From Prauserella aidingensis (GTDB lineage: Bacteria > Actinomycetota > Actinomycetes > Mycobacteriales > Pseudonocardiaceae), in NCBI RefSeq assembly GCF_024171865.1, contig NZ_JAMTCN010000027.1, forward strand, positions 1-64,000: 64,000 nt of DNA, in the 5' to 3' direction. Below are positions 1 to 64,000 of the stretch, in pieces. The translations under genes were made by a program, and so were the position numbers. Below the pieces are notes generated by a model. It saw only the letters and a program-made list of their open reading frames with translations, searched no databases and was not told the origin of the DNA. Numbering within the stretch: the first letter of the stretch is position 1; each line of letters opens with the position of its first letter.

Positions 1-163
1 CGCGGTCGCGAAACCAGCGTAGCCCCAGCACAGCCTGCCAGAAGCAGGTCAGCGAACGTGTTCCCGCGCGAGTGCCCCGACGACGACGTTCGGCCTGCAG
101 CAGCCACGCCACCTGACGGGCGAGCTCGCGGGAGACATCAAGGATGGCAGGATGAGCAATCAC
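1..163 (-). mobile_element. IS5-group transposase, N-terminal fragment cut by window edge
   Basis: About 54 codons are visible, reading leftward off the window from a GTG start. The product opens VIAHPAILDVSRELAR, then an arginine-rich stretch (AERRRRGTRAGTR) and TCFWQAVLGLRWF. I recognise this as the HTH-containing N-terminus of IS5-group DDE transposases common in Pseudonocardiaceae. The catalytic DDE core lies outside the window, so I cannot say whether the element is intact. An inverted repeat sits directly upstream of the start, as expected near an IS end. Family assignment is from recall, not from a search. Confidence 0.7.
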
Positions 164-225
164 GGAGAGCCTCTGGGTATGGGGACTTGATCTTGTGGTG
201 AGACCAGTCCTACCAGGGGCTCTCC
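164..225. repeat. Inverted repeat beside the transposase start
   Basis: GGAGAGCCTCTGGGTA (164-179) is matched in inverted orientation by TACCAGGGGCTCTCC (211-225), with one deleted base and one mismatch. It lies just upstream of the transposase start. It could be part of the IS terminus or a hairpin that limits read-through into the transposase. Confidence 0.55.
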
Positions 226-343
226 GCCTCATCTCAGCGCATCCATGCCACAGATCTCATGCGCCAGTTACTACCTCGCTGAGATCACCTCACTGTTCGT
301 GTTCCCACTTGTCCCTGTCGACAACCCGACAATGTGACGCTCG

Positions 344-838
344 CTATGCCCCTTGCTGCCCACCTTGCGTGCGAGGACTAGGTGTATCGGAACGAGCGGA
401 GGGTCCCGTACGCCACAACAGGGCACCCAGTGCAATCATTCCGATTCCCAAGAAGAAGTGCAGCCAATTGTCAGCCGTGTTCAAGGGTACAAAGTTGGCA
501 CCACTGTCCATATCGATGACGAGGCCGTAGATCCATAGGATCAAATAAACAACGCCGCCACCGACAAGGAACACCCTGGCGCCACCGTCTGACCGCGCAA
601 GCGCGAAGCCGACTACTGCGAAGAGCAAGTGCACGATGTTATGCAATATCGAAACGTGGAATATACCCAATAGCATCGCAGTGGATTCATGTCCAGCAAA
701 GGTCATACCATCGTACCCCGTGGTAACCCCAGGAACGAATCCAAGGATGCCGACCAGCAAGAATACGCCGGAAACTACTGTCGCGGCCAGCCGGACCGGA
801 TGGCTAGAAATTCCGGAGCGGTCGCCTGTTCTATCCAT
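344..838 (-). CDS. DUF4383 domain membrane protein
   Basis: A 164-residue protein with four predicted membrane helices (about residues 15-35, 55-78, 85-108 and 125-148). The pattern HPVRLAATVVSGVFLLVG near the start, FHVSILHNIVHLLFA in the middle and NTADNWLHFFLGIGM near the end is typical of DUF4383, whose function is unknown. I chose the ATG at 838 because AAAGG lies seven bases upstream and the next in-frame start would add 37 non-conserved residues. The tail is short, charged and probably cytoplasmic. Nothing next to it suggests a role. Confidence 0.85.
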   Translation of the reverse strand: MDRTGDRSGISSHPVRLAATVVSGVFLLVGILGFVPGVTTGYDGMTFAGHESTAMLLGIFHVSILHNIVHLLFAVVGFALARSDGGARVFLVGGGVVYLILWIYGLVIDMDSGANFVPLNTADNWLHFFLGIGMIALGALLWRTGPSARSDTPSPRTQGGQQGA

Positions 839-1080
839 GATCGACCTTTCGACGGAACCTGTACTACCTGCCCAACTCGTCGACCAAACGCGGCCGACAG
901 CTTCCGAGCTCGTGTAGTAAGTCCAGTTGCTGAACTGTCGACTACCCATGTGCGCCCGTCACCACACGCTGTCGACGGCAACCTGACCGGACGCTCGACG
1001 AGGGGCACGGCATACCGCGCGGTGTGCTTCGAAGTCTCGTACCGGGGACTCCCAGAAGTATTACGGTGAGTAAGCGACAG

Positions 1081-1117
1081 AGCCCCCGGTCAGCGCGCGG
1101 AGCGCCGACCGGGGGCT
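1081..1117 (-). terminator. Hairpin terminator behind the phosphoesterase gene
   Basis: AGCCCCCGGTC pairs with GACCGGGGGCT across a 15-base GC-rich loop. It sits 18 bases past the stop codon of the leftward phosphoesterase gene and most likely ends its transcript. Confidence 0.7.
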
Positions 1118-1134
1118 TGAACGACGAGATCCTC

Positions 1135-3009
1135 TTACCCGGTGACCTCGAAGGTCAGCGAGTCGGTGAACTCGCGGCCGTACGAGTCGGTAGCGGTCAC
1201 CTCGGCGGTGTGCTCACCCGGTTCGAGGCCGGTGGGCAGCTCGTAGCGCCACAGGTGCATCGACGAGTCGGCGATGCTCCCGCCGTGCACGAGCTGCTGC
1301 GAGACGGCGTACGGGTCGGACCACTCCGGGCCGTTGCGCTTCGCCTCGCCCTTCATCTCCTGGGTACGCGTGGCCTTCTTCGCAGGCCCGCCGTCGAGGG
1401 CCACCTTCACCGACGAACCGCTGGCGCCCATCCAGAAGTCGGTGGTCAGCCAGGTGCGGCCTGCCAGGTCGTCGGAGTCGACGACGAGGGGCTCGTCGAG
1501 CTTCGGCGCCTCGCCCTCCGGGTTCTCGTTCCACTCGGCCCGTTCCTCGGACCACTCGCGGTAGGTCGGGTTGTTGATGCCGAGCTGCGTCTGCACCGTG
1601 TCGCCGGCGCCCGTGACCGTGTAGCGCTCCTGGAACTTCGAGCCGTCGACGTCCAGGGTGAGCAGGCCGGGCCTGCCGCCGTCCTTGCCGATGGCGGTCG
1701 GGTAGCCGTCCTCGGTGACCTCGCCGGAGTACCAGTCGCCGGAGATGGCGCCCGCCGTGATGTGCGGGAACGGCAGCTTGTCGAAACCGTGGGTGTCCTT
1801 CCAGCCCTGGGCCGAGTCACCCTTCTTCATGTTCTCGATCGTGTGACTGTGGCCGGAGACGGCGACGGCCTTGCGGCCCTTGAGCAGTTCGTACACATCA
1901 GCCGCCTGGTCGGTCTGGTGCACCGCGCTGGACTGGTCGTTGTAGTTGACCAGACCGATGTGGCTCGCCACGACGACGAGCTTGTCCTTGGGAACCCGCT
2001 CGAGGTCGCGTTCCAGCCAGGCGAGCTGCCGGTCGCTCATCGAACCGTTGTAGCTCGGGTCGCCCTCGGGGTCGTCGCACTGGGTGCCGATGCCGTCGAG
2101 GTTGTCCTCGTCGGGCCTGCACGGGTATTCCACCGTGTTCAACGCGACGAAGTGGACGTTGCCGACGTCGTAGGAGTAGTACGTCGGGGCCAGCTGCTCG
2201 CGGAAGGTGTCGAACGAGTGCGCAGCCGTCGCGGCGTCGAAGTCGAGGTCGTGGTTGCCGGGCAGGAATCGCGCCGGGCCGTTGGTCTGCTTCGTGAGTT
2301 CCTTGACGTCGGGGTAGAGCGACAGGTCGTCACCGACGACGTCGCCGACGAACAGCGAACCGCAGCTCGCGTAGTCGTCGCGCTGCGCCATGTCGTTGAT
2401 CGCACCCTTGCGGGCGTAGTCGACCTGCGTGCGGTTGTAGGTCTGCAGATCGCCGGCCATGATGCAGCTCTGCTCGTCGGCCGCGGTGCCGGCGCTCTTC
2501 ACCACCGGGAAGTTGACCGCCGAGGGCAGCGGACCCGTGGGCTCGATGCCGCCGTACTTCAGGTCGGGCGAGCCTTCCGGCAGGTGGTTGTAGTGGAACT
2601 GCGGAACGTTGTACTCGTCGACGGGGACCTGGTAGCCGCTCGGCTGGGTGATGAACACCGTCATGTTGTCGAACGCGGGAAGCCGGTAGCGGCCCTGGTC
2701 GTCGGTCGTGACGACGTCGCGCCCGTTCGACACGGCGACCCCGGCCAGACCGCGCTCGCCGTCGCCGGCGCGGGAGTCCTCGTTGCCGTCGACGAAGACC
2801 CTGCCCGTCAGCACGTCCTGCTCGGCGGATCCTTCCGAAGCGGGCACCACCTCGACCTGGCCGCGGTAGACACCGTCGTCGGCCTGCTTCTGTTGCGCAC
2901 CCGCAGCCGGGGCGAGTACGGCGGCCGACGTCGCGGCGACCGCGACGGCCGAGCACGTCGCGACCAGCGCGCGAACCCTTCTACGTTCTCCTGCAGCGGA
3001 CCTGAACAT
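1135..3009 (-). CDS. Secreted calcineurin-like metallophosphoesterase
   Basis: A 624-residue exported protein. The ATG at 3009 is preceded by CGGAG and gives a basic N-terminus, a hydrophobic core and an AGA-type signal-peptide end near residue 38. Residues about 55-160 form a beta-sandwich like the N-terminal domain of calcineurin-like esterases. The metal centre motifs follow: GDLQTYNR (about 187), FVGDVVGDD, PGNHD (about 249), SHIG (about 348) and GHSH (about 385). A C-terminal beta-rich domain ends the protein. The family hydrolyses phosphate mono- or diesters outside the cell; the substrate cannot be read from the sequence. It stands alone with its own terminator. Confidence 0.9.
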   Translation of the reverse strand: MFRSAAGERRRVRALVATCSAVAVAATSAAVLAPAAGAQQKQADDGVYRGQVEVVPASEGSAEQDVLTGRVFVDGNEDSRAGDGERGLAGVAVSNGRDVVTTDDQGRYRLPAFDNMTVFITQPSGYQVPVDEYNVPQFHYNHLPEGSPDLKYGGIEPTGPLPSAVNFPVVKSAGTAADEQSCIMAGDLQTYNRTQVDYARKGAINDMAQRDDYASCGSLFVGDVVGDDLSLYPDVKELTKQTNGPARFLPGNHDLDFDAATAAHSFDTFREQLAPTYYSYDVGNVHFVALNTVEYPCRPDEDNLDGIGTQCDDPEGDPSYNGSMSDRQLAWLERDLERVPKDKLVVVASHIGLVNYNDQSSAVHQTDQAADVYELLKGRKAVAVSGHSHTIENMKKGDSAQGWKDTHGFDKLPFPHITAGAISGDWYSGEVTEDGYPTAIGKDGGRPGLLTLDVDGSKFQERYTVTGAGDTVQTQLGINNPTYREWSEERAEWNENPEGEAPKLDEPLVVDSDDLAGRTWLTTDFWMGASGSSVKVALDGGPAKKATRTQEMKGEAKRNGPEWSDPYAVSQQLVHGGSIADSSMHLWRYELPTGLEPGEHTAEVTATDSYGREFTDSLTFEVTG

Positions 3010-3420
3010 GCGTTGCACTCCGATGAGTCGGGGGCAGTGACCGGCCCGAGGGCCGGCGGAGAGCAACCATTCCGGACGAGGCTGAACGGATTCCGCACAA
3101 CCGGCGAACACGAATGAAAGGGACGACCATGAGCCGACAGGTCTGGACCACCATGTGACGCGGTCGCGGAGCCCCGTCACCGGGGAATTCACCCGGCGGC
3201 CATCCGCGCGGGGTTGCCGACGGGCGTGTGCCCGCCCGACACGGCTGCGCCCATCCGACATGGCTGCGCCGATCCCGAGGCCGCCCACCCGGAGCCCCGC
3301 CGATGCCGAACGCGCTCCGGCACGCGGCGACGGTCGCGGACCGGGCACGCGCGCGGGTCCGCGACCGTGTCGCACCGCGGCCGCGTCAACCGGCGCGGCA
3401 GAGCGCGACAGCGGAGCGTC
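3010..3420. other. Intergenic region with no gene seen
   Basis: 411 bases that must hold the promoter of the leftward phosphoesterase. All six frames are open because of GC content, but none has a credible ribosome site or recognisable product. The only structure seen is a hairpin near its right end. Confidence 0.6.
3330..3368 (-). terminator. Probable terminator for the NTF2-like gene
   Basis: A perfect 13-base inverted repeat, ACGGTCGCGGACC with GGTCCGCGACCGT, around a 13-base loop. It lies about 50 bases beyond the stop of the leftward NTF2-like gene. No T-run follows, which is usual in high-GC actinomycetes. Confidence 0.55.
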
Positions 3421-4026
3421 CTAACAGGGCAGTTCCTTGTCGGTCTCGGGGGCGAGCAGTTCCGCGGCACGTTCCGCCGTGATGACGTCGGCGGGATCCG
3501 GCTTGGTGATCTCGCGGGACGCGGCGTCCTCGTAGACGTGCTCGCCGATCATCCGGCAGTGCTCGTCGTAGGGCCACACGAACGCGAGCGTGCGCTTGAG
3601 CAGGTAGATCTCACTCGGGTCCTCGCCCGCCTGGATGTTGCCGAACGCGCTGCCCTCGAGCATCGGCGCCGGCACGAACTCGTTGAACACGACCTCACCG
3701 GAGAATCCGTGGTCGTTGACGGCGATGTCCTGCTCGGCCACCCACATCACCAGGGCGTTCGCCTCCACCAGCGATCGGTAGAACGCCCTGACCTCGGCCA
3801 TGCCGTCGAGGATGATCGACTGACCGCCCTCGTGGATGCGGTAGTGCGGATGTTCGACCGTCATGGTGGGCGAGAGCAACTCCTCGTACCGCCCGGAAAC
3901 CTCCAACAGACCGTGGAGGCGGTAGTTCTTCAGGATCGCCCGGTGGCGGGGATTGTCGGTCTCGGCGATCTGCTTCTCCAAGCCCGCGAACATGTGCGTG
4001 AAGTCGTGCTCGTAGCGGCTCACCAT
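3421..4026 (-). CDS. NTF2-like (SnoaL-type) protein
   Basis: A 201-residue soluble protein with AGGAG seven bases before its ATG. An N-terminal helix pair (residues 1-35) leads into an NTF2-like cone fold containing LLEVSGRYEELLSPTMTVEHPHYRI and later FVWPYDEHCRMIGEHVYED. The family includes small ligand-binding proteins, hydratases and isomerases; no catalytic set can be assigned here. It is divergent from a LysR gene across a 167-base gap containing a LysR-type inverted repeat, so regulation by that LysR protein is likely. Substrate unknown. Confidence 0.65.
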   Translation of the reverse strand: MVSRYEHDFTHMFAGLEKQIAETDNPRHRAILKNYRLHGLLEVSGRYEELLSPTMTVEHPHYRIHEGGQSIILDGMAEVRAFYRSLVEANALVMWVAEQDIAVNDHGFSGEVVFNEFVPAPMLEGSAFGNIQAGEDPSEIYLLKRTLAFVWPYDEHCRMIGEHVYEDAASREITKPDPADVITAERAAELLAPETDKELPC

Positions 4027-4134
4027 TCAACTCCTCGTCGAGTCGGTTCGGGTATTGCCATCCTTGGCTCACCGCCGGTGAGCGTCCATGACAAATCCCC
4101 GCCGTCGTATAAACTGTCCGGTTAACGCCCCAGG

Positions 4135-4151
4135 TCAGAAACCCGATCTGA
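4135..4151. promoter_or_regulatory. LysR-type inverted repeat in divergent promoter
   Basis: TCAGA and TCTGA form the arms of an imperfect palindrome with a seven-base centre, between the NTF2-like gene and the LysR gene. LysR regulators bind interrupted dyads with a T...A core in exactly this position. A TATAAA-like hexamer lies about 25 bases to the left. Assignment rests on position and symmetry only. Confidence 0.4.
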
Positions 4152-4193
4152 GGTGTTCGGAAACCCGGTCGGTCGCGACGGGAGGGTCAGCCC

Positions 4194-5072
4194 GTGGACA
4201 TCAACCTGCATCTCGTGCGCTACCTCGTCGCAGTCCTCGACGAGGGACATTTCGGCCGGGCGGCGGAGAAGTTGTACGTCAGCACACCGGCGCTGAGTCA
4301 GCAGGTACGCAAGCTGGAACGCGCCCTCGGCACCGAGCTCGTCGATCGCACCGCCCACCCGATCCGCCCCACTCCGGCGGGGGAACGGTTCCTGCCCGAG
4401 GCGCGGCGATCGCTCGACGCGGCCGACCGCGCCGTGGCCTACCGGCGACAACTCGCCACCACGCTCCGGCTCGGCTTCGTGACCGCCTCCGCGGGGCCCC
4501 GCGCACGCGACATCATCACGAAGCTGCGCCATCAGGCTCCCGAGATGTCCGTCGAGCGCGTGGAGCTGGCATGGCCGCACCAGGCGTCGGCGGTGCGCGA
4601 CGGGCACGTCGACGCATCACTGGTACGGCCACCGATCTCGGACACCACGGGCCTCCGCCTCGACGTCGTGGACCGCGAACCCCGCGTCGTGGCGCTTCCC
4701 GCCACACACCGGCTGGCCACCCGCGACGTCGTCACCCTCGCCGACCTCGACGACGAGACCCACGTGACCGACGACGACGCCGACCCGGAGTGGGTCCGCT
4801 GGTGGGCCTGCGACCCCCGTCCCAGCGGCACACCCGTGCGGTACGGCCCGTCGGTGCGGACCATGGACGAGCTGCTCGAAACCGTCGCCGCGGAGCAGGC
4901 CGTCTGCATCACCGGCGGCTTCGTACCCGCGAGCCACGGCCATCCCGACATCGTCTTCGTGCCGGTCTCCGACGCCGAGCCGTGCCCGATCTCGCTGTGC
5001 ACCCGCGTGGCCGACTCGTCGCCGCTGGTCGGGGCGTTGCGGCAGGTGGTGGCATCGCTGCCGACGTCGTGA
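4194..5072 (+). CDS. LysR-family transcriptional regulator
   Basis: 292 residues, the normal length for the family. The N-terminal winged helix (residues 1-60) is classical: LVAVLDEGHFGRAAEKLYVSTPALSQQVRKLE with the recognition helix at about 28-50, then a wing ending PTPAGERFL. Residues 90-290 form the periplasmic-binding-like effector domain (LGFVTASAGP at its start). Its location suggests control of the divergent NTF2-like gene and of itself; the co-inducer is unknown. The ATG fits the usual MDINLHLVRYLVAV opening. Confidence 0.9.
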   Translation: MDINLHLVRYLVAVLDEGHFGRAAEKLYVSTPALSQQVRKLERALGTELVDRTAHPIRPTPAGERFLPEARRSLDAADRAVAYRRQLATTLRLGFVTASAGPRARDIITKLRHQAPEMSVERVELAWPHQASAVRDGHVDASLVRPPISDTTGLRLDVVDREPRVVALPATHRLATRDVVTLADLDDETHVTDDDADPEWVRWWACDPRPSGTPVRYGPSVRTMDELLETVAAEQAVCITGGFVPASHGHPDIVFVPVSDAEPCPISLCTRVADSSPLVGALRQVVASLPTS

Positions 5073-5145
5073 CCGCGTGGCGCGCCGGGTAGTCGGCAGG
5101 TGCGGCACCGTGCACGTGGGTTCCCGAGCCGAGGAGGTCGAAGGC

Positions 5146-5511
5146 ATGCCGGACAGGGACGTTCAGGTGCGGCGGATCTACGACGACCCACGCAGCGACG
5201 ACGGCGACCGTGTGCTGGTCGACAGGGTGTGGCCGCGGGGCATGACGAAGGAGTCCGCGGGACTGGACGAATGGGCCAAGGCGGTCGCGCCGTCCACCGA
5301 CCTCAGGAAGTGGTACGGGCACGATCCCGACAAGTTCGCCGAATTCCGTCGTCGCTACCGGCGGGAACTGACGTCCGGCGACGCCGCCGACGCCGTCGGT
5401 CGGCTCCGCGCACGCGCCGACGGCGGGCGGCTCACCCTCCTGACGGCCACCAAGGACGTCGAGCGCAGCCACGCGCAGGTGCTGGCAGAGCTGCTGACGG
5501 AGGACGAGTGA
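5146..5511 (+). CDS. DUF488 family protein
   Basis: 121 residues. Start chosen at the ATG behind GAGGAGG; an upstream in-frame start would overlap the intergenic region without a ribosome site. RIYDDPRSDDGDRVLVDRVWPRG, WAKAVAPSTDLRKWYGHDP and LTLLTATKDVERSHAQVL are the family hallmarks. DUF488 proteins are small cytosolic proteins of uncertain function, widespread in bacteria. It follows the LysR gene with a 73-base gap and may be read through from it. Confidence 0.88.
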   Translation: MPDRDVQVRRIYDDPRSDDGDRVLVDRVWPRGMTKESAGLDEWAKAVAPSTDLRKWYGHDPDKFAEFRRRYRRELTSGDAADAVGRLRARADGGRLTLLTATKDVERSHAQVLAELLTEDE

Positions 5512-5602
5512 CCGCACGTCGCGCCCGTGCCACGACCGGCCGATCGAGCGACACGGCTGCGCGGCGCCGCGGCGACAGTTCCCGTTGCGCGGTGGCCGTT
5601 CG

Positions 5603-5994
5603 CTACTCCGCGAGGAGGCAGCCGGATGCGACCCAGGCGGTCCCGCCCCCGTAGTCGATCTCGCGCCAGTGCCCGCCGCTCACGCCACAGGCGTTCTCAT
5701 ACCTGTCGCCGTTGGCCCAGCCACGCACGTACACGCGATCACCCCGGTTCAGCGTGCCGAGGATCGTCGAGCCGAGCGTGGGACCGGTCCGGACGTTGAC
5801 CCCGTCCCCCGTGATGCGCGCCCAGAACTGCACCGCCGACGTCTCCTGCAGCGCCGAGGTCTCCTGCGCCGCCGACATCTCGCCCGAATCCGTCTGCGGC
5901 GCGCTCTGGGCCGCGGGGGTCATCAGTGTCAACGCGGCTGCAGCGAGGCCGACAACCAATCCGCGCCCCGGCGACCGTTTCCGTTCGTCCTCAT
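5603..5994 (-). CDS. Secreted SH3-domain protein, probable frameshift in signal peptide
   Basis: The mature part is clear: after a hydrophobic signal segment (LVVGLAAAALTLMTPAAQSA) comes an acidic linker and a bacterial SH3 domain, with GVNVRTGPTLGSTILGTLN, GDRVYVRGW and a closing WVASGCL. Two cysteines (in NACGV and SGCL) may form a disulfide. The best ribosome site, GGAGG before the ATG at 5994, belongs to a frame that diverges before the signal peptide. One extra G near the GGGG run at about 5965-5968 would join them. The alternative is a longer in-frame start at 6094 with no ribosome site. SH3 domains of this type usually bind peptidoglycan. Confidence 0.6.
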
Positions 5995-6306
5995 CAATCC
6001 TCCAACGCGATGTCGATGACGGCGACAGTGTCGGTCCAGCCCGTGGCGCCGCGGTGGTCGTCGAGTGGCGGCCGTCGTGCCGGAGGATGTGCACCCCGCG
6101 GCCTGGCCGGAGCGTTTCGGCTCGGCGGGTGAGATCCGTCGTGCGTTCGCGTGCATCGACGGCCGCATTCCATGCGCATCCTTGACATGAATTACGCCCG
6201 ACCCGATACTGCTCGTGATGTGACGCAGTTCACGAATCGCGGTTGCGGCCGCATGGCCGGCGCAGGGGCACCGCCCGCCGGTTCGGATCGAAGGAGATCG
6301 CTGACG
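5995..6306. other. Divergent intergenic region upstream of P450
   Basis: It carries promoters for the leftward SH3 gene and the rightward P450 gene. The only element I can place is the TTGACA/GATACT promoter listed separately. The long leader after it (about 90 bases) shows no ORF or riboswitch I recognise. Confidence 0.5.
6182..6210 (+). promoter_or_regulatory. Sigma-A type promoter of the P450 gene
   Basis: TTGACA (6182-6187) and GATACT (6205-6210) are separated by exactly 17 bases. This matches the housekeeping consensus well and is unusually good for such GC-rich DNA. The start codon of the P450 gene lies about 97 bases downstream. Confidence 0.65.
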
Positions 6307-7518
6307 ATGACTGCTCTGCACGAGGCGCCGGACATCCTGTCCGCGGAGTTCGCCGAGAACCCGTACCCGTTCTACCGCATCATGCGCAGCGAACACCCGC
6401 TGATCTGGCACGAGGGAATGCAGAGCTACATCATCTCGCGCTACGACGACGTCGAGAAGGCCTTCCGGGACCCGGTTTTCACCAGTGACAACTACGACTG
6501 GCAGCTCGAACCGGTCCACGGCCGCACTATTCTGCAGATGAACGGCCGCGAGCACGCCACACACCGGGCGCTGGTGTCCTCGGCGTTCCGCGGCAACGAG
6601 CTGGAGACGAAATTCCTCCCGGTCATCGAACGCAACAGCCGGGCACTGATCGACGGGCTGCGTGACAGGAACCCGGTCGACCTCGTCGAGGCCTTCGCCA
6701 CCCGATTTCCGATCAACGTGATCGTCGACATGCTCGGGCTCCCGAAGAGCGACCACGCCACGTTCCACGGGTGGTACACGTCGATCATGGCGTTTCTGTC
6801 CAATTTGACGCAGGACCCGGACGTGATGGCCGAGGGAATGCGCACCAAGGAGGAATTCGCCGCGTACATGATCCCGATCATTCGGCAGCGCAGGCAGAAT
6901 CCGGGCGACGACCTGCTGTCGACGTTGTGCGCCGCCGAGATCGACGGCGAGCGGATGACCGACGAGGAGATCAAGGCGTTCTGCAGCCTGTTGTTGACGG
7001 CAGGGGGCGAGACGACGGACAAGGCGATCGCCAGCCTGATGAAGAACCTGCTCGAACATCCGGACCAGCTCGAGGCCGTGCGTGCGGACCGCTCACTGAT
7101 CGGGGCCGCGTTCGCCGAGACGCTGCGGTTCTCCCCACCGGTGCACATGATCATGCGCCAGCCGAGCGAGGACGTCGAACTGTCGGGCGGTGTCGTACCC
7201 GCGGGCAGCACGGTCACGTGCCTGATCGGCGCGGCGGGAAGGGACGAGCAGCACTACACCGACCCGGAGACGTTCGACATCTTCCGCGACGACCTGTCGA
7301 CCACCAAGGCGTTCTCCGCGGCCGCCGACCACCTCGCGTTCTGCCTCGGCAGGCATTTCTGCGTCGGGGCCATGCTGGCGAAGACCGAGATCGAGGTCGG
7401 CGTGGACATGCTGCTCGACGCCATGCCGACGGTCCGGTTCGCCGACGGAGCGCCCGCCGAGGCGGGCGTGTTCACCCGGGCCCCGACGCAGCTCTGGATC
7501 GACCGCACACCGGCGTGA
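6307..7518 (+). CDS. Cytochrome P450
   Basis: 403 residues, the standard size of a soluble bacterial class I P450. The oxygen-activating I-helix motif is AGGETTD (from residue 232), the K-helix ExxR is ETLR (from 271), and the haem-thiolate loop is FCLGRHFCVG with Cys352 as iron ligand. GAAGGAG lies ten bases before the ATG. It should be a haem monooxygenase needing a ferredoxin and reductase, neither encoded nearby. The substrate cannot be predicted. It is monocistronic, behind a strong promoter. Confidence 0.95.
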   Translation: MTALHEAPDILSAEFAENPYPFYRIMRSEHPLIWHEGMQSYIISRYDDVEKAFRDPVFTSDNYDWQLEPVHGRTILQMNGREHATHRALVSSAFRGNELETKFLPVIERNSRALIDGLRDRNPVDLVEAFATRFPINVIVDMLGLPKSDHATFHGWYTSIMAFLSNLTQDPDVMAEGMRTKEEFAAYMIPIIRQRRQNPGDDLLSTLCAAEIDGERMTDEEIKAFCSLLLTAGGETTDKAIASLMKNLLEHPDQLEAVRADRSLIGAAFAETLRFSPPVHMIMRQPSEDVELSGGVVPAGSTVTCLIGAAGRDEQHYTDPETFDIFRDDLSTTKAFSAAADHLAFCLGRHFCVGAMLAKTEIEVGVDMLLDAMPTVRFADGAPAEAGVFTRAPTQLWIDRTPA

Positions 7519-7609
7519 CGTCCGACGTCGTATCGTCGCCCCTGACAGCCGGGACGTAGCGCGACCGGGGTCCGGCGCCGCGGTCGGGTCGGGCACGACA
7601 CCCGCCGGG

Positions 7610-8080
7610 TCACGATTCGCCGGTTCCGGTCGCCGACTCGTCCGGATCGAGCAGGTTCCGCTCCACGTCCGCGAGCGCCGCGAGCACCTCGGTCTGCCGC
7701 CGCGGTGACAGCGACCCGACCGTCAGGCGTTCCAGTTCCGCCCATGCCTGTTCGACCGGCTCGCGCAGCTCCAGGCCGGCTTCGGTCACCTCGACGATCG
7801 TGACGCGCCGATCCTCCTGCGAGGTCTCCTTGCGCACCAGGCCCGCCTTCTCGAGGCGGGCGATGCTGCGGGTCATCGTCGGCGCGTCGGAGTCGAGGGT
7901 GTGCACGAGATCGGCTTGTCGTCGCGGCCCGTCCCGCCACAGCGTCATCAGGACGAGTTCCTGGCCCGGATAGAGCCCCGTCGTGCTCAGCAGCCGCGCC
8001 GCCCACGCCTTGTGGAGGCGCGCCACCCGGAAGATCGCATGACTCAGCGGTCCGGCGCCGAAGCCCGTCTCGTCGTTCAC
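7610..8080 (-). CDS. MarR-family transcriptional regulator
   Basis: 156 residues. The winged helix covers about 35-105: LYPGQELVLMTLWRDGPRRQADLVHTLD, then a recognition helix (APTMTRSIARLEKAGLVRK) and the wing signature EDRRVTIVEVTEAG. Flanking helices form the dimer interface. It is divergent from an Old Yellow Enzyme gene, with two related operator-like repeats between them. That is the common arrangement for a MarR repressor released by an electrophile or phenolic ligand that the reductase then removes. Confidence 0.93.
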   Translation of the reverse strand: MNDETGFGAGPLSHAIFRVARLHKAWAARLLSTTGLYPGQELVLMTLWRDGPRRQADLVHTLDSDAPTMTRSIARLEKAGLVRKETSQEDRRVTIVEVTEAGLELREPVEQAWAELERLTVGSLSPRRQTEVLAALADVERNLLDPDESATGTGES

Positions 8081-8100
8081 GTGGCAAGCCTACCGCAGAA

Positions 8101-8149
8101 AGTTGTTCGGCCAAGGAATTCGCGGCGCAGCTTAGTTGTTCGGCTAAGT
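8101..8149. promoter_or_regulatory. Tandem MarR operator sites
   Basis: AGTTGTTCGGCCAAGG (8101-8116) and AGTTGTTCGGCTAAGT (8134-8149) are near-identical direct repeats starting 33 bases apart, about three helical turns. The second sits inside a dyad, CTTAG...CTAAG. They lie exactly between the divergent MarR and reductase genes. Two dimers binding on one helix face would repress both promoters. This is inferred from position, repetition and symmetry. Confidence 0.65.
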
Positions 8150-8192
8150 ATCAGGGCGACACCACACCGCGAACCGGCAAGGGAGCACGACG

Positions 8193-9293
8193 ATGAGCGA
8201 GCAAACGACCGCTTTCGACCCCATCACCCTCGGCAGCATGACGGCCCGCAACCGCATCGCGATGGCACCCATGACCCGCAGCAGGGCCTACGACACCCTC
8301 GCCACCGCGGACATGGCGACCTATTACGCCCAGCGCGCAGGGGCGGGACTGATCGTCACCGAAGGCATCCAGCCCAGCATGATCGGGCAGGGCTATCCCG
8401 CAACCCCTGGCTTGCACGGCGCGGACCAGCGCCGCGCGTGGCGGCAGGTGACCGACGCCGTCCACGCCGAGGGCGGCACGATCGTCGCGCAGCTGATGCA
8501 CACGGGCCGCATCGGCCACCCCAGCACCACCGAGGCCGCCGGGCACGGTCCGCTCACACCGGTAGGCCCGTCCCCGGTCCGGGCGGCCGGGCAGGTGTTC
8601 ACGCCCACGGGGCTCCGCGACCACGTCGTGCCCCGGGCGCTGACCGAGGACGAGATCGCGGCGACCGTCACCGATTTCGCCGACGCGGCACGCAACGCCG
8701 TGGCCGCCGGATTCGACGGCGTGGAGGTGCACGGCGCGAACGGGTACCTGCTGCACCAGTTCCTGTCGACCAACGCCAATCTGCGCACGGACGCGTGGGG
8801 CGGCGGTCCGCGCAACCGGAGCAGGCTGACCGTCGAGGTCGTGCGGGCCGTCACCGAGGCGATCGGCGCCGACCGCACGGGGCTTCGACTCTCGCCGAAC
8901 AACGGACTCGGCGACACCGCGGAGGAGGACCACCCGACGACCTACCGCGGCCTCGTGTCCGAACTGGACACGTTCGGCCTGGCCTATCTGCACCTGGTCG
9001 AGGCGGGAGACCCGGCGCTGACGCCCGAGATCCGGGCGGCCTGGTCGGGCGCATTGCTGCTCAACCCGGCGGGAGCCGACCCGCTCGAACACCCGCGGCG
9101 GCTGGCACTGATCGACGACGGAACGGCCGACGTGGTCTCGTTCGGCAGGCTGTTCATCTCCAACCCGGACCTGGTGACGCGCCTCGCCGCCGACGGCGCC
9201 CCGCTCGCGCTGCCGGACCTGTCCAAGGCCTACGGCGGCGACCACACCGGCTACCTGGACTACCCGACACTCGTGAGCACACGCTCGGCGTGA
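8193..9293 (+). CDS. Alkene reductase, Old Yellow Enzyme family
   Basis: 366 residues, a complete FMN-binding TIM barrel. The N-terminal ITLGSMTARNRIAMAPMTRSRA contributes to the flavin site; FDGVEVHGANGYLLHQFLS is the family signature, and NRSRLTVEVVRAV follows. HGAN contains the HxxN pair that binds the substrate carbonyl in the YqjM/NemA group. The enzyme reduces activated C=C bonds of enones, nitro-olefins or quinones with NAD(P)H. Divergent from a MarR repressor, it probably detoxifies electrophiles. A strong bidirectional hairpin follows it. Confidence 0.93.
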   Translation: MSEQTTAFDPITLGSMTARNRIAMAPMTRSRAYDTLATADMATYYAQRAGAGLIVTEGIQPSMIGQGYPATPGLHGADQRRAWRQVTDAVHAEGGTIVAQLMHTGRIGHPSTTEAAGHGPLTPVGPSPVRAAGQVFTPTGLRDHVVPRALTEDEIAATVTDFADAARNAVAAGFDGVEVHGANGYLLHQFLSTNANLRTDAWGGGPRNRSRLTVEVVRAVTEAIGADRTGLRLSPNNGLGDTAEEDHPTTYRGLVSELDTFGLAYLHLVEAGDPALTPEIRAAWSGALLLNPAGADPLEHPRRLALIDDGTADVVSFGRLFISNPDLVTRLAADGAPLALPDLSKAYGGDHTGYLDYPTLVSTRSA

Positions 9294-9312
9294 CGTCCGG
9301 CGCCGGCTCGGG

Positions 9313-9349
9313 CTGCCGGGTCCCGTCGCGAGGCGACGGGACCCGGCAG
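9313..9349. terminator. Bidirectional terminator
   Basis: A perfect 17-base stem (left arm 9313-9329, right arm 9333-9349) with a three-base GAG loop, in the 63-base gap between two convergent genes, the reductase and the semialdehyde dehydrogenase. It should end both transcripts. Confidence 0.9.
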
Positions 9350-9356
9350 TCCGCCG

Positions 9357-10865
9357 TCAGGTCGCGGCACCGTCGACGCGCCGGGGAATGCCGAGCGGGT
9401 TGGCGTCCTGCAACTCCTCGGGCAGCAGCTCGTCCGGAACGTCCTGGTAGGTCACCGGGCGCAGGAACCTCCGGATGGCCGTGGCCCCCACCGACGTGTG
9501 GAGCGGGTCGGTGGTCGCGGGCCACGGACCGCCGTGGTGCTGTGACCAGGTCACGGCCACGCCGGTCGGCCAGCCGTTGAAGATGATCCGCCCGACGTTC
9601 TCCCGCAACGCCGCGACGACGTCGGCCGCCGCGGGGTCGCCGGGTTCGGCGTGAACACTTCCCGTGAGGCTGCCCGGCACGGTGCGCAGAGCCCGGTGCA
9701 GGGAGTCGCTGTCGCGGTACTCCACGAGCACGGTGACCGGGCCGAAGCACTCTCCCGCCAGCACGTCGGCACGGGCGGCGAAGGTCTCGGCGTCCACGGC
9801 CAGCACCGCGGGGAGGACGTCGTGACCGTCGGCGTCCAACGGCTCGGCCTTCACCAGCTCACGCACGCCGGGCACCTCCGACAGAGCGGCGATACCGGAC
9901 TGGAAGGCGTCCCGCATCCGCGCGGTGAGCATCGGCGCGGGTTTCGACGGACCCACGGCGTCGGTGACCTGCGCGTCGAAGCCGGAATCGGCGGGCACGA
10001 ACACCACGCCGGGCTTCGTGCAGAACTGCCCGGTGCCGAGCCGGAACGACCCGGCCAGTCCCTCGGCGACCTCGCGGCCACGCGCGGCGACCGCGGCCTC
10101 CGTGACGACGACCGGGTTGATGCTGCCGAGTTCCCCGTAGAACGGGATCGGGTTCTCCCGTCCGACGGCCAGGTCGTACAGCGCCCGGCCGCCGCCGGTC
10201 GAGCCGGTGAAGCCGACCGCCGTGATCGCCGGGTCGGTCACCAACGCGGGCCCCGCCTCGTAACCGTGCACGACGCTCAACATCCCGTCGGGAGCACCCG
10301 CTTCCGACAGGGCCTCGGTCGCCAACTCCGCGATCCGCGCGGACAGGCCGGGATGTCCGGGATGGGCCTTCACCACGACCGGACATCCGGCGGCCAGTGC
10401 ACTCGCCGTGTCACCACCGAGCACCGAGAACGCGAACGGGAAGTTGCTGGCCGCGAACACCGCGACCGGACCGAGCGGCACCAGCATGCGGCGCAGGTCG
10501 CCGTGCGGCGGGACCGCGTTCGCATCGGGCCTGTCGATGACCGCTTCGCAGAAGGCGCCGTCACGCAGCACGTCGGCGAACATGTCCAACTGCGCCGCCG
10601 TGCGGGCCAGCTCACCGGGGAGCCGCGGACTGCCGAGCGCGGTCTCGCGGTCGGCGAGCTCGACCAGTTCGTTCTCGCTACGCCGCAGTGCCGTGGCCAG
10701 CGCGCTCAGCAACCGGCCCCGGTCGGCGTAGGCCAGGCCGGCCAGCCGCGGCGCGCAGTCGGCCGCACGTTGCACGGCGCTGCGCACCTCCTCGGCACCG
10801 GTGTCGGGGATCGGATCACCGACCGGCTCGCCGGTACGCGGATCGACTCCCTGGTTCAACGACAT
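9357..10865 (-). CDS. Alpha-ketoglutarate semialdehyde dehydrogenase
   Basis: 502 residues, an NAD(P)-dependent aldehyde dehydrogenase of the 2,5-dioxovalerate (KGSA) branch, which is recognisable by GQFCTKPG around nucleophile Cys282 and GELGSINPV around general base Glu245. The N-terminus VDPRTGEPVGDPIPDT and the late NGWPTGVAV...HHGGPWPATTD also match this branch. GGAAAGG precedes the ATG. It would oxidise alpha-ketoglutarate semialdehyde to alpha-ketoglutarate, the last step of Weimberg-type pentose or glucarate pathways. The XylX-like dehydratase that makes this substrate is two genes upstream in the same operon. Confidence 0.88.
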   Translation of the reverse strand: MSLNQGVDPRTGEPVGDPIPDTGAEEVRSAVQRAADCAPRLAGLAYADRGRLLSALATALRRSENELVELADRETALGSPRLPGELARTAAQLDMFADVLRDGAFCEAVIDRPDANAVPPHGDLRRMLVPLGPVAVFAASNFPFAFSVLGGDTASALAAGCPVVVKAHPGHPGLSARIAELATEALSEAGAPDGMLSVVHGYEAGPALVTDPAITAVGFTGSTGGGRALYDLAVGRENPIPFYGELGSINPVVVTEAAVAARGREVAEGLAGSFRLGTGQFCTKPGVVFVPADSGFDAQVTDAVGPSKPAPMLTARMRDAFQSGIAALSEVPGVRELVKAEPLDADGHDVLPAVLAVDAETFAARADVLAGECFGPVTVLVEYRDSDSLHRALRTVPGSLTGSVHAEPGDPAAADVVAALRENVGRIIFNGWPTGVAVTWSQHHGGPWPATTDPLHTSVGATAIRRFLRPVTYQDVPDELLPEELQDANPLGIPRRVDGAAT

Positions 10866-10948
10866 CACCTTTCCGTCGAGACTTGCCGATGGGAACTGTT
10901 CGGGTGGACGGGATCGGCGCACCGTGGGCGCCGCCGTCACAGTGTCCG

Positions 10949-11902
10949 TCAGCGCACCGGGCACCGCAGCGGTGTGCCCGACAACGCGCGGTCGGCCTCC
11001 TCGGCCGCCAACCGCTGCAGCGCGGCGAGGGAACTGTCCGAGAAGAACGCCGCGTGGGGTGTCAGCAGCACCTCGGGAAGTTCCCGCAACCGGGAGTCCT
11101 CCGCGAGCGGTTCGGGGTCGAACACGTCGAGCGCGGCACCGGCGATCTTTCCCGACGCGACCGCGTCGGCGAGCGCGTCCTGATCGACGAGGCCCCCGCG
11201 GGAGGTGTTCACCAGGAAGGCTCCCGTCCGCATGCGTTGGAAGGCCGCCGCGTCGAGAAGCTTGCTGGTCTCGGCGGTCAACGGCGCATGCAACGACACC
11301 GCGTCGGCCGCACCGAGCAGTTCGTCCAATGCGGACAGCCGGACACCGTGGGCGGCCGCCGCATCGGCGTCGGCGTAGGGGTCGTGGGCCAGCACGGAGA
11401 ACCCGAACGGAGCGAGCCGCTCCGCGACCGCGAACCCGATCTGCCCGAGGCCGACGAGGCCGATCGTGGTGTCGGCGAACCCGGGCACCGATCCGAGGTC
11501 GCGGGGAGCGCACCAGCCGTCCCGGTGCACGGCCCGGTCGAACCGGGTCAGCCTGCGCAACAGCGTCAGCAGGCAGGCGACGGTGTGGTCGGCGACGGTG
11601 TCGACGCCGTAGTCCGGCACGTTCGCCACGGTGATCCCGAGTTCGGTCGCGGCGGCGACGTCGACGTTGTCGTAGCCGATGCCGTACCGGATCACCGATG
11701 CGCCGTCGGCCATCGCGGAGAGGACGGCACGGGTCGTCGGCGCGAAGTTGACGAACGCGACGTCCGCGCCGCGCACCGCCTCGACGGTCTCCTCCTCGGT
11801 TCGGCACTGATGCACCCCGAACTCGGCGCCGTGCCGCTCGGCGACCGCGGCCTCGCCGGTCACGTCGCCGAAGGCGTGGTCGGTGACGACGACGCGTGTC
11901 AT
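10949..11902 (-). CDS. D-2-hydroxyacid dehydrogenase
   Basis: 317 residues of the NAD-dependent D-isomer-specific family, phosphoglycerate-dehydrogenase-like branch. GLVGLGQIG (about 145-153) is the nucleotide-binding loop. Catalytic residues are seen in NTSRGGLVD (Arg), DVFDPEPL (Glu) and LLTPHAAFF (His). Its ATG overlaps the stop of the upstream XylX-like gene by four bases (ATGA), so translation is coupled. It probably interconverts a 2-keto acid and a hydroxyacid, such as glyoxylate/glycolate or a pentonate-derived acid. The exact substrate is not evident. Confidence 0.88.
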   Translation of the reverse strand: MTRVVVTDHAFGDVTGEAAVAERHGAEFGVHQCRTEEETVEAVRGADVAFVNFAPTTRAVLSAMADGASVIRYGIGYDNVDVAAATELGITVANVPDYGVDTVADHTVACLLTLLRRLTRFDRAVHRDGWCAPRDLGSVPGFADTTIGLVGLGQIGFAVAERLAPFGFSVLAHDPYADADAAAAHGVRLSALDELLGAADAVSLHAPLTAETSKLLDAAAFQRMRTGAFLVNTSRGGLVDQDALADAVASGKIAGAALDVFDPEPLAEDSRLRELPEVLLTPHAAFFSDSSLAALQRLAAEEADRALSGTPLRCPVR

Positions 11903-13098
11903 GCCGGAACCTCCTGTCCCCGCACACCGGACAGCAGGCCGCGTGCGGCGAGATTGCCGTACAGGGCACGGATCCCGAACGTCCAGTCCGGTGCCTGCTC
12001 GGCGGTGTTGACCTCGTTGACCAGCGCCCCGAGCTTCGGGGACGAAATGCGCACGATGTCGCCGATCTTGTGCGTGAACCCCTGCCCCGGAACGTCGCGG
12101 TCCTCGGTGGGGGCGAACATCGTCCCGGTCAGCAGCACGAACCCGTCCGGGTAGCGGTGATGCGGACCGTGTGCGTGGTCGAGCAGGGTGCTGATGTCCC
12201 TGCTCATCTCCCTGACCGGGTTGACGCCGCTGAGCGAGAACCCGTCGCGGCCGCTGATCTCCAGCTCGACGTCGATTCCCCGCGCGTCGTCCAGGCCGAA
12301 ACCGTCGTCGAACAGGCGCAGGAACGGGCCGAGTGCGCACGAGGCGTTGTTGTCCTTGGCCTCGGCGAGCAGCAGTGCGCTGCGCCCCTCGAAGTCGCGG
12401 AGGTTGACGTCGTTGCCGAGCGTCGCGGCGATCGGCGCACCGCGGGAGTCCGCCACGACGGCGAGTTCGGGCTCCGGGTTGTTCCACGTCGAGCGTTCCA
12501 GCACGCCGATCTGCGCGCCGGTGCCGACGGCCGACAGCACGGGCGCCTTGGTGAAGATCTCCGGGTCGGGGCCGATGCCGACCTCGAGGTACTGCGACCA
12601 CAACCCTTCGGCGACCAGCAGTTCCTTCGCCCGCGCTGCCTCCTCGGATCCGGGCACGACCTGCGAGATGCGGCCCGCGACGAGTTCGCCGAGTTTGCCG
12701 CGGATCTCCTCGGCGCGGTGCAGGTCCCCTGCCGCCCGCTCCTCGATGACCCGCTCGATCATGCTGCGCGCGAACGTCACGCCCGCGGCCTTGAGCACCT
12801 GGAGGTCCACGGGGGCCAACAGGTGCGCCCGGGTGCGGTCGCCGTCGAACGTCGCCTCCAGCACGTCGGCGAGCGGCCAGCTGCGCGAACCCTGTGCGGT
12901 GCGCACCACGTCGACGGCGTCCGGTCGGTCCACCAGGTCGGCGACCGTCGGCGTGACCTCCGTGAGGTCGACGAGCACGTCCCCTCGCAGCGCGGCGACG
13001 CACGGCCCCCCACTTCCGGGGTCGTGAATCCGTGCCACGAGGGTCGCCCGGTCGGCGTCGTCCGGGAGAACGCTACTGGCGTAGTCGGTGAGCTTCAC
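11899..13098 (-). CDS. xylX: XylX-like 2-keto-3-deoxy-pentonate dehydratase (FAH fold)
   Basis: 399 residues of the fumarylacetoacetate-hydrolase superfamily, but longer than plain FAH proteins and matching the XylX branch of Caulobacter as I remember it: LLAPVDLQVLKAAGVTFARS, IEERAAGD, GLWSQYLEVGIGPDPEIFTK, WNNPEPE and GNDVNLRDFEGRSALLL. The Glu pair in NPEPE is a metal ligand site. XylX dehydrates 2-keto-3-deoxy-xylonate to alpha-ketoglutarate semialdehyde, the substrate of the dehydrogenase in this operon. Arabinonate- or glucarate-derived analogues are equally possible. A palindrome 42 bases upstream is the likely GntR operator. Confidence 0.8.
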   Translation of the reverse strand: MKLTDYASSVLPDDADRATLVARIHDPGSGGPCVAALRGDVLVDLTEVTPTVADLVDRPDAVDVVRTAQGSRSWPLADVLEATFDGDRTRAHLLAPVDLQVLKAAGVTFARSMIERVIEERAAGDLHRAEEIRGKLGELVAGRISQVVPGSEEAARAKELLVAEGLWSQYLEVGIGPDPEIFTKAPVLSAVGTGAQIGVLERSTWNNPEPELAVVADSRGAPIAATLGNDVNLRDFEGRSALLLAEAKDNNASCALGPFLRLFDDGFGLDDARGIDVELEISGRDGFSLSGVNPVREMSRDISTLLDHAHGPHHRYPDGFVLLTGTMFAPTEDRDVPGQGFTHKIGDIVRISSPKLGALVNEVNTAEQAPDWTFGIRALYGNLAARGLLSGVRGQEVPA

Positions 13099-13139
13099 AG
13101 ATGTGCCTTCCCTGCCGTGTCGAACCCAGCAAACATCAG

Positions 13140-13152
13140 TTTGTCATACAAA
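13140..13152. promoter_or_regulatory. GntR/FadR-type operator upstream of xylX operon
   Basis: TTTGTCATACAAA is a perfect dyad (TTTGT-CAT-ACAAA), the size and form FadR-subfamily regulators bind. It lies just upstream of the leftward xylX gene and shares its right half with sites at the gntR and aldehyde dehydrogenase promoters. Confidence 0.6.
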
Positions 13153-13243
13153 TGTGCGCCGGCACCAGACACGAACGTCACGTGGGCCACAGCCGACATC
13201 TCGCCACTGTCACCCTTTCGCGCGGCGACCTGGGTACACAGGT

Positions 13244-13273
13244 CGTCATACAGCATCCGATGAGCCATACAAT
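13244..13273 (+). promoter_or_regulatory. gntR promoter with two operator half-sites, probably leaderless
   Basis: CGTCATACAG (13244-13253) and GCCATACAAT (13264-13273) repeat the CATACA core of the neighbouring operator. The second contains TACAAT, a good -10 hexamer ending seven bases before the ATG of gntR. There is no ribosome site before that ATG, so the transcript may start at the codon itself. The overlap of operator and -10 implies autorepression. Confidence 0.5.
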
Positions 13274-13279
13274 CGTGCT

Positions 13280-13993
13280 ATGAACTTCGATCACGGCGCC
13301 CGGCGGAGGCTTCCGGAGACCCTCGCCGACACGCTCCAGGACGAGATCCTGCAGCTGCCGGTCGGCGAGCGACTGCCCACCGAGGCCGAACTCGCCGACC
13401 GGTTCGACGTGAGCCGCACGGTCGTGCGCGAGACGGCCCGACTGCTGGTCCAGCGAGGACTCGTCACGGTGAAGCCGGGCCGCGGCATGGTCGTCTCCGA
13501 GTTCGACGGCCGCTTGATCGCCGACCAGTACTCGCTCCTGCTCCGCCTCAGCGAAGGCAGCTTCGAGCAGCTTCTCGAACTGCGACTGGTACTCGAGGTC
13601 GAGATGGCGGTACTCGCGGCGGCACGCAGGGAGGAGGCACATCTCGAGGCGATGCAGGCGGAGAACGACCGGCTCGCCGCGAACGTCGACGTGCGCGAGA
13701 AGTTCCTCGACGCCGACCTGTCGTTCCACGAGATCCTGGCCAAGGCCAGCGGAAACCCGTTCTTCTCGCTGATGATCAAGCCGATCAACGGCTTCCTGCG
13801 CGAGACGTACTCGTCGGGGCCCGCGTATCCGTCGGAGGCGACCGACACCGTGCGCGAACACGCGGAGATCGCCGACGCCATCGCCGCTGGTGACCCGTCC
13901 CGCGCGCGGTTCGCGACGGAGAACCACCTCCGGCGGATCATGCGGCACGCCGACCGCCTCGCTCCCGGCCGGAACGGCGACGAGCCCGCCTGA
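13280..13993 (+). CDS. FadR-subfamily GntR regulator
   Basis: 237 residues. The winged helix (about 10-75) reads LPVGERLPTEAELADRFDVSRTVVRETARLLVQRGLVTVKPGRGMVV, the classic GntR signature. The FCD effector domain follows (about 95-225), with metal/ligand residues in LDADLSFHEILAKASGN and EHAEIADAIAAGD plus ATENHLRRI. FCD regulators respond to sugar acids and short organic acids. The gene sits between two divergent catabolic operons and similar sites occur at all three promoters, so it is very likely the local repressor. Start chosen at the ATG next to TACAAT. Confidence 0.92.
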   Translation: MNFDHGARRRLPETLADTLQDEILQLPVGERLPTEAELADRFDVSRTVVRETARLLVQRGLVTVKPGRGMVVSEFDGRLIADQYSLLLRLSEGSFEQLLELRLVLEVEMAVLAAARREEAHLEAMQAENDRLAANVDVREKFLDADLSFHEILAKASGNPFFSLMIKPINGFLRETYSSGPAYPSEATDTVREHAEIADAIAAGDPSRARFATENHLRRIMRHADRLAPGRNGDEPA

Positions 13994-14045
13994 GTCGACA
14001 CCCCCGAACGGGTTGCGGCGGGTGTGTATCCGAAGCTAAAGTCCG

Positions 14046-14059
14046 ATCATCATACAAAT
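14046..14059 (+). promoter_or_regulatory. GntR operator-like site before the aldehyde dehydrogenase operon
   Basis: ATCATCATACAAAT matches the right half of the TTTGTCATACAAA dyad at nine consecutive positions (TCATACAAA). It lies about 90 bases before the aldehyde dehydrogenase start and just after the gntR stop, where a new promoter is needed. Confidence 0.5.
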
Positions 14060-14144
14060 CAGTGGATCCGGGTTGCCCCACTCGGCACAGGCCGAAACCG
14101 TGACCGCACCCGGGTCCGCCGTCCATGAGAGCGGACACAGCACC

Positions 14145-15596
14145 ATGCACCATCACACCGACGTGATCACCTGCCGGAACTTCCACGGCGGAGACTGGCG
14201 GGACGCCGGCGGCGACACGATCGATCGGCACAACCCCGCGACCGGCGACCTGGCCGCCGTGGCACCGCGATCGACCGCACGCGACGTCGACGCGGCCGTG
14301 CGATCCGCGGTCGCGGCGTTCCCCGCCTGGCGCAAGACCCTGCCCGCCGAGCGTGCCCGCCACCTGCACCGGCTCGCCGAGGTCTGCGCGACCCGTGTCG
14401 ACGAACTGGCCGTCTCGATCACGCGGGAGCAGGGAAAGCCGCGCACCGAGGCACGCGGCGAGGTCACCAAGTTCGTGTCCGCGCTGCATTACTACGCGGA
14501 GGAGGCCGAGCGCGTCTTCGGCCGGACGATCCCCAACGACACGGCCGGTTTCCTCAGCATCGTGCAGAAGGAGCCGATCGGACCGGTCGCGGGCATCGTG
14601 CCGTGGAACTACCCGATCGAACTCACCGGCTGGAAGCTCGCCGGTGCGACCGCCGCGGGGTGCACGATCGTGCTGAAGCCGTCGGAGTACACCCCGGGAT
14701 CGGCGCAGCTGTTGTCGGAGTGTGTCGCCGAGGCGATGCCCCCTGGTGTCGTCAACGTCGTGTATGGCGACGGCGAGGCCGGGCAGGCGCTGGCCGAGCA
14801 CCCGGACGTCGCCAAGATCGCGTTCACCGGCTCGATGCGCACGGGCCAGGAGATCTACCGCTCCGTCAACGGCATCACCGCGCTGTCCCTCGAACTGGGC
14901 GGAAGCTGCCCGATGATCGTCACCGACCGGGCCGACGTCGACGCCGCGATCGCGGGCGCCACTCGGCGTTCCTTCCGCAACGCCGGGCAGATCTGCATCG
15001 CGATCAACCGGATCTACGTGCAGGACGGGGTGTACGACGAGTTCGTCGCGGGGCTGGCGAAGGCCGCCGACGCGCTGACCGTCGCCGACGGTCTCGCCGA
15101 ACCCGATGCCGACGTCGGCGCGATGACGATGCCCGAGACGTACCGGCGCACCCTCGACCACATCGCCGACGCCCGCGCGCAGGGGGCGCGGGTCGTCGCG
15201 GGAGGCGAGCCGCCGCGGCCGGACTCGCCCGGACTGTTCCTTCGCCCGACCGTCGTGGCCGACGCACCGGACGAGGCGCTGGTCATGCACGAGGAGACGT
15301 TCGGGCCCCTGGTGGGTGTCGCACGGTTCACCGACCTCGACGACGCCGTCGCCCGCGCCAACGCCGCGCCCGGCGGGCTGGCCGCCTACGCCTACACCAC
15401 CGACACGACGGAGACGTTCACGCTCGCCGGCGACCTCGACTTCGGCAACGTCGCGGTGAACAACGTCGACGCCGGGGTCATCAACGCGCCCTACGGGGGC
15501 CGCCGCGAAAGCGGCTTCGGCTCCGAACACGGTCACGAAGGACTCGAGAACTACCTGCAACTCAAGCACATCCGGCTTCGCCACAACGCGCAGTGA
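14145..15596 (+). CDS. NAD(P)-dependent aldehyde dehydrogenase
   Basis: 483 residues, class I/II-like aldehyde dehydrogenase. IVPWNYPIELTGWKLAGATAAGC is the cofactor groove, SLELGG holds general base Glu250 and NAGQICIAINR holds nucleophile Cys284. It resembles the succinate-semialdehyde / lactaldehyde / glycolaldehyde group more than the KGSA branch. Start taken at the ATG that gives MHHHTDVITC; an upstream start would add 24 residues. As first gene of the rightward operon it may oxidise a short aldehyde from sugar cleavage, such as glycolaldehyde. Substrate assignment is tentative. Confidence 0.85.
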   Translation: MHHHTDVITCRNFHGGDWRDAGGDTIDRHNPATGDLAAVAPRSTARDVDAAVRSAVAAFPAWRKTLPAERARHLHRLAEVCATRVDELAVSITREQGKPRTEARGEVTKFVSALHYYAEEAERVFGRTIPNDTAGFLSIVQKEPIGPVAGIVPWNYPIELTGWKLAGATAAGCTIVLKPSEYTPGSAQLLSECVAEAMPPGVVNVVYGDGEAGQALAEHPDVAKIAFTGSMRTGQEIYRSVNGITALSLELGGSCPMIVTDRADVDAAIAGATRRSFRNAGQICIAINRIYVQDGVYDEFVAGLAKAADALTVADGLAEPDADVGAMTMPETYRRTLDHIADARAQGARVVAGGEPPRPDSPGLFLRPTVVADAPDEALVMHEETFGPLVGVARFTDLDDAVARANAAPGGLAAYAYTTDTTETFTLAGDLDFGNVAVNNVDAGVINAPYGGRRESGFGSEHGHEGLENYLQLKHIRLRHNAQ

Positions 15597-15618
15597 GGCG
15601 CGAAAGGACGGTCGCATC

Positions 15619-17121
15619 ATGCTGATTGGCATCGATCTGGGCACTTCGTCGTGCAAGGTCATCGCCGTATCCCGAGCGGGCGAGGTGGTCGCCAAGCATT
15701 CGCGGGACTACCCCGTGCACAACCTCCGGCCCGGGTGGGCGGAACAGGACCCGGCCGGCTGGTGGCGCGCCACCGACGAGGCGATCGCGGCGGTGACCGC
15801 CTCCCTTCCGGAGCGGGGACGCGAAGTGGTCGGCATCGGCCTGTGCGGCCAGATGCACGGCCTGACCGCGCTGGACTCCGACGGCGAGCCGCTACGACGT
15901 GCCATCCTGTGGAACGACCAGCGAGCGGCCGCTGAGTGCGACTGGATCACCGAGCGCGCAGGCGGGCTCGACGAGCTCATCCGCATGACCCGCAACCGGA
16001 TGCTGCCCGGATTCACCGCACCCAAGATCGTCTGGTTCCGGGAGAACGAGCCCGAGCTCTTCGCGCGCATGGCGCACGTGCTCAACCCCAAGGACTATCT
16101 GCGCCTGAAGATGACGGGCAACCACGTCACCGACGTCTCGGACGCCTCCGGCACGGGACTGTTCGACGTCGCCGAGCGCGTCTGGTCGGAGGAACTGCTC
16201 ACACTGCTGGACATCGACCGCGGACTGCTTCCGGACGCGGTCGAGTCGATCGACGCCACCGGAGCGCTGCTCCCGGAGCTGGCACGGCGCTGGAACATCC
16301 CCGAGGGCGTCCAGGTGTACGGCGGCGGTGGCGACGCCGTCATCCAGACCACCGCGATGGGCCTCATCGACCCGGGCCCGGTCGGCTTCACCATCGGGAC
16401 CGCGGGCATCGTCGCGGGCGGTGCGGCGAGCTGCCCGAACATCCCGAGCGGGCGGGTGCAGGTCTCGTGCGGCAACGGTCCGGGCCGCTGGCACGTCATG
16501 GGCGTCTCGCTGAGCGCGGGAGGCGCGTTCCAGTGGCTGCGCGACGCGCTGGCCCCGGCGACGACCGCCGACCCCGTGTCGTTCGAGAAGCTCGTGGCCC
16601 TGGCCAAGGACGTCGAGCCGGGTGCCGAGGGGCTGTTGTTCCTGCCGTACCTGCTCGGCGAGCGGTCCCCGAACCTGGCTCCCGAGGCGTCGGCGAGCTG
16701 GATCGGCCTGACACCGATGCACCACCTCGGGCACTTCTCGCGCAGCGTGCTGGAGGGCGTGCTGCTGAACATGCGGGAGATCCTCGAGGTCTGCCGGCAG
16801 GCGGGACTGGAGTGCGACCGTGTCGTCGCCTCCGGCGGGGCGACGAGCGAAACGCTGTGGCTGCAGCTGCTCGCCGACGTCCTCGGCAGGGAGACCGTCA
16901 CCGTCACCGGTGCGGCCGAGGGCGGGGCGTACGGTGCCGCGCTGGCGACCGGTGTCGGGGTCGGTTACTGGAACAGTCTGGACGAGGCGGTGTCCGGAGT
17001 GAGCATCGAGCGGACGTTCACCCCCGACACCGACAGCGCCCGCGTCTACGACACGGTCTTCGCCCGGCACCGCGCCCTGTACGAAGGGCTGCGGCCGCTC
17101 TACGCCGGCGCGGAGGCGTGA
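15619..17121 (+). CDS. xylB: Xylulokinase (FGGY family)
   Basis: 500 residues, full-length FGGY carbohydrate kinase. It opens GIDLGTSSCKVIAVSRAGE (phosphate-1 loop); GLCGQMHGLTALD is the xylulokinase-type substrate loop, ILWNDQRAAAECD follows, and GGDAVIQTTAMG plus VVASGGATSETLWLQLLADVLG make the ATP-site motifs. It phosphorylates a ketopentulose, most likely D-xylulose to xylulose 5-phosphate; D-ribulose is an alternative because rpiA is two genes on. AAAGGACGG precedes the ATG. Its stop shares a base with the next start. Confidence 0.88.
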   Translation: MLIGIDLGTSSCKVIAVSRAGEVVAKHSRDYPVHNLRPGWAEQDPAGWWRATDEAIAAVTASLPERGREVVGIGLCGQMHGLTALDSDGEPLRRAILWNDQRAAAECDWITERAGGLDELIRMTRNRMLPGFTAPKIVWFRENEPELFARMAHVLNPKDYLRLKMTGNHVTDVSDASGTGLFDVAERVWSEELLTLLDIDRGLLPDAVESIDATGALLPELARRWNIPEGVQVYGGGGDAVIQTTAMGLIDPGPVGFTIGTAGIVAGGAASCPNIPSGRVQVSCGNGPGRWHVMGVSLSAGGAFQWLRDALAPATTADPVSFEKLVALAKDVEPGAEGLLFLPYLLGERSPNLAPEASASWIGLTPMHHLGHFSRSVLEGVLLNMREILEVCRQAGLECDRVVASGGATSETLWLQLLADVLGRETVTVTGAAEGGAYGAALATGVGVGYWNSLDEAVSGVSIERTFTPDTDSARVYDTVFARHRALYEGLRPLYAGAEA

Positions 17122-17762
17122 TGCCGCGAGGAGCCCGTGCCGTCGTCTTCGACCTCGACGGCACGTTGGTGGACAGCGCCCCGGACATCGCCCGCGCGCT
17201 GAACACGGCACTCGCCGCGCAGTCGCTCGCGCCGGTGACGGCCGACCAGGTCCGTGGCCTCCTCGGTGAGGGGGCCCGCGCCCTCGTCGGCAGGGCGGTA
17301 GCGCTCGCAGGGGGTTCCGAGTCGGGTGTGGACACCGCGTTGGCGGACTACACCGCGGCCTACACCGCCGACCCGGTCGCGGAGACGACGTTGTACGCCG
17401 ACGCGGGCGACGCGGTGGCCGAGATGCACGCCCACGGTGTCCGCATCGGCGTGTGCACCAACAAACGGTCCGCGCTCGCGCACCGGGTGCTGCACCACAC
17501 CGGTCTCGCCGACGTGGTCGACGCGGTCGTGGGCATCGACGAGGTCGCGGCCGGCAAACCCGACCCGGAGCACCTGCGCACCGCCTTCGACCGCCTCGAC
17601 GTGCCGCCGCCGGAGTCGTTGTACGTCGGCGACACCGCGATCGACGCGGAGACCGCGAAGCGGGTCGGTGTCGACTACGTGCACGTCGCCTGGGGACACG
17701 CCGGCGACCACGCCGTGATCGAGCGGTTCGACGAGCTGTTCGCGCGAATCCGGAAGTCCTGA
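17121..17762 (+). CDS. HAD-family phosphatase, phosphoglycolate phosphatase-like
   Basis: 213 residues. Motif I DLDGTLVDSAPD (catalytic aspartates), motif II in VCTNK, motif III in AAGKPDPEHL and motif IV VGDTAIDAETAKRVG are all present, with a helical cap between motifs I and II. This is the Gph/PGP-like subfamily, which removes phosphate from small sugar phosphates or phosphoglycolate. It is translationally coupled to xylB (one-base overlap). In this operon it may control build-up of sugar phosphates; the true substrate is unknown. Confidence 0.87.
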   Translation: MPRGARAVVFDLDGTLVDSAPDIARALNTALAAQSLAPVTADQVRGLLGEGARALVGRAVALAGGSESGVDTALADYTAAYTADPVAETTLYADAGDAVAEMHAHGVRIGVCTNKRSALAHRVLHHTGLADVVDAVVGIDEVAAGKPDPEHLRTAFDRLDVPPPESLYVGDTAIDAETAKRVGVDYVHVAWGHAGDHAVIERFDELFARIRKS

Positions 17763-17809
17763 CCCGACACAGCAGGAACGGCACAGCAGAAACGGCAGAC
17801 AGGAAGTTC

Positions 17810-18571
17810 ATGCAACCAAGCACATCCCAGGACGTTGCCAAGGTGGTCTCGGGCTCGGCCGCGATCGGCGCCTACGTGTCCGACGGCATGAGGCTCGGCC
17901 TCGGCTCGGGCACCACGTCCCACTGGTTCGTCCGCAAGTTGGGCGAGGCCGTCGCCGACGGGCTGAACGTCGTCGGCGTGCCGACGTCGACGTCGACCAG
18001 GGAGCTGGCGCTCGAGGTGGGTGTCCCGCTGACGACGTTGGCGGACGTCGAACGGCTCGACCTGACCATCGACGGCGCGGACGAGATCGACCACGACGGC
18101 GCCATGATCAAGGGCGGCGGCGCGTGCCTGCTGTGGGAACGGATCGTCGCGGACGCCTCGGACCGGATGGTCGCCGTGGTGGACGAGTCCAAAGTGGTCG
18201 ACACGCTCGGGGCCTTCCCCCTTCCCATCGAGATCGTGCCGTTCTCGTGGGAGGCGACCCGGCGTTCGGTCGCGGCGCTGCTCGAGCGGCTCGGGTACCG
18301 GAACCCGGACCTGCCCCTGCGCAGGAGCGGCGACGAACCGGTGGTGACCGACAGCGGGAACTACCTGATCGACGCCCACCTGGAACGGATCCTCGACCCG
18401 CTCGCGCTGGACGGCCGGCTCAACTGGATTCCGGGCGTGGTGGAGAACGGCCTGTTCACCGGCATCGCCGACGAGATGGTGATCGGCCGGGCCGACGGAA
18501 CACACGAGATCCGCGATGTCAGCTCCGCGCCGTCGGCGCGGCCCTCGACGACCGGTAGGGAGACGAAGTGA
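17810..18571 (+). CDS. rpiA: Ribose-5-phosphate isomerase A
   Basis: 253 residues. GLGSGTTSHWFV is the phosphate loop, LTIDGADEID the catalytic acid region (Asp-Gly-Ala-Asp-Glu), and MIKGGGACLLWERI the lysine loop; all match RpiA. It interconverts ribose 5-phosphate and ribulose 5-phosphate. AGGAAG precedes the ATG, chosen because further upstream the frame overlaps the HAD gene. A catabolic operon copy of rpiA suggests the locus handles ribulose- or ribose-type intermediates as well as xylulose. The actinobacterial housekeeping enzyme is often RpiB, so this may be pathway specific. Confidence 0.9.
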   Translation: MQPSTSQDVAKVVSGSAAIGAYVSDGMRLGLGSGTTSHWFVRKLGEAVADGLNVVGVPTSTSTRELALEVGVPLTTLADVERLDLTIDGADEIDHDGAMIKGGGACLLWERIVADASDRMVAVVDESKVVDTLGAFPLPIEIVPFSWEATRRSVAALLERLGYRNPDLPLRRSGDEPVVTDSGNYLIDAHLERILDPLALDGRLNWIPGVVENGLFTGIADEMVIGRADGTHEIRDVSSAPSARPSTTGRETK

Positions 18572-19320
18572 CGAACCCGTACACGCTCGAAGGCAGGACC
18601 GCACTGGTCACCGGAGGCGCGCAGGGCATCGGCGCCGCGATCGCCACAGGGCTGAGCGACGCAGGCGCCCGGGTGTTCGTGTGCGACCTCGACGCCGACG
18701 TCGGCAAGGCCACCGCCGAGGAGCTCGGGGCCGAGTTCGTGGCGGCCGACGTGACCGATTCGGCGAGCATCGACGCCGCGGTCGACCACGTGGTGCAGAC
18801 GGCGGGCTCGCTCGACGTCGCGGTCAACAACGCGGGCATCGTCCACAACCACCCGAGCGAGGACCTGAGCGACGAGGACTGGCGCCGCGTCATGTCGGTG
18901 AACCTCGACGGCGTGTTCTACTCCTGCCGCGCCGAGGGCAAGCGCATGCTGGCGCAGGGCTCGGGCAGCATCATCAACACCGGCAGCATGAGCGGGCACA
19001 TCGCCAACCGCCCGCAGCCGCAGTCCGCCTACAACGCCGCCAAGGCCGCCGTCATTCATCTGACCAAGTCGCTCGCAGGCGAATGGTCCGATCGCGGCGT
19101 CCGGGTCAATTCCGTCTCGCCCGGCTACGTGGGCACGGAACTGACCAAGCGCGGCATGAACAACGAGGAATGGCGCAAGGCGTGGCTCGACGGCACGCCG
19201 ATGGGCCGCGTGGCCGAGCCCCGCGAGATCGCGCCGGCCGTGGTGTTCCTGGCTTCCGAGGCCGCCGGCTTCTGCACCGGCACCGACCTCGTCGTCGACG
19301 GCGGCTACACCGTGTGGTGA
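18568..19320 (+). CDS. SDR-family dehydrogenase, probable pentitol or sugar dehydrogenase
   Basis: 250 residues, classical short-chain dehydrogenase. TGGAQGIG (about 11-18) binds the cofactor, VNNAGI stabilises the core, and the triad is Ser in NTGSMSG with YNAAK. CDLDAD after strand 2 favours NAD over NADP. The closing GFCTGTDLVVDGGYTVW is typical. It starts with a GTG overlapping the rpiA stop by four bases. Beside xylB and a polyol channel, oxidation of a pentitol such as D-arabitol or xylitol to xylulose is the simplest role; this is inference from context. Confidence 0.85.
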   Translation: MTNPYTLEGRTALVTGGAQGIGAAIATGLSDAGARVFVCDLDADVGKATAEELGAEFVAADVTDSASIDAAVDHVVQTAGSLDVAVNNAGIVHNHPSEDLSDEDWRRVMSVNLDGVFYSCRAEGKRMLAQGSGSIINTGSMSGHIANRPQPQSAYNAAKAAVIHLTKSLAGEWSDRGVRVNSVSPGYVGTELTKRGMNNEEWRKAWLDGTPMGRVAEPREIAPAVVFLASEAAGFCTGTDLVVDGGYTVW

Positions 19321-19444
19321 TTTCTCACCGCCGCCCGACACATTTCCGACACTCCGTTTTCCACCGCTGACTCCGTCGAATCCGCGCGCGTTGTCGACTT
19401 CGTGCGCCGGTGCCGCGCGTCTGCGGTGACCCGAAGGAGGCTCG

Positions 19445-20173
19445 ATGGGGAGCATTCTCTTTTCCGAAACCATGGGCACCGCCCTGCTGGTCCTGCTGGG
19501 CTGCGGTGTCGGCGCCAACGTGAGCCTGGCGACGACGAAGGGGTTCGGCGGCGGCTGGCTGCTGATCAACTTCGGGTGGGGCCTCGCGGTGTTCGCCGGT
19601 GTGTACGCCGCCGCGTACTCCGGTGGGCACCTGAACCCGGCGGTGACGGCGGGGATCTGGATCGCGGGCAACGACCTCGCACCGGGCGTTCCCGCGACGC
19701 CGTGGCACGTCACCGTCTATCTGGCCGGGCAGCTGCTGGGCGCGATGCTCGGCGCCGTGCTGGTGTACCTGGCGTACAAGAAGCATTTCGACGCCGAGGA
19801 GGACCACTCCGGGACGTTGGGGGTGTTCGCCACCGGACCCGCGTTGCGCACGCCGGGTTGGAACGTGGTGACCGAGGCCATCGGCACGTTCGTGCTCGTG
19901 TACGTGGTGCTGGTGTTCGGCAACACGCCGACGGGGCTCGGCCCGCTGGCGGTCGCGTTGCTGGTCGTCGGCATCGGCGCGTCGCTCGGCGGCCCGACCG
20001 GGTACGCCATCAACCCGGCACGTGACCTCGGCCCGCGCATCGTGTATGCGCTGTTGCCCATGGGACGTCGTGAAGGCGCCGACTGGTCGTACAGCTGGAT
20101 CCCGATCGTCGGGCCACTGCTCGGCGGAGCCGTGGCAGGCCTCCTGTTCCACGTGACGCCCGCCGTCACCTGA
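19445..20173 (+). CDS. Aquaglyceroporin (GlpF-like MIP channel)
   Basis: 242 residues with six membrane helices and both half-helix pore motifs, HLNPAVT and AINPARDLGPR. The aspartate following the second NPAR marks the glycerol-facilitator branch rather than water-only channels. GAAGGAGG precedes the ATG. It lets small uncharged polyols diffuse across the membrane. It is last in an operon with a kinase and a dehydrogenase that would trap and consume a pentitol, so it is likely the uptake route. A terminator follows. Confidence 0.92.
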   Translation: MGSILFSETMGTALLVLLGCGVGANVSLATTKGFGGGWLLINFGWGLAVFAGVYAAAYSGGHLNPAVTAGIWIAGNDLAPGVPATPWHVTVYLAGQLLGAMLGAVLVYLAYKKHFDAEEDHSGTLGVFATGPALRTPGWNVVTEAIGTFVLVYVVLVFGNTPTGLGPLAVALLVVGIGASLGGPTGYAINPARDLGPRIVYALLPMGRREGADWSYSWIPIVGPLLGGAVAGLLFHVTPAVT

Positions 20174-20191
20174 CACGGAAGCCCCACGTCG

Positions 20192-20232
20192 ACGAGCCCG
20201 CACTCCGGCGATCCGCCGGGGTGCGGGCTCGT
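20192..20232 (+). terminator. Terminator of the pentitol operon
   Basis: ACGAGCCCGCAC pairs perfectly with GTGCGGGCTCGT across a 17-base loop, ending with a short T/C-rich stretch. It lies between the aquaglyceroporin gene and the convergent TauE gene and may serve both. Confidence 0.8.
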
Positions 20233-20253
20233 TCTCGTCGCGGCCGCCTGCCG

Positions 20254-21046
20254 TCATCCCACTGCCGACGGATTGACCACCGCAGCCGTGGCGACGAACA
20301 CCGCCACGGCCAACACGACGACGGCGAACCAGCGGCGGACCGTGGCCGCGTCCAGCTTCGCCGACCACCGTGCGGCCACGACTGACACGACCAACGCCGC
20401 ACCGGCGAACAGCAGCAGAATTCGGTAGTCGATGTCACCGGCCGTGCCCGCGTGCGCGGTGAATCCGGCAGCCGAGTTGATCAGAACGACCACCAACGAC
20501 GTCGCGACCGCCTGCTGGGCGCCCAGGCCCAGCAACAGGGTGAGAGCCGGTACGACGACAAAACCTCCGCCGACACCGAACAATCCCGTCAACACCCCGA
20601 CGGCCGCACCCGTCAACACCGATTTGGGAAGACAGGTACGCCAACTGATCGCGCCCTGCACTGTCCGGCAGGCACCGCTCTGAGCTTCCTCGCCGCGCAG
20701 CATGCGTACCGCGACGACAACCATGAGTACGGCGAACGCCACCAGCAGCCAGCGTTGTGGCAGCAGCTTCCCGAGGGCGGTGCCCCCGAACGCGGCGGGC
20801 ACACCGGCCGCACCGAACACCGACGCGACGGGCCACCACACCGACGTCCGGCGCTCGCGCGGCAGCACCGCTCCCACCGAGGGCAGGGCGACCACCACCA
20901 GGGACGTCGGAACGGCGGTCTCCCAGGGGCAGTCCCACGCCGTAGACCAGCGCCGGCACCGCGAGGATCGAACCACCGGCACCGAGCAATCCCAGCGCCA
21001 ACCCGATTGCGGCGCCGAATATCGCGGACAACAGCAACGAAAGCAC
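20254..21046 (-). pseudogene. TauE/SafE-family sulfite exporter, frameshifted
   Basis: Two overlapping frames together make one normal TauE/SafE protein of about 263 residues. The first, from a GTG, gives GAAIGLALGLLGAGGSILAVPALVYGVGLPL; the second continues ETAVPTSLVVVALPSVGAV, then the repeated motif LTGLFGVGGGFVVVPALTLLLG. The join falls at a CCC run (20924-20926, GGG on the coding strand), where one base too many shifts the frame. About eight membrane helices are expected. TauE proteins export sulfite or related sulfur oxyanions; here it would clear the product of the upstream persulfide dioxygenase. Real mutation or read error is undecided. Confidence 0.8.
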
Positions 21047-21111
21047 CTATCCGCCCAACGGGACGGTCGGCAACCGCCCGCGCCGTGTGCGAAGTCGCGG
21101 ACCCACCGGTC

Positions 21112-21762
21112 TCAGTCCCGGCCTTCGACGCGGCTGCCACCGGTGAGCGCTTCGATGAGCGACTGGTCCTCGGTGCGGGACGTGCGGTTGTGCGGCAGCA
21201 TTCCGAGCGCACGCGACATCGCGCACGTGTTGCTCACCGCCGCGAACGTCAAACCGGCACCGGCGAACCCTGCGATCCACTTGAGCGGTTCGTAGGCGAT
21301 GCTCGCCACCACGCCGGTCAGCACGAGCAACCCGGCCGCCAGCCGGACCTGCCGCTCCATGGCCCAGGTGCCGCGTCCCCGGTTGAGCTCACCGCCCTGC
21401 TGTTCCCAACCGGCGATACCGCCGTGCAGCACGCTCAGCCGCTCCAGCCCGGCACTTTCCATCAGACCGCGTGCCTGTTCGGCACGGGCGCCCGAGGCGC
21501 ACACGAGTACCACCGGGTCACCGAGCCGGGTTGTGAGCTCCTTGCGGTGTTCCCGCAACAGACCGAGGGGGACGTTGTAGGAACCCGGGATGTGCAACGA
21601 AGCGAACTCCCCGGGTGCGCGCACGTCGATCAGCCGGATCCGGGGATCGACGTCCCGTAGCTCGCGGACCTGTGTGGCGTCGACGGTCGTGGGCAATGCG
21701 TGGGGCACGCGTGCGGTACCTCGCAATCGTTTCGGTGATGCGGACTGTCCGGCGATGTGCAC
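21112..21762 (-). CDS. Rhodanese domain fused to DUF2892 membrane domain
   Basis: 216 residues. Residues about 20-125 form a single rhodanese domain with IRLIDVRAPGEFASLHIPGSYNVPL and catalytic Cys88 in VCASGARAEQA. Residues 140-200 form a DUF2892-type pair of membrane helices (RLAAGLLVLTGVVAS and FAGAGLTFAAVSNTCAMS). The domain should face the cytosol and transfer sulfane sulfur. The GTG start lies two bases past the upstream stop, so it is co-translated with the persulfide dioxygenase gene. It could pass sulfur from persulfide to thiosulfate or sulfite chemistry. Confidence 0.85.
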   Translation of the reverse strand: MHIAGQSASPKRLRGTARVPHALPTTVDATQVRELRDVDPRIRLIDVRAPGEFASLHIPGSYNVPLGLLREHRKELTTRLGDPVVLVCASGARAEQARGLMESAGLERLSVLHGGIAGWEQQGGELNRGRGTWAMERQVRLAAGLLVLTGVVASIAYEPLKWIAGFAGAGLTFAAVSNTCAMSRALGMLPHNRTSRTEDQSLIEALTGGSRVEGRD

Positions 21763-21764
21763 TG

Positions 21765-23183
21765 TCAGATTCCGTCGGTCAACGGCACGTCGGCCTGGCC
21801 GGCGCCGTCGAACATGTCGTCGATGACTACGACCGTGCGGCCCGCGGCTTCGAGCAGCGACGCTGCGGCGGTGGCGCGGTAACCGCTTCCGCAATGCACC
21901 CAGACCGCACCGGCCGGAACCTCACCGAGCCGGTCCTTGAGCTCGTAGAGCGGGACATGCACGGCACCGGTGACGTGCCGGGCGCCGAACTCGTTGTTGG
22001 TCCGGACGTCCAACACCACCTCCGGTGCCGGAAGCCCGGTGGGATCGCCACCCAGCGCCGCGGCCAGATCGCCGAAGGTCGCTGTCGGAGTGCTGCGCAC
22101 CTGCCCGGGATCGGCTGCCAGCTCCTCCGGAGGCCCGACCGCTGCCGCGGCGAACTTGTCGATGCCGATGCGGGTCAGCTCACGCTGAGCCTCGCCGACC
22201 TGCTCACGCGACTCGCCCAGCAGGGTTATCGGAGCGCCCCAGTCGATCATCCAGCCGAGCCAGGTCGCCATCGGCCCGTCCAGTCCGAGACTGACGGTGC
22301 CGGCGAGATGCGAGACGACGTAAGCCTTGCGAGACCGCAGGTCGACGACCCACTCGCCGTGCTCCAGGCGACGCCGCAGCTCCTCCGGATCCGCACGAAC
22401 CGGCTCGCGCAGGTCAAGCGGCTCCGGCCCGCTGGTGTTCTGCACACCCATGTGCGCGTAGTACGCCGGATAGGCGTCCAGCCCGGAGAGCGTCTGTTCG
22501 ACGAACTCGCCCTCCGACAGTGTCAGCGCAGGGTTGATGCGCTTCTGCTCACCAAGGGTTGCCGAGTCGCCCGAGGCCTGAGCGGCCGAGCAGAAGCTGC
22601 CGAATCCATGGGTGGGCCAGATCTGGGCGCCGTCCGGAAGGTTCTCGGCGAGCCGCTGCGCCGATGCGTACTGGTGACGCGCCAGGTCCTCACTGTGCTG
22701 TTCCCCGAGAAGGTCGGTACGCCCTGTGGTACCGAACAGCAGCGACCCGCCGGTGAACACGCCCACCGGTCCGTCCCGGCCTTCCAGCACATAAGAGAGG
22801 TGGTGGAACGTGTGCCCCGGAGTGCCCACCGCCCGCACCCGCATTCGCGCCGAGAGTTCCACGACGTCGCCGTCCGACAGCGGCCTGCGGTCGAATGGCA
22901 CCTCGTCGGCGGCCGCCACCCCGTAGTCCGCCCCGGTCAGCCGGGCCAGCTCGAGGCCACCGGACACGTAGTCGTTGTGCACATGCGTTTCCAGCACCAG
23001 CACGATCCGGGCACCCAGCCGCCCGGCGGCCGCGATCACCCGGTCGACGTCCCGCTGTGGGTCGACGACCACCGCGACGCCGCCGTCGGTGGCGATATAG
23101 CTCCGGTCCCCCAGCGACGACGTCTCGATGACCTCCACGACCGGAGCGTCGGCCGCCCGTTCGGCCTGTTTCGTCGTATCCAC
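21765..23183 (-). CDS. CstB-like persulfide dioxygenase with two rhodanese domains
   Basis: 472 residues. The N-terminal metallo-beta-lactamase fold (1-240) has ETHVHNDYVSG (from residue 64), GTPGHTFHHLSY, a metal-bridging aspartate region near VFTGGSLLF, and PTHGFGSFC. This is the ETHE1-type non-haem iron persulfide dioxygenase pattern. Two rhodanese domains follow (about 255-350 and 370-465). The first lacks the catalytic cysteine (LLGESREQ); the second has it (VHCGSGYRA, about Cys430). In Staphylococcus, CstB oxidises persulfide to sulfite and transfers sulfur to give thiosulfate. It lies downstream of a CstR-like repressor gene and its operator palindrome. Confidence 0.87.
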   Translation of the reverse strand: MDTTKQAERAADAPVVEVIETSSLGDRSYIATDGGVAVVVDPQRDVDRVIAAAGRLGARIVLVLETHVHNDYVSGGLELARLTGADYGVAAADEVPFDRRPLSDGDVVELSARMRVRAVGTPGHTFHHLSYVLEGRDGPVGVFTGGSLLFGTTGRTDLLGEQHSEDLARHQYASAQRLAENLPDGAQIWPTHGFGSFCSAAQASGDSATLGEQKRINPALTLSEGEFVEQTLSGLDAYPAYYAHMGVQNTSGPEPLDLREPVRADPEELRRRLEHGEWVVDLRSRKAYVVSHLAGTVSLGLDGPMATWLGWMIDWGAPITLLGESREQVGEAQRELTRIGIDKFAAAAVGPPEELAADPGQVRSTPTATFGDLAAALGGDPTGLPAPEVVLDVRTNNEFGARHVTGAVHVPLYELKDRLGEVPAGAVWVHCGSGYRATAAASLLEAAGRTVVVIDDMFDGAGQADVPLTDGI

Positions 23184-23368
23184 CGTCGAACTCCCCTTTC
23201 ACTCTCGCGTGCTGTTTCGATCGAACTCCGACGCCCCGCGGACGACGTGGCCGCGCGTGCGGGCCGCACCCGTCCCCTGCCGGTCCGGGACTGCGCCCGA
23301 CCGACGATCGGTCCGCAACGACGGCGCCGCCTCCCGCGTTCACTCACTCGGACAAAGTCTCCCCATAA

Positions 23369-23380
23369 ACCCCCGGGGGT
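23369..23380. promoter_or_regulatory. CstR/CsoR-type operator upstream of the persulfide dioxygenase gene
   Basis: ACCCCCGGGGGT, a perfect 12-base palindrome in an AA...AT context, 185 bases before the dioxygenase start. CsoR-family repressors bind C/G-tract palindromes with flanking A/T of this kind. An identical copy lies before the repressor gene. Confidence 0.7.
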
Positions 23381-23427
23381 ATGTTCAAGGCAGTCGGCCC
23401 CGATTCACACCCTCCCGAGAGGCCCGC

Positions 23428-23937
<510 letters not shown>

Positions 23938-23973
23938 TCACGGTAGATTGCCGTCCGATTCGGGAGGTGTTCG

Positions 23974-25485
23974 ATGTCACAAACTGCCAGTGAGTCGGGA
24001 TCCGCGGGCGGTGACGCGGAGGCGGTAGGCGGCAACACGCGGCGGTGGATCGGGTTGGCACTCGGCCCGGTGCTCGCGGCGCTGGTGTACGTCCTGCTGC
24101 CGAACTCGTTGTCGGCGGACGGCAAGGCGGCCGCCGCGATCGCCGTCGTGATGGCCACCTGGTGGGTCACGGAGGCGATCCCGCTCGCGGCGACGGCGCT
24201 GTTGCCGCTGGTGCTGTTCCCGTTGTTCGGCGTGGCCGAGGTCGACGACGTCACCGCGCCGTACGCCAACGACATCATCTTCCTGTTCATGGGCGGGTTC
24301 ATCATCGGGCTCGCCATGCAGCGCTGGGACCTGCACAAGAGGTTCGCGTTGCGCACGGTGCTGCTGGTGGGGACCAGCCCGGTGCGGCTCATCGCCGGGT
24401 TCATGATCGCCACGGCGTTCATGAGCATGTGGGTCAGCAACACCGCGACCGCGGTGATGATGCTGCCCGTGGGTGTGTCCGTCCTCGGCCTGGTGCTGCA
24501 GTTGGGCAACGGCAAGGGCGACACGAACTTCGCCACGGCGTTGATGCTCGGCATCGCCTACGCCGCGTCGATCGGCTCGCTGAGCACGATCATCGGCACA
24601 CCGCCGAACGCCGTGCTGGTCGGTTATCTCAGCGAGCAGGGCATCTCCATCGGGTTCGGCCAGTGGATGCTGTTCGGCCTGCCGCTCGCCGTCGTGTTCC
24701 TCTTCCTCGCGTGGCTGATCCTCGCAAAGGTCGTCTTCCGGCCGAAGCTCAGCGAACTGCCCGGGGGCCGGGACCTCATTCGCGAGCAGCTGGAGGAGCT
24801 CGGCCCGATGTCGCGCGGCGAGAAGAACGCCCTCGCCGTGTTCGTCGGCGCGGCCGCGGCGTGGATCATCCTGCCGCTGCTCGCGGACGAGGAGATCATG
24901 GGCAGCGCCGCGTTCACCTGGCTCGAGTACGCCGACGACAGCGTGATCGCGATGATCGCGTCGGTGTTGCTGTTCGTCCTGCCCGTGCGGCGCGGGGTGC
25001 GCACGATGGACTGGGACACGGCCAAGCAGCTGCCGTGGGGCATCCTGCTGCTGTTCGGCGGTGGGTTGGCGCTGTCGAAACAGTTCGAGGACACCGGCTT
25101 CGCGACCTGGCTCGGTGATCAGGTCGCGAACCTCGACGTGCTGCCGACGATCCTGTTCGTCGCCGCCGCGGTGGTGATCGTGCTGTTCATGACGGAGCTG
25201 ACGAGCAACACGGCGATGTCCAGCATCTTCGTGCCGATCCTCGGCGCGGTGGCAGTCGGCCTGGGCATGGACGTGATGCTGCTGGTCGTGCCGGCGGCGC
25301 TCGCCGCGACGTGCGCCTTCATGCTGCCGGTCGCCACGCCGCCGAACGCGATCGTGTTCGGTTCCGGGCACGTCACCATCGGCCAGATGGTCAAGGGCGG
25401 CGTCTGGTTGAACGTGATCGGCGTCGTGCTCGTCACGGTGGCCGTCTACACCCTGGGTGGATGGATGCTCGGCATCTCGTTGTGA
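23974..25485 (+). CDS. DASS/SLC13-family anion:sodium symporter
   Basis: 503 residues with about eleven membrane segments. Both Ser-Asn-Thr motifs of the family are present: MWVSNTATAVMMLPVG and LTSNTAMSSIFVPI; each precedes a helical hairpin that forms the substrate site. ATWWVTEAIPLAATALLPLVLFPL is the N-terminal signature and GTPPNAVLVG / ATPPNAIVFG are the matching proline turns. Family members carry di- and tricarboxylates or sulfate. It is divergent from the persulfide operon, which makes an oxyanion role conceivable, but a dicarboxylate such as succinate is the commoner substrate. Confidence 0.9.
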   Translation: MSQTASESGSAGGDAEAVGGNTRRWIGLALGPVLAALVYVLLPNSLSADGKAAAAIAVVMATWWVTEAIPLAATALLPLVLFPLFGVAEVDDVTAPYANDIIFLFMGGFIIGLAMQRWDLHKRFALRTVLLVGTSPVRLIAGFMIATAFMSMWVSNTATAVMMLPVGVSVLGLVLQLGNGKGDTNFATALMLGIAYAASIGSLSTIIGTPPNAVLVGYLSEQGISIGFGQWMLFGLPLAVVFLFLAWLILAKVVFRPKLSELPGGRDLIREQLEELGPMSRGEKNALAVFVGAAAAWIILPLLADEEIMGSAAFTWLEYADDSVIAMIASVLLFVLPVRRGVRTMDWDTAKQLPWGILLLFGGGLALSKQFEDTGFATWLGDQVANLDVLPTILFVAAAVVIVLFMTELTSNTAMSSIFVPILGAVAVGLGMDVMLLVVPAALAATCAFMLPVATPPNAIVFGSGHVTIGQMVKGGVWLNVIGVVLVTVAVYTLGGWMLGISL

Positions 25486-25507
25486 CCCGCCTCGGGCGGT
25501 GACATGC

Positions 25508-25550
25508 GGCGGCGGCCGGCCTGTGAACGAGTTCTGGGTCGGCCGCCGCC
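25508..25550 (+). terminator. Terminator behind the DASS transporter
   Basis: GGCGGCGGCCG pairs with CGGCCGCCGCC across a 21-base loop, starting 23 bases after the transporter stop codon. Confidence 0.65.
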
Positions 25551-25567
25551 CGCGTGCCCCAGGCGGC

Positions 25568-25756
25568 CTACCTCAACAGCTCGTCCTCGAACGGCAGGGT
25601 GATGTCTCGGCGACCGCTGCAGCCATGAACGTGCACCGCACGACGCTGTATTACCGCCTTCGCCAAGCCTGCCGGATCCTCGGGGAGGATCCGGCAGGGC
25701 ACGCACGGTTCCGCATCCACGCCGCCCTTCGCTTCGCCCGGCTGTGCTGGCTGTAG
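25568..25756 (+). pseudogene. PucR/CdaR-type regulator remnant (C-terminal HTH only)
   Basis: An open frame without its own start encodes RQGDVSATAAAMNVHRTT followed by LYYRLRQACRILGEDP, the HTH_30 motif that ends PucR/CdaR regulators. It then reads to a stop after HAALRFARLCWL. The several hundred upstream residues such proteins need are absent; the transporter and its terminator lie there instead. I read it as the relic of a deleted regulator gene, perhaps one that once controlled a neighbour. Confidence 0.75.
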
Positions 25757-26018
25757 AGCGACCTTCTCGCCGGAGTTCGCGCAACCTCCTCCGGATGGAC
25801 GAACGGAAGGTACACATCGGACGGACGCACGCTCCCGGACCTTCGCGCCGTGGACATCGTCGTCCGGCCACCGCCCTCGACGCTGTGCATCTCGGCGCTG
25901 TGCGCCTCGCCGGTGGTGAAGCGTCGCCCTGGCCGGTCGCGACACCGTGGACTCGGCTTCCCGGTGAAGCCACGCTCCGTTCACCTCACCGACGACGACA
26001 AGGGTGAGTGTGCCCGAC

Positions 26019-27800
26019 ATGTCCAGTGATCCTTTCGGCCGCCGCACCTTCCTGCGCGGCACCGCCCTCGCCGCCGCCGCGCCCGCCGTCCTGGCGATCT
26101 CGCCCACCGGCGTGGCGTCCGCGGAGCGGTTCACCCCGTTCGTCGATGCCTACCGGACCAACAACACCGACAACCTCACCCCCGAGTCCAACGCCGCGGT
26201 CCGTGCCCTGTCGGGCATGAGCGAGCTCTGGCGAACGGGCACGGAGTGGGACAACGGCACGGCCCTCGCGCCGAAGGTGCTGCGCGAGAACATCCGCTAC
26301 ACCGAGCGGACCACCCGCCGGCGCACCGTGGACGAGGCCAAGCAGTCGTTCATCGACGACCGCCGCCACAAGAGCTACTCGATGATCCGGGGCCTGGGCC
26401 CGTTGGCCGAGGCATACCGCGAGGGGGCGCAGGCCGTCACCTCGATCGTCGACGCCCCGGACGGCACCCCGCCCGGGAAGATCTCCGACACGCTGCCCGA
26501 CGACGCCCCGGTCGGTTCGGCCCTGGGCGCGGGCTCGGAAAGCTCGGAGCTCGGACCGGTGGCGCTGCTGGTCAATACGGTCCGCGGGCCGCACTCGTCG
26601 AGCAACCCGTCCAAGTACTCGTTCAACTATCCGCGCCCGTGGCGGCTCAACGACCGCAACGAGGTGGTCGACACCGGGCGGGTCGACGAGTTCGGTTTCC
26701 CCGTCTACGACTCGAAGGTCGTGGTCGCCCCGCAGCTGCTGCGTCAGCGCGGCGACGACCCGTCCGGCGACGGCGGTTTCCCCAGCGGCCACACGAACGC
26801 GGGCTGGCTGGCGGCGTTCGCCTACGCCTACGCGCTGCCCGAGCGGTACCAGGAGCTCATGGTGGCCGCGGCTGACCTGGGGCACACCCGCATCGTCGCG
26901 GGCATGCACTCGCCGATCAGCGTGGTGGGCGGGCGTGTCCTGGCGACCGCGTTGGCGGCGGCGATCCTCGCCGACCCGGTGAACGCCGAGATCAAGGCTG
27001 CCGCGCGGGAGCGGGCTGTGGACTACTTCACGACCGTCACCGGCAACGACGACCTCTACGAAGCGGCGCACACCGGTGACGATCCGTACGGCGACCGCGA
27101 GGAGAACCGGCGGCGGACCATGCCGCGGATGACCTACCTCTCCCCGGTCGACCGCCACGACGACAGTTCCATGCGTGCCCCCGAGGGCAGCGAGTCGCTG
27201 CTGGAAACCCGGTTCCCTTATCTGTCCGGCCGGGACCGGCGCGCGGTACTGGAGTCCACCGCACTTCCGGCGGGCTACCCACTGCTCGACGGGCCCGAGC
27301 AGTGGGGACGGCTCGATCTGTTCACCGCGGCGGACGGTTTCGGCGAACTCGTCCGTCCGATGCGGGTCGTCATGGACTCGGCACAGCGCGGGTTCCACGC
27401 ACGCGACACGTGGCGCAACGACATCGGTGGTCGGGGCGGCCTGACCAAGGCGGGCAGCGGCACGCTGGTGCTGCGCGGTGCCAACTCGTATCGCGGCGGC
27501 ACGCGCGTCGAGGGCGGCACGTTGGTGGCGGCGTCGCGATCGGCGCTGGGCAGCGGTGACCTCTACGTGGCGCCGGGTGTGTCCCTCGGCGCGACGCTGG
27601 GCACGACCGTCGAGGTCGACGGGGCGGCCCGGATCGGCCGCGGCGCCGCGCTCGACGTCACCGCCCCCGAGCAGCGCCTCGGCGGCCACCACACAGTGCT
27701 ACGAGCGCGGCACGTGACCGGCGAGTTCGCCGAGGTCCGCGTCAACGGCCGCCGCGTCGAGGCCGAACACACCAAGCACGCCGTCACGATCCGGCTCTGA
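26019..27800 (+). CDS. Tat-exported PAP2-family acid phosphatase with autotransporter-type beta-strand repeat
   Basis: 593 residues. The N-terminus (FGRRTFLRGTALAAAAPAVLA) is a twin-arginine signal. Vanadium-haloperoxidase-type phosphatase motifs follow: K199 with six residues then RP, PSGH with His258, and Arg291 with nucleophile His297. The usual Asp four residues after the nucleophile is Ser301. Residues about 470-530 form an autotransporter-associated beta-strand repeat (KAGSGTLVLRGANSYRGGTR and EGGTLVAASRSALGSGD). The protein should act outside the cell on phosphomonoesters. Start is uncertain: GTGs at 26004 and 26010 are closer to AAGGG. Confidence 0.85.
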   Translation: MSSDPFGRRTFLRGTALAAAAPAVLAISPTGVASAERFTPFVDAYRTNNTDNLTPESNAAVRALSGMSELWRTGTEWDNGTALAPKVLRENIRYTERTTRRRTVDEAKQSFIDDRRHKSYSMIRGLGPLAEAYREGAQAVTSIVDAPDGTPPGKISDTLPDDAPVGSALGAGSESSELGPVALLVNTVRGPHSSSNPSKYSFNYPRPWRLNDRNEVVDTGRVDEFGFPVYDSKVVVAPQLLRQRGDDPSGDGGFPSGHTNAGWLAAFAYAYALPERYQELMVAAADLGHTRIVAGMHSPISVVGGRVLATALAAAILADPVNAEIKAAARERAVDYFTTVTGNDDLYEAAHTGDDPYGDREENRRRTMPRMTYLSPVDRHDDSSMRAPEGSESLLETRFPYLSGRDRRAVLESTALPAGYPLLDGPEQWGRLDLFTAADGFGELVRPMRVVMDSAQRGFHARDTWRNDIGGRGGLTKAGSGTLVLRGANSYRGGTRVEGGTLVAASRSALGSGDLYVAPGVSLGATLGTTVEVDGAARIGRGAALDVTAPEQRLGGHHTVLRARHVTGEFAEVRVNGRRVEAEHTKHAVTIRL

Positions 27801-27820
27801 CGGCCGCAGCTGCCGGGCAT

Positions 27821-27859
27821 CCGCCCGGGCCGGACCGACCACGGCCCTGGCCCGGGCGG
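27821..27859 (+). terminator. Terminator behind the PAP2 phosphatase gene
   Basis: CCGCCCGGGCC pairs perfectly with GGCCCGGGCGG around a 17-base loop, starting 20 bases after the stop codon. Confidence 0.75.
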
Positions 27860-28102
27860 GTTCCGTTTTCGGCCTGGTCGATCGATCGGTTGCCGCGCCC
27901 TGCCGCACTGTCAGCCGGCCGACACGGCGGTGGGGGTGGAAAACCGCTGATCGCGACCTCTGCGCCGGTCCACGCAACCGCACCGGATCACACGAGCTCA
28001 CACTGGGCTGGTCCAAGATCAACGCAGCGACGCTGGGGCAGGAGAAGCTCGCACCGTGGGGTCTGCGGGGCTCGGCCCCGCAAAACTATGGCGGAACGCA
28101 AA

Positions 28103-28133
28103 ATGGCGAGTGCTCTCCGCGAGCACTCGCCAT
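28103..28133 (-). terminator. Intrinsic terminator of tRNA-Ala
   Basis: A perfect 13-base stem (ATGGCGAGTGCTC with its complement) and five-base loop, followed on the leftward strand by TTTTGCG. It starts seven bases beyond the mature tRNA end. Confidence 0.85.
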
Positions 28134-28140
28134 CCATGCG

Positions 28141-28213
28141 TGGAGCTGAGGGGAATCGAACCCCTGACCTTCTCGATGCGAACGAGACGCGCTACCAACT
28201 GCGCTACAGCCCC
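28141..28213 (-). tRNA. tRNA-Ala, anticodon CGC
   Basis: 73 bases fold as a standard cloverleaf. The acceptor GGGGCTG pairs with CAGCTCC (one G-U), the anticodon stem TCTCG/CGAGA encloses TTCGCAT with anticodon CGC, and the T-loop is GGTTCGATTCC in a GGGG/CCCC-type stem. The discriminator base is A, and CCA is not encoded. It reads the GCG alanine codon, which is frequent in this genome. Confidence 0.95.
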
Positions 28214-28293
28214 GGGTTGTGAAGTTGTTGCCCTCTTGATGAGTGCTCGATGAGCATAGCAACCCGTGCCATGCCCATCGAGCGAGGGGGTCC

Positions 28294-29313
28294 CTATTCG
28301 CCTGCGGCCCGCCGGTAGGGCAGTTCGCCCGGGTCGCCGAGCTCGTGGAAGGCGGGGTCCTCGTCGTCGAGGTCGACGACGACGGCGTTCCGCGGGGGTC
28401 GCGGGGCACGGCGGCGTTCGACGTCGACGAGTTCGGGGCCTTGCCGGTCGCGGTCGCGGCGGGGTTCAGGACGGTCGTCGGGACGCCCGCGACGCGGTTC
28501 GGCGGTGTCGCGCGCGGCACGCACGTCGCGCACGTCACGGGCGTCACGAGGGTCCCTGTCGTCCTCGGCGTCCCATTCGGGTTCGGGGGCGCGCCGCCGG
28601 GAGGCGCCGGCGTAGCGGGCCATGCGGCGTTCGCGGATCTCCTCCTCGATGCGCACCTGGCGCCGCAGGTAGGCGAGGTACCCGACGAGGGCCACGTCGA
28701 CGGCGCCGTGCAGCCACCACACCATCGGCAGCACGGCAGCGGCGACGACCGCGCTGGCGACGGCCGCGATGAGCAGGAACAGCACGACCCGCTGGCGGTA
28801 CGCGTACTTGGCGCGCGCGTTCATCTCGGCGGCCTCGGGGTCGAATCCGCCGCGGCCGGGCCGGTACCGCCTCGGGGCTGGTTCCTCCTCGGGGAGGTCA
28901 CCGGCGTCGTCGACGTCGTAGTCGGAATCGGCGCCCCGGGAGTCGGTGGAGCCGGCGGCGGCTCGGCGTCCGAACCAGCGCTTGCGCGGCTCGGCGGGCT
29001 CGTCGTCGGGGTCGTCGTAGTCGTGGTCGACGTCGTAGTCGTCGGCGGCGTCGTCCTCGGTGTCGTGGCCGCTGTCGTGGTCGTCGTAGTCGACGGCCTC
29101 GTCGAACTCGTCGTCACGGTCGTCACGACCGCCGGCGTTCCGGGTCATGGCGAACTCCCTTCGCCCGTTGTTGCGCGTACCGCTCCGCACGATCCGGCCG
29201 GCCAGCGCCGCATCGCTGGTCTGTGTGACCTCCTGACGCTTCCGCGCCACCATGGGAACGAGAACGACAAGCCACGCAGCGGCGAGCCCGATAATGATCA
29301 ACGAGCTTGGCAT
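28294..29313 (-). CDS. glpR: GlpR/SepX-type membrane protein, receptor for gephyrin-like Glp
   Basis: 339 residues. A membrane helix at residues 4-22 (LIIIGLAAAWLVVLVPMVA) is followed by a long acidic disordered region rich in Asp-Asp, Asp-Tyr and Arg blocks. Two more helices lie at about 180-220 (VVLFLLIAAVASAVVAAAVLPM and the next), and then a charged tail. This matches GlpR of Corynebacterium and SepX of Streptomyces, which link a gephyrin-like protein to the Wag31/FtsZ growth machinery. It is in the expected order after galU, glp and rimJ (compare Rv0993-Rv0996). A 199-base gap before it may hold its own promoter. Confidence 0.8.
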   Translation of the reverse strand: MPSSLIIIGLAAAWLVVLVPMVARKRQEVTQTSDAALAGRIVRSGTRNNGRREFAMTRNAGGRDDRDDEFDEAVDYDDHDSGHDTEDDAADDYDVDHDYDDPDDEPAEPRKRWFGRRAAAGSTDSRGADSDYDVDDAGDLPEEEPAPRRYRPGRGGFDPEAAEMNARAKYAYRQRVVLFLLIAAVASAVVAAAVLPMVWWLHGAVDVALVGYLAYLRRQVRIEEEIRERRMARYAGASRRRAPEPEWDAEDDRDPRDARDVRDVRAARDTAEPRRGRPDDRPEPRRDRDRQGPELVDVERRRAPRPPRNAVVVDLDDEDPAFHELGDPGELPYRRAAGE

Positions 29314-29512
29314 CTCCCGTCACCTCCCCGACCTGTCGGTCGTCCGCGTTGCCGCGCAGCCCTCGGGCCGCCCCACTCCCCTTGTCCGCAGAGCGCTTTG
29401 TCTCCACGCTGACAAATCACCACGTTAGCCACACGAGTAACAGAAGACCCGGAGACGCGCCGGAGCCATCTTTGATTCCTGTCACTGGATCAGGTAGCGG
29501 AAGCGCGAGGAA

Positions 29513-30181
29513 TTAACTCGAATGGACGTGTGCCGCGCGACCTGCGGCTACGAGGCGTTCCACCAGGCCGTTGCCGGTTTCCTCCGCGGTGATGGCGTAG
29601 ACGATGTGGTCGCGCCATTCACCCGTCACGTTGAGATAGCGTTCGAACAGGCCCTCTTTCCGGAACCCCACCTTCGTGAGGACCCGAACGCTCGCGGCAT
29701 TCTCCGGACGCACGGTGGCCTCCAGCCGGTGCAGCCGTCCCGGCCCGAACGCGTGGTCCGTCATCATCGCGACCGCCGCGGTGGCGATGCCCCGGTCTGC
29801 GAGGTCCGACGTGACCCAGTAGCCGACCCAGGCCGAGCGCAGCGCCGCACGGACGATGTTGCCCACGGTGATCTGCCCCGCGAAGTCGCCGTCGACCTCG
29901 ATCGCCAGCGGCAGACACTGGCCGCGACGGGCCAGCGCCCGCAGCTGCGTGCACTGCGGAGGCCACGCCCAGCCGGAGTTGCGTTCCTCCCACGTGCCGG
30001 TGCCTGTGGGCTCCCAGCGTTCCAGGTAGTTGCGGTCGCGCAGCCGCAGCCTGCTCCAGGCACTCGCGTCGCGCCAGCGCACGGGCCGCAACCGCACCTC
30101 GGCGCCGTCGACGATCAGCGGCAACGGGCGGGCGGGCCAGCCGGGATGCTGCGATTCGCCGAGCGGCTCGCGCTCCGACAT
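29513..30181 (-). CDS. rimJ: GNAT N-acetyltransferase, RimJ-like
   Basis: 222 residues of the RimJ/RimL branch of GNAT acetyltransferases. VRLRPVRWRDASAWSRLR opens the fold; FAGQITVGNI, WVGYWVTSDLADRGIATAAVAMM (acetyl-CoA loop) and RLHRLEATVRPENAASVRVLTKVGF are the signature segments. RimJ acetylates protein N-termini such as that of ribosomal S5. The gene lies 19 bases after glp and is co-transcribed with it. Its conserved place between glp and glpR in actinobacteria may reflect only linkage. Confidence 0.88.
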   Translation of the reverse strand: MSEREPLGESQHPGWPARPLPLIVDGAEVRLRPVRWRDASAWSRLRLRDRNYLERWEPTGTGTWEERNSGWAWPPQCTQLRALARRGQCLPLAIEVDGDFAGQITVGNIVRAALRSAWVGYWVTSDLADRGIATAAVAMMTDHAFGPGRLHRLEATVRPENAASVRVLTKVGFRKEGLFERYLNVTGEWRDHIVYAITAEETGNGLVERLVAAGRAAHVHSS

Positions 30182-30200
30182 CGCCCGTTCCGCTCCCCGT

Positions 30201-31484
30201 TCAGGCCCGCTGGGCCAGGAAGGTCACCTTGACCTGCTCGCCCGCGGGCAGTTCGGTGAGTTCCTCGTCGACGTTGATCAGGCAGTTCGCCTCGGCGAGC
30301 GAGGCGAGCAGGTGCGCACCCGACGTGCCGAGCGGCTGCACCAGGTACTCGCCGTTGGTCTCGTCGCGCAGCAGCTGCCCCCGCAGGAACCCCTTCCGGC
30401 CCCCCGTCGAGACCACCGGCGACAGCAACCGCGCGTCGACGGCACGGCGGTGCGGGTTCTTCGTGCCGCGGGCCGCGCGGATCAGCGGGCGGATCATGAC
30501 CTCGAAGACCACGAGGGCGCTCATCGGATTCGCGGGCAGCAGGAACGTCGGCACCGAGTCGGGGCCGAGCCTGCCGAAGCCCTGCACCGAGCCGGGGTGC
30601 ATGGCGATGCGGCGCACGTCCAGGTCACCCAGGTCCGACAGGGCCGCGTACACCTCGTTGCCCGTCGTCCCGCCTGCGCCACCCGCGACGACGACCACCT
30701 CGGACATGAGCAGCCTGCCCTCGACCGTCTCGCGCAGGCGTTTCGGGTCGAGCGGGACGATCCCCACGCGGCTGACCTCGGCGCCCGCATCGCGCGCGGC
30801 GGCGGCCAACGCGTAGGAGTTGACGTCGTAGACCTGCCCCACCGACGGGGTGCGGTCGACGTCGACGAGCTCGTCACCCACCGAGATGATCGACACCCTG
30901 GGCCGCGGGTAGACCAGCACCTTCGACCGGCCGACGGCCGCGAGCAGCCCCACCTGCGCCGAACCGATCGTGTCGCCCGCGCGCACCGCGACGTCACCGA
31001 TCTGCACGTCCTCGCCCGTCCTGCGCACGTAGCCCGCCGACGGCACGGCCCGCTGCACGGTGACGTTCGCCTGGTGGCCGTCGGTGAAGGCCGTGGGCAC
31101 GACCGCGTCCGCCAGCGTCGGCAGCGGCGCACCCGTGGCGACCCGCACCGCCTGGCCCGGCTGCAGCCGCCGGGGCTGCCGCGACCCTGCCTGGATCTCG
31201 CCGACCACCGGCAGCTGCACCGGCTCCTCGCCCGCGGTGCGCACGTCGACACTGCGCACCGCATAGCCGTCCACCGCCGACTGGTCGAACCCGGGCAACG
31301 CCTGCTCGGCGACGACCTCCTCGGCACACGGCAGCCCCTGCGACTCGGAGATCGCCACCCGCACCGGGTTGGGACGCACCGCCGCCGAGAGGGCACGGTT
31401 CAGCTGCTCGGCGACCGGCCGGAAGTCCTCGGCGGGCAGATCCGGAACGGCGGTCACCGTGGTGGTCGGCTCGAGTTCGCTCAT
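30201..31484 (-). CDS. glp: Gephyrin-like molybdotransferase Glp (MoeA family)
   Basis: 427 residues with the four MoeA domains. SAVDGYAVRSVDV (about 60), GTGAPLPTLADAVV-type and GDTIGSAQVGLLAA segments make the N-terminal part. VSIISVGDELVD and VVVAGGAGGTTGN form the MPT-binding domain, and FLLPANPMSALVVFEVM matches the conserved PGNP-type loop. Family members insert molybdate into molybdopterin. In Corynebacterium this paralogue works in cell division with GlpR. Its place between galU and rimJ-glpR marks it as Glp (Rv0994 position). Its ATG overlaps the galU stop by one base. Confidence 0.87.
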   Translation of the reverse strand: MSELEPTTTVTAVPDLPAEDFRPVAEQLNRALSAAVRPNPVRVAISESQGLPCAEEVVAEQALPGFDQSAVDGYAVRSVDVRTAGEEPVQLPVVGEIQAGSRQPRRLQPGQAVRVATGAPLPTLADAVVPTAFTDGHQANVTVQRAVPSAGYVRRTGEDVQIGDVAVRAGDTIGSAQVGLLAAVGRSKVLVYPRPRVSIISVGDELVDVDRTPSVGQVYDVNSYALAAAARDAGAEVSRVGIVPLDPKRLRETVEGRLLMSEVVVVAGGAGGTTGNEVYAALSDLGDLDVRRIAMHPGSVQGFGRLGPDSVPTFLLPANPMSALVVFEVMIRPLIRAARGTKNPHRRAVDARLLSPVVSTGGRKGFLRGQLLRDETNGEYLVQPLGTSGAHLLASLAEANCLINVDEELTELPAGEQVKVTFLAQRA

Positions 31485-32386
31485 CAGTCGACGTTCTCGA
31501 TTCGCTGCTTCAGCCAGTCACGCAGGGCGGGGCCGTACTCCTCGTCGGCCAGTGCGAAGTCGACGGCCGCACGCAGGAACCCGCCCGGGTTGCCGAGGTC
31601 GTGCCTGCCGCCGCGGTGCACGACGACGTGCACCGGGTGTCCCTCGTCGATCAGCAGCGCCACGGCGTCGGTGAGCTGCAGCTCGCCGCCGCTGCCGGGG
31701 CCGATCCGGTCGAGGGCGTCGAAGATCGCGCGGTCGAGCAGGTACCGGCCCGCCGCGGCGTACGTCGACGGCGCGTCCTCCGGAGCCGGCTTCTCGACCA
31801 TGCCGTGCACCTGCTTGACGTCGCCGTCGTCGGTGTCACTGACGTCGAACACGCCGTACGGGGAGATCCGTTCCTTCGGGATGTCGAACGCGCACAGCAC
31901 GCTGCCGCCGAATCGGGAGCGCACCTCGGCCATCTTCGACAGCACGCCCGTCGGCAGCACCAGGTCGTCCGGCAGGAGCACGGCCACCGCGTCGTCCTCG
32001 TCGGTCAGCACCGGTCCTGCCTGCGCCACCGCGTGCCCGAGACCGAGGGCCTCCTCCTGGATCGCCACGTCGACGTCGATCAGTCCCGGAGCCCTGCGCA
32101 CCTTCTCGAGCAGCGCGTCCTTGCCCTTCTTCTCGAGGGCTTCCTCGAGGTCGGGGCGGGACTGGAAGTAGTCGACGACGGCCTGCTTGTCCGGAGACGT
32201 CACCACGACCATGCGCCGCGCCCCGGCTTCGGCCGCCTCGCCCGCGACCAGCTCGATACCCGGAGTGTCCACCACGGGCAGCAGTTCCTTCGGCACCGCC
32301 TTGGTGGCCGGCAGGAATCTGGTCCCGAGGCCCGCAGCCGGGACGATGGCCGTACGGAAGGTGTTCGTAGTAATGGGACCGGTCAT
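31484..32386 (-). CDS. galU: UTP-glucose-1-phosphate uridylyltransferase
   Basis: 300 residues. AIVPAAGLGTRFLPATKAVPKELLP carries the nucleotide-binding loop and catalytic lysine; EALGLGHAVAQA, VLLPDDLVL (metal-binding Asp) and MVEKP follow. GHPVHVVVHRGGRHDLGNPGGFL is the GalU end signature. It makes UDP-glucose for cell-wall glycans, trehalose and galactose metabolism. Start chosen at MTGPITTNTF because the upstream extension is not conserved in kind. It heads the galU-glp-rimJ-glpR unit and is divergent from the folate gene. Confidence 0.95.
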   Translation of the reverse strand: MTGPITTNTFRTAIVPAAGLGTRFLPATKAVPKELLPVVDTPGIELVAGEAAEAGARRMVVVTSPDKQAVVDYFQSRPDLEEALEKKGKDALLEKVRRAPGLIDVDVAIQEEALGLGHAVAQAGPVLTDEDDAVAVLLPDDLVLPTGVLSKMAEVRSRFGGSVLCAFDIPKERISPYGVFDVSDTDDGDVKQVHGMVEKPAPEDAPSTYAAAGRYLLDRAIFDALDRIGPGSGGELQLTDAVALLIDEGHPVHVVVHRGGRHDLGNPGGFLRAAVDFALADEEYGPALRDWLKQRIENVD

Positions 32387-32554
32387 GGGCGTGAAGCCTA
32401 GCCTGAACGTGCGATTCAAGCCGACAATGACAGGCTGACAGCGACAGTCGGCAACCGACGAAATGCGCACAAGACCACGTTCGCGTCGCATTTCGCCCAC
32501 GCTCGCCGGCCCGACGTACCCACCGACCCCGGGTCAGCCCTGGAAAGGAAGGCC

Positions 32555-33175
32555 GTGAACACGCCCCAGCCGGAGCACGTGACCGGAGACGCAGGCAAGC
32601 GGGAGTGGCGCCGCGCGATCAGCGGTGCCCGTTCCGCCGTGTCGGCCCAACAGCAGGTCGCCGAGGCCAACGCGCTCGCGGCGGCGATCCCCGGGCTGCT
32701 CGACGGGCTGCGGTCGCCGACCGTCTGCGGTTACGTGCCGTTCGGGTCCGAACCGGGGTCGATCGGCCTGCTCGATGTGGTCCGCAACACCGGTGCGCGG
32801 GTGCTGTTGCCGATCGTGCCCGACGAGCCCGGCCCGCTGGAGTGGGCGGAGTACACGGGCACGGCGAGCCTGGTGCCGGGGCGATACCGCGGCATCCTCG
32901 AACCGGGTGGTCCCCGACTCGGTGCGGCGGCGATCGGCGACGCGGCGGTGGTGCTCGTCCCCGCACTGGGCGTCGACCGGCAGGGCGCACGACTCGGCAG
33001 GGGCGCCGGCTTCTACGACCGGTCGCTGGTGTTCGCGGGTGCCGAAGCCCGACTGGTGGCCGTGGTGCGCGACGACGAGCTGGTCGACCGGCTGCCCGCC
33101 GAACCCCACGACGTGCGCATGAACGGCGTGCTCACACCCGGGAACGGCCTGGTCACCCTGCCGCTGGAGCAGTGA
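32555..33175 (+). CDS. 5-formyltetrahydrofolate cyclo-ligase
   Basis: 206 residues. KREWRRAISGARSAV near the N-terminus binds ATP phosphates; VCGYVPFGSEPGSI lines the folate site, and VVLVPALGVDRQGARLGRGAGFYDR is the family signature, holding the Mg-ATP loop. It converts 5-formyl-THF to 5,10-methenyl-THF with ATP. GGAAAGGAAGG precedes a GTG start. Divergent from galU, the same pairing as Rv0992c-Rv0993. Confidence 0.93.
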   Translation: MNTPQPEHVTGDAGKREWRRAISGARSAVSAQQQVAEANALAAAIPGLLDGLRSPTVCGYVPFGSEPGSIGLLDVVRNTGARVLLPIVPDEPGPLEWAEYTGTASLVPGRYRGILEPGGPRLGAAAIGDAAVVLVPALGVDRQGARLGRGAGFYDRSLVFAGAEARLVAVVRDDELVDRLPAEPHDVRMNGVLTPGNGLVTLPLEQ

Positions 33176-33313
33176 GCCCGGCCACTGGGCAGCCGAACCA
33201 CGAGCCCCGGTGATCGTGGTGTGACCTGGGCCTGATTGCCATGCCGGAATGCGGTGGAGCACAATCTCGTTAGCACTCTGAGGAGTCGAGTGCCAACGCC
33301 TGAAGGAGCACCT

Positions 33314-33703
33314 GTGCCGACCTATCAATACGCCTGCAAACAGTGTGACCATCAGTTCGAGGTGGTCCAGTCGTTCTCCGACGACAGCCTCACCGAATGC
33401 CCCGAGTGCCAGGGCATGCTGCGCAAGCTGTACGGGGCCGTCGGCGTGATCTTCAAGGGCAGCGGCTTCTACCGGAACGATTCGCGCTCCGGCAACGGCA
33501 GCTCGGGCGGCTCGCAGGCGCCCGCGGCGTCGTCGGGCGAATCGGGGTCGACGAGCTCGGACTCGAGCTCCGGCGGGGGTTCCGACTCGAGCTCGTCGTC
33601 CAGCTCGTCCGGTTCGTCCAGCGACTCCTCGTCGTCGACGTCCTCCACCGGTTCGTCGACGAGCTCGTCGTCGACCTCCGCGTCGACGTCCGCCGCCTCC
33701 TGA
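33314..33703 (+). CDS. ruc: Ruc/FmdB-type zinc-ribbon protein with Ser-rich disordered tail
   Basis: 129 residues in two parts. Residues 1-45 are an FmdB zinc ribbon (YACKQCDHQF, then ECPECQGMLRK) with four cysteines in two CxxC pairs; residues 55-129 are a disordered tail, mostly Ser with Gly, Thr and Asp. This is the make-up of Rv0991c (Ruc), a redox-regulated chaperone that releases zinc and forms disulfides on oxidation. The place next to the folate cyclo-ligase is the same. GAAGGAG lies seven bases before the GTG start. Function is by homology of build and position. Confidence 0.8.
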   Translation: MPTYQYACKQCDHQFEVVQSFSDDSLTECPECQGMLRKLYGAVGVIFKGSGFYRNDSRSGNGSSGGSQAPAASSGESGSTSSDSSSGGGSDSSSSSSSSGSSSDSSSSTSSTGSSTSSSSTSASTSAAS

Positions 33704-34060
33704 GCACGCGCGGGCCCGTCCCGCGAACCGGCTCCCCGCAGGGCTCGCACCTGCAGGCGGCGGCACCCCTCCGAGCCCCCGGGCATGCGCACTCCGCACC
33801 CGGGGGCTTGTTCGTGTCCTGACAACGCCCCGAGCAACGGGGTGTGCCTCCATGGGCACCCCGGGGCGTCGAGTGCGGCCTGCTTCAGCGCCCTCGGGAC
33901 GGTGAGACCGGGTCCCGATGACCGGAGCGGTGCAGTTGTCCACAACGACCCGGTTATCCACAGGCAGGCCGTCGGGGTCTTCCGCACCACCTGCGCACCT
34001 CCCTAGCGTCGATCGAACCGAGACCGGCGTCGTCCGGACCGATCCGACGAGGAGGCATCC
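33704..34060. other. Intergenic region with two hairpins
   Basis: It holds the terminator at 33774-33808 and a second, weaker hairpin with arms ACGCCCCG and CGGGGCGT at about 33823-33868. The promoter of the SAF gene must lie in the last 150 bases, where TTGTCCACAAC and TTATCCACAGG occur; both resemble DnaA-box-like sequences. I see no gene. Confidence 0.5.
33774..33808 (+). terminator. Terminator behind ruc
   Basis: AGCCCCCGGG pairs with CCCGGGGGCT across a 15-base loop and is followed by TGTTCGTGT. It lies 70 bases after the ruc stop codon. Confidence 0.75.
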
Positions 34061-34717
34061 GTGACCATTCCCTTCGCGCGCCAGGTCGCGCAGCTGACGA
34101 CCGCGGTGCGCGCGCGGCCCGTGCCCGTGCTGCGACGGGTCCTCGCCGTCGCGCTCCTGCTGGTCGCGGCGCTGATCGCCGCCCGTCCTGCCACCGCGGG
34201 CGACGACGACACCCGGCCGACCCTCGTGTTCGCCCGCGATCTCGCGCTCGGCAGCACGCTGCGACCGGGCGATGTCCGGGTCGCCGACGTCCCGGCACGA
34301 CTCCGGCCGTCCGGTGCGCTGCGAAAACCGGACGACATCACCGGACAACACCTGGTGGGCGTCGCTCGCGAGGGTGAACCTGTCACGGATGCACGCCTAC
34401 TGGATCGCGCTCCCACACCTGCGGGAACCGTGACCGTTCCGGTCAGACTGGATGATCCGGACGTCGCTCCGCTCCTGCGTTCCGGCTCACGGGTGGACAT
34501 CGTCGCCGCAGGCCCCGACACCGCCGCCACGCCCGCGAAACGTGTCCTGGCCAGCGAGGTTCCGGTCCTGTCGGTCCTCGCGCCGGACGCCTCGGGCGAT
34601 TCCGTACCGGGCTCGTCCGACGAAGGACCCCTCGTGCTCGTCGCCGCCCGGCCGGAACCCGCGGCCCGACTCGCCGCTTCCGCCGCCGACCGGCCCGTCA
34701 CGGTTACGCTCCGCTAG
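34061..34717 (+). CDS. SAF-domain protein (CpaB/RcpC-like)
   Basis: 218 residues. One membrane helix (about 25-45, LRRVLAVALLLVAALIAARPATA) anchors an outward SAF domain (about 53-115): TLVFARDLALGSTLRPGDVRVADVP, ITGQHLVGVAREGEPVTDARL. The second half has VTVPVRLDDPDVAPLLRSGSRVDIVAA as in CpaB/RcpC. Those proteins help assemble Flp/Tad pili, but no pilus genes are nearby. In this core position it is probably a cell-envelope protein of another kind. GAGGAGG precedes the GTG start. Confidence 0.8.
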   Translation: MTIPFARQVAQLTTAVRARPVPVLRRVLAVALLLVAALIAARPATAGDDDTRPTLVFARDLALGSTLRPGDVRVADVPARLRPSGALRKPDDITGQHLVGVAREGEPVTDARLLDRAPTPAGTVTVPVRLDDPDVAPLLRSGSRVDIVAAGPDTAATPAKRVLASEVPVLSVLAPDASGDSVPGSSDEGPLVLVAARPEPAARLAASAADRPVTVTLR

Positions 34718-34750
34718 CCAAGGGATGTCCAATGTGGAAGGGAGCGCGAC

Positions 34751-35158
34751 GTGCTGAAGGGCTTCAAGGAATTCCTGATGCGCGGCAACATCGTCGAACT
34801 CGCGGTCGCCGTCGTGATCGGTACGGCGTTCACCGCGATCGTCACGGCGTTCACCGAGAGTCTGATCCAACCGCTGATCAACGCGATGGGCGGCAGCGAA
34901 GGTGCCCAGGGGCTCGGCGTGCGGATCCTGGAGGAGAACCCCAGCACGTTCCTCGACTTCGGCACCGTGATCAACGCGGCGATCAACTTCGTCATCGTGG
35001 CCGCCGTCGTCTACTTCCTGGTCGTCGTGCCGTTCCAGAAGCTGCAGGAACGCCGCAGGCGCGGTCAGGAGGCCGAGGACATGCCACCGACCGACACGGA
35101 GCTGCTCACCGAGATCCGCGACCTGCTCAGGGACCGGCAGGGCGACCCGCGCAGCTGA
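34751..35158 (+). CDS. mscL: Large-conductance mechanosensitive channel
   Basis: 135 residues, the normal size. KGFKEFLMRGNIVELAVAVVIGTAFTAIV gives the N-terminal amphipathic helix and TM1, with the gate-lining glycine and valines; INAAINFVIVAAVVYFLVVVPFQ is TM2, and a charged helical bundle ends the protein. It opens under high membrane tension to release solutes during osmotic downshock. The GTG start follows GGAAGGGAG. Convergent with the moaB2 side, as in M. tuberculosis (Rv0985c). Confidence 0.96.
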   Translation: MLKGFKEFLMRGNIVELAVAVVIGTAFTAIVTAFTESLIQPLINAMGGSEGAQGLGVRILEENPSTFLDFGTVINAAINFVIVAAVVYFLVVVPFQKLQERRRRGQEAEDMPPTDTELLTEIRDLLRDRQGDPRS

Positions 35159-35167
35159 TTCGCGGAG

Positions 35168-35413
35168 TCACCGGTCGTGATGCGGCGGCCGGTTCTCCAG
35201 GTACCAGTCCTCGGACGTGGCGGGGCCTCGTTGCGGGTCCCGCTCGTCGGAGGTCGTCTCCGGCAGCACCTCGCCGAACACCTCCGCGATCCGCGTGCGC
35301 GCCGCCCGCCGGGACGCCTCCGACCGCGACGGCGCCTCCGGCGGCTCGGTGCGTTCCGGCTGTCCGGTGCGTTCCGCCGACTCGGCGGGGTCCGGCGAGG
35401 ACGGATCGGTCAT
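35168..35413 (-). CDS. Small hypothetical protein next to moaB2
   Basis: 81 residues, hydrophilic, rich in Pro, Glu and Arg, with ARTRIAEVFGEVLPETTSDERDP as its most ordered part and SEDWYLENRPPHHD at the end. It lacks signal or membrane segments. It begins 16 bases after the moaB2 stop and so belongs to the same transcript. Similar short proteins follow MoaB genes in related actinomycetes as far as I recall; I cannot give a function. Confidence 0.65.
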   Translation of the reverse strand: MTDPSSPDPAESAERTGQPERTEPPEAPSRSEASRRAARTRIAEVFGEVLPETTSDERDPQRGPATSEDWYLENRPPHHDR

Positions 35414-35429
35414 GGCGGACGGGTCCCGC

Positions 35430-35930
35430 TCAGTCCCCGCTGAGGCCGGACAGTTCGCCGATGACGTACGGCAGCAGCGTCGACAACGTCGCCATGCCGT
35501 CGCGCACCGCGGGCCTCGATCCGGCCAGGTTGACCACCAGCGTGCTGCCGGACAGCCCGACGAGGCCGCGCGAGACGCCCGCGTCGACGGCACCCGCCGC
35601 CAGCCCGGAGGAACGCAACGCCTCGGCGATGCCCGGCACCGGACGGTCGAGGACACCCGACGTCGCGTCGGGCGTCACGTCGCGCGGTGCCACGCCGGTG
35701 CCGCCGACGGTGAGCACGAGGTCCACACCACCGATCACGGCGGTGTTGAGCGCGTTGCGGATCTCGACGATGTCGGCGCGGACGACCACCGAACCGTCGA
35801 CGATGAAGCCCGCCTCCTCGAGCAGTTCCGTGACGAGCGGGCCGATCGAGTCGTCGGTCTCCCCTTGGGCGGTGCGGTCGTCGACCACGACCACCAGCGC
35901 GCGGCCGAGCCGCTGTGCACTCCGTTCCAT
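35430..35930 (-). CDS. moaB2: MoaB/Mog-family molybdopterin protein
   Basis: 166 residues, compact MPT-binding fold. ALVVVVDDRTAQGETDDSIGPLV opens the protein; DLVLTVGGTGVAPRDVTPDAT is the MPT-binding signature, and GLSGSTLVVNLAGSRPAVRDGM follows. The family adenylylates molybdopterin or is inactive in cofactor synthesis, depending on the branch. The position beside pepD and mprAB matches Rv0984 (MoaB2). No other molybdenum cofactor gene is close. Confidence 0.9.
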   Translation of the reverse strand: MERSAQRLGRALVVVVDDRTAQGETDDSIGPLVTELLEEAGFIVDGSVVVRADIVEIRNALNTAVIGGVDLVLTVGGTGVAPRDVTPDATSGVLDRPVPGIAEALRSSGLAAGAVDAGVSRGLVGLSGSTLVVNLAGSRPAVRDGMATLSTLLPYVIGELSGLSGD

Positions 35931-36063
35931 GATCCCTACCGTAGTGGTCCGTCCGTCGGCCTGCGCGTGTGCCGCGCGTGCGACGGTCGCAGGCCGCGAC
36001 GCAGTGCGCCGCGGCCTGCGGCTGTTGGTCTCGGCCGCGCGCCGCGGCCGAGCGATCGGGAGG

Positions 36064-37677
36064 TCAGTTCGTACCGACCGGTTGGCCGCCCAGTGTCACG
36101 TCGACCGTCCGCCCACCTTGGAGCGTGAGCGTGACCTTCTGTCCGGGTGCGCGGGTGCGGACCGCGGCGACCAGTGTGTCGGAGTCGTCGACGCGCCGCT
36201 CGCCGATCTTCACGACCACGTCGCCGCCCTTCAGCCCCGCCTTCTCCGCGGGACTGTCGGGCTGCACCTCGGCGATCTGGGCGCCGCCCTGCCTGGCGTC
36301 CCGCACCATCGCACCGATGAACGTCTGCGTGGCGTGCCCGTCCTGCATGATGTCGTCCGCGGTACGCCGCGCCTGGTCGATCGGGATGGCGAAGCCGATG
36401 CCGACGTTGCCGCTCTCCTGCGACGCACCCGACGACGGGCTGTAGATCGCCGAGTTGATCCCGATGATGCGGCCCTTCATGTCCACCAACGGCCCGCCCG
36501 AGTTGCCGGGGTTGATCGCGGCGTCGGTCTGGATCGCGTCCATGACCGTCGCCTGGTCGCCCTGACTGCCCGCCGACACGGGCCGGTGCAGCGAACTGAC
36601 GATGCCCGACGTCACCGTGCCCGCGAGCTCGTACGGCGAGCCGATGGCGACCACCTGCTGTCCGACCCGCAGGTCGTCCGACCGGCCCAGTTCGACGGCC
36701 GGGAGGTTGCTCACGTTCTCGGCCTTGACGACCGCGATGTCGGTCGTCGGGTCCCGGCCCACGACCTTCGCCGACGTGGTCTGCCCGTCGTTGAAGACCA
36801 CCTGGATCTGACCGCCCTCGGCGGCGCCCGCGATCACGTGGTTGTTGGTCAGCACGTAGCCGTCGTCACTGATGATGAAGCCGGAGCCCTCGCCCGCGCC
36901 CTGCGAGCTCACCGTTTTGAGCTGCACGACGCTGGGGCTGACCTTCTGAGCCACCGCGGAGGCCGACCCGTCCGGCGCGTTGCCGGTCTGCTTCGCGGGC
37001 CGCGCCTGGTCGAGCGAGCTGACCGACGAGCCCGAGGCTCCGTCGGCCGCGAGGTAACCGCCGAGGGTGCCGGCACCGCCACCCACCAGGAGCGCCAGTA
37101 CGGCGACCCCCACGACGAGCTTCGTCCTGCCGCCGCCCCGGCCGGGCTTGCCGCCGCCCGCCTGCACCGGCGCCATGCCGGGCACGCCGTGGCCCTGCAC
37201 ACCCCCTGCGTCGCCCGTGTCCGGGCCGCCGGGATACGGCTGCGCACCGGGCGGCGCGTACGGATTCCCGTATCCGCCGGTCTGCCCGGCCTGCTGTTCG
37301 TGCGAGGCCTGCGCGTGCGGCGAACCACCGGCGTATCCGGCGGACGCGGCGTGCTCACCCTGCGAGTGCCGGACCTCCTGCCCGTACGCCTGCCCTGGCT
37401 GCCCGTACGCCTGCCCGGGGTGCGGCTGCTGCGCGGCCTGCCGCTCCTGCGAAGCGGCGTCGGCCTGCCCCGCCCCCTCCGCCGACCACGGACTGGAAGT
37501 CGCACCGGCCGCGCCCTGGGGCGGTGGCACCTGGGACTGTGGCGCCTGGGACTGCGCACCCTGGGACGCCGCACCCTGGGACTGCGCGGGACCGCCCTGC
37601 GCCGGGAAGCCCGACGACGGAGTGACGGTGTCGTCCGAGTCGCTGCCTTCCGAGAAGGTGGGGTCGTTCTCGCTCAT
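36064..37677 (-). CDS. pepD: HtrA-like serine protease PepD
   Basis: 537 residues. A long Gln/Pro/Gly-rich cytoplasmic region (1-170) precedes one membrane helix (about 182-205, LVVGVAVLALLVGGGAGTLGGYL). The trypsin-like domain has His280 in TNNHVIAG, Asp313 in TDIAVVK and Ser393 in NPGNSGGPL. A PDZ domain ends the protein (VQPDSPAEKAGLKGGDVVVKIG). It would degrade or refold misfolded envelope proteins. It has the order mprA-mprB-pepD-moaB2 of M. tuberculosis, but here a deoR-galT pair lies between mprB and pepD. Start could be six codons earlier. Confidence 0.93.
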   Translation of the reverse strand: MSENDPTFSEGSDSDDTVTPSSGFPAQGGPAQSQGAASQGAQSQAPQSQVPPPQGAAGATSSPWSAEGAGQADAASQERQAAQQPHPGQAYGQPGQAYGQEVRHSQGEHAASAGYAGGSPHAQASHEQQAGQTGGYGNPYAPPGAQPYPGGPDTGDAGGVQGHGVPGMAPVQAGGGKPGRGGGRTKLVVGVAVLALLVGGGAGTLGGYLAADGASGSSVSSLDQARPAKQTGNAPDGSASAVAQKVSPSVVQLKTVSSQGAGEGSGFIISDDGYVLTNNHVIAGAAEGGQIQVVFNDGQTTSAKVVGRDPTTDIAVVKAENVSNLPAVELGRSDDLRVGQQVVAIGSPYELAGTVTSGIVSSLHRPVSAGSQGDQATVMDAIQTDAAINPGNSGGPLVDMKGRIIGINSAIYSPSSGASQESGNVGIGFAIPIDQARRTADDIMQDGHATQTFIGAMVRDARQGGAQIAEVQPDSPAEKAGLKGGDVVVKIGERRVDDSDTLVAAVRTRAPGQKVTLTLQGGRTVDVTLGGQPVGTN

Positions 37678-37755
37678 GCCCCCATCATGGGTCATGCGCC
37701 TGAGAGCGCGCTGAAATCAGGCTGTGGACCCGCCGTGGCTTCCCGGAGTTCCGAC

Positions 37756-38901
37756 TCAGCCCGTCGCCGCACCGGTGCCTGCGACACCGCCGGCCTCGCC
37801 GGTCCCACCGGCCTCGCGGAGGCGCCGGGCGATCTGCTCCGGGGTCGCGTCGTTGATCCACACGGCCATGCCGGATTCCGAGCCTGCGAGGTATTTGAGC
37901 TTGTCGGCCGAGCGCAACACCGACAGCAGCTCCAGGTGCAGCCACGACAGCTCCGGGTCGGTGTCCCGCGGCGCCTGGTACCACCCCGCGACGTACGGCA
38001 GCGGCTTGCCGTACAGCCCGTCGCACCGGCCGAGGACCTGCAGATAGACGCGGGCGAAGTCGTCCCGCTCGGCGCCGGTCAGCTCGGTCAGGTCCGACAC
38101 CTGGCGGTGCGGCACGACCTGCACCTGCACGGGCCACCGGGCCGCGGGCGGCACGAAAGCCGTCCAGTGCTCGCCTTCGGCCACGACCCGTTCGCCCGAG
38201 TCGCGTTCGGCCGCGAGCACGTCACCGAGGACGTGGCGGCCGTGGTGCTCGCGGTACTCCTCAGCCGTCGCCAGCATGCGCTCGGTGCGCGGCGTGACGA
38301 ACGGGTAGCCGTAGATCTGGCCGTGCGGGTGCGACAGCGTCACCCCGATCTCCTCGCCGCGGTTCTCGAACGGGAAGACCTGGCGGACGCCGTCGAGCCG
38401 GGACAACGCCGCGGTGCGGTCGGCCCACACGTCGACGACCGTCCGCACGCGCTCGCGGCTCAGCTCGCCGAACGACCCGGCGTGATCGCTGGTGAAGCAC
38501 ACGACCTCGCACCGGCCGGTGCCCGGGGCGGAGGGGACGATCCCGGCCCCGTCGACGGTCGTCTCGCCCGTGCCGTCGACCCGCTCGGCGAACGACGGGA
38601 AGCGGTTCTCGAACACGACCACGTCGTAGTCGCTCTCCGGAACCTCGCTGGGCGTCCCGGGCGAGCTGGGGCACAGCGGGCACAGGTCGGCCGGCGGCTT
38701 GTAGGTGCGGGTCTGCCGGTGCGCGGCCATCGCCACCCATTCGCCCGTCAACGGGTCGCGGCGGATCTCGGACGCCGCCGTCACCTCCGGGAGGTCACGC
38801 GTGTCGTCGGCGGTGCGCTCCGGAGCGTCCGGGGTGTCGTCGAAGTAGACGATCTCCCGGCCGTCGGCGAGCCGGCGCGACGTCTTCCGCAGCACGCTCA
38901 T
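37756..38901 (-). CDS. galT: Galactose-1-phosphate uridylyltransferase
   Basis: 381 residues, GalT of the HIT-related fold. LCPLCPSSPG is the zinc-binding cysteine region, NRFPSF follows, and the active site is SHPHGQIYGYP with His191 and nucleophile His193. It exchanges UMP between UDP-glucose and galactose 1-phosphate in the Leloir pathway. Its ATG overlaps the deoR stop by four bases. GalK and GalE are not in the window; UDP-glucose would come from the galU gene 6 kb away. Confidence 0.93.
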   Translation of the reverse strand: MSVLRKTSRRLADGREIVYFDDTPDAPERTADDTRDLPEVTAASEIRRDPLTGEWVAMAAHRQTRTYKPPADLCPLCPSSPGTPSEVPESDYDVVVFENRFPSFAERVDGTGETTVDGAGIVPSAPGTGRCEVVCFTSDHAGSFGELSRERVRTVVDVWADRTAALSRLDGVRQVFPFENRGEEIGVTLSHPHGQIYGYPFVTPRTERMLATAEEYREHHGRHVLGDVLAAERDSGERVVAEGEHWTAFVPPAARWPVQVQVVPHRQVSDLTELTGAERDDFARVYLQVLGRCDGLYGKPLPYVAGWYQAPRDTDPELSWLHLELLSVLRSADKLKYLAGSESGMAVWINDATPEQIARRLREAGGTGEAGGVAGTGAATG

Positions 38902-39695
38902 TCGCCTGCCTCCGGGCTCGTCGAGACATCGGCGATGACGAGTTCGCCGACGTGTTCGGACAGGGTCGCCCGCGCGTCGTCGGGCAGGTCGGCGTCACTG
39001 ACGACGACGCTCGCGTCGGCCAGGTCGGCGATCGTGGAGATGCCGACCGTGCCCCACTTCGTGTGGTCGGCCAGCACGACGAGCTTGCGCGCGGATTCCA
39101 TCAGCGCGCGGTCGGTCTCTCCCTCGGTGAGGTTCGGCGTGGTGAATCCGGGCCCGTCGGCCATGCCGTGCACGCCGAGGAACACCATGTCGAGGTGGAG
39201 GTTGCGGATGCTCTGCACCGCGACCGGTCCGACGAGCGCGTCGGACGGCGTCCGCACGCCCCCGGTGAGGATCACCGTGCGGCCCGGCTGCGGGGATTCG
39301 TGCAGCACGTCGGCGATCCGCACGGAGTTGGTGACGACGGTCAGGTCGGCGATGCCGGCGAGCGCGCGGGCGAACGTCCAGGTGGTCGTGCCCGCGGACA
39401 GGCCGATGGCGCTGCCGGGGTGTACGAGTTCGGCCGCGCGCGCCGCGATGGCCTCCTTGTGGTCCTGCTGCTGCACGGACTTGGCTTCGAAGCCGGGCTC
39501 GTCGGTGCTGCGGTCGCCGATCGTCGTGGCCCCGCCGTACACCTTCTCCACGAGGCCGCGGCCCGCCAGCACGTCGAGGTCACGGCGCACGGTCATGTCG
39601 GACACGCCGAGCCGTTCGACGAGGTCGCTCACGCGGACCGCACCGGTTCGCCGCGCCTCCTCGAGGATGATCGCTTGTCGCTGCCGCGCCAGCAC
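38898..39695 (-). CDS. DeoR-family transcriptional regulator
   Basis: 265 residues. The HTH (about 5-55) reads ARQRQAIILEEARRTGAVRVSDLVERLGVSDMTVRRDLDVLAGRGLVEKVYGGA, the DeoR signature. The C-terminal sensor domain (about 75-240) has the sugar-phosphate loop GLSAGTTTWTFARAL and VVLADHTKWG. Such regulators respond to phosphorylated sugars. GGGAG lies six bases before the GTG start at 39695. Translationally coupled to galT, it most likely controls galactose use, with galactose 1-phosphate or a related ester as inducer. Confidence 0.9.
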   Translation of the reverse strand: MLARQRQAIILEEARRTGAVRVSDLVERLGVSDMTVRRDLDVLAGRGLVEKVYGGATTIGDRSTDEPGFEAKSVQQQDHKEAIAARAAELVHPGSAIGLSAGTTTWTFARALAGIADLTVVTNSVRIADVLHESPQPGRTVILTGGVRTPSDALVGPVAVQSIRNLHLDMVFLGVHGMADGPGFTTPNLTEGETDRALMESARKLVVLADHTKWGTVGISTIADLADASVVVSDADLPDDARATLSEHVGELVIADVSTSPEAGE

Positions 39696-39849
39696 ACCGT
39701 CTCCCACCGTCCGGCGCCGGACACCGCCGACGCCCACAAACCGAACCCAACTGAACAAAATCCTACAGCATTCAACAGCCGGGTGGTTCGGGATCGACGA
39801 AAGCCGGCGGCGCGGGGCGGGCGGGCCGGCATCGGCGGAGCTCGCGCGG

Positions 39850-41292
39850 CTACTCCGGTCGGTCGGCGGCGACGCCCGGCAGCCGGATCGTCATGACCGT
39901 GCCGCCGCCCTCCCGCGCGGAGGCGAACGCGCCGCCCCCGTGACGCTGCGCGGCTTGGCGCACGATCGCAAGCCCCAGCCCGGAACCGGGCAACGTCCGG
40001 GCCTCGGCGGAACGGTAGAACCGGTCGAACACGCGGGGCAGGTCCTCGGGGGAGATGCCGGGCCCGCGGTCGGCGACCTCCACCACGGCGGTGCCGTCGC
40101 CGAGCGGCCGGAGTCCCACGTGCACGGTCTCGCCCGTGGGCGAGAATTTCACGGCGTTGTCCAGCAGGTTCAGCACGGCACGCTCGAGCACACCCGGGTC
40201 GCCGGTGAGCTCCCACGGCTGCAGGCGGACGTCGAACTCCGTGTCGCCCGCCCGCCTGCGTGCGCGGTCGAGGGCCCGTTCGACGACCTCCACCAGGTCG
40301 ACCCGCTCGACCATCTCCTGCGGCCCGCTGTCGCGCGCCAGTTCCACGAGGTCGCCGATGAGCTGGGTCAGTTCGTCGAGTTGACCGCGGATATCGGCTT
40401 CGATCTCGGTGCGCATGGTCTCGTCCAGTGGCGGCGCTCCGCTGCGGCCCGCAGACAGCAGCAGTTCGAGGTTCGTGCGCAGCGACGTCAGCGGGGTGCG
40501 CAGTTCGTGGCCCGCGTCGGCCACGAGCCTGCTCTGTTGTGCCTGCGACTCGGCGACCGCACCCAGCATCGTGTTGAAGCTCTGCGTCATGCGGGAGAGT
40601 TCGTCGTCGCCGGTGACGGGGATCGGGCGCAGGTCCATGGTGTCGGCAACCCGCTCGGTCGCCGACGTCAGCCGTTCGACGGGGCGCAACGCCGTCCGCG
40701 CGACGGCCGTCGCCGCGCCTGCCGCGACGACGACGCCGATCCCACCGAACAGCATCAGCACGAGGGCGAGGTCGCCGAGGGTGCGTTCGGTCTGTGCCAG
40801 CGACTGCCCGAGCACGAGCGCCTGCCCGTGGCCCGAGGGGACCGAGACGACGCGTATCCCGGTTGCCTTGTCGGTGCGCAGCGACCACTCGGCATCCCCG
40901 CGGGCGACGGCCAGTTCCGGCCTGCCGGTCGGCGGTTTCGCCGCGCCGCGCGGTACGACGAGCGTGTCGTCGGCCTCGAGCAGGCCGATCTGGATGTCGC
41001 CACTGGCGAACAGCGCCGCGGGCAGGTTCTGGAACTGCGAGGCCACGGGCACGCTCTGCGCCGCGGCCTCCGCTCGCTGGCTCAACGAGGTGTCGAACTG
41101 CTCGTAGACGTTGTCGCGCACCGTCAGGTACGTCACCAGCGACACCAGGGCGACGGTGCCGCCGACGCACAGCGTGGCCAGCAGCATGACGCGGGTGCGC
41201 AGCGAGATGCGTTTCGGCGTCCGATGCGGTGCCGAATCGTGCGCCGGTTCGGCACCGGACGTCGTGACGCCGGACCGGTCGGGTTCGGTCAC
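39850..41292 (-). CDS. mprB: Sensor histidine kinase MprB
   Basis: 480 residues. Two membrane helices (about 27-48 and 160-182) flank an extracellular sensor loop of about 110 residues; then come HAMP ([18 protein letters not shown]), the H-box [15 protein letters not shown], the N-box NLLDNAVKF, and DRGPGIS and GSGLGLAIV for ATP binding. The GTG start overlaps the mprA stop by four bases. In mycobacteria MprB senses envelope stress, and MprA activates pepD and stress sigma factors. Conserved gene order supports the same role here. Confidence 0.92.
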
Positions 41293-41978
41293 GGCGGGGT
41301 CTCCCGCAACACGTATCCGACGCCGCGGACGGTGTGGATCAGCCGTGGTTCGCCGTCGGCCTCGGTCTTGCGACGCAGGTATCCGACGTACACCTCGAGC
41401 GCGTTGCCCGACGTGGGGAAGTCGAAGCCCCAGACCTCTTCGAGGATGCGCGTGCGGGTCAGCACGTGTTTCGGGTACGTCATGAACAGCTCGAGCAGCG
41501 TGAACTCGGTGCGGGTGAGGCTGATCTCCCGGTCGCCGCGACACACCTCGCGGGTGTCGGGGTCGAGGGTCAGGTCCCCGAACACCAGCGCGCCGGCACC
41601 CTGCGGGTCGGCCTCGGCCGCCGCACGCCGCAGCAGTGCCCGCAGCCGGGCGAGCAGTTCCTCGAGGGCGAACGGCTTGGGCAGGTAGTCGTCGGCACCC
41701 GCGTCGAGGCCGGACACGCGGTCGGACACGGCGTCCCGCGCGGTGAGGACGAGGATGGGCAGGTCGTCACCGGTGCCGCGCAGTCTGCGGGCGACCTCGA
41801 GGCCGTCCAGCCGGGGCATCATGACGTCGAGCACCATCGCGTCGGGCCGGTCGCTGTCCACCTTCTCCAATGCCTGGGCGCCGTCGCTCGCCACGTCGAC
41901 CTGGTAGCCGTTGAACTCCAGGGAACGCCGGAGCGACTCCCGCACGGCCCGGTCGTCGTCGACAACGAGTATGCGCAT
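41289..41978 (-). CDS. mprA: OmpR-family response regulator MprA
   Basis: 229 residues. The receiver (1-120) has the acidic pocket VVDDD, phospho-acceptor Asp in [12 protein letters not shown] and conserved Lys in YLPKPF. A winged-helix DNA-binding domain follows (130-227), with [26 protein letters not shown] and [29 protein letters not shown]. Opening [20 protein letters not shown] fits the known N-terminus. First gene of the mprA-mprB pair; its target set probably includes pepD downstream. Confidence 0.94.
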
Positions 41979-42030
41979 GGGGTCCAGTGTGTCGCGCATG
42001 TCTGAGACGCGGCTGAAAGGCTGCGCCCAC

Positions 42031-42071
42031 CCGGGTGTCGGCCCGGTCACGTACGGCGGGCCGACACCCGG
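42031..42071 (-). terminator. Terminator behind the NarL-type regulator
   Basis: A perfect 15-base stem, CCGGGTGTCGGCCCG with its exact complement, and an 11-base loop. It sits six bases past the stop of the leftward NarL-type gene and separates it from mprA. Confidence 0.85.
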
Positions 42072-42076
42072 TCGTG

Positions 42077-42727
42077 TCAGTCCACGAGCCCGCCGCGGTA
42101 GGCGAGCAGGGCCGCCTGTACCCGGTTGGCCGCGCCGATCTTCGACAGCACCGCGGAGACGTATCCCTTGACGGTGGCTTCGGACAGGTGCAGTTTGCCG
42201 CCGATCTCGGCGTTCGACATGCCCTGCCCGATGAGGCACACGACCTCGCGTTCGCGTTCCGACAGTGACGCCAGCAGCCGCCGGGCCGGTGCCGCCGCGC
42301 GGGCCTCGTCCCGCTGGGCGTCGACCATCCGCGCCGCCACGCTGGGGTCCAGCACGGCGCCGCCGCGGGCGAGGTCCCGCACCGCGCGCACGAGCACGCT
42401 GGGCTCGATGTCCTTGAGCAGGAAGCCGTTGGCGCCGAACCGCAGCGCCAGGCTCACGTACTCGTCGACGTCGAACGTCGTCAGCATGGCCATCCGGGGA
42501 GCTTCGGGCAGGCCCTGCATCGCGCGCAGTGCGCGGATGCCGTCGTCGGGCTGGCGCATCTTGATGTCCAGCAGGGCGACCTGGGGGCGCAGTCGCCGGG
42601 CCGTTTCGACGGCCGATCTGCCGTCGGCCGCTTCGCCGACGACCTCGATGTCGGGTGCGGCGGACAGCATCGCGCGCAGGCCTTGGCGCACGAGCTCCTC
42701 GTCGTCGGCCAACATGACTGTGATCAA
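42077..42727 (-). CDS. Orphan NarL/LuxR-type response regulator
   Basis: 216 residues. The receiver (1-120) has [13 protein letters not shown], phospho-acceptor Asp in [14 protein letters not shown] and LLKD. The GerE-type HTH (about 150-210) reads [54 protein letters not shown] lies six bases before a TTG start at 42727; any ATG is either inside the receiver or without a ribosome site. No histidine kinase gene is adjacent, so its partner lies elsewhere. A spaced inverted repeat upstream may be its own binding site. Confidence 0.9.
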
Positions 42728-42812
42728 CGGTTGCCTCCCGGAGGGGGAACGGGATGGACAAGGTCTTCGCCGTCGGAGACAGGGGTAGCTACCTGTCGGT
42801 AGTGGGCCCAGA

Positions 42813-42847
42813 GTAAGTGATCGTTTGCTTCCGTATGGTCCACTTAC
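42813..42847. repeat. Spaced inverted repeat upstream of the NarL-type gene
   Basis: GTAAGTG (42813-42819) and CACTTAC (42841-42847) are exact inverse copies with a 21-base AT-richer spacer, centre to centre about 28 bases. They lie between the NarL-type gene and tRNA-Arg. Possible regulator site or part of the tRNA promoter region. Confidence 0.4.
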
Positions 42848-42895
42848 CAACATTCACCCGGGTACCGTTAGGCTGTGTCCGGGCCACGCGCCCAT

Positions 42896-42968
42896 GCCCT
42901 CGTAGCTCAGGGGATAGAGCACCGCTCTCCTAAAGCGGGTGTCGCAGGTTCGAATCCTGCCGGGGGCG
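42896..42968 (+). tRNA. tRNA-Arg, anticodon CCT
   Basis: 73 bases fold as a cloverleaf. Acceptor GCCCTCG pairs with CGGGGGC (one wobble), D-arm GCTCAGGGGATAGAGC, anticodon stem CCGCT/AGCGG around CTCCTAA with anticodon CCT, and T-arm GCAGGTTCGAATCCTGC. Discriminator G; CCA not encoded. It reads the rare AGG codon. Confidence 0.95.
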
Positions 42969-43390
42969 CCCATCTGGACCAGCACGAATGTGGCCCCTCA
43001 CCAGCGATAACGTCGGCGAGGGGTCGCATTGCTGTATGCGGCTGTTGAGAGAGCGTGAGCGGCTCGCCGTGCCGAGGGTGTGTCGAACTTCCCGCCCGGT
43101 CACCCGTGACCGAGAACCCGCATGAGCTTCGCTCACGCGATCTGCTCCTGCCCGTGGAGGTGCATGGCGTACAGCGGAAGCAACGCCAGGGACCTGCTGC
43201 GGAGTCGTGCCTCGACCCGCTCCCCCGTACCGCAGTGCCCGCCGGGAGCAGGCCGGGACGTCGAGTCCGCCCGACCGAGCTGCTCATCGACCGTGGCAGC
43301 GGAGTCGCCACAACAGATTGTCGTGTCACACGTCGGCCACGACTCCGCGCTGCATGAAACGGCAGGCCGCTTCGGTGCGAATGCACGGCC
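42969..43390. other. Intergenic region between tRNA-Arg and accessory island
   Basis: The first 55 bases hold the tRNA terminator. The rest has no reading frame with a ribosome site or recognisable product. I looked for a second copy of the tRNA 3-prime end as an attachment scar in the next 6 kb and did not see one. Confidence 0.55.
42994..43023 (+). terminator. Terminator of tRNA-Arg
   Basis: CCCCTC and GAGGGG pair around an 18-base partly self-complementary loop, followed by TCGCATTGCTG. It lies 25 bases after the tRNA. Confidence 0.6.
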
Positions 43391-43822
43391 ATGACTGCCG
43401 AACAGCCACGAACGAAGCGCCGCTGGGTATGGGTCGCCGCTGCGAGCAGCGTCCTCGTGCTCGGCGTCGCCGCAACCCTGTACTTCAGCCTGCGCGAGAC
43501 CACGATGACGGTGAGCGGCACCATCGCACTGACCGACGGTGTCACCGAGTACACCGAGGTCGGCGACTGCATGGGACACGAGGGCTACGACGACATCGGC
43601 CCCGGCGCACAAGTCACCATCACCGGCAACACCGGAACGGTGCTCGCGGCCGGTCAGCTCGGCGCCGGCCGCCAGGACGGCGACGCCTACTCGTGCCTGT
43701 TCGACTTCGACGTGGCGGACGTGCCCACCGGACATGGTCCGTACCAGGTCGAGGTGTCCCATCGCGGCACGATCGCCTTCACCGAGGACCAGGCCACCGG
43801 GATAGCGCTCACATTGGGGTGA
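43391..43822 (+). CDS. Hypothetical membrane-anchored or secreted protein
   Basis: 143 residues. A basic N-terminus (EQPRTKRRWVWV) and one hydrophobic segment (about 12-32) are followed by a beta-rich outer domain with VSGTIALTDG, GDCMGHEGYDDIGPGAQVTITG, AYSCLFDFDVADVP and YQVEVSHRGTIAFTEDQ. Two cysteines about 45 residues apart could form a disulfide. I have seen similar small envelope proteins in actinomycetes, but none has a known role. The ribosome site is weak (no clear GGAGG before the ATG). Confidence 0.65.
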   Translation: MTAEQPRTKRRWVWVAAASSVLVLGVAATLYFSLRETTMTVSGTIALTDGVTEYTEVGDCMGHEGYDDIGPGAQVTITGNTGTVLAAGQLGAGRQDGDAYSCLFDFDVADVPTGHGPYQVEVSHRGTIAFTEDQATGIALTLG

Positions 43823-43838
43823 TCACCGGCCACCACGC

Positions 43839-43979
43839 CGCATCGATGCCCGCCGTCCGTCAATAGGCCGACAGCAGGCTGCTGCCCTCTGCGGACACGG
43901 CGGCCGTCGCGATGTCCGGACCGAGGCGGAGCAGCTGATCAAGTACATGCGGCTCGCCGACATACGGCGCGAAGACTAG
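43839..43979 (+). pseudogene. Possible gene remnant converging on the Imm1 gene
   Basis: A frame with no start encodes GRRDVRTEAEQLIKYMRL, then ADIRRED and a TAG. The amphipathic composition looks like the C-terminus of a real protein rather than noise, but it has no upstream body. The stop overlaps the stop of the leftward Imm1 gene on the other strand. I cannot name the family. Confidence 0.3.
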
Positions 43980-44386
43980 ACGGTCGATCGGTCGTCGAGC
44001 TGTGACCGGATCGACGACGTCGGCCGCGCGCCGGTCACGAGGTATTCGTGCGCTGCGCGGCGTACATCGGCGATCGGGATCTCGGACTGTGGCGGGAACT
44101 CGGTGTCGCTACCCATGTAGTAGTAGAGCACCGTGTCGGCGTTCGATGCCTCCCCGAGCGAGAAGTACCCGCGTCCGCGGCCCGCGTGGTGCACCACGCC
44201 GACCCCTCGTTCGCTGCACAAACCGATATTCAGCAGACCAGCACTCGCCGGGTCGTCGGCAGCGTTGAACGCCACGAGAGTGGGCCCCGGCATGGCGGCG
44301 ACGGTGTCGAGCACGGCATCGAGTTCGGCGGCCGTCGTGACGCGTGCCGGCCCGTCGTGGTCGTACCAGGCGTCTAGCGCCACCAT
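43976..44386 (-). CDS. Imm1-family immunity protein
   Basis: 136 residues, a small alpha/beta protein. LDAWYDHDGPARVTTAAELDAVLD, LVAFNAADDPASAGLLNIGLCSERGVGVVHH and the end SEIPIADVRRAAHEYLVTGARP match the Imm1 pattern found downstream of deaminase-type polymorphic toxins in actinobacteria. Its start overlaps the end of the toxin gene by 13 bases, so the two are made together. It should bind and block the deaminase. No membrane segment or signal is present, consistent with cytosolic protection. Confidence 0.8.
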   Translation of the reverse strand: MVALDAWYDHDGPARVTTAAELDAVLDTVAAMPGPTLVAFNAADDPASAGLLNIGLCSERGVGVVHHAGRGRGYFSLGEASNADTVLYYYMGSDTEFPPQSEIPIADVRRAAHEYLVTGARPTSSIRSQLDDRSTV

Positions 44387-45135
44387 GGTGCACGACCCCC
44401 TTCGTAGGTCGTTGTGGTCGGCGTGCCGTCGGGTTTCGTCCCGTGGACGGTCAGTCGTGAACCTTCCGGCAGCATCACGGGCACCAGCGTGTCACACGAC
44501 GCCGGGCCGATGCAGGGAACGTTGTTGATCGTCACCGACGCGTCCCGTATGTCGTTGCGGACCATGTGAGCGGCGAGTTTCAGCTCGACATCCCCGGCGC
44601 GCGCGATCGGCGCCATGGGGAACCGTTGCGTGGTGACCCATTCGTCGACCCGGTCGGCGTTCTCGTCGCGGCCACTGACGATCTCTGTCATGTCGTCGTC
44701 ACCGTCGGCCGTCCACCAGAACCCGCGCGTCTTGTCCCCCGCGCCGGGCTTCACGGGCGGCGGCAAGGCGGCACGTGCCCGCTCGACGGGTGTTGCGTTC
44801 GGAGCGGATGTCGGAGGAGGCGCAGCGTCGGGTGTCGGCGTCGGTGCGCTCGTCGGTGCCGACCCCGGCAGACGCGCGCCGAGCTGGTCGAGGTAGCCGC
44901 GCAGCGTCTGCTCGATGTGGGCGAGGCGGCCGTGTTGCTGTTCGACCTGCTCGACGGCGTCCGCAGCCACGCCGGGTGCCTGTGCGGCGTCGGGGTCGTG
45001 GGCGCCCTCGATGACGTAGGCGTACATCTCGCGCGCCTCGACGGTGGTCTGCGAGGCGTGGGCGAGTTCTGATCGCGCGGCGGCGATCCGGTCCAGGACA
45101 CGACCGATGGTCTCTGCGAGCTGCTCGACCGGCAT
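44374..45135 (-). CDS. SCP1.201 / DddA-like deaminase toxin
   Basis: 253 residues. An N-terminal helical region (1-88, VEQLAETIGRVLDRIAAARSE and later helices, like WXG/type VII export adaptors) leads through a Pro/Ala/Thr linker (90-130) to a SCP1.201-type deaminase domain (135-245). Key residues are Asp182-Val-Glu184 on the first helix, then INNVPCIGPASC with Cys208 and Cys214, and LPEGSRLTVHG. Glu184 is the proton shuttle; the cysteines bind zinc. The first ligand is Asp rather than the usual His. The best-known relative, DddA, deaminates cytosine in double-stranded DNA. Imm1 lies directly downstream. Confidence 0.82.
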   Translation of the reverse strand: MPVEQLAETIGRVLDRIAAARSELAHASQTTVEAREMYAYVIEGAHDPDAAQAPGVAADAVEQVEQQHGRLAHIEQTLRGYLDQLGARLPGSAPTSAPTPTPDAAPPPTSAPNATPVERARAALPPPVKPGAGDKTRGFWWTADGDDDMTEIVSGRDENADRVDEWVTTQRFPMAPIARAGDVELKLAAHMVRNDIRDASVTINNVPCIGPASCDTLVPVMLPEGSRLTVHGTKPDGTPTTTTYEGGRAPWWR

Positions 45136-45242
45136 CCGGCCACCCCCGGCGGCTGCGGCGCGCAGCCTGGAACATCACCCCGACAGTCGTGGTGCACCTG
45201 CCCGGCCGGGAGCGCGGGGAGTCACCGGCCGGGCAGGCGAGA

Positions 45243-45500
45243 TCAGTCGATGCCGAGCCAGACATGCCAGCACGCTGAGCAGTCGGACAGCGCCGGGGGC
45301 GGGCGGCGTCGGCGACGCCGAGGAAGGGTGAGCTGACGACCGCACAGCATCTCGACCACCACGCCGGCCGGCGGTTCGTCGGCGAGGCCGCCGATGTGGC
45401 GTACGCCGCCGGCGACCGGGCGCCAGCCGGGCACGCTGTCGAGGTCGGGCTCCTCCGGGGCGGCTGTGGCCGGTGTTCGCTCGACAACCCCGCCGGTCAC
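45243..45500 (-). CDS. Small conserved protein with possible zinc site
   Basis: 85 residues. The centre, WRPVAGGVRHIGGLADEPP, is followed by EMLCGRQLTLPRR and a C-terminal CSACWHVW. The three cysteines plus a histidine would suit one zinc ion. Short proteins of this pattern often lie beside Scr1-type HTH or toxin loci in Pseudonocardiaceae, but I know no function. It starts with a GTG overlapping the preceding stop by four bases (GTGA), so it is translated with its neighbours upstream of the toxin. Confidence 0.65.
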   Translation of the reverse strand: MTGGVVERTPATAAPEEPDLDSVPGWRPVAGGVRHIGGLADEPPAGVVVEMLCGRQLTLPRRRRRRPPPALSDCSACWHVWLGID

Positions 45501-45745
45501 GTCCGCACCCCCGCGGCCTGCTGCGCGTCGATCACGACGCGCGACGGGGTTTCGCCGCCCTCGAGTTCGGCGGCACGCTGGTACAGCTCCGCGGCCATGC
45601 CGCCGAGCAGTTCGGCCAGCTCGCGCACGTGCCGCGCGGACAGCTCGCCGCCATCCTGCCGCGTCATCAGCTCGACCACGGCATCGCCGAGGCCCGCGTT
45701 GACCTGCCCGACACGGGCGAGCAGCTCCCGGTCGCGGGCAATCAT
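45497..45745 (-). CDS. Small helical protein in toxin operon
   Basis: 82 residues, almost entirely helical and charged: RDRELLARVGQVNAGLGDAVVELM, ELSARHVRELAELLGGMAAEL and YQRAAELEGG. No cysteine, signal or membrane helix. The ATG overlaps the stop of the preceding tiny ORF by four bases, and its own stop overlaps the next GTG. It could be a chaperone or export adaptor for the deaminase, judging only by size, composition and linkage. Confidence 0.6.
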   Translation of the reverse strand: MIARDRELLARVGQVNAGLGDAVVELMTRQDGGELSARHVRELAELLGGMAAELYQRAAELEGGETPSRVVIDAQQAAGVRT

Positions 45746-45879
45746 TCGTCGTCCTCGCGCTCGCCACAGCCGAGGAGTCCGTCGAAGTCGTCGTTCTCGT
45801 CGCGCTCGTCGTCCGTTGGTGCGCCACCGGAGCGGACAACGGCGTAGGGCAGTTGACAGGCCCCGCTGATCCATCCCAT
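45742..45879 (-). CDS. 45-residue ORF heading the toxin operon
   Basis: A 45-residue frame: MGWISGACQLPYAVVRSGG then a very acidic end (DDERDENDDFDGLLGCGERE). Its TGA overlaps the ATG of the next gene (ATGA), the same coupling seen twice more downstream. That linkage is the main reason to accept it. The ribosome site is weak. It lies just inside the divergent promoter region with the palindromic sites. Function unknown. Confidence 0.45.
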   Translation of the reverse strand: MGWISGACQLPYAVVRSGGAPTDDERDENDDFDGLLGCGEREDDE

Positions 45880-45920
45880 AGCGGCGAGTGTTGGCCACCC
45901 GGGCCGCCAACGTCGAGAAG

Positions 45921-46032
45921 ATTGCGCAAAATTGCGGTTCGGTCACGCCAACGGGGCAGTCGTTTCGCGGCGACCAGAGGTGGTTGCTCCGGTCACTCGC
46001 CTGGTCGTTGCATATTGAGCAAAATTGCGCAA
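45921..46032. promoter_or_regulatory. Divergent promoter region with two TTGCGCAA-type sites
   Basis: TTGCGCAAAATTGCGG (45922-45937) and TTGAGCAAAATTGCGCAA (46015-46032) share the core GCAAAATTGCG. Each is built from TTGCGCAA-like half sites joined at AAAATT, so each is close to a dyad. They start 93 bases apart, about nine helical turns, between the leftward toxin operon and the rightward HTH module. The local AT content is far above the surroundings. A regulator of the island, perhaps the Scr1-type HTH protein encoded downstream, is the obvious candidate. Confidence 0.6.
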
Positions 46033-46065
46033 ACAATGGGGAGGCCGTCACGAGGAGGAGGCACG

Positions 46066-46386
46066 ATGCCCGCACGCGAACGTCCCACGGAGATGAGATT
46101 CGTCGGCACCAGCTCTGGCCAGGGCGGATGCCCCACGCTGTGGGTCACCGACCGCGGAACGCTGGTCGTGCAGGGAACGACTGTCACCGACGAGCACGCC
46201 CTCGACGCGATGCGCTCTCGCGGCAACGGATTGCCTGACCACGAGTCTGCGGTCGAGATCCCGGCGGAGTTGATGCCGTTCGTCGATGTCGAAGCGTTGC
46301 AGCGTCTCGCGTTCGCCGACGAGGACCGCCCGCATTTCACGGTCGACCCGGACGCGGTGGCGAGGATCCCGGAGGTTCGTCGATGA
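46066..46386 (+). CDS. Small conserved protein of Scr1-linked module
   Basis: 106 residues. MRFVGTSSGQGGCPTLWVTDRGTLVVQG is a pattern I recognise from many actinobacterial HTH/DUF397-type loci. VEIPAELMPFVDVEALQRLAF and the end follow. It is mostly beta with one Cys. GAGGAGGAG precedes the ATG. Its stop overlaps the DUF6879 start by four bases. No function is known; it may be an accessory to the regulator two genes on. Confidence 0.75.
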   Translation: MPARERPTEMRFVGTSSGQGGCPTLWVTDRGTLVVQGTTVTDEHALDAMRSRGNGLPDHESAVEIPAELMPFVDVEALQRLAFADEDRPHFTVDPDAVARIPEVRR

Positions 46387-46922
46387 GCGAGTGGGTCGAG
46401 CCCGGCCCGGACTTCTTCGACCTCGTCACCGGCGTTCGTGTCAGCTCGTGGCGTTGGGAATGCCAGGGCGAGTATCGCGAGCCCGACGAACGCGAGCCGT
46501 GGCGTCGCTGGCGCGATGGACGGCCGGACAACTCGTTCATGCACGGCTGGGTCAAGACCATCCGCAGCATCACCGAGGCCGGGAAGCGGTTCGAACGGGT
46601 CCGTATGGTCACCGAACCGCCCACGGACTACCTCCAGTGGATGTTCTCCTTCACCCACATCAACATCGAGGCCGGTGAGGACATCCGGTGGCTGGCCGAG
46701 AGCCGCGCCCACGCGCTGGAGCTGCCGATGCCCGAGCACGACTTCTACATCATCGACGACGAGCGCGTCGCGATCCTGCACTTCGGTGAGAACGGCGTCG
46801 CCGGTGCCGAGGTGCTCGACGACCCGGAGACGCTCGCGAAGCACCGGCAGTGGCGCGATCTCGTATGGCCGATGGCCGTGCCGCACATGGAATCCGAGTA
46901 CTCCAGCGCGAGGAGCGTGTGA
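46383..46922 (+). CDS. DUF6879 family protein
   Basis: 179 residues. FVEPGPDFF-type opening (WVEPGPDFFDLVTG), then WRWECQGEYREPDEREPWRRW, RVRMVTEPPTDYLQWMF, NIEAGEDIRWLAES and HDFYIIDDERVAILHFG are the family hallmarks. These proteins sit next to Scr1-type HTH regulators across actinobacteria, but their activity is unknown. Overlaps on both sides (four bases with each neighbour) show a tightly coupled three-gene unit. No signal or membrane helix. Confidence 0.85.
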   Translation: MSEWVEPGPDFFDLVTGVRVSSWRWECQGEYREPDEREPWRRWRDGRPDNSFMHGWVKTIRSITEAGKRFERVRMVTEPPTDYLQWMFSFTHINIEAGEDIRWLAESRAHALELPMPEHDFYIIDDERVAILHFGENGVAGAEVLDDPETLAKHRQWRDLVWPMAVPHMESEYSSARSV

Positions 46923-47788
46923 CCTCCCTCGAAACGAACCCCTGGATCGCATTCGGCGACAAGCTCCGCCAGCTGCGCAAGCGCGCGGGGCTGACCGGTG
47001 CTGCGCTCGCCGAGCAGGCGGGTCCCGGCTGGGCGCCGTCGAAGATCTCGCGCATTCAGGGCGGACAACAAGTCATCTCCGAACAGGACCTCGACACCTG
47101 GTGCCGGCTGTGCCGAGCCAGCGAGGCCGAGCGTGACGACCTGTTCGCGGACCTGCGCGCCGCACGCCTCGAGTCCGCCCGCTGGAAGCGGCGCGCCAGC
47201 GGCGGGCACGAGCCTGTACAGCGTTCATTCGCCGAGGACGAGCAGGCCGCGACGGTCGTGCGCAACCTGGAAACCGGCATCGTGCCGGGCCTGCTGCAAA
47301 CCCCGGACTATGCACGCGCCGTGTTCCGAGCGTTCGCGCATCTTCAAGGCAGCCCCGACGACGCCGACGACGCCGTGCGCGAACGCCTCAGGCGGCAGAC
47401 CATCCTCTACGACTCCACCAAACGCATCGAACTGCTGGTCACCGAGGCCGCACTGCGCACACCGATCGCAGAGCCGACAGTCATGGCCGCGCAGATCGAC
47501 CGCCTGCTCGCCGTGCTCGGAGTTGCCAACGTCCGGTTCGGCATCATCCCGCTCGGCGTGCAGGTCGACGTGCCACCGATGCACGGATTCTGGATCCTCG
47601 ACGACGTAGCGCGGATCGAAGTGCTCACAACCGAAGTCGTAACCCGCAATCCCACCGACATCCGGCTCTACAACGCCATGCTCGACCAACTCTGGGAACG
47701 CGACGAACTCGCCGAGGGCGACCAGGCGCGGCAACTTCTACTCACCGTGTCCGAGGGTTATCAGCGCGAGTCCTCTCAGCTGACATAG
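46919..47788 (+). CDS. Scr1-type helix-turn-helix regulator
   Basis: 289 residues. An XRE-type HTH (about 8-65) reads FGDKLRQLRKRAGLTGAALAEQAG and SKISRIQGGQQVIS. The C-terminal DUF5753-type effector domain (about 95-280) has TVVRNLETGIVPGLLQTPDYAR, RRQTILYDSTKRIELLVTEAALR and GFWILDD. Such regulators act with small partner proteins in development and toxin-antitoxin-like loci of actinomycetes. The GTG start overlaps the DUF6879 stop. The most likely targets are the two palindromic sites upstream of its own operon. Confidence 0.85.
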   Translation: MTSLETNPWIAFGDKLRQLRKRAGLTGAALAEQAGPGWAPSKISRIQGGQQVISEQDLDTWCRLCRASEAERDDLFADLRAARLESARWKRRASGGHEPVQRSFAEDEQAATVVRNLETGIVPGLLQTPDYARAVFRAFAHLQGSPDDADDAVRERLRRQTILYDSTKRIELLVTEAALRTPIAEPTVMAAQIDRLLAVLGVANVRFGIIPLGVQVDVPPMHGFWILDDVARIEVLTTEVVTRNPTDIRLYNAMLDQLWERDELAEGDQARQLLLTVSEGYQRESSQLT

Positions 47789-47903
47789 GACCACACGACC
47801 TTTGGTCTGTACCAGCTCAACTGTCCCGAGCCACCACTACGCCCGACGGACGGCAACTCCTCACACCGTCACGCCACTCGGCCCCGCTCCGACGACACCG
47901 CAC

Positions 47904-48194
47904 TCACGAGGCGTCACCTGCCACCCTCTGCTCCGGCTGATCAGCGGCACGATCGCACCGCTCCGCAGCGCCACGCTCCTCCTCCCGGCCGCAGGTGCGC
48001 AGCCACACGCCGACCACGAACAGCACCACCGACGGCGTCGTGACGTAGAGCGGATCCACACCGAGGAGAAATTCGGCGACCGGATAGCACGCGACCCCGA
48101 CGAACGCCAGGAACACGAAAACGAGGTGCACGTCGTCGAAGAACACCCGACGCACCAGACGGCGCAGCCGGTTCGACACCCCACCGCACGACAT
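47904..48194 (-). CDS. Small two-helix membrane protein
   Basis: 96 residues. Two hydrophobic helices, VHLVFVFLAFVGVACYPVAE and TTPSVVLFVVGVWLRTC, are linked by a short loop, with a basic N-terminus (SNRLRRLVRRVF) and an acidic, Arg-rich tail. I do not recognise the family. It is followed upstream by a broken small membrane protein gene in the same direction, with which it may once have formed a pair. Confidence 0.55.
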   Translation of the reverse strand: MSCGGVSNRLRRLVRRVFFDDVHLVFVFLAFVGVACYPVAEFLLGVDPLYVTTPSVVLFVVGVWLRTCGREEERGAAERCDRAADQPEQRVAGDAS

Positions 48195-48237
48195 CTACGC
48201 ACACCCTCATCGGCCGGCACAGGAAAGCCCACTCATG

Positions 48238-48497
48238 CTACGGGCGGTTCCTCCACAGGTCGAGCCGCGAGGGAACGAGCCCCGCCTTCTTGAGCTGCCG
48301 CTCACGCAACGACTTCCCGACGAGAAGAACGGCCATGAATACCGGACACAGGACCGCCTGAAAAAGAATGCATACTTCGATTCCAGCACGGAAATGAAGA
48401 CCACCCCGCTCACGAGAGAGGCAGCTACCCCCAGGTTTCCGACGATGAACAGGGCTCTGTGCGACCGCCGCCAGTGCGGTTTCCCCACGGGACTCAT
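48238..48497 (-). pseudogene. Frameshifted small membrane protein gene
   Basis: From the ATG at 48497 the frame gives HWRRSHRALFIVGNLGVAAS and SLVSGVVFISVLESKYAFFF, then turns to Arg/Ser-rich noise. A second frame starting at the same place continues sensibly as QAVLCPVFMAVLLVGKSLRE and KKAGLVPSRLDLWRNRP with a stop at 48238. One T missing from the T5 run (A5 at 48361-48365 on the given strand) explains the break. Restored, it would be an 86-residue protein with two membrane helices. Function unknown. Confidence 0.65.
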
Positions 48498-48525
48498 GAC
48501 TCGCAACGTTCTCCCGGGCGTTGAT

Positions 48526-48963
48526 CTACTGGAGGTGGACCAGGTAGGTGCGGCTGTCCCACGGCGGTTCGGAGAACGGATCGGGTTCGACCGCCAGCAC
48601 GGTTCCGCCCATGTGCTGGAACAGACCCTGCATGAGCGGAATCGGCACGGGATGCATCTCGATGCCCTCGGTGTCGGCCGCGACCACATCGGCATACGAC
48701 GCCGGCACATTCTCGGTCACCTGCCGTGCGGGCTCGGCGTCCTCGGTCACGACAACCGGCCTCCGGACGGTCGGGCTGCCGAACTGCGACCACCACGCCA
48801 CCAGTTCCTGCATCATGTCCAGCTCGAGCTCATAGCGCCCCGGCGCATCCGGCGCCCGCACCGACATCGTCAGCCCCACCCGCTCACCCGGCCGCACCAC
48901 GTGCACCAGCTCCGCCAACGCCGCCACCTGCACCGCAGGCGGCGAATGCTGCAACACCATCAA
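48526..48963 (-). CDS. C-terminal domain like those of SAM methyltransferases, probably truncated
   Basis: 145 residues from the first possible start. RPGERVGLTMSVRAPDAPGRYELELDMMQE resembles the Ig-like domain found after actinobacterial glycan or methyltransferase domains. IEMHPVPIPLMQGLFQHMGG and WDSRTYLVHL resemble the end of class I methyltransferase-like proteins. Coding-like sequence (RIEFLRVDGRRSPFDDDGFD) extends about 100 bases further upstream without a start, so the 5-prime end is probably lost. No catalytic motif is left. Low certainty on family. Confidence 0.45.
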   Translation of the reverse strand: MMVLQHSPPAVQVAALAELVHVVRPGERVGLTMSVRAPDAPGRYELELDMMQELVAWWSQFGSPTVRRPVVVTEDAEPARQVTENVPASYADVVAADTEGIEMHPVPIPLMQGLFQHMGGTVLAVEPDPFSEPPWDSRTYLVHLQ

Positions 48964-49509
48964 CCTGATCGCACCGTCGAAACCGTCGTCGTCGAACGGC
49001 GACCGCCGCCCGTCGACCCGGAGGAACTCGATCCGGTCCTGATCCGCATTGAGCTCACGCGCGGAGGATCGACCACGTTCGGAGTCCCTTCGAGAACAGG
49101 GCGGCCGAATCCGCGCAGGATCGACCGCCGCAACAAGCGGAGAATGAAGAAAGATCGCGTTGAGAAACGGGTCAGGCAGTGACGTCGAACGACGCTCTCA
49201 CGTGCCTTCTTTCCCGCATAGCCAACAGTGAATCCAATCAGTCCGATGAGGACGGTGAGTACGATTCAGTGATCAACCTGTGAATGACCCTGACACGCAC
49301 GCGCTGAAAGCGTCAATTGCGCTCACCGGTTCAGGCCAATAGCCACACCACCGTGTCGCCGAGTGGTCTAACCCGGGCGAGGTATTGCTCACTCGTCTGC
49401 CGGTGCGATGACTACTCGGCCGAACGGCCGATGTGCCGCGAGGGGACACACGGTGGCCCGGCACCACGTGCACCACGGCCGTACACGCGGTAGGAAGGAG
49501 GTCGTGAGC
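48964..49509. other. Degenerate region at the right end of the accessory island
   Basis: The first 100 bases continue the truncated leftward frame. Beyond that I see no gene, RNA or IS end; composition is less GC-rich than the surroundings at about 49190-49400. The promoter of the hemerythrin gene must lie in the last 100 bases. Confidence 0.5.
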
Positions 49510-50046
49510 ATGATCGATCTGGGCAGGCCGACGCACGGCGACGTCGTGGACCTCATCATCGACGACCATCGGCGGTTCGAGCAGCTTCTCCGGCAGCTGC
49601 GCATGGGCGACGGGAACCGCGACGAGTTGCGGCGCGCGTTCGCCGCGGTGCACGTGGCCCACAGCGTCGCGGAGGAGGAGATCGTCTATCCGGTGCTGCG
49701 GCGCAAGGCCGACGACATCGGGCGGCACGAGGTCGAGCACGGCGAGGAGGAACACGCCGAGGGCAACGAGGCGCTGCTCCGGGTGCTGGACCTCAAGGGC
49801 ACCGACACCCCCACGTTCGTCGAGGCCGTCGAGAAGCTGAGCAATCTGGTGGCGCACCACCTCGCGGAGGAGGAGCTCAGCATCCTCGCGGCCGCCCGCA
49901 CCGAGGTCGCCGAGCGGACCCGGCACGACCTCGGCGAGAAGTGGGCCGCGCGCCGCACCGAACTCCTGGACCAGGACTGCGGCGACGTCGAGTACGTGCG
50001 CCGCATCGTCGAGCAGGCCCGCCGCGAGGGCCACCTCGACGACTGA
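49510..50046 (+). CDS. Hemerythrin HHE domain protein
   Basis: 178 residues, a four-helix bundle. Iron-ligand candidates appear in order: DDHRRFEQLL, HVAHSVAEEEIVYP, HEVEHGEEEHAEG and LVAHHLAEEELSILA, matching the HHE cation-binding pattern with paired carboxylates. Such proteins carry a di-iron centre and bind oxygen, nitric oxide or peroxide. The ATG is preceded by AGGAAGGAG at a nine-base spacing. It is monocistronic; nothing next to it narrows the role. Confidence 0.9.
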   Translation: MIDLGRPTHGDVVDLIIDDHRRFEQLLRQLRMGDGNRDELRRAFAAVHVAHSVAEEEIVYPVLRRKADDIGRHEVEHGEEEHAEGNEALLRVLDLKGTDTPTFVEAVEKLSNLVAHHLAEEELSILAAARTEVAERTRHDLGEKWAARRTELLDQDCGDVEYVRRIVEQARREGHLDD

Positions 50047-50151
50047 GGCCCGCCGCCCACCGGCCGCAGGCCCGGGCCGGTGAGCGGCCGCGACGACTCC
50101 GAGCACGGCGATGCGCCCACAGCGAACAGCCGTGGGCGCACCACCGGGTGG

Positions 50152-51315
50152 TCACGGAACCGGATACAGCTGCACGTCCGTGCCCCGCTGATCCAGGCCG
50201 GCACGGTCACCGACGATCATGGGCGCCACGCCGGTGTCGTCGACGACCACCTCGCCGGTGCGTGCGTCCAGAGCCACGGCCGAATCGCCGTGCCGGACGT
50301 ACACCGCCCCGCGCCACATCCCCTTGAGCTCGCCGCGCCAGTCGTCGTCGGACCACAGCACCTCACCGCTGCCGGCGTCGAGGGCCACCACGGAACTGTC
50401 GTCCTCCGCGCAGACGACGACCGCGGCGTGGTCGTCGGCACCGCAGAACGTCTCCTCCGTCAGCGCGGCACCGTCGAGGTCGACCTCGGCTCCGTCGGCG
50501 ATCGCGAGCAGCCGCGTCTCGCCGTCCTCACCGGTCACGAGAATCCACGGGCCCGCACGTCCGATCCGGGTCGGGTCGACGTCGCTCTTCCAGACCTGCT
50601 CCCCGGTCTCGACGTCGAAACCCGCCGCCGTGTCAGGGCCGAAGCCCGCGGCGACACCGGACCCGATGCCGACGGCACTGAGTTCCTCGTCCTCCCAGAG
50701 CACCTCCCGCGTCGCCAGCGACAGCCCGAACGTCACCTGCGTCGCCGCGTCGTGCGACACGCTGACCACGGCCACGCCCCGTTCGACACCGTTGACGCCG
50801 ACGGCCGCGTCCTTCTGCGGGACGACCGGCGACGCGGCGGGCTCGGGGAACGTGGCCCGCCACCGCACCTCCGCCGTCGCCGCGTCGACGGCGACGATCT
50901 CCACGTCGAGCTGCGTCGCCCCGGACTCGGCCTCGACCGCGAACCCCACCAGCACCGTCGGCTCGCCCTCGACGTCGGCCAGCGCGGGCGTCGCGCGGTA
51001 GTGCTCGGTCGGGTCCACCGAGTCGAACAGCGGCTCCCCCTCCGGCTCGACCCGCGCGATCTCCTCGCCGTCGTCGGCGTCGTGGACCACGAGGACTCCC
51101 GGTTCGCTTCGGAACACGCGGTCCTCGTGCAGCACCGCCGCGGGCCAGGAGCCCTCCGGCGACACGTCCGTCATGGCGTATGTCGGTGTCGCGTCGAAGA
51201 CCACGGGGTCGCCCGTGGCGCCCGCGCCCCCGCCGTCACCGGAACATCCTGCGACGAGCAGCGCCGCACCCATCACACCCACCGCACCCCGGCGGCTCAC
51301 CGCGGCGATTCCCAT
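50152..51315 (-). CDS. PQQ-repeat beta-propeller lipoprotein
   Basis: 387 residues. Signal sequence GVMGAALLVAGC gives a lipobox with Cys near residue 25. The rest is a PQQ-like seven- to eight-blade propeller with repeats such as VVALDAGSGEVLWSDDDW, GFDVETGEQVWKSDVD and AVALDARTGEVVVDD. It should sit on the outer face of the membrane and bind protein or ligand; the tryptophan-docking pattern is present, but nothing shows it holds PQQ. GGAAGGAG precedes the ATG. Last gene of the kinase operon. Confidence 0.85.
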   Translation of the reverse strand: MGIAAVSRRGAVGVMGAALLVAGCSGDGGGAGATGDPVVFDATPTYAMTDVSPEGSWPAAVLHEDRVFRSEPGVLVVHDADDGEEIARVEPEGEPLFDSVDPTEHYRATPALADVEGEPTVLVGFAVEAESGATQLDVEIVAVDAATAEVRWRATFPEPAASPVVPQKDAAVGVNGVERGVAVVSVSHDAATQVTFGLSLATREVLWEDEELSAVGIGSGVAAGFGPDTAAGFDVETGEQVWKSDVDPTRIGRAGPWILVTGEDGETRLLAIADGAEVDLDGAALTEETFCGADDHAAVVVCAEDDSSVVALDAGSGEVLWSDDDWRGELKGMWRGAVYVRHGDSAVALDARTGEVVVDDTGVAPMIVGDRAGLDQRGTDVQLYPVP

Positions 51316-51343
51316 GAGACTCCTTCCGATAGGGCCGGACGGC

Positions 51344-52171
51344 TCACCGGCCGCCGCCGCGCCGCCGCGCGGCACGTTCCACGTCGTCGAGGTCGTCGGC
51401 GGTCACGAGCCTGCGCTGGGCCGTGCGCCTGGCCACGGCGAACCGGGCGTTGAACAACCTGCCCTCCCGCGCGGCGCCGTACGGATCGAGCGAGTCGCCG
51501 AACGCGATGCGGGAGATCTTCTTGATCGCCTCGTCGACCCGTCTCGGATCGGCGAGATTCCACGCGTCCCCGCCGCGCCAGTGCTCGATCCGCCGGTGGA
51601 TCTCCTGATGCGTCGGCACGCTCTGCTCGTCCTCGGTGCCCGCCAGCAACGGTTCGGTCAGCGCGAGCGCCACGTACCAGAGCTTCGAGTAGCGGCTCAG
51701 CACCTCCGGCGCCTCCGCCGTCGGCACGGCGGCCTCCGGCGCGGGCAGTTCGCCACCGGACAGTTCGGTCAGCTCGCGGCTCCGCTCGGCGCCCGACACG
51801 ACGAGAGTGAGCGCGAGATCCTTCGGCCCGCCGGCCGTGTCCAGGGCCGCGAACACGACGAGCTCGTTCTTCCCCGCGTCGAGCACGACCGACATCCCGT
51901 CGACGAGGGTCACCCGCCGCGCGCCGCCGGGAGCGTCGAACAGGCTCGAGAGCATCGCCTCGTTCGCACCCCGCCAGGTGAGCCGCACCCCGGCCGGTTC
52001 GACCAGCACGTCTCCCAGTACCCGCGACACGTGCGGGCCGCAGCCCGGCACGGCGACCGCGTACCGGCCCGGCCTGCGACCACCACGGTGCGGGGCACGG
52101 CCGAACACCAGCCGTTCACCCGCGGACAGCGCGACCGGATGCAGCTCCGGCGAACGCACGACGACCCGCAT
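51344..52171 (-). CDS. FHA-like protein of the kinase operon
   Basis: 275 residues. The N-terminal 95 residues resemble an FHA domain (MRVVVRSPELHPVALSAGERLVFGR, then GPHVSRVLGDVLVEPAGVRLTW), with GR and a HVSR-type loop that read phosphothreonine in true FHA domains. The C-terminal half (about 160-265) is helical, SRYSKLWYVALALTEPLL and VDEAIKKISRIAFGD, like a winged-helix module. It begins six bases from the membrane-protein stop. A phospho-peptide reader beside a large Ser/Thr kinase makes a plausible partner. FHA assignment is by eye. Confidence 0.65.
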   Translation of the reverse strand: MRVVVRSPELHPVALSAGERLVFGRAPHRGGRRPGRYAVAVPGCGPHVSRVLGDVLVEPAGVRLTWRGANEAMLSSLFDAPGGARRVTLVDGMSVVLDAGKNELVVFAALDTAGGPKDLALTLVVSGAERSRELTELSGGELPAPEAAVPTAEAPEVLSRYSKLWYVALALTEPLLAGTEDEQSVPTHQEIHRRIEHWRGGDAWNLADPRRVDEAIKKISRIAFGDSLDPYGAAREGRLFNARFAVARRTAQRRLVTADDLDDVERAARRRGGGR

Positions 52172-52177
52172 ACCGCC

Positions 52178-52648
52178 TCACGCCTTCCCTGCGGAACGGT
52201 CGAACTCGTCGGCGCGCCAGCCAGCCGAACTCGCGGCCGCCCACAACACCCCGCCCAGCACCAGCGGAACGACGACCATCATCGACACGGCCTCCGGTGC
52301 GATCCCGACGCCCAGCACCAGGACCACGGCCTTCGCCCCCACGTAGACGTGCACGCCGCGCACCCTGCGCAGCCACACGGCCGCCAGCGCACCCAGCGAC
52401 ACGACCGACTCGACCAGCGCCAGCAGTGCGAGCTGGGTCGTCACGTCGTCGAGCTCGCGACCGTGGGATACCTCGTCGACGAGCGCGGCGATGCTCCCGA
52501 CCGTCGCGTAGGCGGTGAACGCCGTCAGCATCGCCAGCACGAACAACAGCGGCCCCGTGAACCGGTGCTGTCTCCGCAGCTGCTGCCACCGTGACTCACC
52601 GCGTTCCCGCTGCACCGTGTTCTCGCCCGTGTTCTCGCCCGTCATCAC
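52178..52648 (-). CDS. Four-helix membrane protein of the kinase operon
   Basis: 156 residues. After a charged 30-residue N-terminus (ERGESRWQQLRRQHRFTG) come four membrane helices: PLLFVLAMLTAFTAYATVGSI, TTQLALLALVESVVSLGALA, VHVYVGAKAVVLVLGVGIA and VSMMVVVPLVLGGVLWAAA. No known family. It lies between the kinase and FHA-like genes, all in one direction, so it may be a membrane partner or substrate of the kinase. Confidence 0.7.
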   Translation of the reverse strand: MMTGENTGENTVQRERGESRWQQLRRQHRFTGPLLFVLAMLTAFTAYATVGSIAALVDEVSHGRELDDVTTQLALLALVESVVSLGALAAVWLRRVRGVHVYVGAKAVVLVLGVGIAPEAVSMMVVVPLVLGGVLWAAASSAGWRADEFDRSAGKA

Positions 52649-52814
52649 TATCGCCTTCCGTCACCGGCAATCCGCCCGGCCTCGTCGCCGGCGCGGTGTC
52701 TCGTCGCCGGGAACGATCGCGGAACCGGGCATCGGGCCGGAAGCGGAACGTTCCGGACCCACGATGTCCCCGCCGGTCACCCGCCTGTTCGGCCACCTGA
52801 TTCACCCGCCTGCT

Positions 52815-55800
52815 TCAGGCTCCCGTTCCGAGGTCGTCGCAGCCGGGGTCCGCCCTTCCCACGTCGACCAGGGAGCGGCAGATCCGTTCCGCCGCGGCGG
52901 CCGCGTCGACCCGCCACACCGCCACAGCCGCGTCGCTTCCCGCCCGCGCGAGCATCGACCCGTCCGGCGAGTACGCGAGCGCGTTGATCTCGAACCCCCG
53001 GCCGGAGTTGAGTCTGGCGCGGAGCCGTCCGTCGTCGAGGTTCCACAGCCGGACCGCACTGTCGTCGGTGGTCGCGGTCGCGACGGTGCGGCCGTCGGGT
53101 GCGAGCGCGAGCGCCCGCACCGCCGAGGGGTGGGTGCCGAACTCGCGCCGCAGCGTCCCGTCGGCCACATCCCTGATCTGGATCCGGCCGGTCACCGATG
53201 CCGCGATCAGGTTCTCGCCGCCGGGCGCGTACACCGCGTCCACGACGTCGTCCTCGAGCTGCGCTGTAGCGGTGGCGGCCGCCTCGCCGTCGGCGATGTC
53301 GGACGTGCGCCAGGTCGTGAGCGTCACCCCGGTCTCGGCACCCGCGTTCTCCGATCCGCCGTTCTCCGATTCGTCGTCGCCCGATCCGCCGGGCAGAGCA
53401 GAGCTGCTGCTGACCGCCGACAGGCGCGTGCCGTCCGGAGCGAACGCGAGCGCCGACGCCGAGCCCGCGTCGAGTTCGAGGACCGCGAGCGGTTCGCGGC
53501 TCCGCAGGTCCCACACGTGGACGCGCCCCGGGTCGTTCGGACCACCGGGATGCCTGCTCGCCGCGGCCAGCAGGGTGCCGTCCGGCGAGATCGCGAGTTC
53601 ACCGCCGAACCAGTGTCTGCCCAGGTCGAGGGTCGCCTCCGGCCCGCCGGGCTGTGTGACGGTCAGCGTGCCGTGCGCCTCGCCGACGACGCGGGTCCCG
53701 TCGGGCGCGTACGCCACGGCCATGCCCGCCGAGTCCAGCGTGTCCGGTTCGCCCGTAGCTCGGCCGGTCCGCCGGTCCCACGCGTGCACGGCCCCGGTCC
53801 CGTCCACGGCCGTGGCCTCGTCGCTCCGCGGGTCGAACGCGACGTCGAGCACCGATCCTCTGGGCGTCTCGTACCAGGGCGTACCGCGACGCCAGTCGAC
53901 CACACGGCCCCCGATGCGTGCCGCGACCGTCGTGGCCGCGTCGGCCGTCACGGCCAGTGCTGCGATGGTTCTCCCGCCGGTGGTTCCGCCGCCCGTGCCG
54001 CCTGCCAGCCGGCCGAGCCGGGTGCGCTCCACCGGATCCCACACCATCACGCGGCCGCCCGTGGCGGTGAGCAGCGACGTGCCGTCCCCGGAGAAGGTCA
54101 TGATCGTCGGCCCCTGCGCGGCGTCGTCGGACGAGCGGGTGCGATCCGTGATCCGGCCCGCGGCCGAGCCGTCGCCGCGGTGGTACAGCCGGAGGCTGTT
54201 GTCGTACTGACTCGCCGACGCGAGCAGCCGGTCCGACAACGCCACGACCACCGGCACGGCGCCGGCGTCCGCTCCCGCGGCGTCGCGGTGTGCGGTGCTG
54301 CGGAACAGTCGCTTCCTCGCGGCCGTGTCCCACAGTGCGACGCTGCCGTCGATACGGCCGACGGCCAGGCGGGATCCGTCGTAGGCGAGCGAGTAGGCCA
54401 TCTCGTCCGCGGGGCCACCGAGCCACCGGCGGTGCTGCCCGGTGCGCGGGTCCCACGCACCGATCCGGGACGTCTCGTCGACCGCCTGCGCCACGAGGCC
54501 GCTGCCGTCCGGCCGCCAGGCGATCGGTCCGATCACCCGGCCCGCCCGGGCCAGGATCGGCGTGAGCACCTTCCCGCTCGCCACGTCCCACACGCGCACG
54601 CCGTCGCCGAACGCCGCCACCGCCAGCATCGAGCCGTCGGGCGAGAACCGCACGGCCTGCACCGTGTCGGCACCGAGCCCCGCGTCGAGGGTCGTCTGCT
54701 CGCCCGACGTGGTGTCACGGACGACGACCTCCCCTGCTCCGGACTCGCCGCCCGTCCCGGCTACCGCGATCCGTTCGCCGTCGGAACTGACGTCGACGGC
54801 CGTGGCCGGGTCGAGACCGGAGTCGAACCCGCCCAGCCGCGGCAACGCGTCGGCCGACAGCAGCGCCCCGCGCGCCTCGGCCGTCGGCGACGCACGCCAC
54901 GCCCGCAACGCGGCCTCGCGCGCGCCGACCGGGTCCCATTCGGACAGTGCTCGTGACTCGGCGGAAAGCTGACGGGACAACGCAACCCGGGCCTGCCGGT
55001 CCGCGTCGTTCCAGCCGCCGACCGCCAGTCCACTCGCGACGAGCGCGACGACCAGCAACCCGGCCAGCGCCGCCACGGCACCGCGCAGCCGCCGGGTGGA
55101 GCGCTGCTGTTCGCGGCCGCTCGCGTGCAGGAACGCCCGCTGGTGCTCGGTCAGCTCCCTGCCCTCGGCCCATTCGAGCGCGGTCGCGAGGCGGGCACCG
55201 CGGTACAGATCACCCCTGTCCTGTTCGCCGTCCCGCCACACGGAGACGGCCTCGTCGAGACGCTGCCGCAGCAGGAGCTCCTGTCGCTCCGCCTCGACCC
55301 ACTCGCGCAGCCGCGGCCACGCCGTCAACAGCGCGTCGTGGGAGAGCCGCACCCCGTCGGTGTCGATCTCCGCAAGCCGTGCGGTGACCAGATCGGACAG
55401 TGCCTGCTCGTCCAACTCGCCGCGGTCGGCACGGCGCCGCGCGAGTCCGCCGTCGGGAAGCACCTTCACCAGGTGCAGCAATGTGGTCCGCAGCGCTTCC
55501 GCACGGCCTGCGTCGAGCCGCTGGTACAACCGGTCGGCGCTCACCGCGACGGCACGGTCGACACCTCCCGTGGCCTGGTACCCCGCGAGCGTCAGCGCTC
55601 CGCCGGTCCGGTTGTGCCACGTCTCCCTGAGTGCGTGCGCCAGCCGCGGCAGCACGCCGTGCTCGCCGGGCGATCCGTCGCGCGCAACGGCGTCGCCTAT
55701 GAGCCGGTCCACGAGTCCCGCCTCCACCGCGATTCCCGCGGCACGGGCGGGCTCCGTGATGGCCTGCCGCAGCGCGGCGATGCCGAGCGGGCCGACGACG

Positions 55801-57365
55801 AAGGGACGGTCGAGCGCGCCCCGCAGGGGCTCCAGCGCGATGCAGTCGGGGACATGATCGGCACGCACGGCCAGCACCACCACCGCGGGCCGGGCCGACG
55901 CCAGCGCCGTCGCGAACGCGAGCCGGTCCCCGTGGCTCGCTCCGTCGGTGAACAGCTGCTCGAACTGGTCGACCACGATCATCGGCGGCCCGCCTGCGCC
56001 GGGCAGGCAGTGCCTGCCGAACGACTGCGGCTCGCCGCGGATCGACTCGGCGAGCGCGGCCGGATCGGCACCGGTCACCGCGGCCAGCCGGACGGCGAGT
56101 GTGTCGACCGGCTGCCTGCCCGGCGTGAGCACCACGCGCTGCCATGGCACCCGCTGCTCGTCCAGCACGGGAAACAACCCCGCCCGCAGCAGCGACGACT
56201 TGCCCGCACCCGACGCGCCGACGACCGCGAGCGGCCCCGAGGCCGCGTCGGGGGCGGTCAGGCGCACGAGCAGCTCGGTGATCTCGGCGTCCCGGCCGTG
56301 GAACCAGTCCGCCTCACCGGAGTCGAAACTGCGCAGTCCCGGATAGGGACACGCCTCGTCGAACCCGGCGAGGTCGGCGGGATCGGTTGTCGCCGCGGGT
56401 TCTGCGGGTTCTGCGGGCTCGGCGGGATCGGCTGCGGGCGGCTCCCGGCGCCGTGCGGACACGGCGACGATCGCCCGCATCAGGGCTTCCCGTGCCGGGT
56501 CGGCGCCTCCACCGGGCGCGGTGGCGTCGGCGTTCACGTTCGGTGCGACCGGCTCGTCGTCGGCGAACGCCGTGGCCGCGGCGGCCAGCAGTTGCCCGGC
56601 CGTGGCGAATCGCCGCGACGGGTCCTTGTCCATCCCCGTGGCGACGATCATGTCGATCGCGGGCGGCACGGTCGGGTCGAACACGGACGGAGCGGCGGGC
56701 GGGTCGTTCAGTTGTGCCGCGAGCTTCTCGGCAGGGTCGTCGGCGGGAAACGGAACCTTCCCGGTCAGACACTCGTACAGCACGCACGCCAACGAATAGA
56801 CGTCGGCGGCCCCGGTGACGTCCCGGCCACGCAGCTGTTCGGGCGCGATGTAGTCGAGCGACCCAACGTAGTTGCCGGTGCGGGTGAGCCTGGTGTCGTC
56901 GGACGACGGCTGCCGCGCGATGCCGAAGTCGGTGAGGTGGGCGTCGTCGTCGGGGCCGACGAGGATGTTGGAGGGCTTCACGTCCCGATGCACGACACCG
57001 GCGGCGTGGGCGCTGTCGAGCGCCGCGGCCACCTGTCCGAGCAGGTGCAGCACGCGCCGGGCCTCGAGCGGCCCGCGGGCGAGGAGCCGGCGCAGATCCG
57101 TCCCTTCGACGAGCCGCATCGCCACGTAGCGGCGGCCGTCGTCGGTCCCGGTGTCGTACACCTCGACGATGTGGGGATCGGCGAGCCGTGCCGCCAGTTC
57201 CGCCTCCCGCCGTAACCGGGCCGCGTGGTGTTCGTCGGCCGATTCGGCGAGCAACTTCACCGCGACCGTGCGACCCGTCCCGGTGTCGACGGCGCGGTAC
57301 ACCTCCCCCATTCCGCCGCGACCGAGCAGATCCCCGATCCGATAGCGACCTCCGAGCAGCTCCAC
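52815..57365 (-). CDS. Ser/Thr protein kinase fused to NTPase and WD40 propeller
   Basis: 1516 residues in four parts. Residues 1-265: Hanks-type kinase, with GRGGMGEVYRA, Lys37 in VAVKLL, HRDVKPSN (126-133) and DFG (146-148). About 335-720: an NTPase of the nSTAND type, with GASGAGKSSLLRAG (Walker A) and MIVVDQFEQLF (Walker B). One membrane helix (about 765-790, VAALAGLLVVALVASGLAVGGW). About 840-1510: WD40 repeats forming one or two propellers, such as VRFSPDGSMLAVAAFGDGVRVWD. The propellers would be outside the cell. GTG at 57365 is chosen because GAAGG lies six bases upstream; another GTG is two codons earlier. Heads the four-gene unit. Confidence 0.9.
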   Translation of the reverse strand: MELLGGRYRIGDLLGRGGMGEVYRAVDTGTGRTVAVKLLAESADEHHAARLRREAELAARLADPHIVEVYDTGTDDGRRYVAMRLVEGTDLRRLLARGPLEARRVLHLLGQVAAALDSAHAAGVVHRDVKPSNILVGPDDDAHLTDFGIARQPSSDDTRLTRTGNYVGSLDYIAPEQLRGRDVTGAADVYSLACVLYECLTGKVPFPADDPAEKLAAQLNDPPAAPSVFDPTVPPAIDMIVATGMDKDPSRRFATAGQLLAAAATAFADDEPVAPNVNADATAPGGGADPAREALMRAIVAVSARRREPPAADPAEPAEPAEPAATTDPADLAGFDEACPYPGLRSFDSGEADWFHGRDAEITELLVRLTAPDAASGPLAVVGASGAGKSSLLRAGLFPVLDEQRVPWQRVVLTPGRQPVDTLAVRLAAVTGADPAALAESIRGEPQSFGRHCLPGAGGPPMIVVDQFEQLFTDGASHGDRLAFATALASARPAVVVLAVRADHVPDCIALEPLRGALDRPFVVGPLGIAALRQAITEPARAAGIAVEAGLVDRLIGDAVARDGSPGEHGVLPRLAHALRETWHNRTGGALTLAGYQATGGVDRAVAVSADRLYQRLDAGRAEALRTTLLHLVKVLPDGGLARRRADRGELDEQALSDLVTARLAEIDTDGVRLSHDALLTAWPRLREWVEAERQELLLRQRLDEAVSVWRDGEQDRGDLYRGARLATALEWAEGRELTEHQRAFLHASGREQQRSTRRLRGAVAALAGLLVVALVASGLAVGGWNDADRQARVALSRQLSAESRALSEWDPVGAREAALRAWRASPTAEARGALLSADALPRLGGFDSGLDPATAVDVSSDGERIAVAGTGGESGAGEVVVRDTTSGEQTTLDAGLGADTVQAVRFSPDGSMLAVAAFGDGVRVWDVASGKVLTPILARAGRVIGPIAWRPDGSGLVAQAVDETSRIGAWDPRTGQHRRWLGGPADEMAYSLAYDGSRLAVGRIDGSVALWDTAARKRLFRSTAHRDAAGADAGAVPVVVALSDRLLASASQYDNSLRLYHRGDGSAAGRITDRTRSSDDAAQGPTIMTFSGDGTSLLTATGGRVMVWDPVERTRLGRLAGGTGGGTTGGRTIAALAVTADAATTVAARIGGRVVDWRRGTPWYETPRGSVLDVAFDPRSDEATAVDGTGAVHAWDRRTGRATGEPDTLDSAGMAVAYAPDGTRVVGEAHGTLTVTQPGGPEATLDLGRHWFGGELAISPDGTLLAAASRHPGGPNDPGRVHVWDLRSREPLAVLELDAGSASALAFAPDGTRLSAVSSSSALPGGSGDDESENGGSENAGAETGVTLTTWRTSDIADGEAAATATAQLEDDVVDAVYAPGGENLIAASVTGRIQIRDVADGTLRREFGTHPSAVRALALAPDGRTVATATTDDSAVRLWNLDDGRLRARLNSGRGFEINALAYSPDGSMLARAGSDAAVAVWRVDAAAAAERICRSLVDVGRADPGCDDLGTGA

Positions 57366-57608
57366 GTGCACCCTTCGTTCCCGTGATCACGACAGTCGGA
57401 TTCGCACGATACGGGGATGCCGGCCCGCGCAGGGTCGACTCGCGATATCGATCGGTGCCCGCCCCGCGTCACGTCCCCGTCTCGGTGCGGGAAACCGAGC
57501 CACCCGGCGCCGGCCGTACTGTAGGGCCCACCACGAGTCCCGCGTCGCGTGTTCCGCAGGCCGGTGCCCGTGGTCGTCTCGAGCGGTACGACGGAGGAGG
57601 AGCAGGCC

Positions 57609-59090
57609 GTGGACGAGCAGGACTACCTCGCACACGACGGGCTGGGGCTCGCGGAGCTGGTCGCCTCGGGTGAGGCGAAACCCGGCGACCTGCTGGCCGC
57701 GGCGCGCAGCCGTGCCGACGCGGTGAACCCCCGCATCAACGCGATCTGCACCCGCCTCGACGAGCACGCGGACGCCCGCGTCACCGAACGGCTCGACGGG
57801 CCGTTCGCCGGGGTGCCGTTCCTGCTCAAGGACCTGCACCAGCAGCTCGCGGGCGAACCGACGTCGGACGGCTGCCGCGCGCTCGCAGGCACGAGGGCGG
57901 AGCGGACCGGCACCGTGGTGCAGCGGTGGCTCGACGCGGGACTCGTCGTCTTCGGCAAGACCAACACCCCGGAGTTCGGGTCGAAAGGCGTCACCGAGCC
58001 CGCACTGTTCGGGCCCACCCGCAACCCGTGGGCGCTCGACCGCACGCCCGGTGGGTCGTCGGGCGGTTCGGCGGCCGCCGTCGCGGCCGGGATCGTGCCC
58101 GTGGCCGGGGCCAGCGACGGCGGCGGTTCGATCCGCATCCCCGCGGCGTGCACCGGTCTGGTCGGGTTGAAGCCCGGCCGCGGTCTGGTCCCCTCCGGGC
58201 CCGACGACAGCGAACCGCTGGGCGGCCTCGCCACCCAGGGCGTCATCTCACGGACCGTGCGCGACAGCGCCGCGATGCTCGACCTGCTGGCCGGGCCCGA
58301 CGACATGAGCCCGTACACCCCGGCCGTCCCCGAGCGGCCGTTGCTGTCGCAGCTGGACGAACCGACCGGGCCGCTGCGGATCGGCTACACGGCTGCCTCG
58401 TCGCTGCGCGACGACGTCCACCCCGAGGCCGTGCGGGCCGTCGAACACGCCGCGCAGCTGCTGACCGAGCTCGGCCACCACGTCGAAGAGGTCGAGCCGC
58501 CCTACGACGACCGGCAGCTCGGGGAGGACTTCCTCACCGTCTGGTTCGTCCACCAGGCTGACGAGCTCGCCCGCATCAAGCGGGACACCGACGCGGGCGA
58601 CGACCACTTCGAACAGGACACCCGCATGATGGCCGAGCTGGGCCGCGGGTTCTCCGCCGTCGAACTGCAGGCCGCGCAGGAACGCCGTCGTGACCACGTC
58701 GCCGCGCTCGCCCGCTTCCACACGGGCCACGACCTGCTCCTCACGCCGACGCTCGGCGAACCGCCCATCCGGACCGGATCACTGACCATGCCCGCACCCA
58801 TGCAGTGGCTGGCCGAGGCGATGATGCGCACGAAGAGCTTCGGCGTGCTGCGCCGGACGGGGATCGTCGACCAGGTGGTCCGCCGCAACCTCGGCTGGGT
58901 TCCGTACACCCAGCTGGCCAACATGACGGGCCGCCCCGCCATCAGCCTGCCGCTGCATCTCACCCCGGACGGGCTGCCGCTCGGCGTCCAGTTCGTCGGC
59001 AGGCTCTCCAGCGAGGCACTGTTGCTCCGACTCGCGCGCGCCCTCGAGGTCGCCGCGCCGTGGGACCGGCACCTGCCGCGGACGGTGTGA
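57609..59090 (+). CDS. Amidase-signature hydrolase
   Basis: 493 residues. The Ser-cisSer-Lys triad is visible: Lys74 in FLLKDLHQQ, Ser150 in [16 protein letters not shown] and nucleophile Ser174 in [21 protein letters not shown]. Length and spacing fit a single-domain amidase. Substrates in the family range from aryl or fatty amides to 6-aminohexanoate oligomers; the 6-aminohexanoate-cyclic-dimer hydrolase branch is one option. GGAGGAGGAG precedes the GTG start. Divergent from the kinase gene with no shared function evident; a hairpin terminator follows. Confidence 0.9.
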
Positions 59091-59093
59091 CCG

Positions 59094-59122
59094 GCCGGGC
59101 CCGCCACGGCGACGGGCCCGGC
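59094..59122 (+). terminator. Terminator behind the amidase gene
   Basis: GCCGGGCCCG pairs with CGGGCCCGGC around a nine-base loop, starting four bases after the stop codon. Confidence 0.75.
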
Positions 59123-59128
59123 TTCGCC

Positions 59129-59180
59129 CGCTTTAAGTTCATCGCTGTGTTTTAAAGCTACAAGCCAGATCCTTTAAAAG
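59129..59180. repeat. AT-rich patch with three TTTAA-type motifs
   Basis: CTTTAAGTTC, TTTTAAAGCT and CCTTTAAAAG occur within about 50 bases, in DNA that is otherwise over 70 per cent GC. The patch lies between the convergent ends of the amidase and acyl-CoA synthetase genes. It might be a protein binding site or an old insertion scar; no function can be assigned. Confidence 0.4.
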
Positions 59181-59219
59181 TCGGAACGTCGATTTCACAT
59201 CCCCGAACCGACTTCGCCG

Positions 59220-60857
59220 TCACTTCCCGGCGCGCTTCTCGCGCAGCTTGAACCGCTGGATCTTGCCGCTCGGCGTCTTCGGCAGTTCCCCGACGACGTG
59301 CACCCTGCGCGGGTAGGCGTGCGCCGCGAACTCGCGCTTGACCAGCTGTTGCAGCTCCTGTTCCAGCTCAGGGGACTCGTCGGTACCCGGCTTGAGCACG
59401 ACGTAGGCCTCCAGCACCTCGCCGCGGAGCTCGTCGGGCGCGCCGATCGCGGCCGCCTCGAGCACCGCCTCGTGGCCGACCAGCACGGACTCGACGTCGA
59501 ACGGGCCGATGCGGTAACCCGCCATGATGATCACGTCGTCGTCGCGCGACGAGAAGTAGAGCCTGCCGTCGGAGTCCCGGTACGCGGTGTCGCCGGTGAC
59601 GTACCAGCGGCCGTCGGCGCTGAACCGCTGCGCGGTGCGTTCCGGCGCGTTCGCGTAGCCGGTGAACCACATGAACGGGCTGGCGTGCGTGTCGACGGCG
59701 AGCCTGCCGACGGTGCCGTCCGGCACGACCTCGTCGACGTCGTCGGCGAGGACCCCGCACGACCAGCCGGGCAACGGATAGCCCATCGACCCCGGCGTGA
59801 CGTCGGTCTTCAGCTCCGGCCGCCACACATTGCCGACGACCATGCCCAGTTCGGTCTGCCCGTAGTGGTCCCGCACCTCGACGCCGAGCGCGTCGGCCGC
59901 CCAGCCGACCACCTCCGGCGTCAACGGCTCTCCCGCCGACGACGCGCAGCGCAGCCGTACCGACCCGGCCTCGGCCGGCGGTTCGCCCCGCAGTGCGCGG
60001 TAGATCGTCGGCGCCGCGGCGAAGTTCGTGACCCCGAACCGGTCGAGGATCCGCCACGTGAGCGCGGGCGAGAACCCGGCGTGCAGCAGGATGCTCGACC
60101 TGCCCAGCGCCAACGGCGCGAGGATCGCGTAGTACAGCCCGTACGCCCAGCCCGGGTCGGCGGCGTTCCAGAACACGTCGTCGGGACGCACGTCGAGGGC
60201 GTCGAGCAGGTACCGCTCCATCGACGCGAGCGCGCGCACCGGCACCGGCACGCCCTTCGGCGTACCGGTCGTGCCGCTGGTGAACAGCAGGATCAGCGTG
60301 CCGTCACCGCCCACGCGTGCCGGTTCGACCTCCGGCTCCGCGGGGGCCGCCGCCATGAGATCGGCGAACCGGTCCCAGCCGGGTGCCGTCGGCACGTCGC
60401 CGCCGACCTGGACGACCCGCCGCCCGGAATCGCGCCCCGGCTCGGCGGCGAGCTTCGGCGCCTGGTCCGCGTCGGCGACGACCACGCGCGCGCCGCTGCC
60501 GTCGAGCCGCATGTCGATCGCCGGTGTGGCGAACGCCGTGAACAACGGCACGTGCACCGCACCGAGGCGCCAGATCCCGAGCAGCACGGCGGGCAACTCC
60601 GCCGACTTGCTCATCAGCACGCCCACGGCGTCGCCCCGCCCGACGCCCATGCCCGCCAGCACCGCCGCGGCCCGCTGCGACCGTTCGGTCAGCTCCCCGA
60701 ACGTGAGGTCGCGAGTGGTCAGGTCCTGTTCGACGACCCGAAACGCGATCGCGTCGGACGGATGCCGATCGCAGAGCAGCTCGGCCGCGCACGCGTCGTC
60801 GGCGCGGTACTCGGGCCGCCCGTACTCGGCCGCGGTCGCCGCAGATGTGGTGCCCAT
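59220..60857 (-). CDS. Acyl-CoA synthetase (AMP-forming)
   Basis: 545 residues of the ANL superfamily. LILLFTSGTTGTPKGVPVP is the AMP-binding loop (A3), HYGQTELGMV the A5 motif, YVTGDTAYRDSDGRLYFSSRDDD the hinge region, and LPKTPSGKIQRFKLRE carries the catalytic Lys. It most resembles acetyl/propionyl/butyryl-CoA or medium-chain synthetases. AGGAG lies before the ATG at 60857. Divergent from a GAF-LuxR regulator gene, which probably controls it. Acyl chain length cannot be read reliably. Confidence 0.9.
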   Translation of the reverse strand: MGTTSAATAAEYGRPEYRADDACAAELLCDRHPSDAIAFRVVEQDLTTRDLTFGELTERSQRAAAVLAGMGVGRGDAVGVLMSKSAELPAVLLGIWRLGAVHVPLFTAFATPAIDMRLDGSGARVVVADADQAPKLAAEPGRDSGRRVVQVGGDVPTAPGWDRFADLMAAAPAEPEVEPARVGGDGTLILLFTSGTTGTPKGVPVPVRALASMERYLLDALDVRPDDVFWNAADPGWAYGLYYAILAPLALGRSSILLHAGFSPALTWRILDRFGVTNFAAAPTIYRALRGEPPAEAGSVRLRCASSAGEPLTPEVVGWAADALGVEVRDHYGQTELGMVVGNVWRPELKTDVTPGSMGYPLPGWSCGVLADDVDEVVPDGTVGRLAVDTHASPFMWFTGYANAPERTAQRFSADGRWYVTGDTAYRDSDGRLYFSSRDDDVIIMAGYRIGPFDVESVLVGHEAVLEAAAIGAPDELRGEVLEAYVVLKPGTDESPELEQELQQLVKREFAAHAYPRRVHVVGELPKTPSGKIQRFKLREKRAGK

Positions 60858-61070
60858 GGTTCTCCTCGACTCCCTTGTCGTGCGCTCCCACTGTCGCGCT
60901 GTCGTTGCACGCGCGCCGTGCACGTCCCCGCCCGGCGCGCCGTTCCCCGGACATCCCGGTGGCACCAGACGATCGCCACGACGGGGCGCCTCCGGCTACG
61001 TTCTTTCGTGGGTAACGGGTCCCTGCGCCCGTGCCAGGACGACGCCCGCGGGAAGGAAAGGTGGTGGCCC

Positions 61071-61976
61071 ATGCCCGGCACGCACCCCGCTCTTCCCGGT
61101 GGCGCCCGCGGCGGAGCCCCCGCTTCGGTCCCCGGCGACCTGCTCACGGAACTCGACCGGCTGCTCGCCCCGAGCGTGCGCTCCCTGCGCCGTTCGTGCC
61201 CGGTGGACCTGACCTTCGGTGGCGGCCTCGCGCCGGGCTCCCGGGACGCGATCACCATCCGGCACCTCGACGGGCACCTCGGCCACAGCCTGCGCGACCT
61301 GCAGGTCCGCGCCGGCTACGGCCTCGGCGGCGAGGTGTTCGCCACGGGCAGGCCACTGGTGGTGCGCGACTACTTCAACACCGGCCGCATCGTCCACGCC
61401 TACGACCGCGCCGTCGCACCCGAACGCATCGAGACCGTGTTCGCGGTGCCGATCCGCGCGGGCGAGGCGGTCGTCGGCCTGCTGTACCTGGCGCAGCGTG
61501 ACGACGTGGCGATCGGCGACCGCATCGTGGCGCGGGCCGTCGAACACACCCGCCGGATCGAACGCGACCTCGCCGTCGCCGTCGAGGTGCGCAGGCGCAC
61601 GGCAGCCCACGACGACGCCGCCGCCCGTGATCACCGTGCGGTGGCGGACGCGCGCAGGGACCTGGACGAGACGATCGCGCTGATCGACGACCCGCACACC
61701 CGCGATCGGCTCCGGCAGGTCTCGCGACGGCTGCAGCGGATCACGAACGCGGACGACGAGGCGGCCGGGCCCGTGGCCTCCGGCACGTTGTCGACGCGCG
61801 AACTCGACGTACTGCAGCTCGTCGCCACCGGCGCCGCCAACGGCGACATCGCCGCCGAGCTGGGGCTGCGACCCAACACCGTCAAGGCCTACCTGCGCAG
61901 CATCGCCCGCAAACTCGGTGCCGCCAACCGCACGCACGCCGTCTCATTCGCCAGGGAAGCGGGGTTGCTGCCGTGA
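61071..61976 (+). CDS. GAF-domain LuxR-type transcriptional regulator
   Basis: 301 residues. Residues about 25-165 form a GAF-like sensor, with [21 protein letters not shown] and [21 protein letters not shown] helical linker of 60 residues leads to the C-terminal LuxR HTH (about 235-295): [48 protein letters not shown]. This is the build of regulators that switch on short-chain acid or aromatic catabolism next to an acyl-CoA synthetase. GGAAGGAAAGG precedes the ATG. The ligand is unknown. Confidence 0.88.
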
Positions 61977-62106
61977 CGACCGGGCACCCGTGGACGGCAC
62001 CCCGCGAGGCGCCCGTTGTGACATGCGTTTCGCGCGGAACCCCGCGAAGATCATTACGTTGGACGGTGCCAGCACACACCGGTTCTCTAGGTCGGAAAGG
62101 CTCTCG

Positions 62107-63111
62107 ATGGATCTGAAAGTCGGTTACAAGGCGTCCGCGGAGCAGTTCGGACCGCGGGACCTGGTCGAGTTCGCGGTACGCGCCGAAGAGGTCGGCCTCG
62201 ATTCGGCCTGGGTGTCGGACCACTTCCTGCCGTGGCGGCACGAGGGCGGGCACGCCCCGTTCGCCCTGACGTGGATGTCGGCCGTCGCCGAGCGCACGAA
62301 CCGCGTGCACCTGGGCACCAGCGTGCTGACCCCCACCTTCCGGTACAACCCCGCCGTGATCGCGCAGGCGTTCGCCACCATGTCGCTGCTGTCGAACGGC
62401 CGCGTCGTCCTCGGCGTGGGCACCGGCGAGGCGCTGAACGAGATCGCCGTGTCCGGCCGCGAATGGCCCGAGTTCAAGGAGCGCTTCGCCCGGCTGCGCG
62501 AGTCCGTGCGGCTGATCCGGGAACTGTGGACCAAGGACAACGTCTCGTTCGAGGGCGACTACTACACGCTCGTCGACGCCAAGATCTACGACCGCCCGGA
62601 CACACCGGCACCGGTCTACATCGCCGCGGGCGGACCGGTCGTGGCCAAGTACGCGGGCCGCACGGGCGACGGATTCATCTGCACCTCCGGCAAGGGCATG
62701 GAGCTCTACACCGACAAGCTCCAGCCCGCCGTCGCCGACGGCGCGGCGGCCGCGGAACGCGACGCGGCCGGCATCGACCGGATGATCGAGATCAAGATGT
62801 CCTACGACCGCGACCCGGAGCGGGCACTGGAGAACTGCCGGTTCTGGGCGCCGCTGTCGCTCACCCCGGAGCAGAAGCACAGCGTCACCTCGTCGGAGGA
62901 GATGGAACGCCTGGCCGACGAACTGCCGATCGAGCAGGTCGCCAAGCGCTGGATCGTGGCCTCCGACCCCGACCAGGCCATGGAGCAGATCCAGCCGTAC
63001 CTCGACGCCGGCTTCAACCACCTCGTGTTCCACGGCCCCGGCCACGACCAGGAGCGCTTCCTCGGCCAGCTCAGCGAGGACGTCCTGCCGCGGCTGCGCG
63101 CCCAGGCCTGA
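62107..63111 (+). CDS. fgd: F420-dependent glucose-6-phosphate dehydrogenase
   Basis: 334 residues of the luciferase-like (LLM) F420 family and very close in length to FGD1. [28 protein letters not shown] opens the barrel. Active-site residues match the FGD set: His39 and Trp43 in SDHFLPWRH, Glu108 in [10 protein letters not shown] and Glu12. It oxidises glucose 6-phosphate to 6-phosphogluconolactone, reducing F420, and supplies reduced F420 for other enzymes. It is monocistronic with a strong terminator. F420 use itself points to an actinomycete. Confidence 0.93.
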
Positions 63112-63167
63112 ACCGACGGCCGTGCCCCGGTCGGAAGAGACGGCCTGAAGAGACCCCTCACGTGCGA

Positions 63168-63213
63168 ACGTCTCCCGCCCCCGACGGAGAGGTCCATCGG
63201 GGGCGGGAGACGT
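63168..63213. terminator. Terminator between fgd and the DUF6292 gene
   Basis: A perfect 17-base stem (63168-63184 with 63197-63213) and 12-base loop between two convergent genes. It likely stops transcription from both sides. Confidence 0.9.
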
Positions 63214-63256
63214 CGTGATCGCGGCGAACCGGCCGAGAGGCCGGCGTCGGCGGAAT

Positions 63257-63991
63257 TCAGCCGCCGCCGTCGCCTCCCAGCGGTGTCACCCTGCCCTGGG
63301 GCCGTGCTGCCCCGTTCCGCGGCCGGACCGCATCCTGGGCCGGCGTGCCCTGTGGTGCCGTGTCCGGCGACGGCGTGCCCTGTGGTGCCGTGCCGGGTGA
63401 TGCCGTCGCGGACCGCGGAGCGGGCGCGCTCCGTGGCGTGGTCGTGCCCTGTGGCGTGGTCGTGCTCTGCACCGGCAGGTCGACGTCGGGCACGTGCGGT
63501 TCCGCGGCCGACCATGCGGCGGCCTGTACCCGGGCGCGGACGATCTGAGCCGCGTGCGGATGTCCGCTCGGTTCGGGTGGACGGGAGAGACCGACCCGGT
63601 CCCCCGCCGTCAGCGCTTTCACGAAGCGCACCACGGCGTCCGGCTCCGGCAACAGCTCCATGCCGTACCAGGCGCGCATCACGAGATCCTCGCCGGAATG
63701 CGTCTCCGCGCCGAGCGCCCAGCCGGTGCGCCCGTCCCAGACGAGCGCCGCCTCGCGGCCCTCCATCCCGGGCAACTCGCGGTCGAGCGCGACGTACGCG
63801 GTGGCCGTGATGTCGTCGACGTCCGACCACGCCGCGGCCGCCTCCAGACCGAGACCCGCCGCGACGAGCTCCACGTACCTGCGGAGTCCTCGCTGCGTGC
63901 TGTCGAGGTCGACGTCGGCCAGCCCGCCTGCGGCGACATCCCGGTCACCGGCGACATGGTGCACGGCATCGCACACCGAGTCGCACCACAC
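63257..63991 (-). CDS. DUF6292 family protein, start may lie beyond window
   Basis: Up to 244 residues visible. The N-terminal part, LRRYVELVAAGLGLEAAAAWSDV, AYVALDRELPGMEGREAALVWDGRTGWALG and DLVMRAWYGMELLPEPDAVVRFV, matches DUF6292. The last 75 residues are a low-complexity tail of Thr, Pro, Gly and Gln with repeats of the type GTxPQGTPSPDTAPQG. The frame stays open to the window edge, so the real start may be further right; a GTG nearer the DUF6292 core (about 63970) is also possible. Function unknown. Confidence 0.75.
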   Translation of the reverse strand: MWCDSVCDAVHHVAGDRDVAAGGLADVDLDSTQRGLRRYVELVAAGLGLEAAAAWSDVDDITATAYVALDRELPGMEGREAALVWDGRTGWALGAETHSGEDLVMRAWYGMELLPEPDAVVRFVKALTAGDRVGLSRPPEPSGHPHAAQIVRARVQAAAWSAAEPHVPDVDLPVQSTTTPQGTTTPRSAPAPRSATASPGTAPQGTPSPDTAPQGTPAQDAVRPRNGAARPQGRVTPLGGDGGG

Positions 63992-64000
63992 GATCGGGCC

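Follow-up and report, generated by a model that had tools for sequence, protein, structure and literature searches.

The locus beside the tRNA-Arg gene of the window (the whole 64,000-nucleotide stretch analysed here) holds the genes of a deaminase toxin, of a kind already described in bacteria, and of its antidote. On balance, we favour reading it as a polymorphic toxin–immunity cassette in a tRNA-Arg-linked variable segment of this Pseudonocardiaceae genome, in which an N-terminal helical hairpin would serve as an export tag, the C-terminal tip would deaminate cytosines, an Imm1 protein would give protection and an upstream module would have a regulatory role. This reading, held with moderate confidence as a whole, builds on results of computation: the domain identities, the predicted fold, an N-terminus that stays constant while the tips change, immunity genes found as orphans and a shared hairpin family. 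The central features are as follows.

42895..42972, plus strand: tRNA-Arg (CCT), located by ARAGORN; the variable segment begins at its 3' end
42973..49461, no strand: variable segment with the toxin module; synteny resumes at about 49462
43976..44386, minus strand: Imm1 immunity gene (PF14430, E 5e-27)
44374..45135, minus strand: deaminase toxin, 253 residues (PF14428, E 5.6e-31; AlphaFold2 mean pLDDT 87.7; Foldseek match to DddA, 8e5d)
44398..44814, minus strand: deaminase domain, residues 108-246, as matched by the Pfam profile PF14428
44860..45135, minus strand: toxin residues 1-92, constant N-terminal helical hairpin (helices 3-42 and 50-85; AlphaFold2 and profiles)
44590..44592, minus strand: codon of Asp182, predicted first zinc ligand (sequence and alignment of relatives)
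44584-44586, minus strand: codon of Glu184 (zinc-site motif)
44512-44514, minus strand: codon of Cys208 (predicted zinc site)
44494-44496, minus strand: codon of Cys214 (predicted zinc site)

The match of the toxin to PF14428, at 107.7 bits against a curated cut-off of 25, bears out the first-pass annotation, which had proposed an SCP1.201/DddA-like deaminase with an N-terminal helical region in place of a known secretion domain. A Foldseek search with the predicted structure returned the deaminase fold, with 8e5d (E 1.5e-5) and 6u08 both at a probability of 1.00. The hairpin and the deaminase tip are joined by a linker that AlphaFold2 models with low confidence. Relatives of the deaminase are present in 82 of the 200 Pseudonocardiaceae genomes that formed the family sample for our presence counts.

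Asp182-x-Glu184, Cys208 and Cys214 are all present as first described, giving the toxin the [HCD]xE motif and cysteine pair of the SCP1.201/DddA-like zinc site; PMC3482391 already has this motif in print for toxin deaminases. The aspartate had been singled out as a less common, unusual ligand, a view that the sampled relatives do not support: Asp is the commoner form among them, occupying the first-ligand position in 65 of the 113 unique deaminase domains that cover the site, a share biased upwards by the Asp-type query used to collect them. Both cysteines accompany Asp in 62 of these domains and His in 43. The Asp-form domains fall mostly in one large clade, which may serve searches for new base-editing enzymes.

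The Imm1 gene follows the toxin gene with an overlap of 13 bases (44374-44386), as had been annotated, and scores 95.6 bits against PF14430 (cut-off 22.4). Imm1 is the next gene after the toxin in 95 of 101 unique relatives, and among the 101 unique toxins the two genes overlap by 13 bases in 38 cases and by 4 bases in 28. Orphan copies of Imm1 (at loci L085, L092 and L102) are 95%, 87% and 77% identical to toxin-adjacent Imm1 elsewhere. The protein made from the overlapping gene is predicted to shield the producer from its toxin.

The two helices of the N-terminal hairpin are predicted by AlphaFold2 with a block pLDDT of 83-92. Among seven congeneric toxins, local alignments, some of them partial, put the identity of the N-termini at 63-87% and that of the tips at 31-58%, save for a single pair of tips at 94%, and comparison at the DNA level reveals the same split between constant N-terminus and variable tip. 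The same hairpin is found fused to CdiA_C_tRNase (PF18664, 27.9 bits; cut-off 26.5) and to two or more tips without a name, in most cases followed directly by a small gene. A constant N-terminal part with exchanged C-terminal tips and orphan immunity genes is the pattern of polymorphic toxins, and a helical-hairpin N-terminus, as in type VII substrates, is present in the toxin. The hairpin domain occurs in 137 of the 200 genomes. Its nearest Pfam family is DUF6244 (PF19757), which 6 of 13 hairpin-domain members match at E values up to 1 (best 3.4e-4), the window's own score of 14.7 bits lying under the cut-off of 31.6. Foldseek returned only generic helix hairpins for this domain, and profile comparison did not show it to belong to WXG100 (no Pfam match; hhalign E 0.046).

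Operon L283-L285 encodes a conserved EccC-like FtsK/SpoIIIE ATPase of 907-910 residues, whose gene is immediately preceded by those of a tandem pair of standalone hairpin proteins. The toxin N-terminus is homologous to both members of the pair (hhalign probabilities 97.1 and 96.1), and profiles of the operon hairpins pick up the window toxin at E values of 3.6e-5 and 2.7e-4, with reversed decoys giving 0, 1 and 0. Of 108 toxin genes, the two profiles recover only 19 and 9 at E 1e-3, and comparison of the operon hairpins with one another shows no clear relationship (hhalign probability 8.1). The ATPase scores 79.5 and 74.3 bits against PF01580 and matches the solved FtsK/SpoIIIE protein 4nh0 at E 9.4e-22 and EccC5 at 2.6e-12; its match to EccCa (TIGR03924, E 1.7e-24) is far under the cut-off of that model, and the EccC equivalog cut-offs are not reached. 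It is present in 160 of the 200 genomes, among which are all 137 hairpin-positive ones (Fisher 4.6e-26, from lists compared by eye; the co-occurrence partly counts the operon's own hairpins and the statistic ignores phylogeny), leaving 23 ATPase-positive genomes with no hairpin match.

Since the hairpin is homologous to the standalone pair upstream of an EccC-like ATPase, we infer a type VII-like export route. At the level of sequence, a shared hairpin family beside a secretion-type motor gene suggests a possible way out of the cell for such toxins. EsxA and EsxB pair with EccC; by analogy, the two standalone hairpins would pair with the ATPase in much the same way, and the ATPase may recognise the hairpin of the toxin as an export tag. 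Once delivered to rivals, the tip would deaminate cytosines. A wider proposal, which we put forward only tentatively, is that a type VII-like export system exists in most of the sampled Pseudonocardiaceae, the ATPase and the two hairpin proteins exporting a large family of hairpin-tip toxins of which the Asp-ligand deaminase would be one cargo. A literature search of limited depth found no description of such a hairpin/ATPase export system, which may be new. Small polymorphic toxins that lack a recognised secretion domain occur in many of the sampled genomes, and the link between the toxin N-terminus and a conserved ATPase operon with its own hairpin pair points to a candidate route for their exit that can be tested directly.

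EccC is membrane-anchored; in the present ATPase, a hydropathy scan of two proteins shows no clear membrane helix, only a weak candidate in one of them, and inspection by eye of the first residues of each gene nearby recognised no other type VII core genes. The ATPase operon might then serve some other purpose, such as the handling of DNA, and the toxin might leave through the usual ESX type VII system; the genome does hold WXG100 genes (8 matches, 7 of them above cut-off). We consider this unlikely, as the hairpin is homologous to the ATPase-side pair and not detectably to WXG100, and none of the 40 genomes without the ATPase has a hairpin match (by eye).

Upstream of the toxin lie three small open reading frames, an inverted repeat and a leader. 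A second, divergent operon, which was missing from the first-pass annotation, is found beyond them.

45136..45189, minus strand: toxin leader, conserved before the toxin and separable from the inverted-repeat hairpin
45197..45237, minus strand: perfect 13-bp inverted repeat (arms 45225-45237 and 45197-45209) after the C85 stop, seen in the sequence and its fold
45243..45500, minus strand: C85, small zinc-ribbon-like protein (19-row alignment; zf-HC3 below cut-off)
45497..45745, minus strand: B82, small protein of no known family with a near-fixed start, MI..DR.LL (20-row alignment)
45742..45879, minus strand: A45, short open reading frame with an acidic tail, before B82 (relatives in L084, L085, L086 and L099)
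46066..46386, plus strand: P9, small divergent gene with no family match (relatives by DUF6879/XRE in L084-L086, L099, L103, L105, L110 and L119)
46383..46922, plus strand: DUF6879 gene (PF21806, E 2.6e-51)
46919..47788, plus strand: XRE-type regulator, HTH_31 plus DUF5753 (PF13560, E 6.4e-15; PF19054, E 2.9e-35; start set by the codon-usage caller)

A regulatory module, rather than toxin-specific chaperones, is the most likely role of the XRE/DUF6879/P9 operon together with the A45-B82-C85 set divergent from it, and this module may control the toxin via the inverted repeat and leader. It counts against this regulatory part that XRE, DUF397, P9 or DUF6879 genes occur within three upstream genes for only 21 of 101 toxins. 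Just upstream of toxins, XRE/DUF397 genes are enriched (8 of 72 genes, compared with 4 of 162 at a distance of five genes or more; 25 of 27 named loci; one-sided p 0.009). This enrichment would also suit a deaminase that stays inside the cell as an XRE-controlled toxin–antitoxin or abortive-infection unit, with Imm1 as the antitoxin, as would a hydropathy scan in which the toxin shows no membrane-like segment. Such an intracellular role is improbable: exchanged tips, orphan Imm1 genes and the occurrence of the N-terminus on other tips are marks of delivered polymorphic toxins, and PADLOC gave weak matches only (toxin E 0.071; XRE E 0.0077), on which grounds anti-phage defence was rejected. Moreover, the S. 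coelicolor XRE/DUF397 pairs tested were not toxin–antitoxin systems, according to PMC10364602. Streptomyces pairs of this kind resemble the present locus in placing an XRE-DUF5753 regulator beside small conserved genes; they differ in that P9, B82 and C85 have no match to DUF397. For P9 this assignment was not borne out (hhalign E 0.25, no Pfam match), and no DUF397 partner was recognised at the locus.

A purpose-made codon-usage gene caller (threshold 4) picks all five minus-strand genes, C85 barely (score 5.7), and every open reading frame lies where it had first been placed, including the 4-base overlaps of A45 with B82 and of B82 with C85. The 4-base chain ends at C85 because the 107-base gap holding the inverted repeat precedes the toxin. 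The repeat, which has no T run, looks terminator- or attenuator-like from its sequence; elsewhere its hairpin and the leader occur apart, the leader half standing alone at G067:C5:107377. In C85, His35, Cys53, Cys74 and Cys77 are invariant across the alignment, and the protein scores 20.4 bits against zf-HC3 (PF16827; cut-off 25). B82 has nothing above cut-off in Pfam (DUF6907, E 0.12) and no match in NCBIfam or PADLOC.

The small open reading frames of the first-pass annotation are genuine, conserved genes; its suggestion that they could act as adaptors, chaperones or immunity factors of the toxin fares poorly. LXG toxins have small partner proteins, and A45, B82 and C85 could likewise be export adaptors or chaperones, given that 8 of the 11 close B82 copies in the genus (at least 65% identity, counted by hand among the matches listed) have a toxin no more than about 2.5 kb away, that of the five loci with calls for both B82 and C85 four have a deaminase or Imm1 nearby, and that conservation at the DNA level is much the same for B82, the inverted repeat and the leader as for the toxin N-terminus. 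We nevertheless judge this the least probable account, since relatives of the three recur without any toxin, often adjoining XRE regulators (L084 and L099 have the full set or A45-B82), a hand count over the matches listed puts at least 9 of the 108 B82 rows, and at least 5 of the 28 for C85, close to a deaminase, neither gene is found close to more than a few of the 101 toxins, the inverted repeat splits the set from the toxin, and profile comparison relates B82 in no way to the hairpin family, lending no support to the small proteins as hairpin partners. The element tied to export is likely to be the toxin's own N-terminus and not the small genes.

Among known systems, the umbrella toxin UmbC1/UmbD1 of Streptomyces coelicolor likewise has a deaminase tip and an Imm1-family gene directly downstream; according to PMC11062931, the toxin domain of UmbC1 deaminates cytosines in E. 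coli and is mutagenic there, and UmbD1 belongs to the Imm1 family. UmbC1, a protein with a TAT signal and ALF repeats, is part of a particle, whereas the window toxin is a hairpin-tip protein with no recognised signal. The deaminase profile matches chain 8w20_A (E 2.8e-7), labelled 'Intein C-terminal splicing domain-containing protein', which we take to be UmbC1. DddA of Burkholderia cenocepacia, the best PDB match, shares the deaminase fold and has about 23% identity to the window toxin. Its zinc ligand is His, in place of the Asp found here. DddA is delivered by a type VI system, as stated in PMC7901873, whereas the window toxin has a helical N-terminus. LXG and WXG100 type VII toxins also combine an N-terminal helical domain with a variable tip, and the likeness extends to hairpins encoded on their own, next to an EccC/EssC-like ATPase or immediately before the toxin; unlike them, the window toxin matches neither WXG100 nor LXG, and the ATPase is without clear membrane helices.

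No convincing direct repeats bound the variable segment among the best 20 of 43 repeat families by size, and a sigma-70 scan found no promoter. A scan for T-run terminators gave one terminator-like site (48227-48245), below the shuffle mean of 2.6. Congener synteny, followed through matches longer than 150 bases, stops on the tRNA side at 42969-42984 in all six congeners and resumes at 49462-49467 in three (G033, G095 and G116). In G133 the contig ends, and in G149 there is no resumption within the stretch compared. G067 shares only 47940-49062 of the variable segment with the window.

The five genes of the module lie on the minus strand, just 3′ of a tRNA gene.

43976–45879, minus strand: small ORFs A45, B82 and C85, the 253-residue deaminase toxin and Imm1
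42895–42972: tRNA-Arg(CCT)

In profile searches, the toxin matched the DddA/SCP1.201-like deaminases (PF14428) at 107.7 bits and its neighbour matched Imm1 (PF14430) at 95.6 bits, both far above cut-off, which bears out the identities given in the first-pass annotation; the gene overlaps it described were also confirmed. The 107 bases between C85 and the toxin gene carry an inverted repeat, perfect over 13 bp, followed by a conserved leader, and genes for P9, DUF6879 and an XRE-DUF5753 regulator run in the opposite direction to A45–Imm1. Synteny with congeners breaks at the tRNA-Arg gene in six of six and restarts at about 49462 in three. Inside this variable segment, 47940–49062 matches one congener (G067, locus L230) at 78–84%, with no match longer than 150 bases in the remaining five. 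The window genome holds five PF14428 matches over cut-off.

The toxin–immunity pair is one more example of an already known type. PMC3482391 already pairs Imm1 with SCP1.201 deaminases and lists [HCD]xE for toxin deaminases, UmbC1/UmbD1 provide experimental precedent (PMC11062931), and a 2024 commentary (PMC10847098) reports single-stranded DNA as the substrate of many SCP1.201 enzymes. The zinc site is covered in 113 of 119 unique domains, with 64 DxE, 1 DxD and 48 HxE, the Asp share being biased upward by collection with an Asp-type query. In a tree restricted to the 101 domains with 100 residues or more and built with the zinc-site column kept in, the 56 Asp rows require about four changes (bootstrap range 4–6), and 54 of them share a single clade with two His rows. 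A 13-base overlap with Imm1 occurs in 30 of 54 Asp-type toxins, and a 4-base overlap in 23 of 40 His-type toxins.

A comparison of seven congeneric toxins gives 63–87% identity over residues 1–92 and 31–58% over the C-terminal tips, where the window/L092 pair, at 94%, is the exception; these values come from local alignments, some partial. In DNA comparisons with loci L085, L086, L091 and L100, B82, the inverted repeat, the leader and toxin residues 1–92 are 74–94% identical, the remainder of the toxin and Imm1 43–64%, and A45, more loosely, 50–76%; C85, present in L091 alone of these, is 83% identical. Toxin-less Imm1 genes resemble partnered ones: L085b is 95% identical to the Imm1 of L100, L092orph 87% to that of L086, and L102b 77% to L085a over 74 residues. 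L085 and L100, from two species, appear to occupy the same chromosomal place next to tRNA-Leu; toxin tips and regulators differ, L085 retains the L100-like Imm1 (95%) and the toxin of L100 is broken.

The apparent novelty, as judged from a limited literature search, lies in the evidence placing the toxin's helical N-terminal region in a family linked with an EccC-like ATPase. The AlphaFold2 model of the toxin (mean pLDDT 87.7, pTM 0.59) predicts long helices at residues 3–42 and 50–85, joined by a low-confidence linker to a deaminase core. Foldseek matched the model to DddA (8e5d, 6u08) with probability 1.00, and generic hairpins were the sole matches to the helices. A profile of residues 1–92, the hairpin domain, finds relatives in 137 of 200 Pseudonocardiaceae genomes. 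The domain is fused elsewhere to CdiA_C_tRNase (L275; PF18664, just over cut-off), to an unnamed tip recurring in G099, G043, G076 and other genomes, and to another tip in L250–L252, with a small gene close downstream in most fusions. The three named genomes (L263–L271) have 9–20 hairpin-domain matches each; 9 of 11 hairpin genes fetched there carry the unnamed tip followed by a 109–116-residue gene, and two scanned proteins with this tip gave no Pfam match over cut-off. Standalone small helical ORFs lie directly upstream of toxins in L195, L208, L003/L005 and L275, and an hhalign comparison connects the toxin N-terminus with the ones in L195, L208, L003, L005 and L098 (probability 91.9). The nearest Pfam family is DUF6244, which 6 of the 13 members scanned match at E values up to 1 (best 3.4e-4), short of its cut-off; our literature search found no mention of it or of DUF6879.

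The ATPase operon comprises two hairpin-family proteins, the EccC-like FtsK/SpoIIIE ATPase and a 118–158-residue protein.

L283:4133–7889 (G000:C3): ATPase operon
L284:7733–11326: ATPase operon
L285:4235–7912: ATPase operon

The case for novelty is based on these operons. The gene order in G000, G033 and G113 is a tandem hairpin-family pair of 82–87 residues, a 907–910-residue protein and the 118–158-residue protein; nine further ATPase loci also contain both pair members. The large protein has an FtsK/SpoIIIE domain (79.5 bits in G000, 74.3 in G113) and a Walker A motif, and no membrane helix is clearly apparent in it. Its best NCBIfam matches, EccCa and EssC, are far below their cut-offs, and its best solved match is the FtsK/SpoIIIE protein 4nh0 (E 9.4e-22), ahead of YukB and EccC5. 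The ATPase occurs, mostly in single copy, in 160 of the 200 family genomes, and in 19 of 197 genomes from across the class, counting the window's own. All 137 hairpin-positive genomes have it, so that the 40 ATPase-less genomes contain zero hairpin matches (Fisher 4.6e-26, lists compared by eye), a co-occurrence that is partly trivial because the operon's own hairpins are counted and related species are not independent. By eye, it is absent from three (G030, G132, G148) of 82 deaminase-positive genomes, none of which has a hairpin match.

The toxin N-terminus aligns with the operon hairpins at hhalign probabilities of 97.1 and 96.1, and their profiles find the window toxin at E 3.6e-5 and 2.7e-4, with 0, 1 and 0 matches to reversed-sequence decoys. 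Against homology, the two operon hairpins show no clear relationship between themselves (probability 8.1), and their profiles reach just 19 and 9 of 108 toxin genes at E 1e-3. We infer a putative export route that would function like type VII secretion, which we do not class as such since the hairpin did not qualify as WXG100 and a membrane anchor for the ATPase is at most putative.

For the small ORFs, a regulatory role is the simplest reading. B82 relatives number 108 rows in 41 of 200 family genomes and C85 relatives 28 rows in 12, with a deaminase nearby in at least 9 and at least 5 rows, respectively, by hand comparison. Among fetched loci, counted by eye, 15 of 30 B82 and 16 of 21 C85 genes have an XRE-labelled gene at most four genes away, and 8 of 30 and 5 of 21 have a toxin or Imm1 gene at that distance. 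The XRE neighbours are of two kinds, the divergent P9/DUF6879/XRE set and a co-directional regulator about 400 residues long, of which one scanned example contains HTH_31. Tested XRE/DUF397 pairs are described in PMC10364602 as regulators rather than toxin–antitoxin systems, in line with this reading. Against it, XRE, DUF397, P9 or DUF6879 genes lie within three genes upstream of just 21 of 101 toxins, and the earlier suggestion of toxin adaptors, chaperones or immunity factors is favoured by a toxin within about 2.5 kb of 8 of 11 close B82 copies (at least 65% identity).

The set is separable from the toxin, as L084 carries all three small ORFs (A45, B82, C85) together with the inverted repeat but lacks a toxin, and the repeat and leader halves of the intergenic region are found apart: the repeat half stands by itself at G000:C15, G067:C2:1128139 and G067:C2:1189694, and the leader half alone, ahead of a toxin, at G067:C5:107377. 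An extra repeat piece at G067:C5:71999 adjoins a partial hairpin-domain match at 71752, probably a toxin remnant. C85 has a His and three Cys invariant over 19 rows and resembles (hhalign probability 82) a hand-picked set of five zinc-ribbon-like ORFs that neighbour B82 or precede other toxins. The N-terminus of B82 is nearly fixed, and no family was found for it. In L098:5955–7395, C85 and B82 are followed in turn by a standalone hairpin-family protein, a different deaminase and then Imm1. In L090, L101, L106, L108, L109 and L121, reversed B82-like genes lie within one conserved cluster, which we take to resemble mycofactocin genes.
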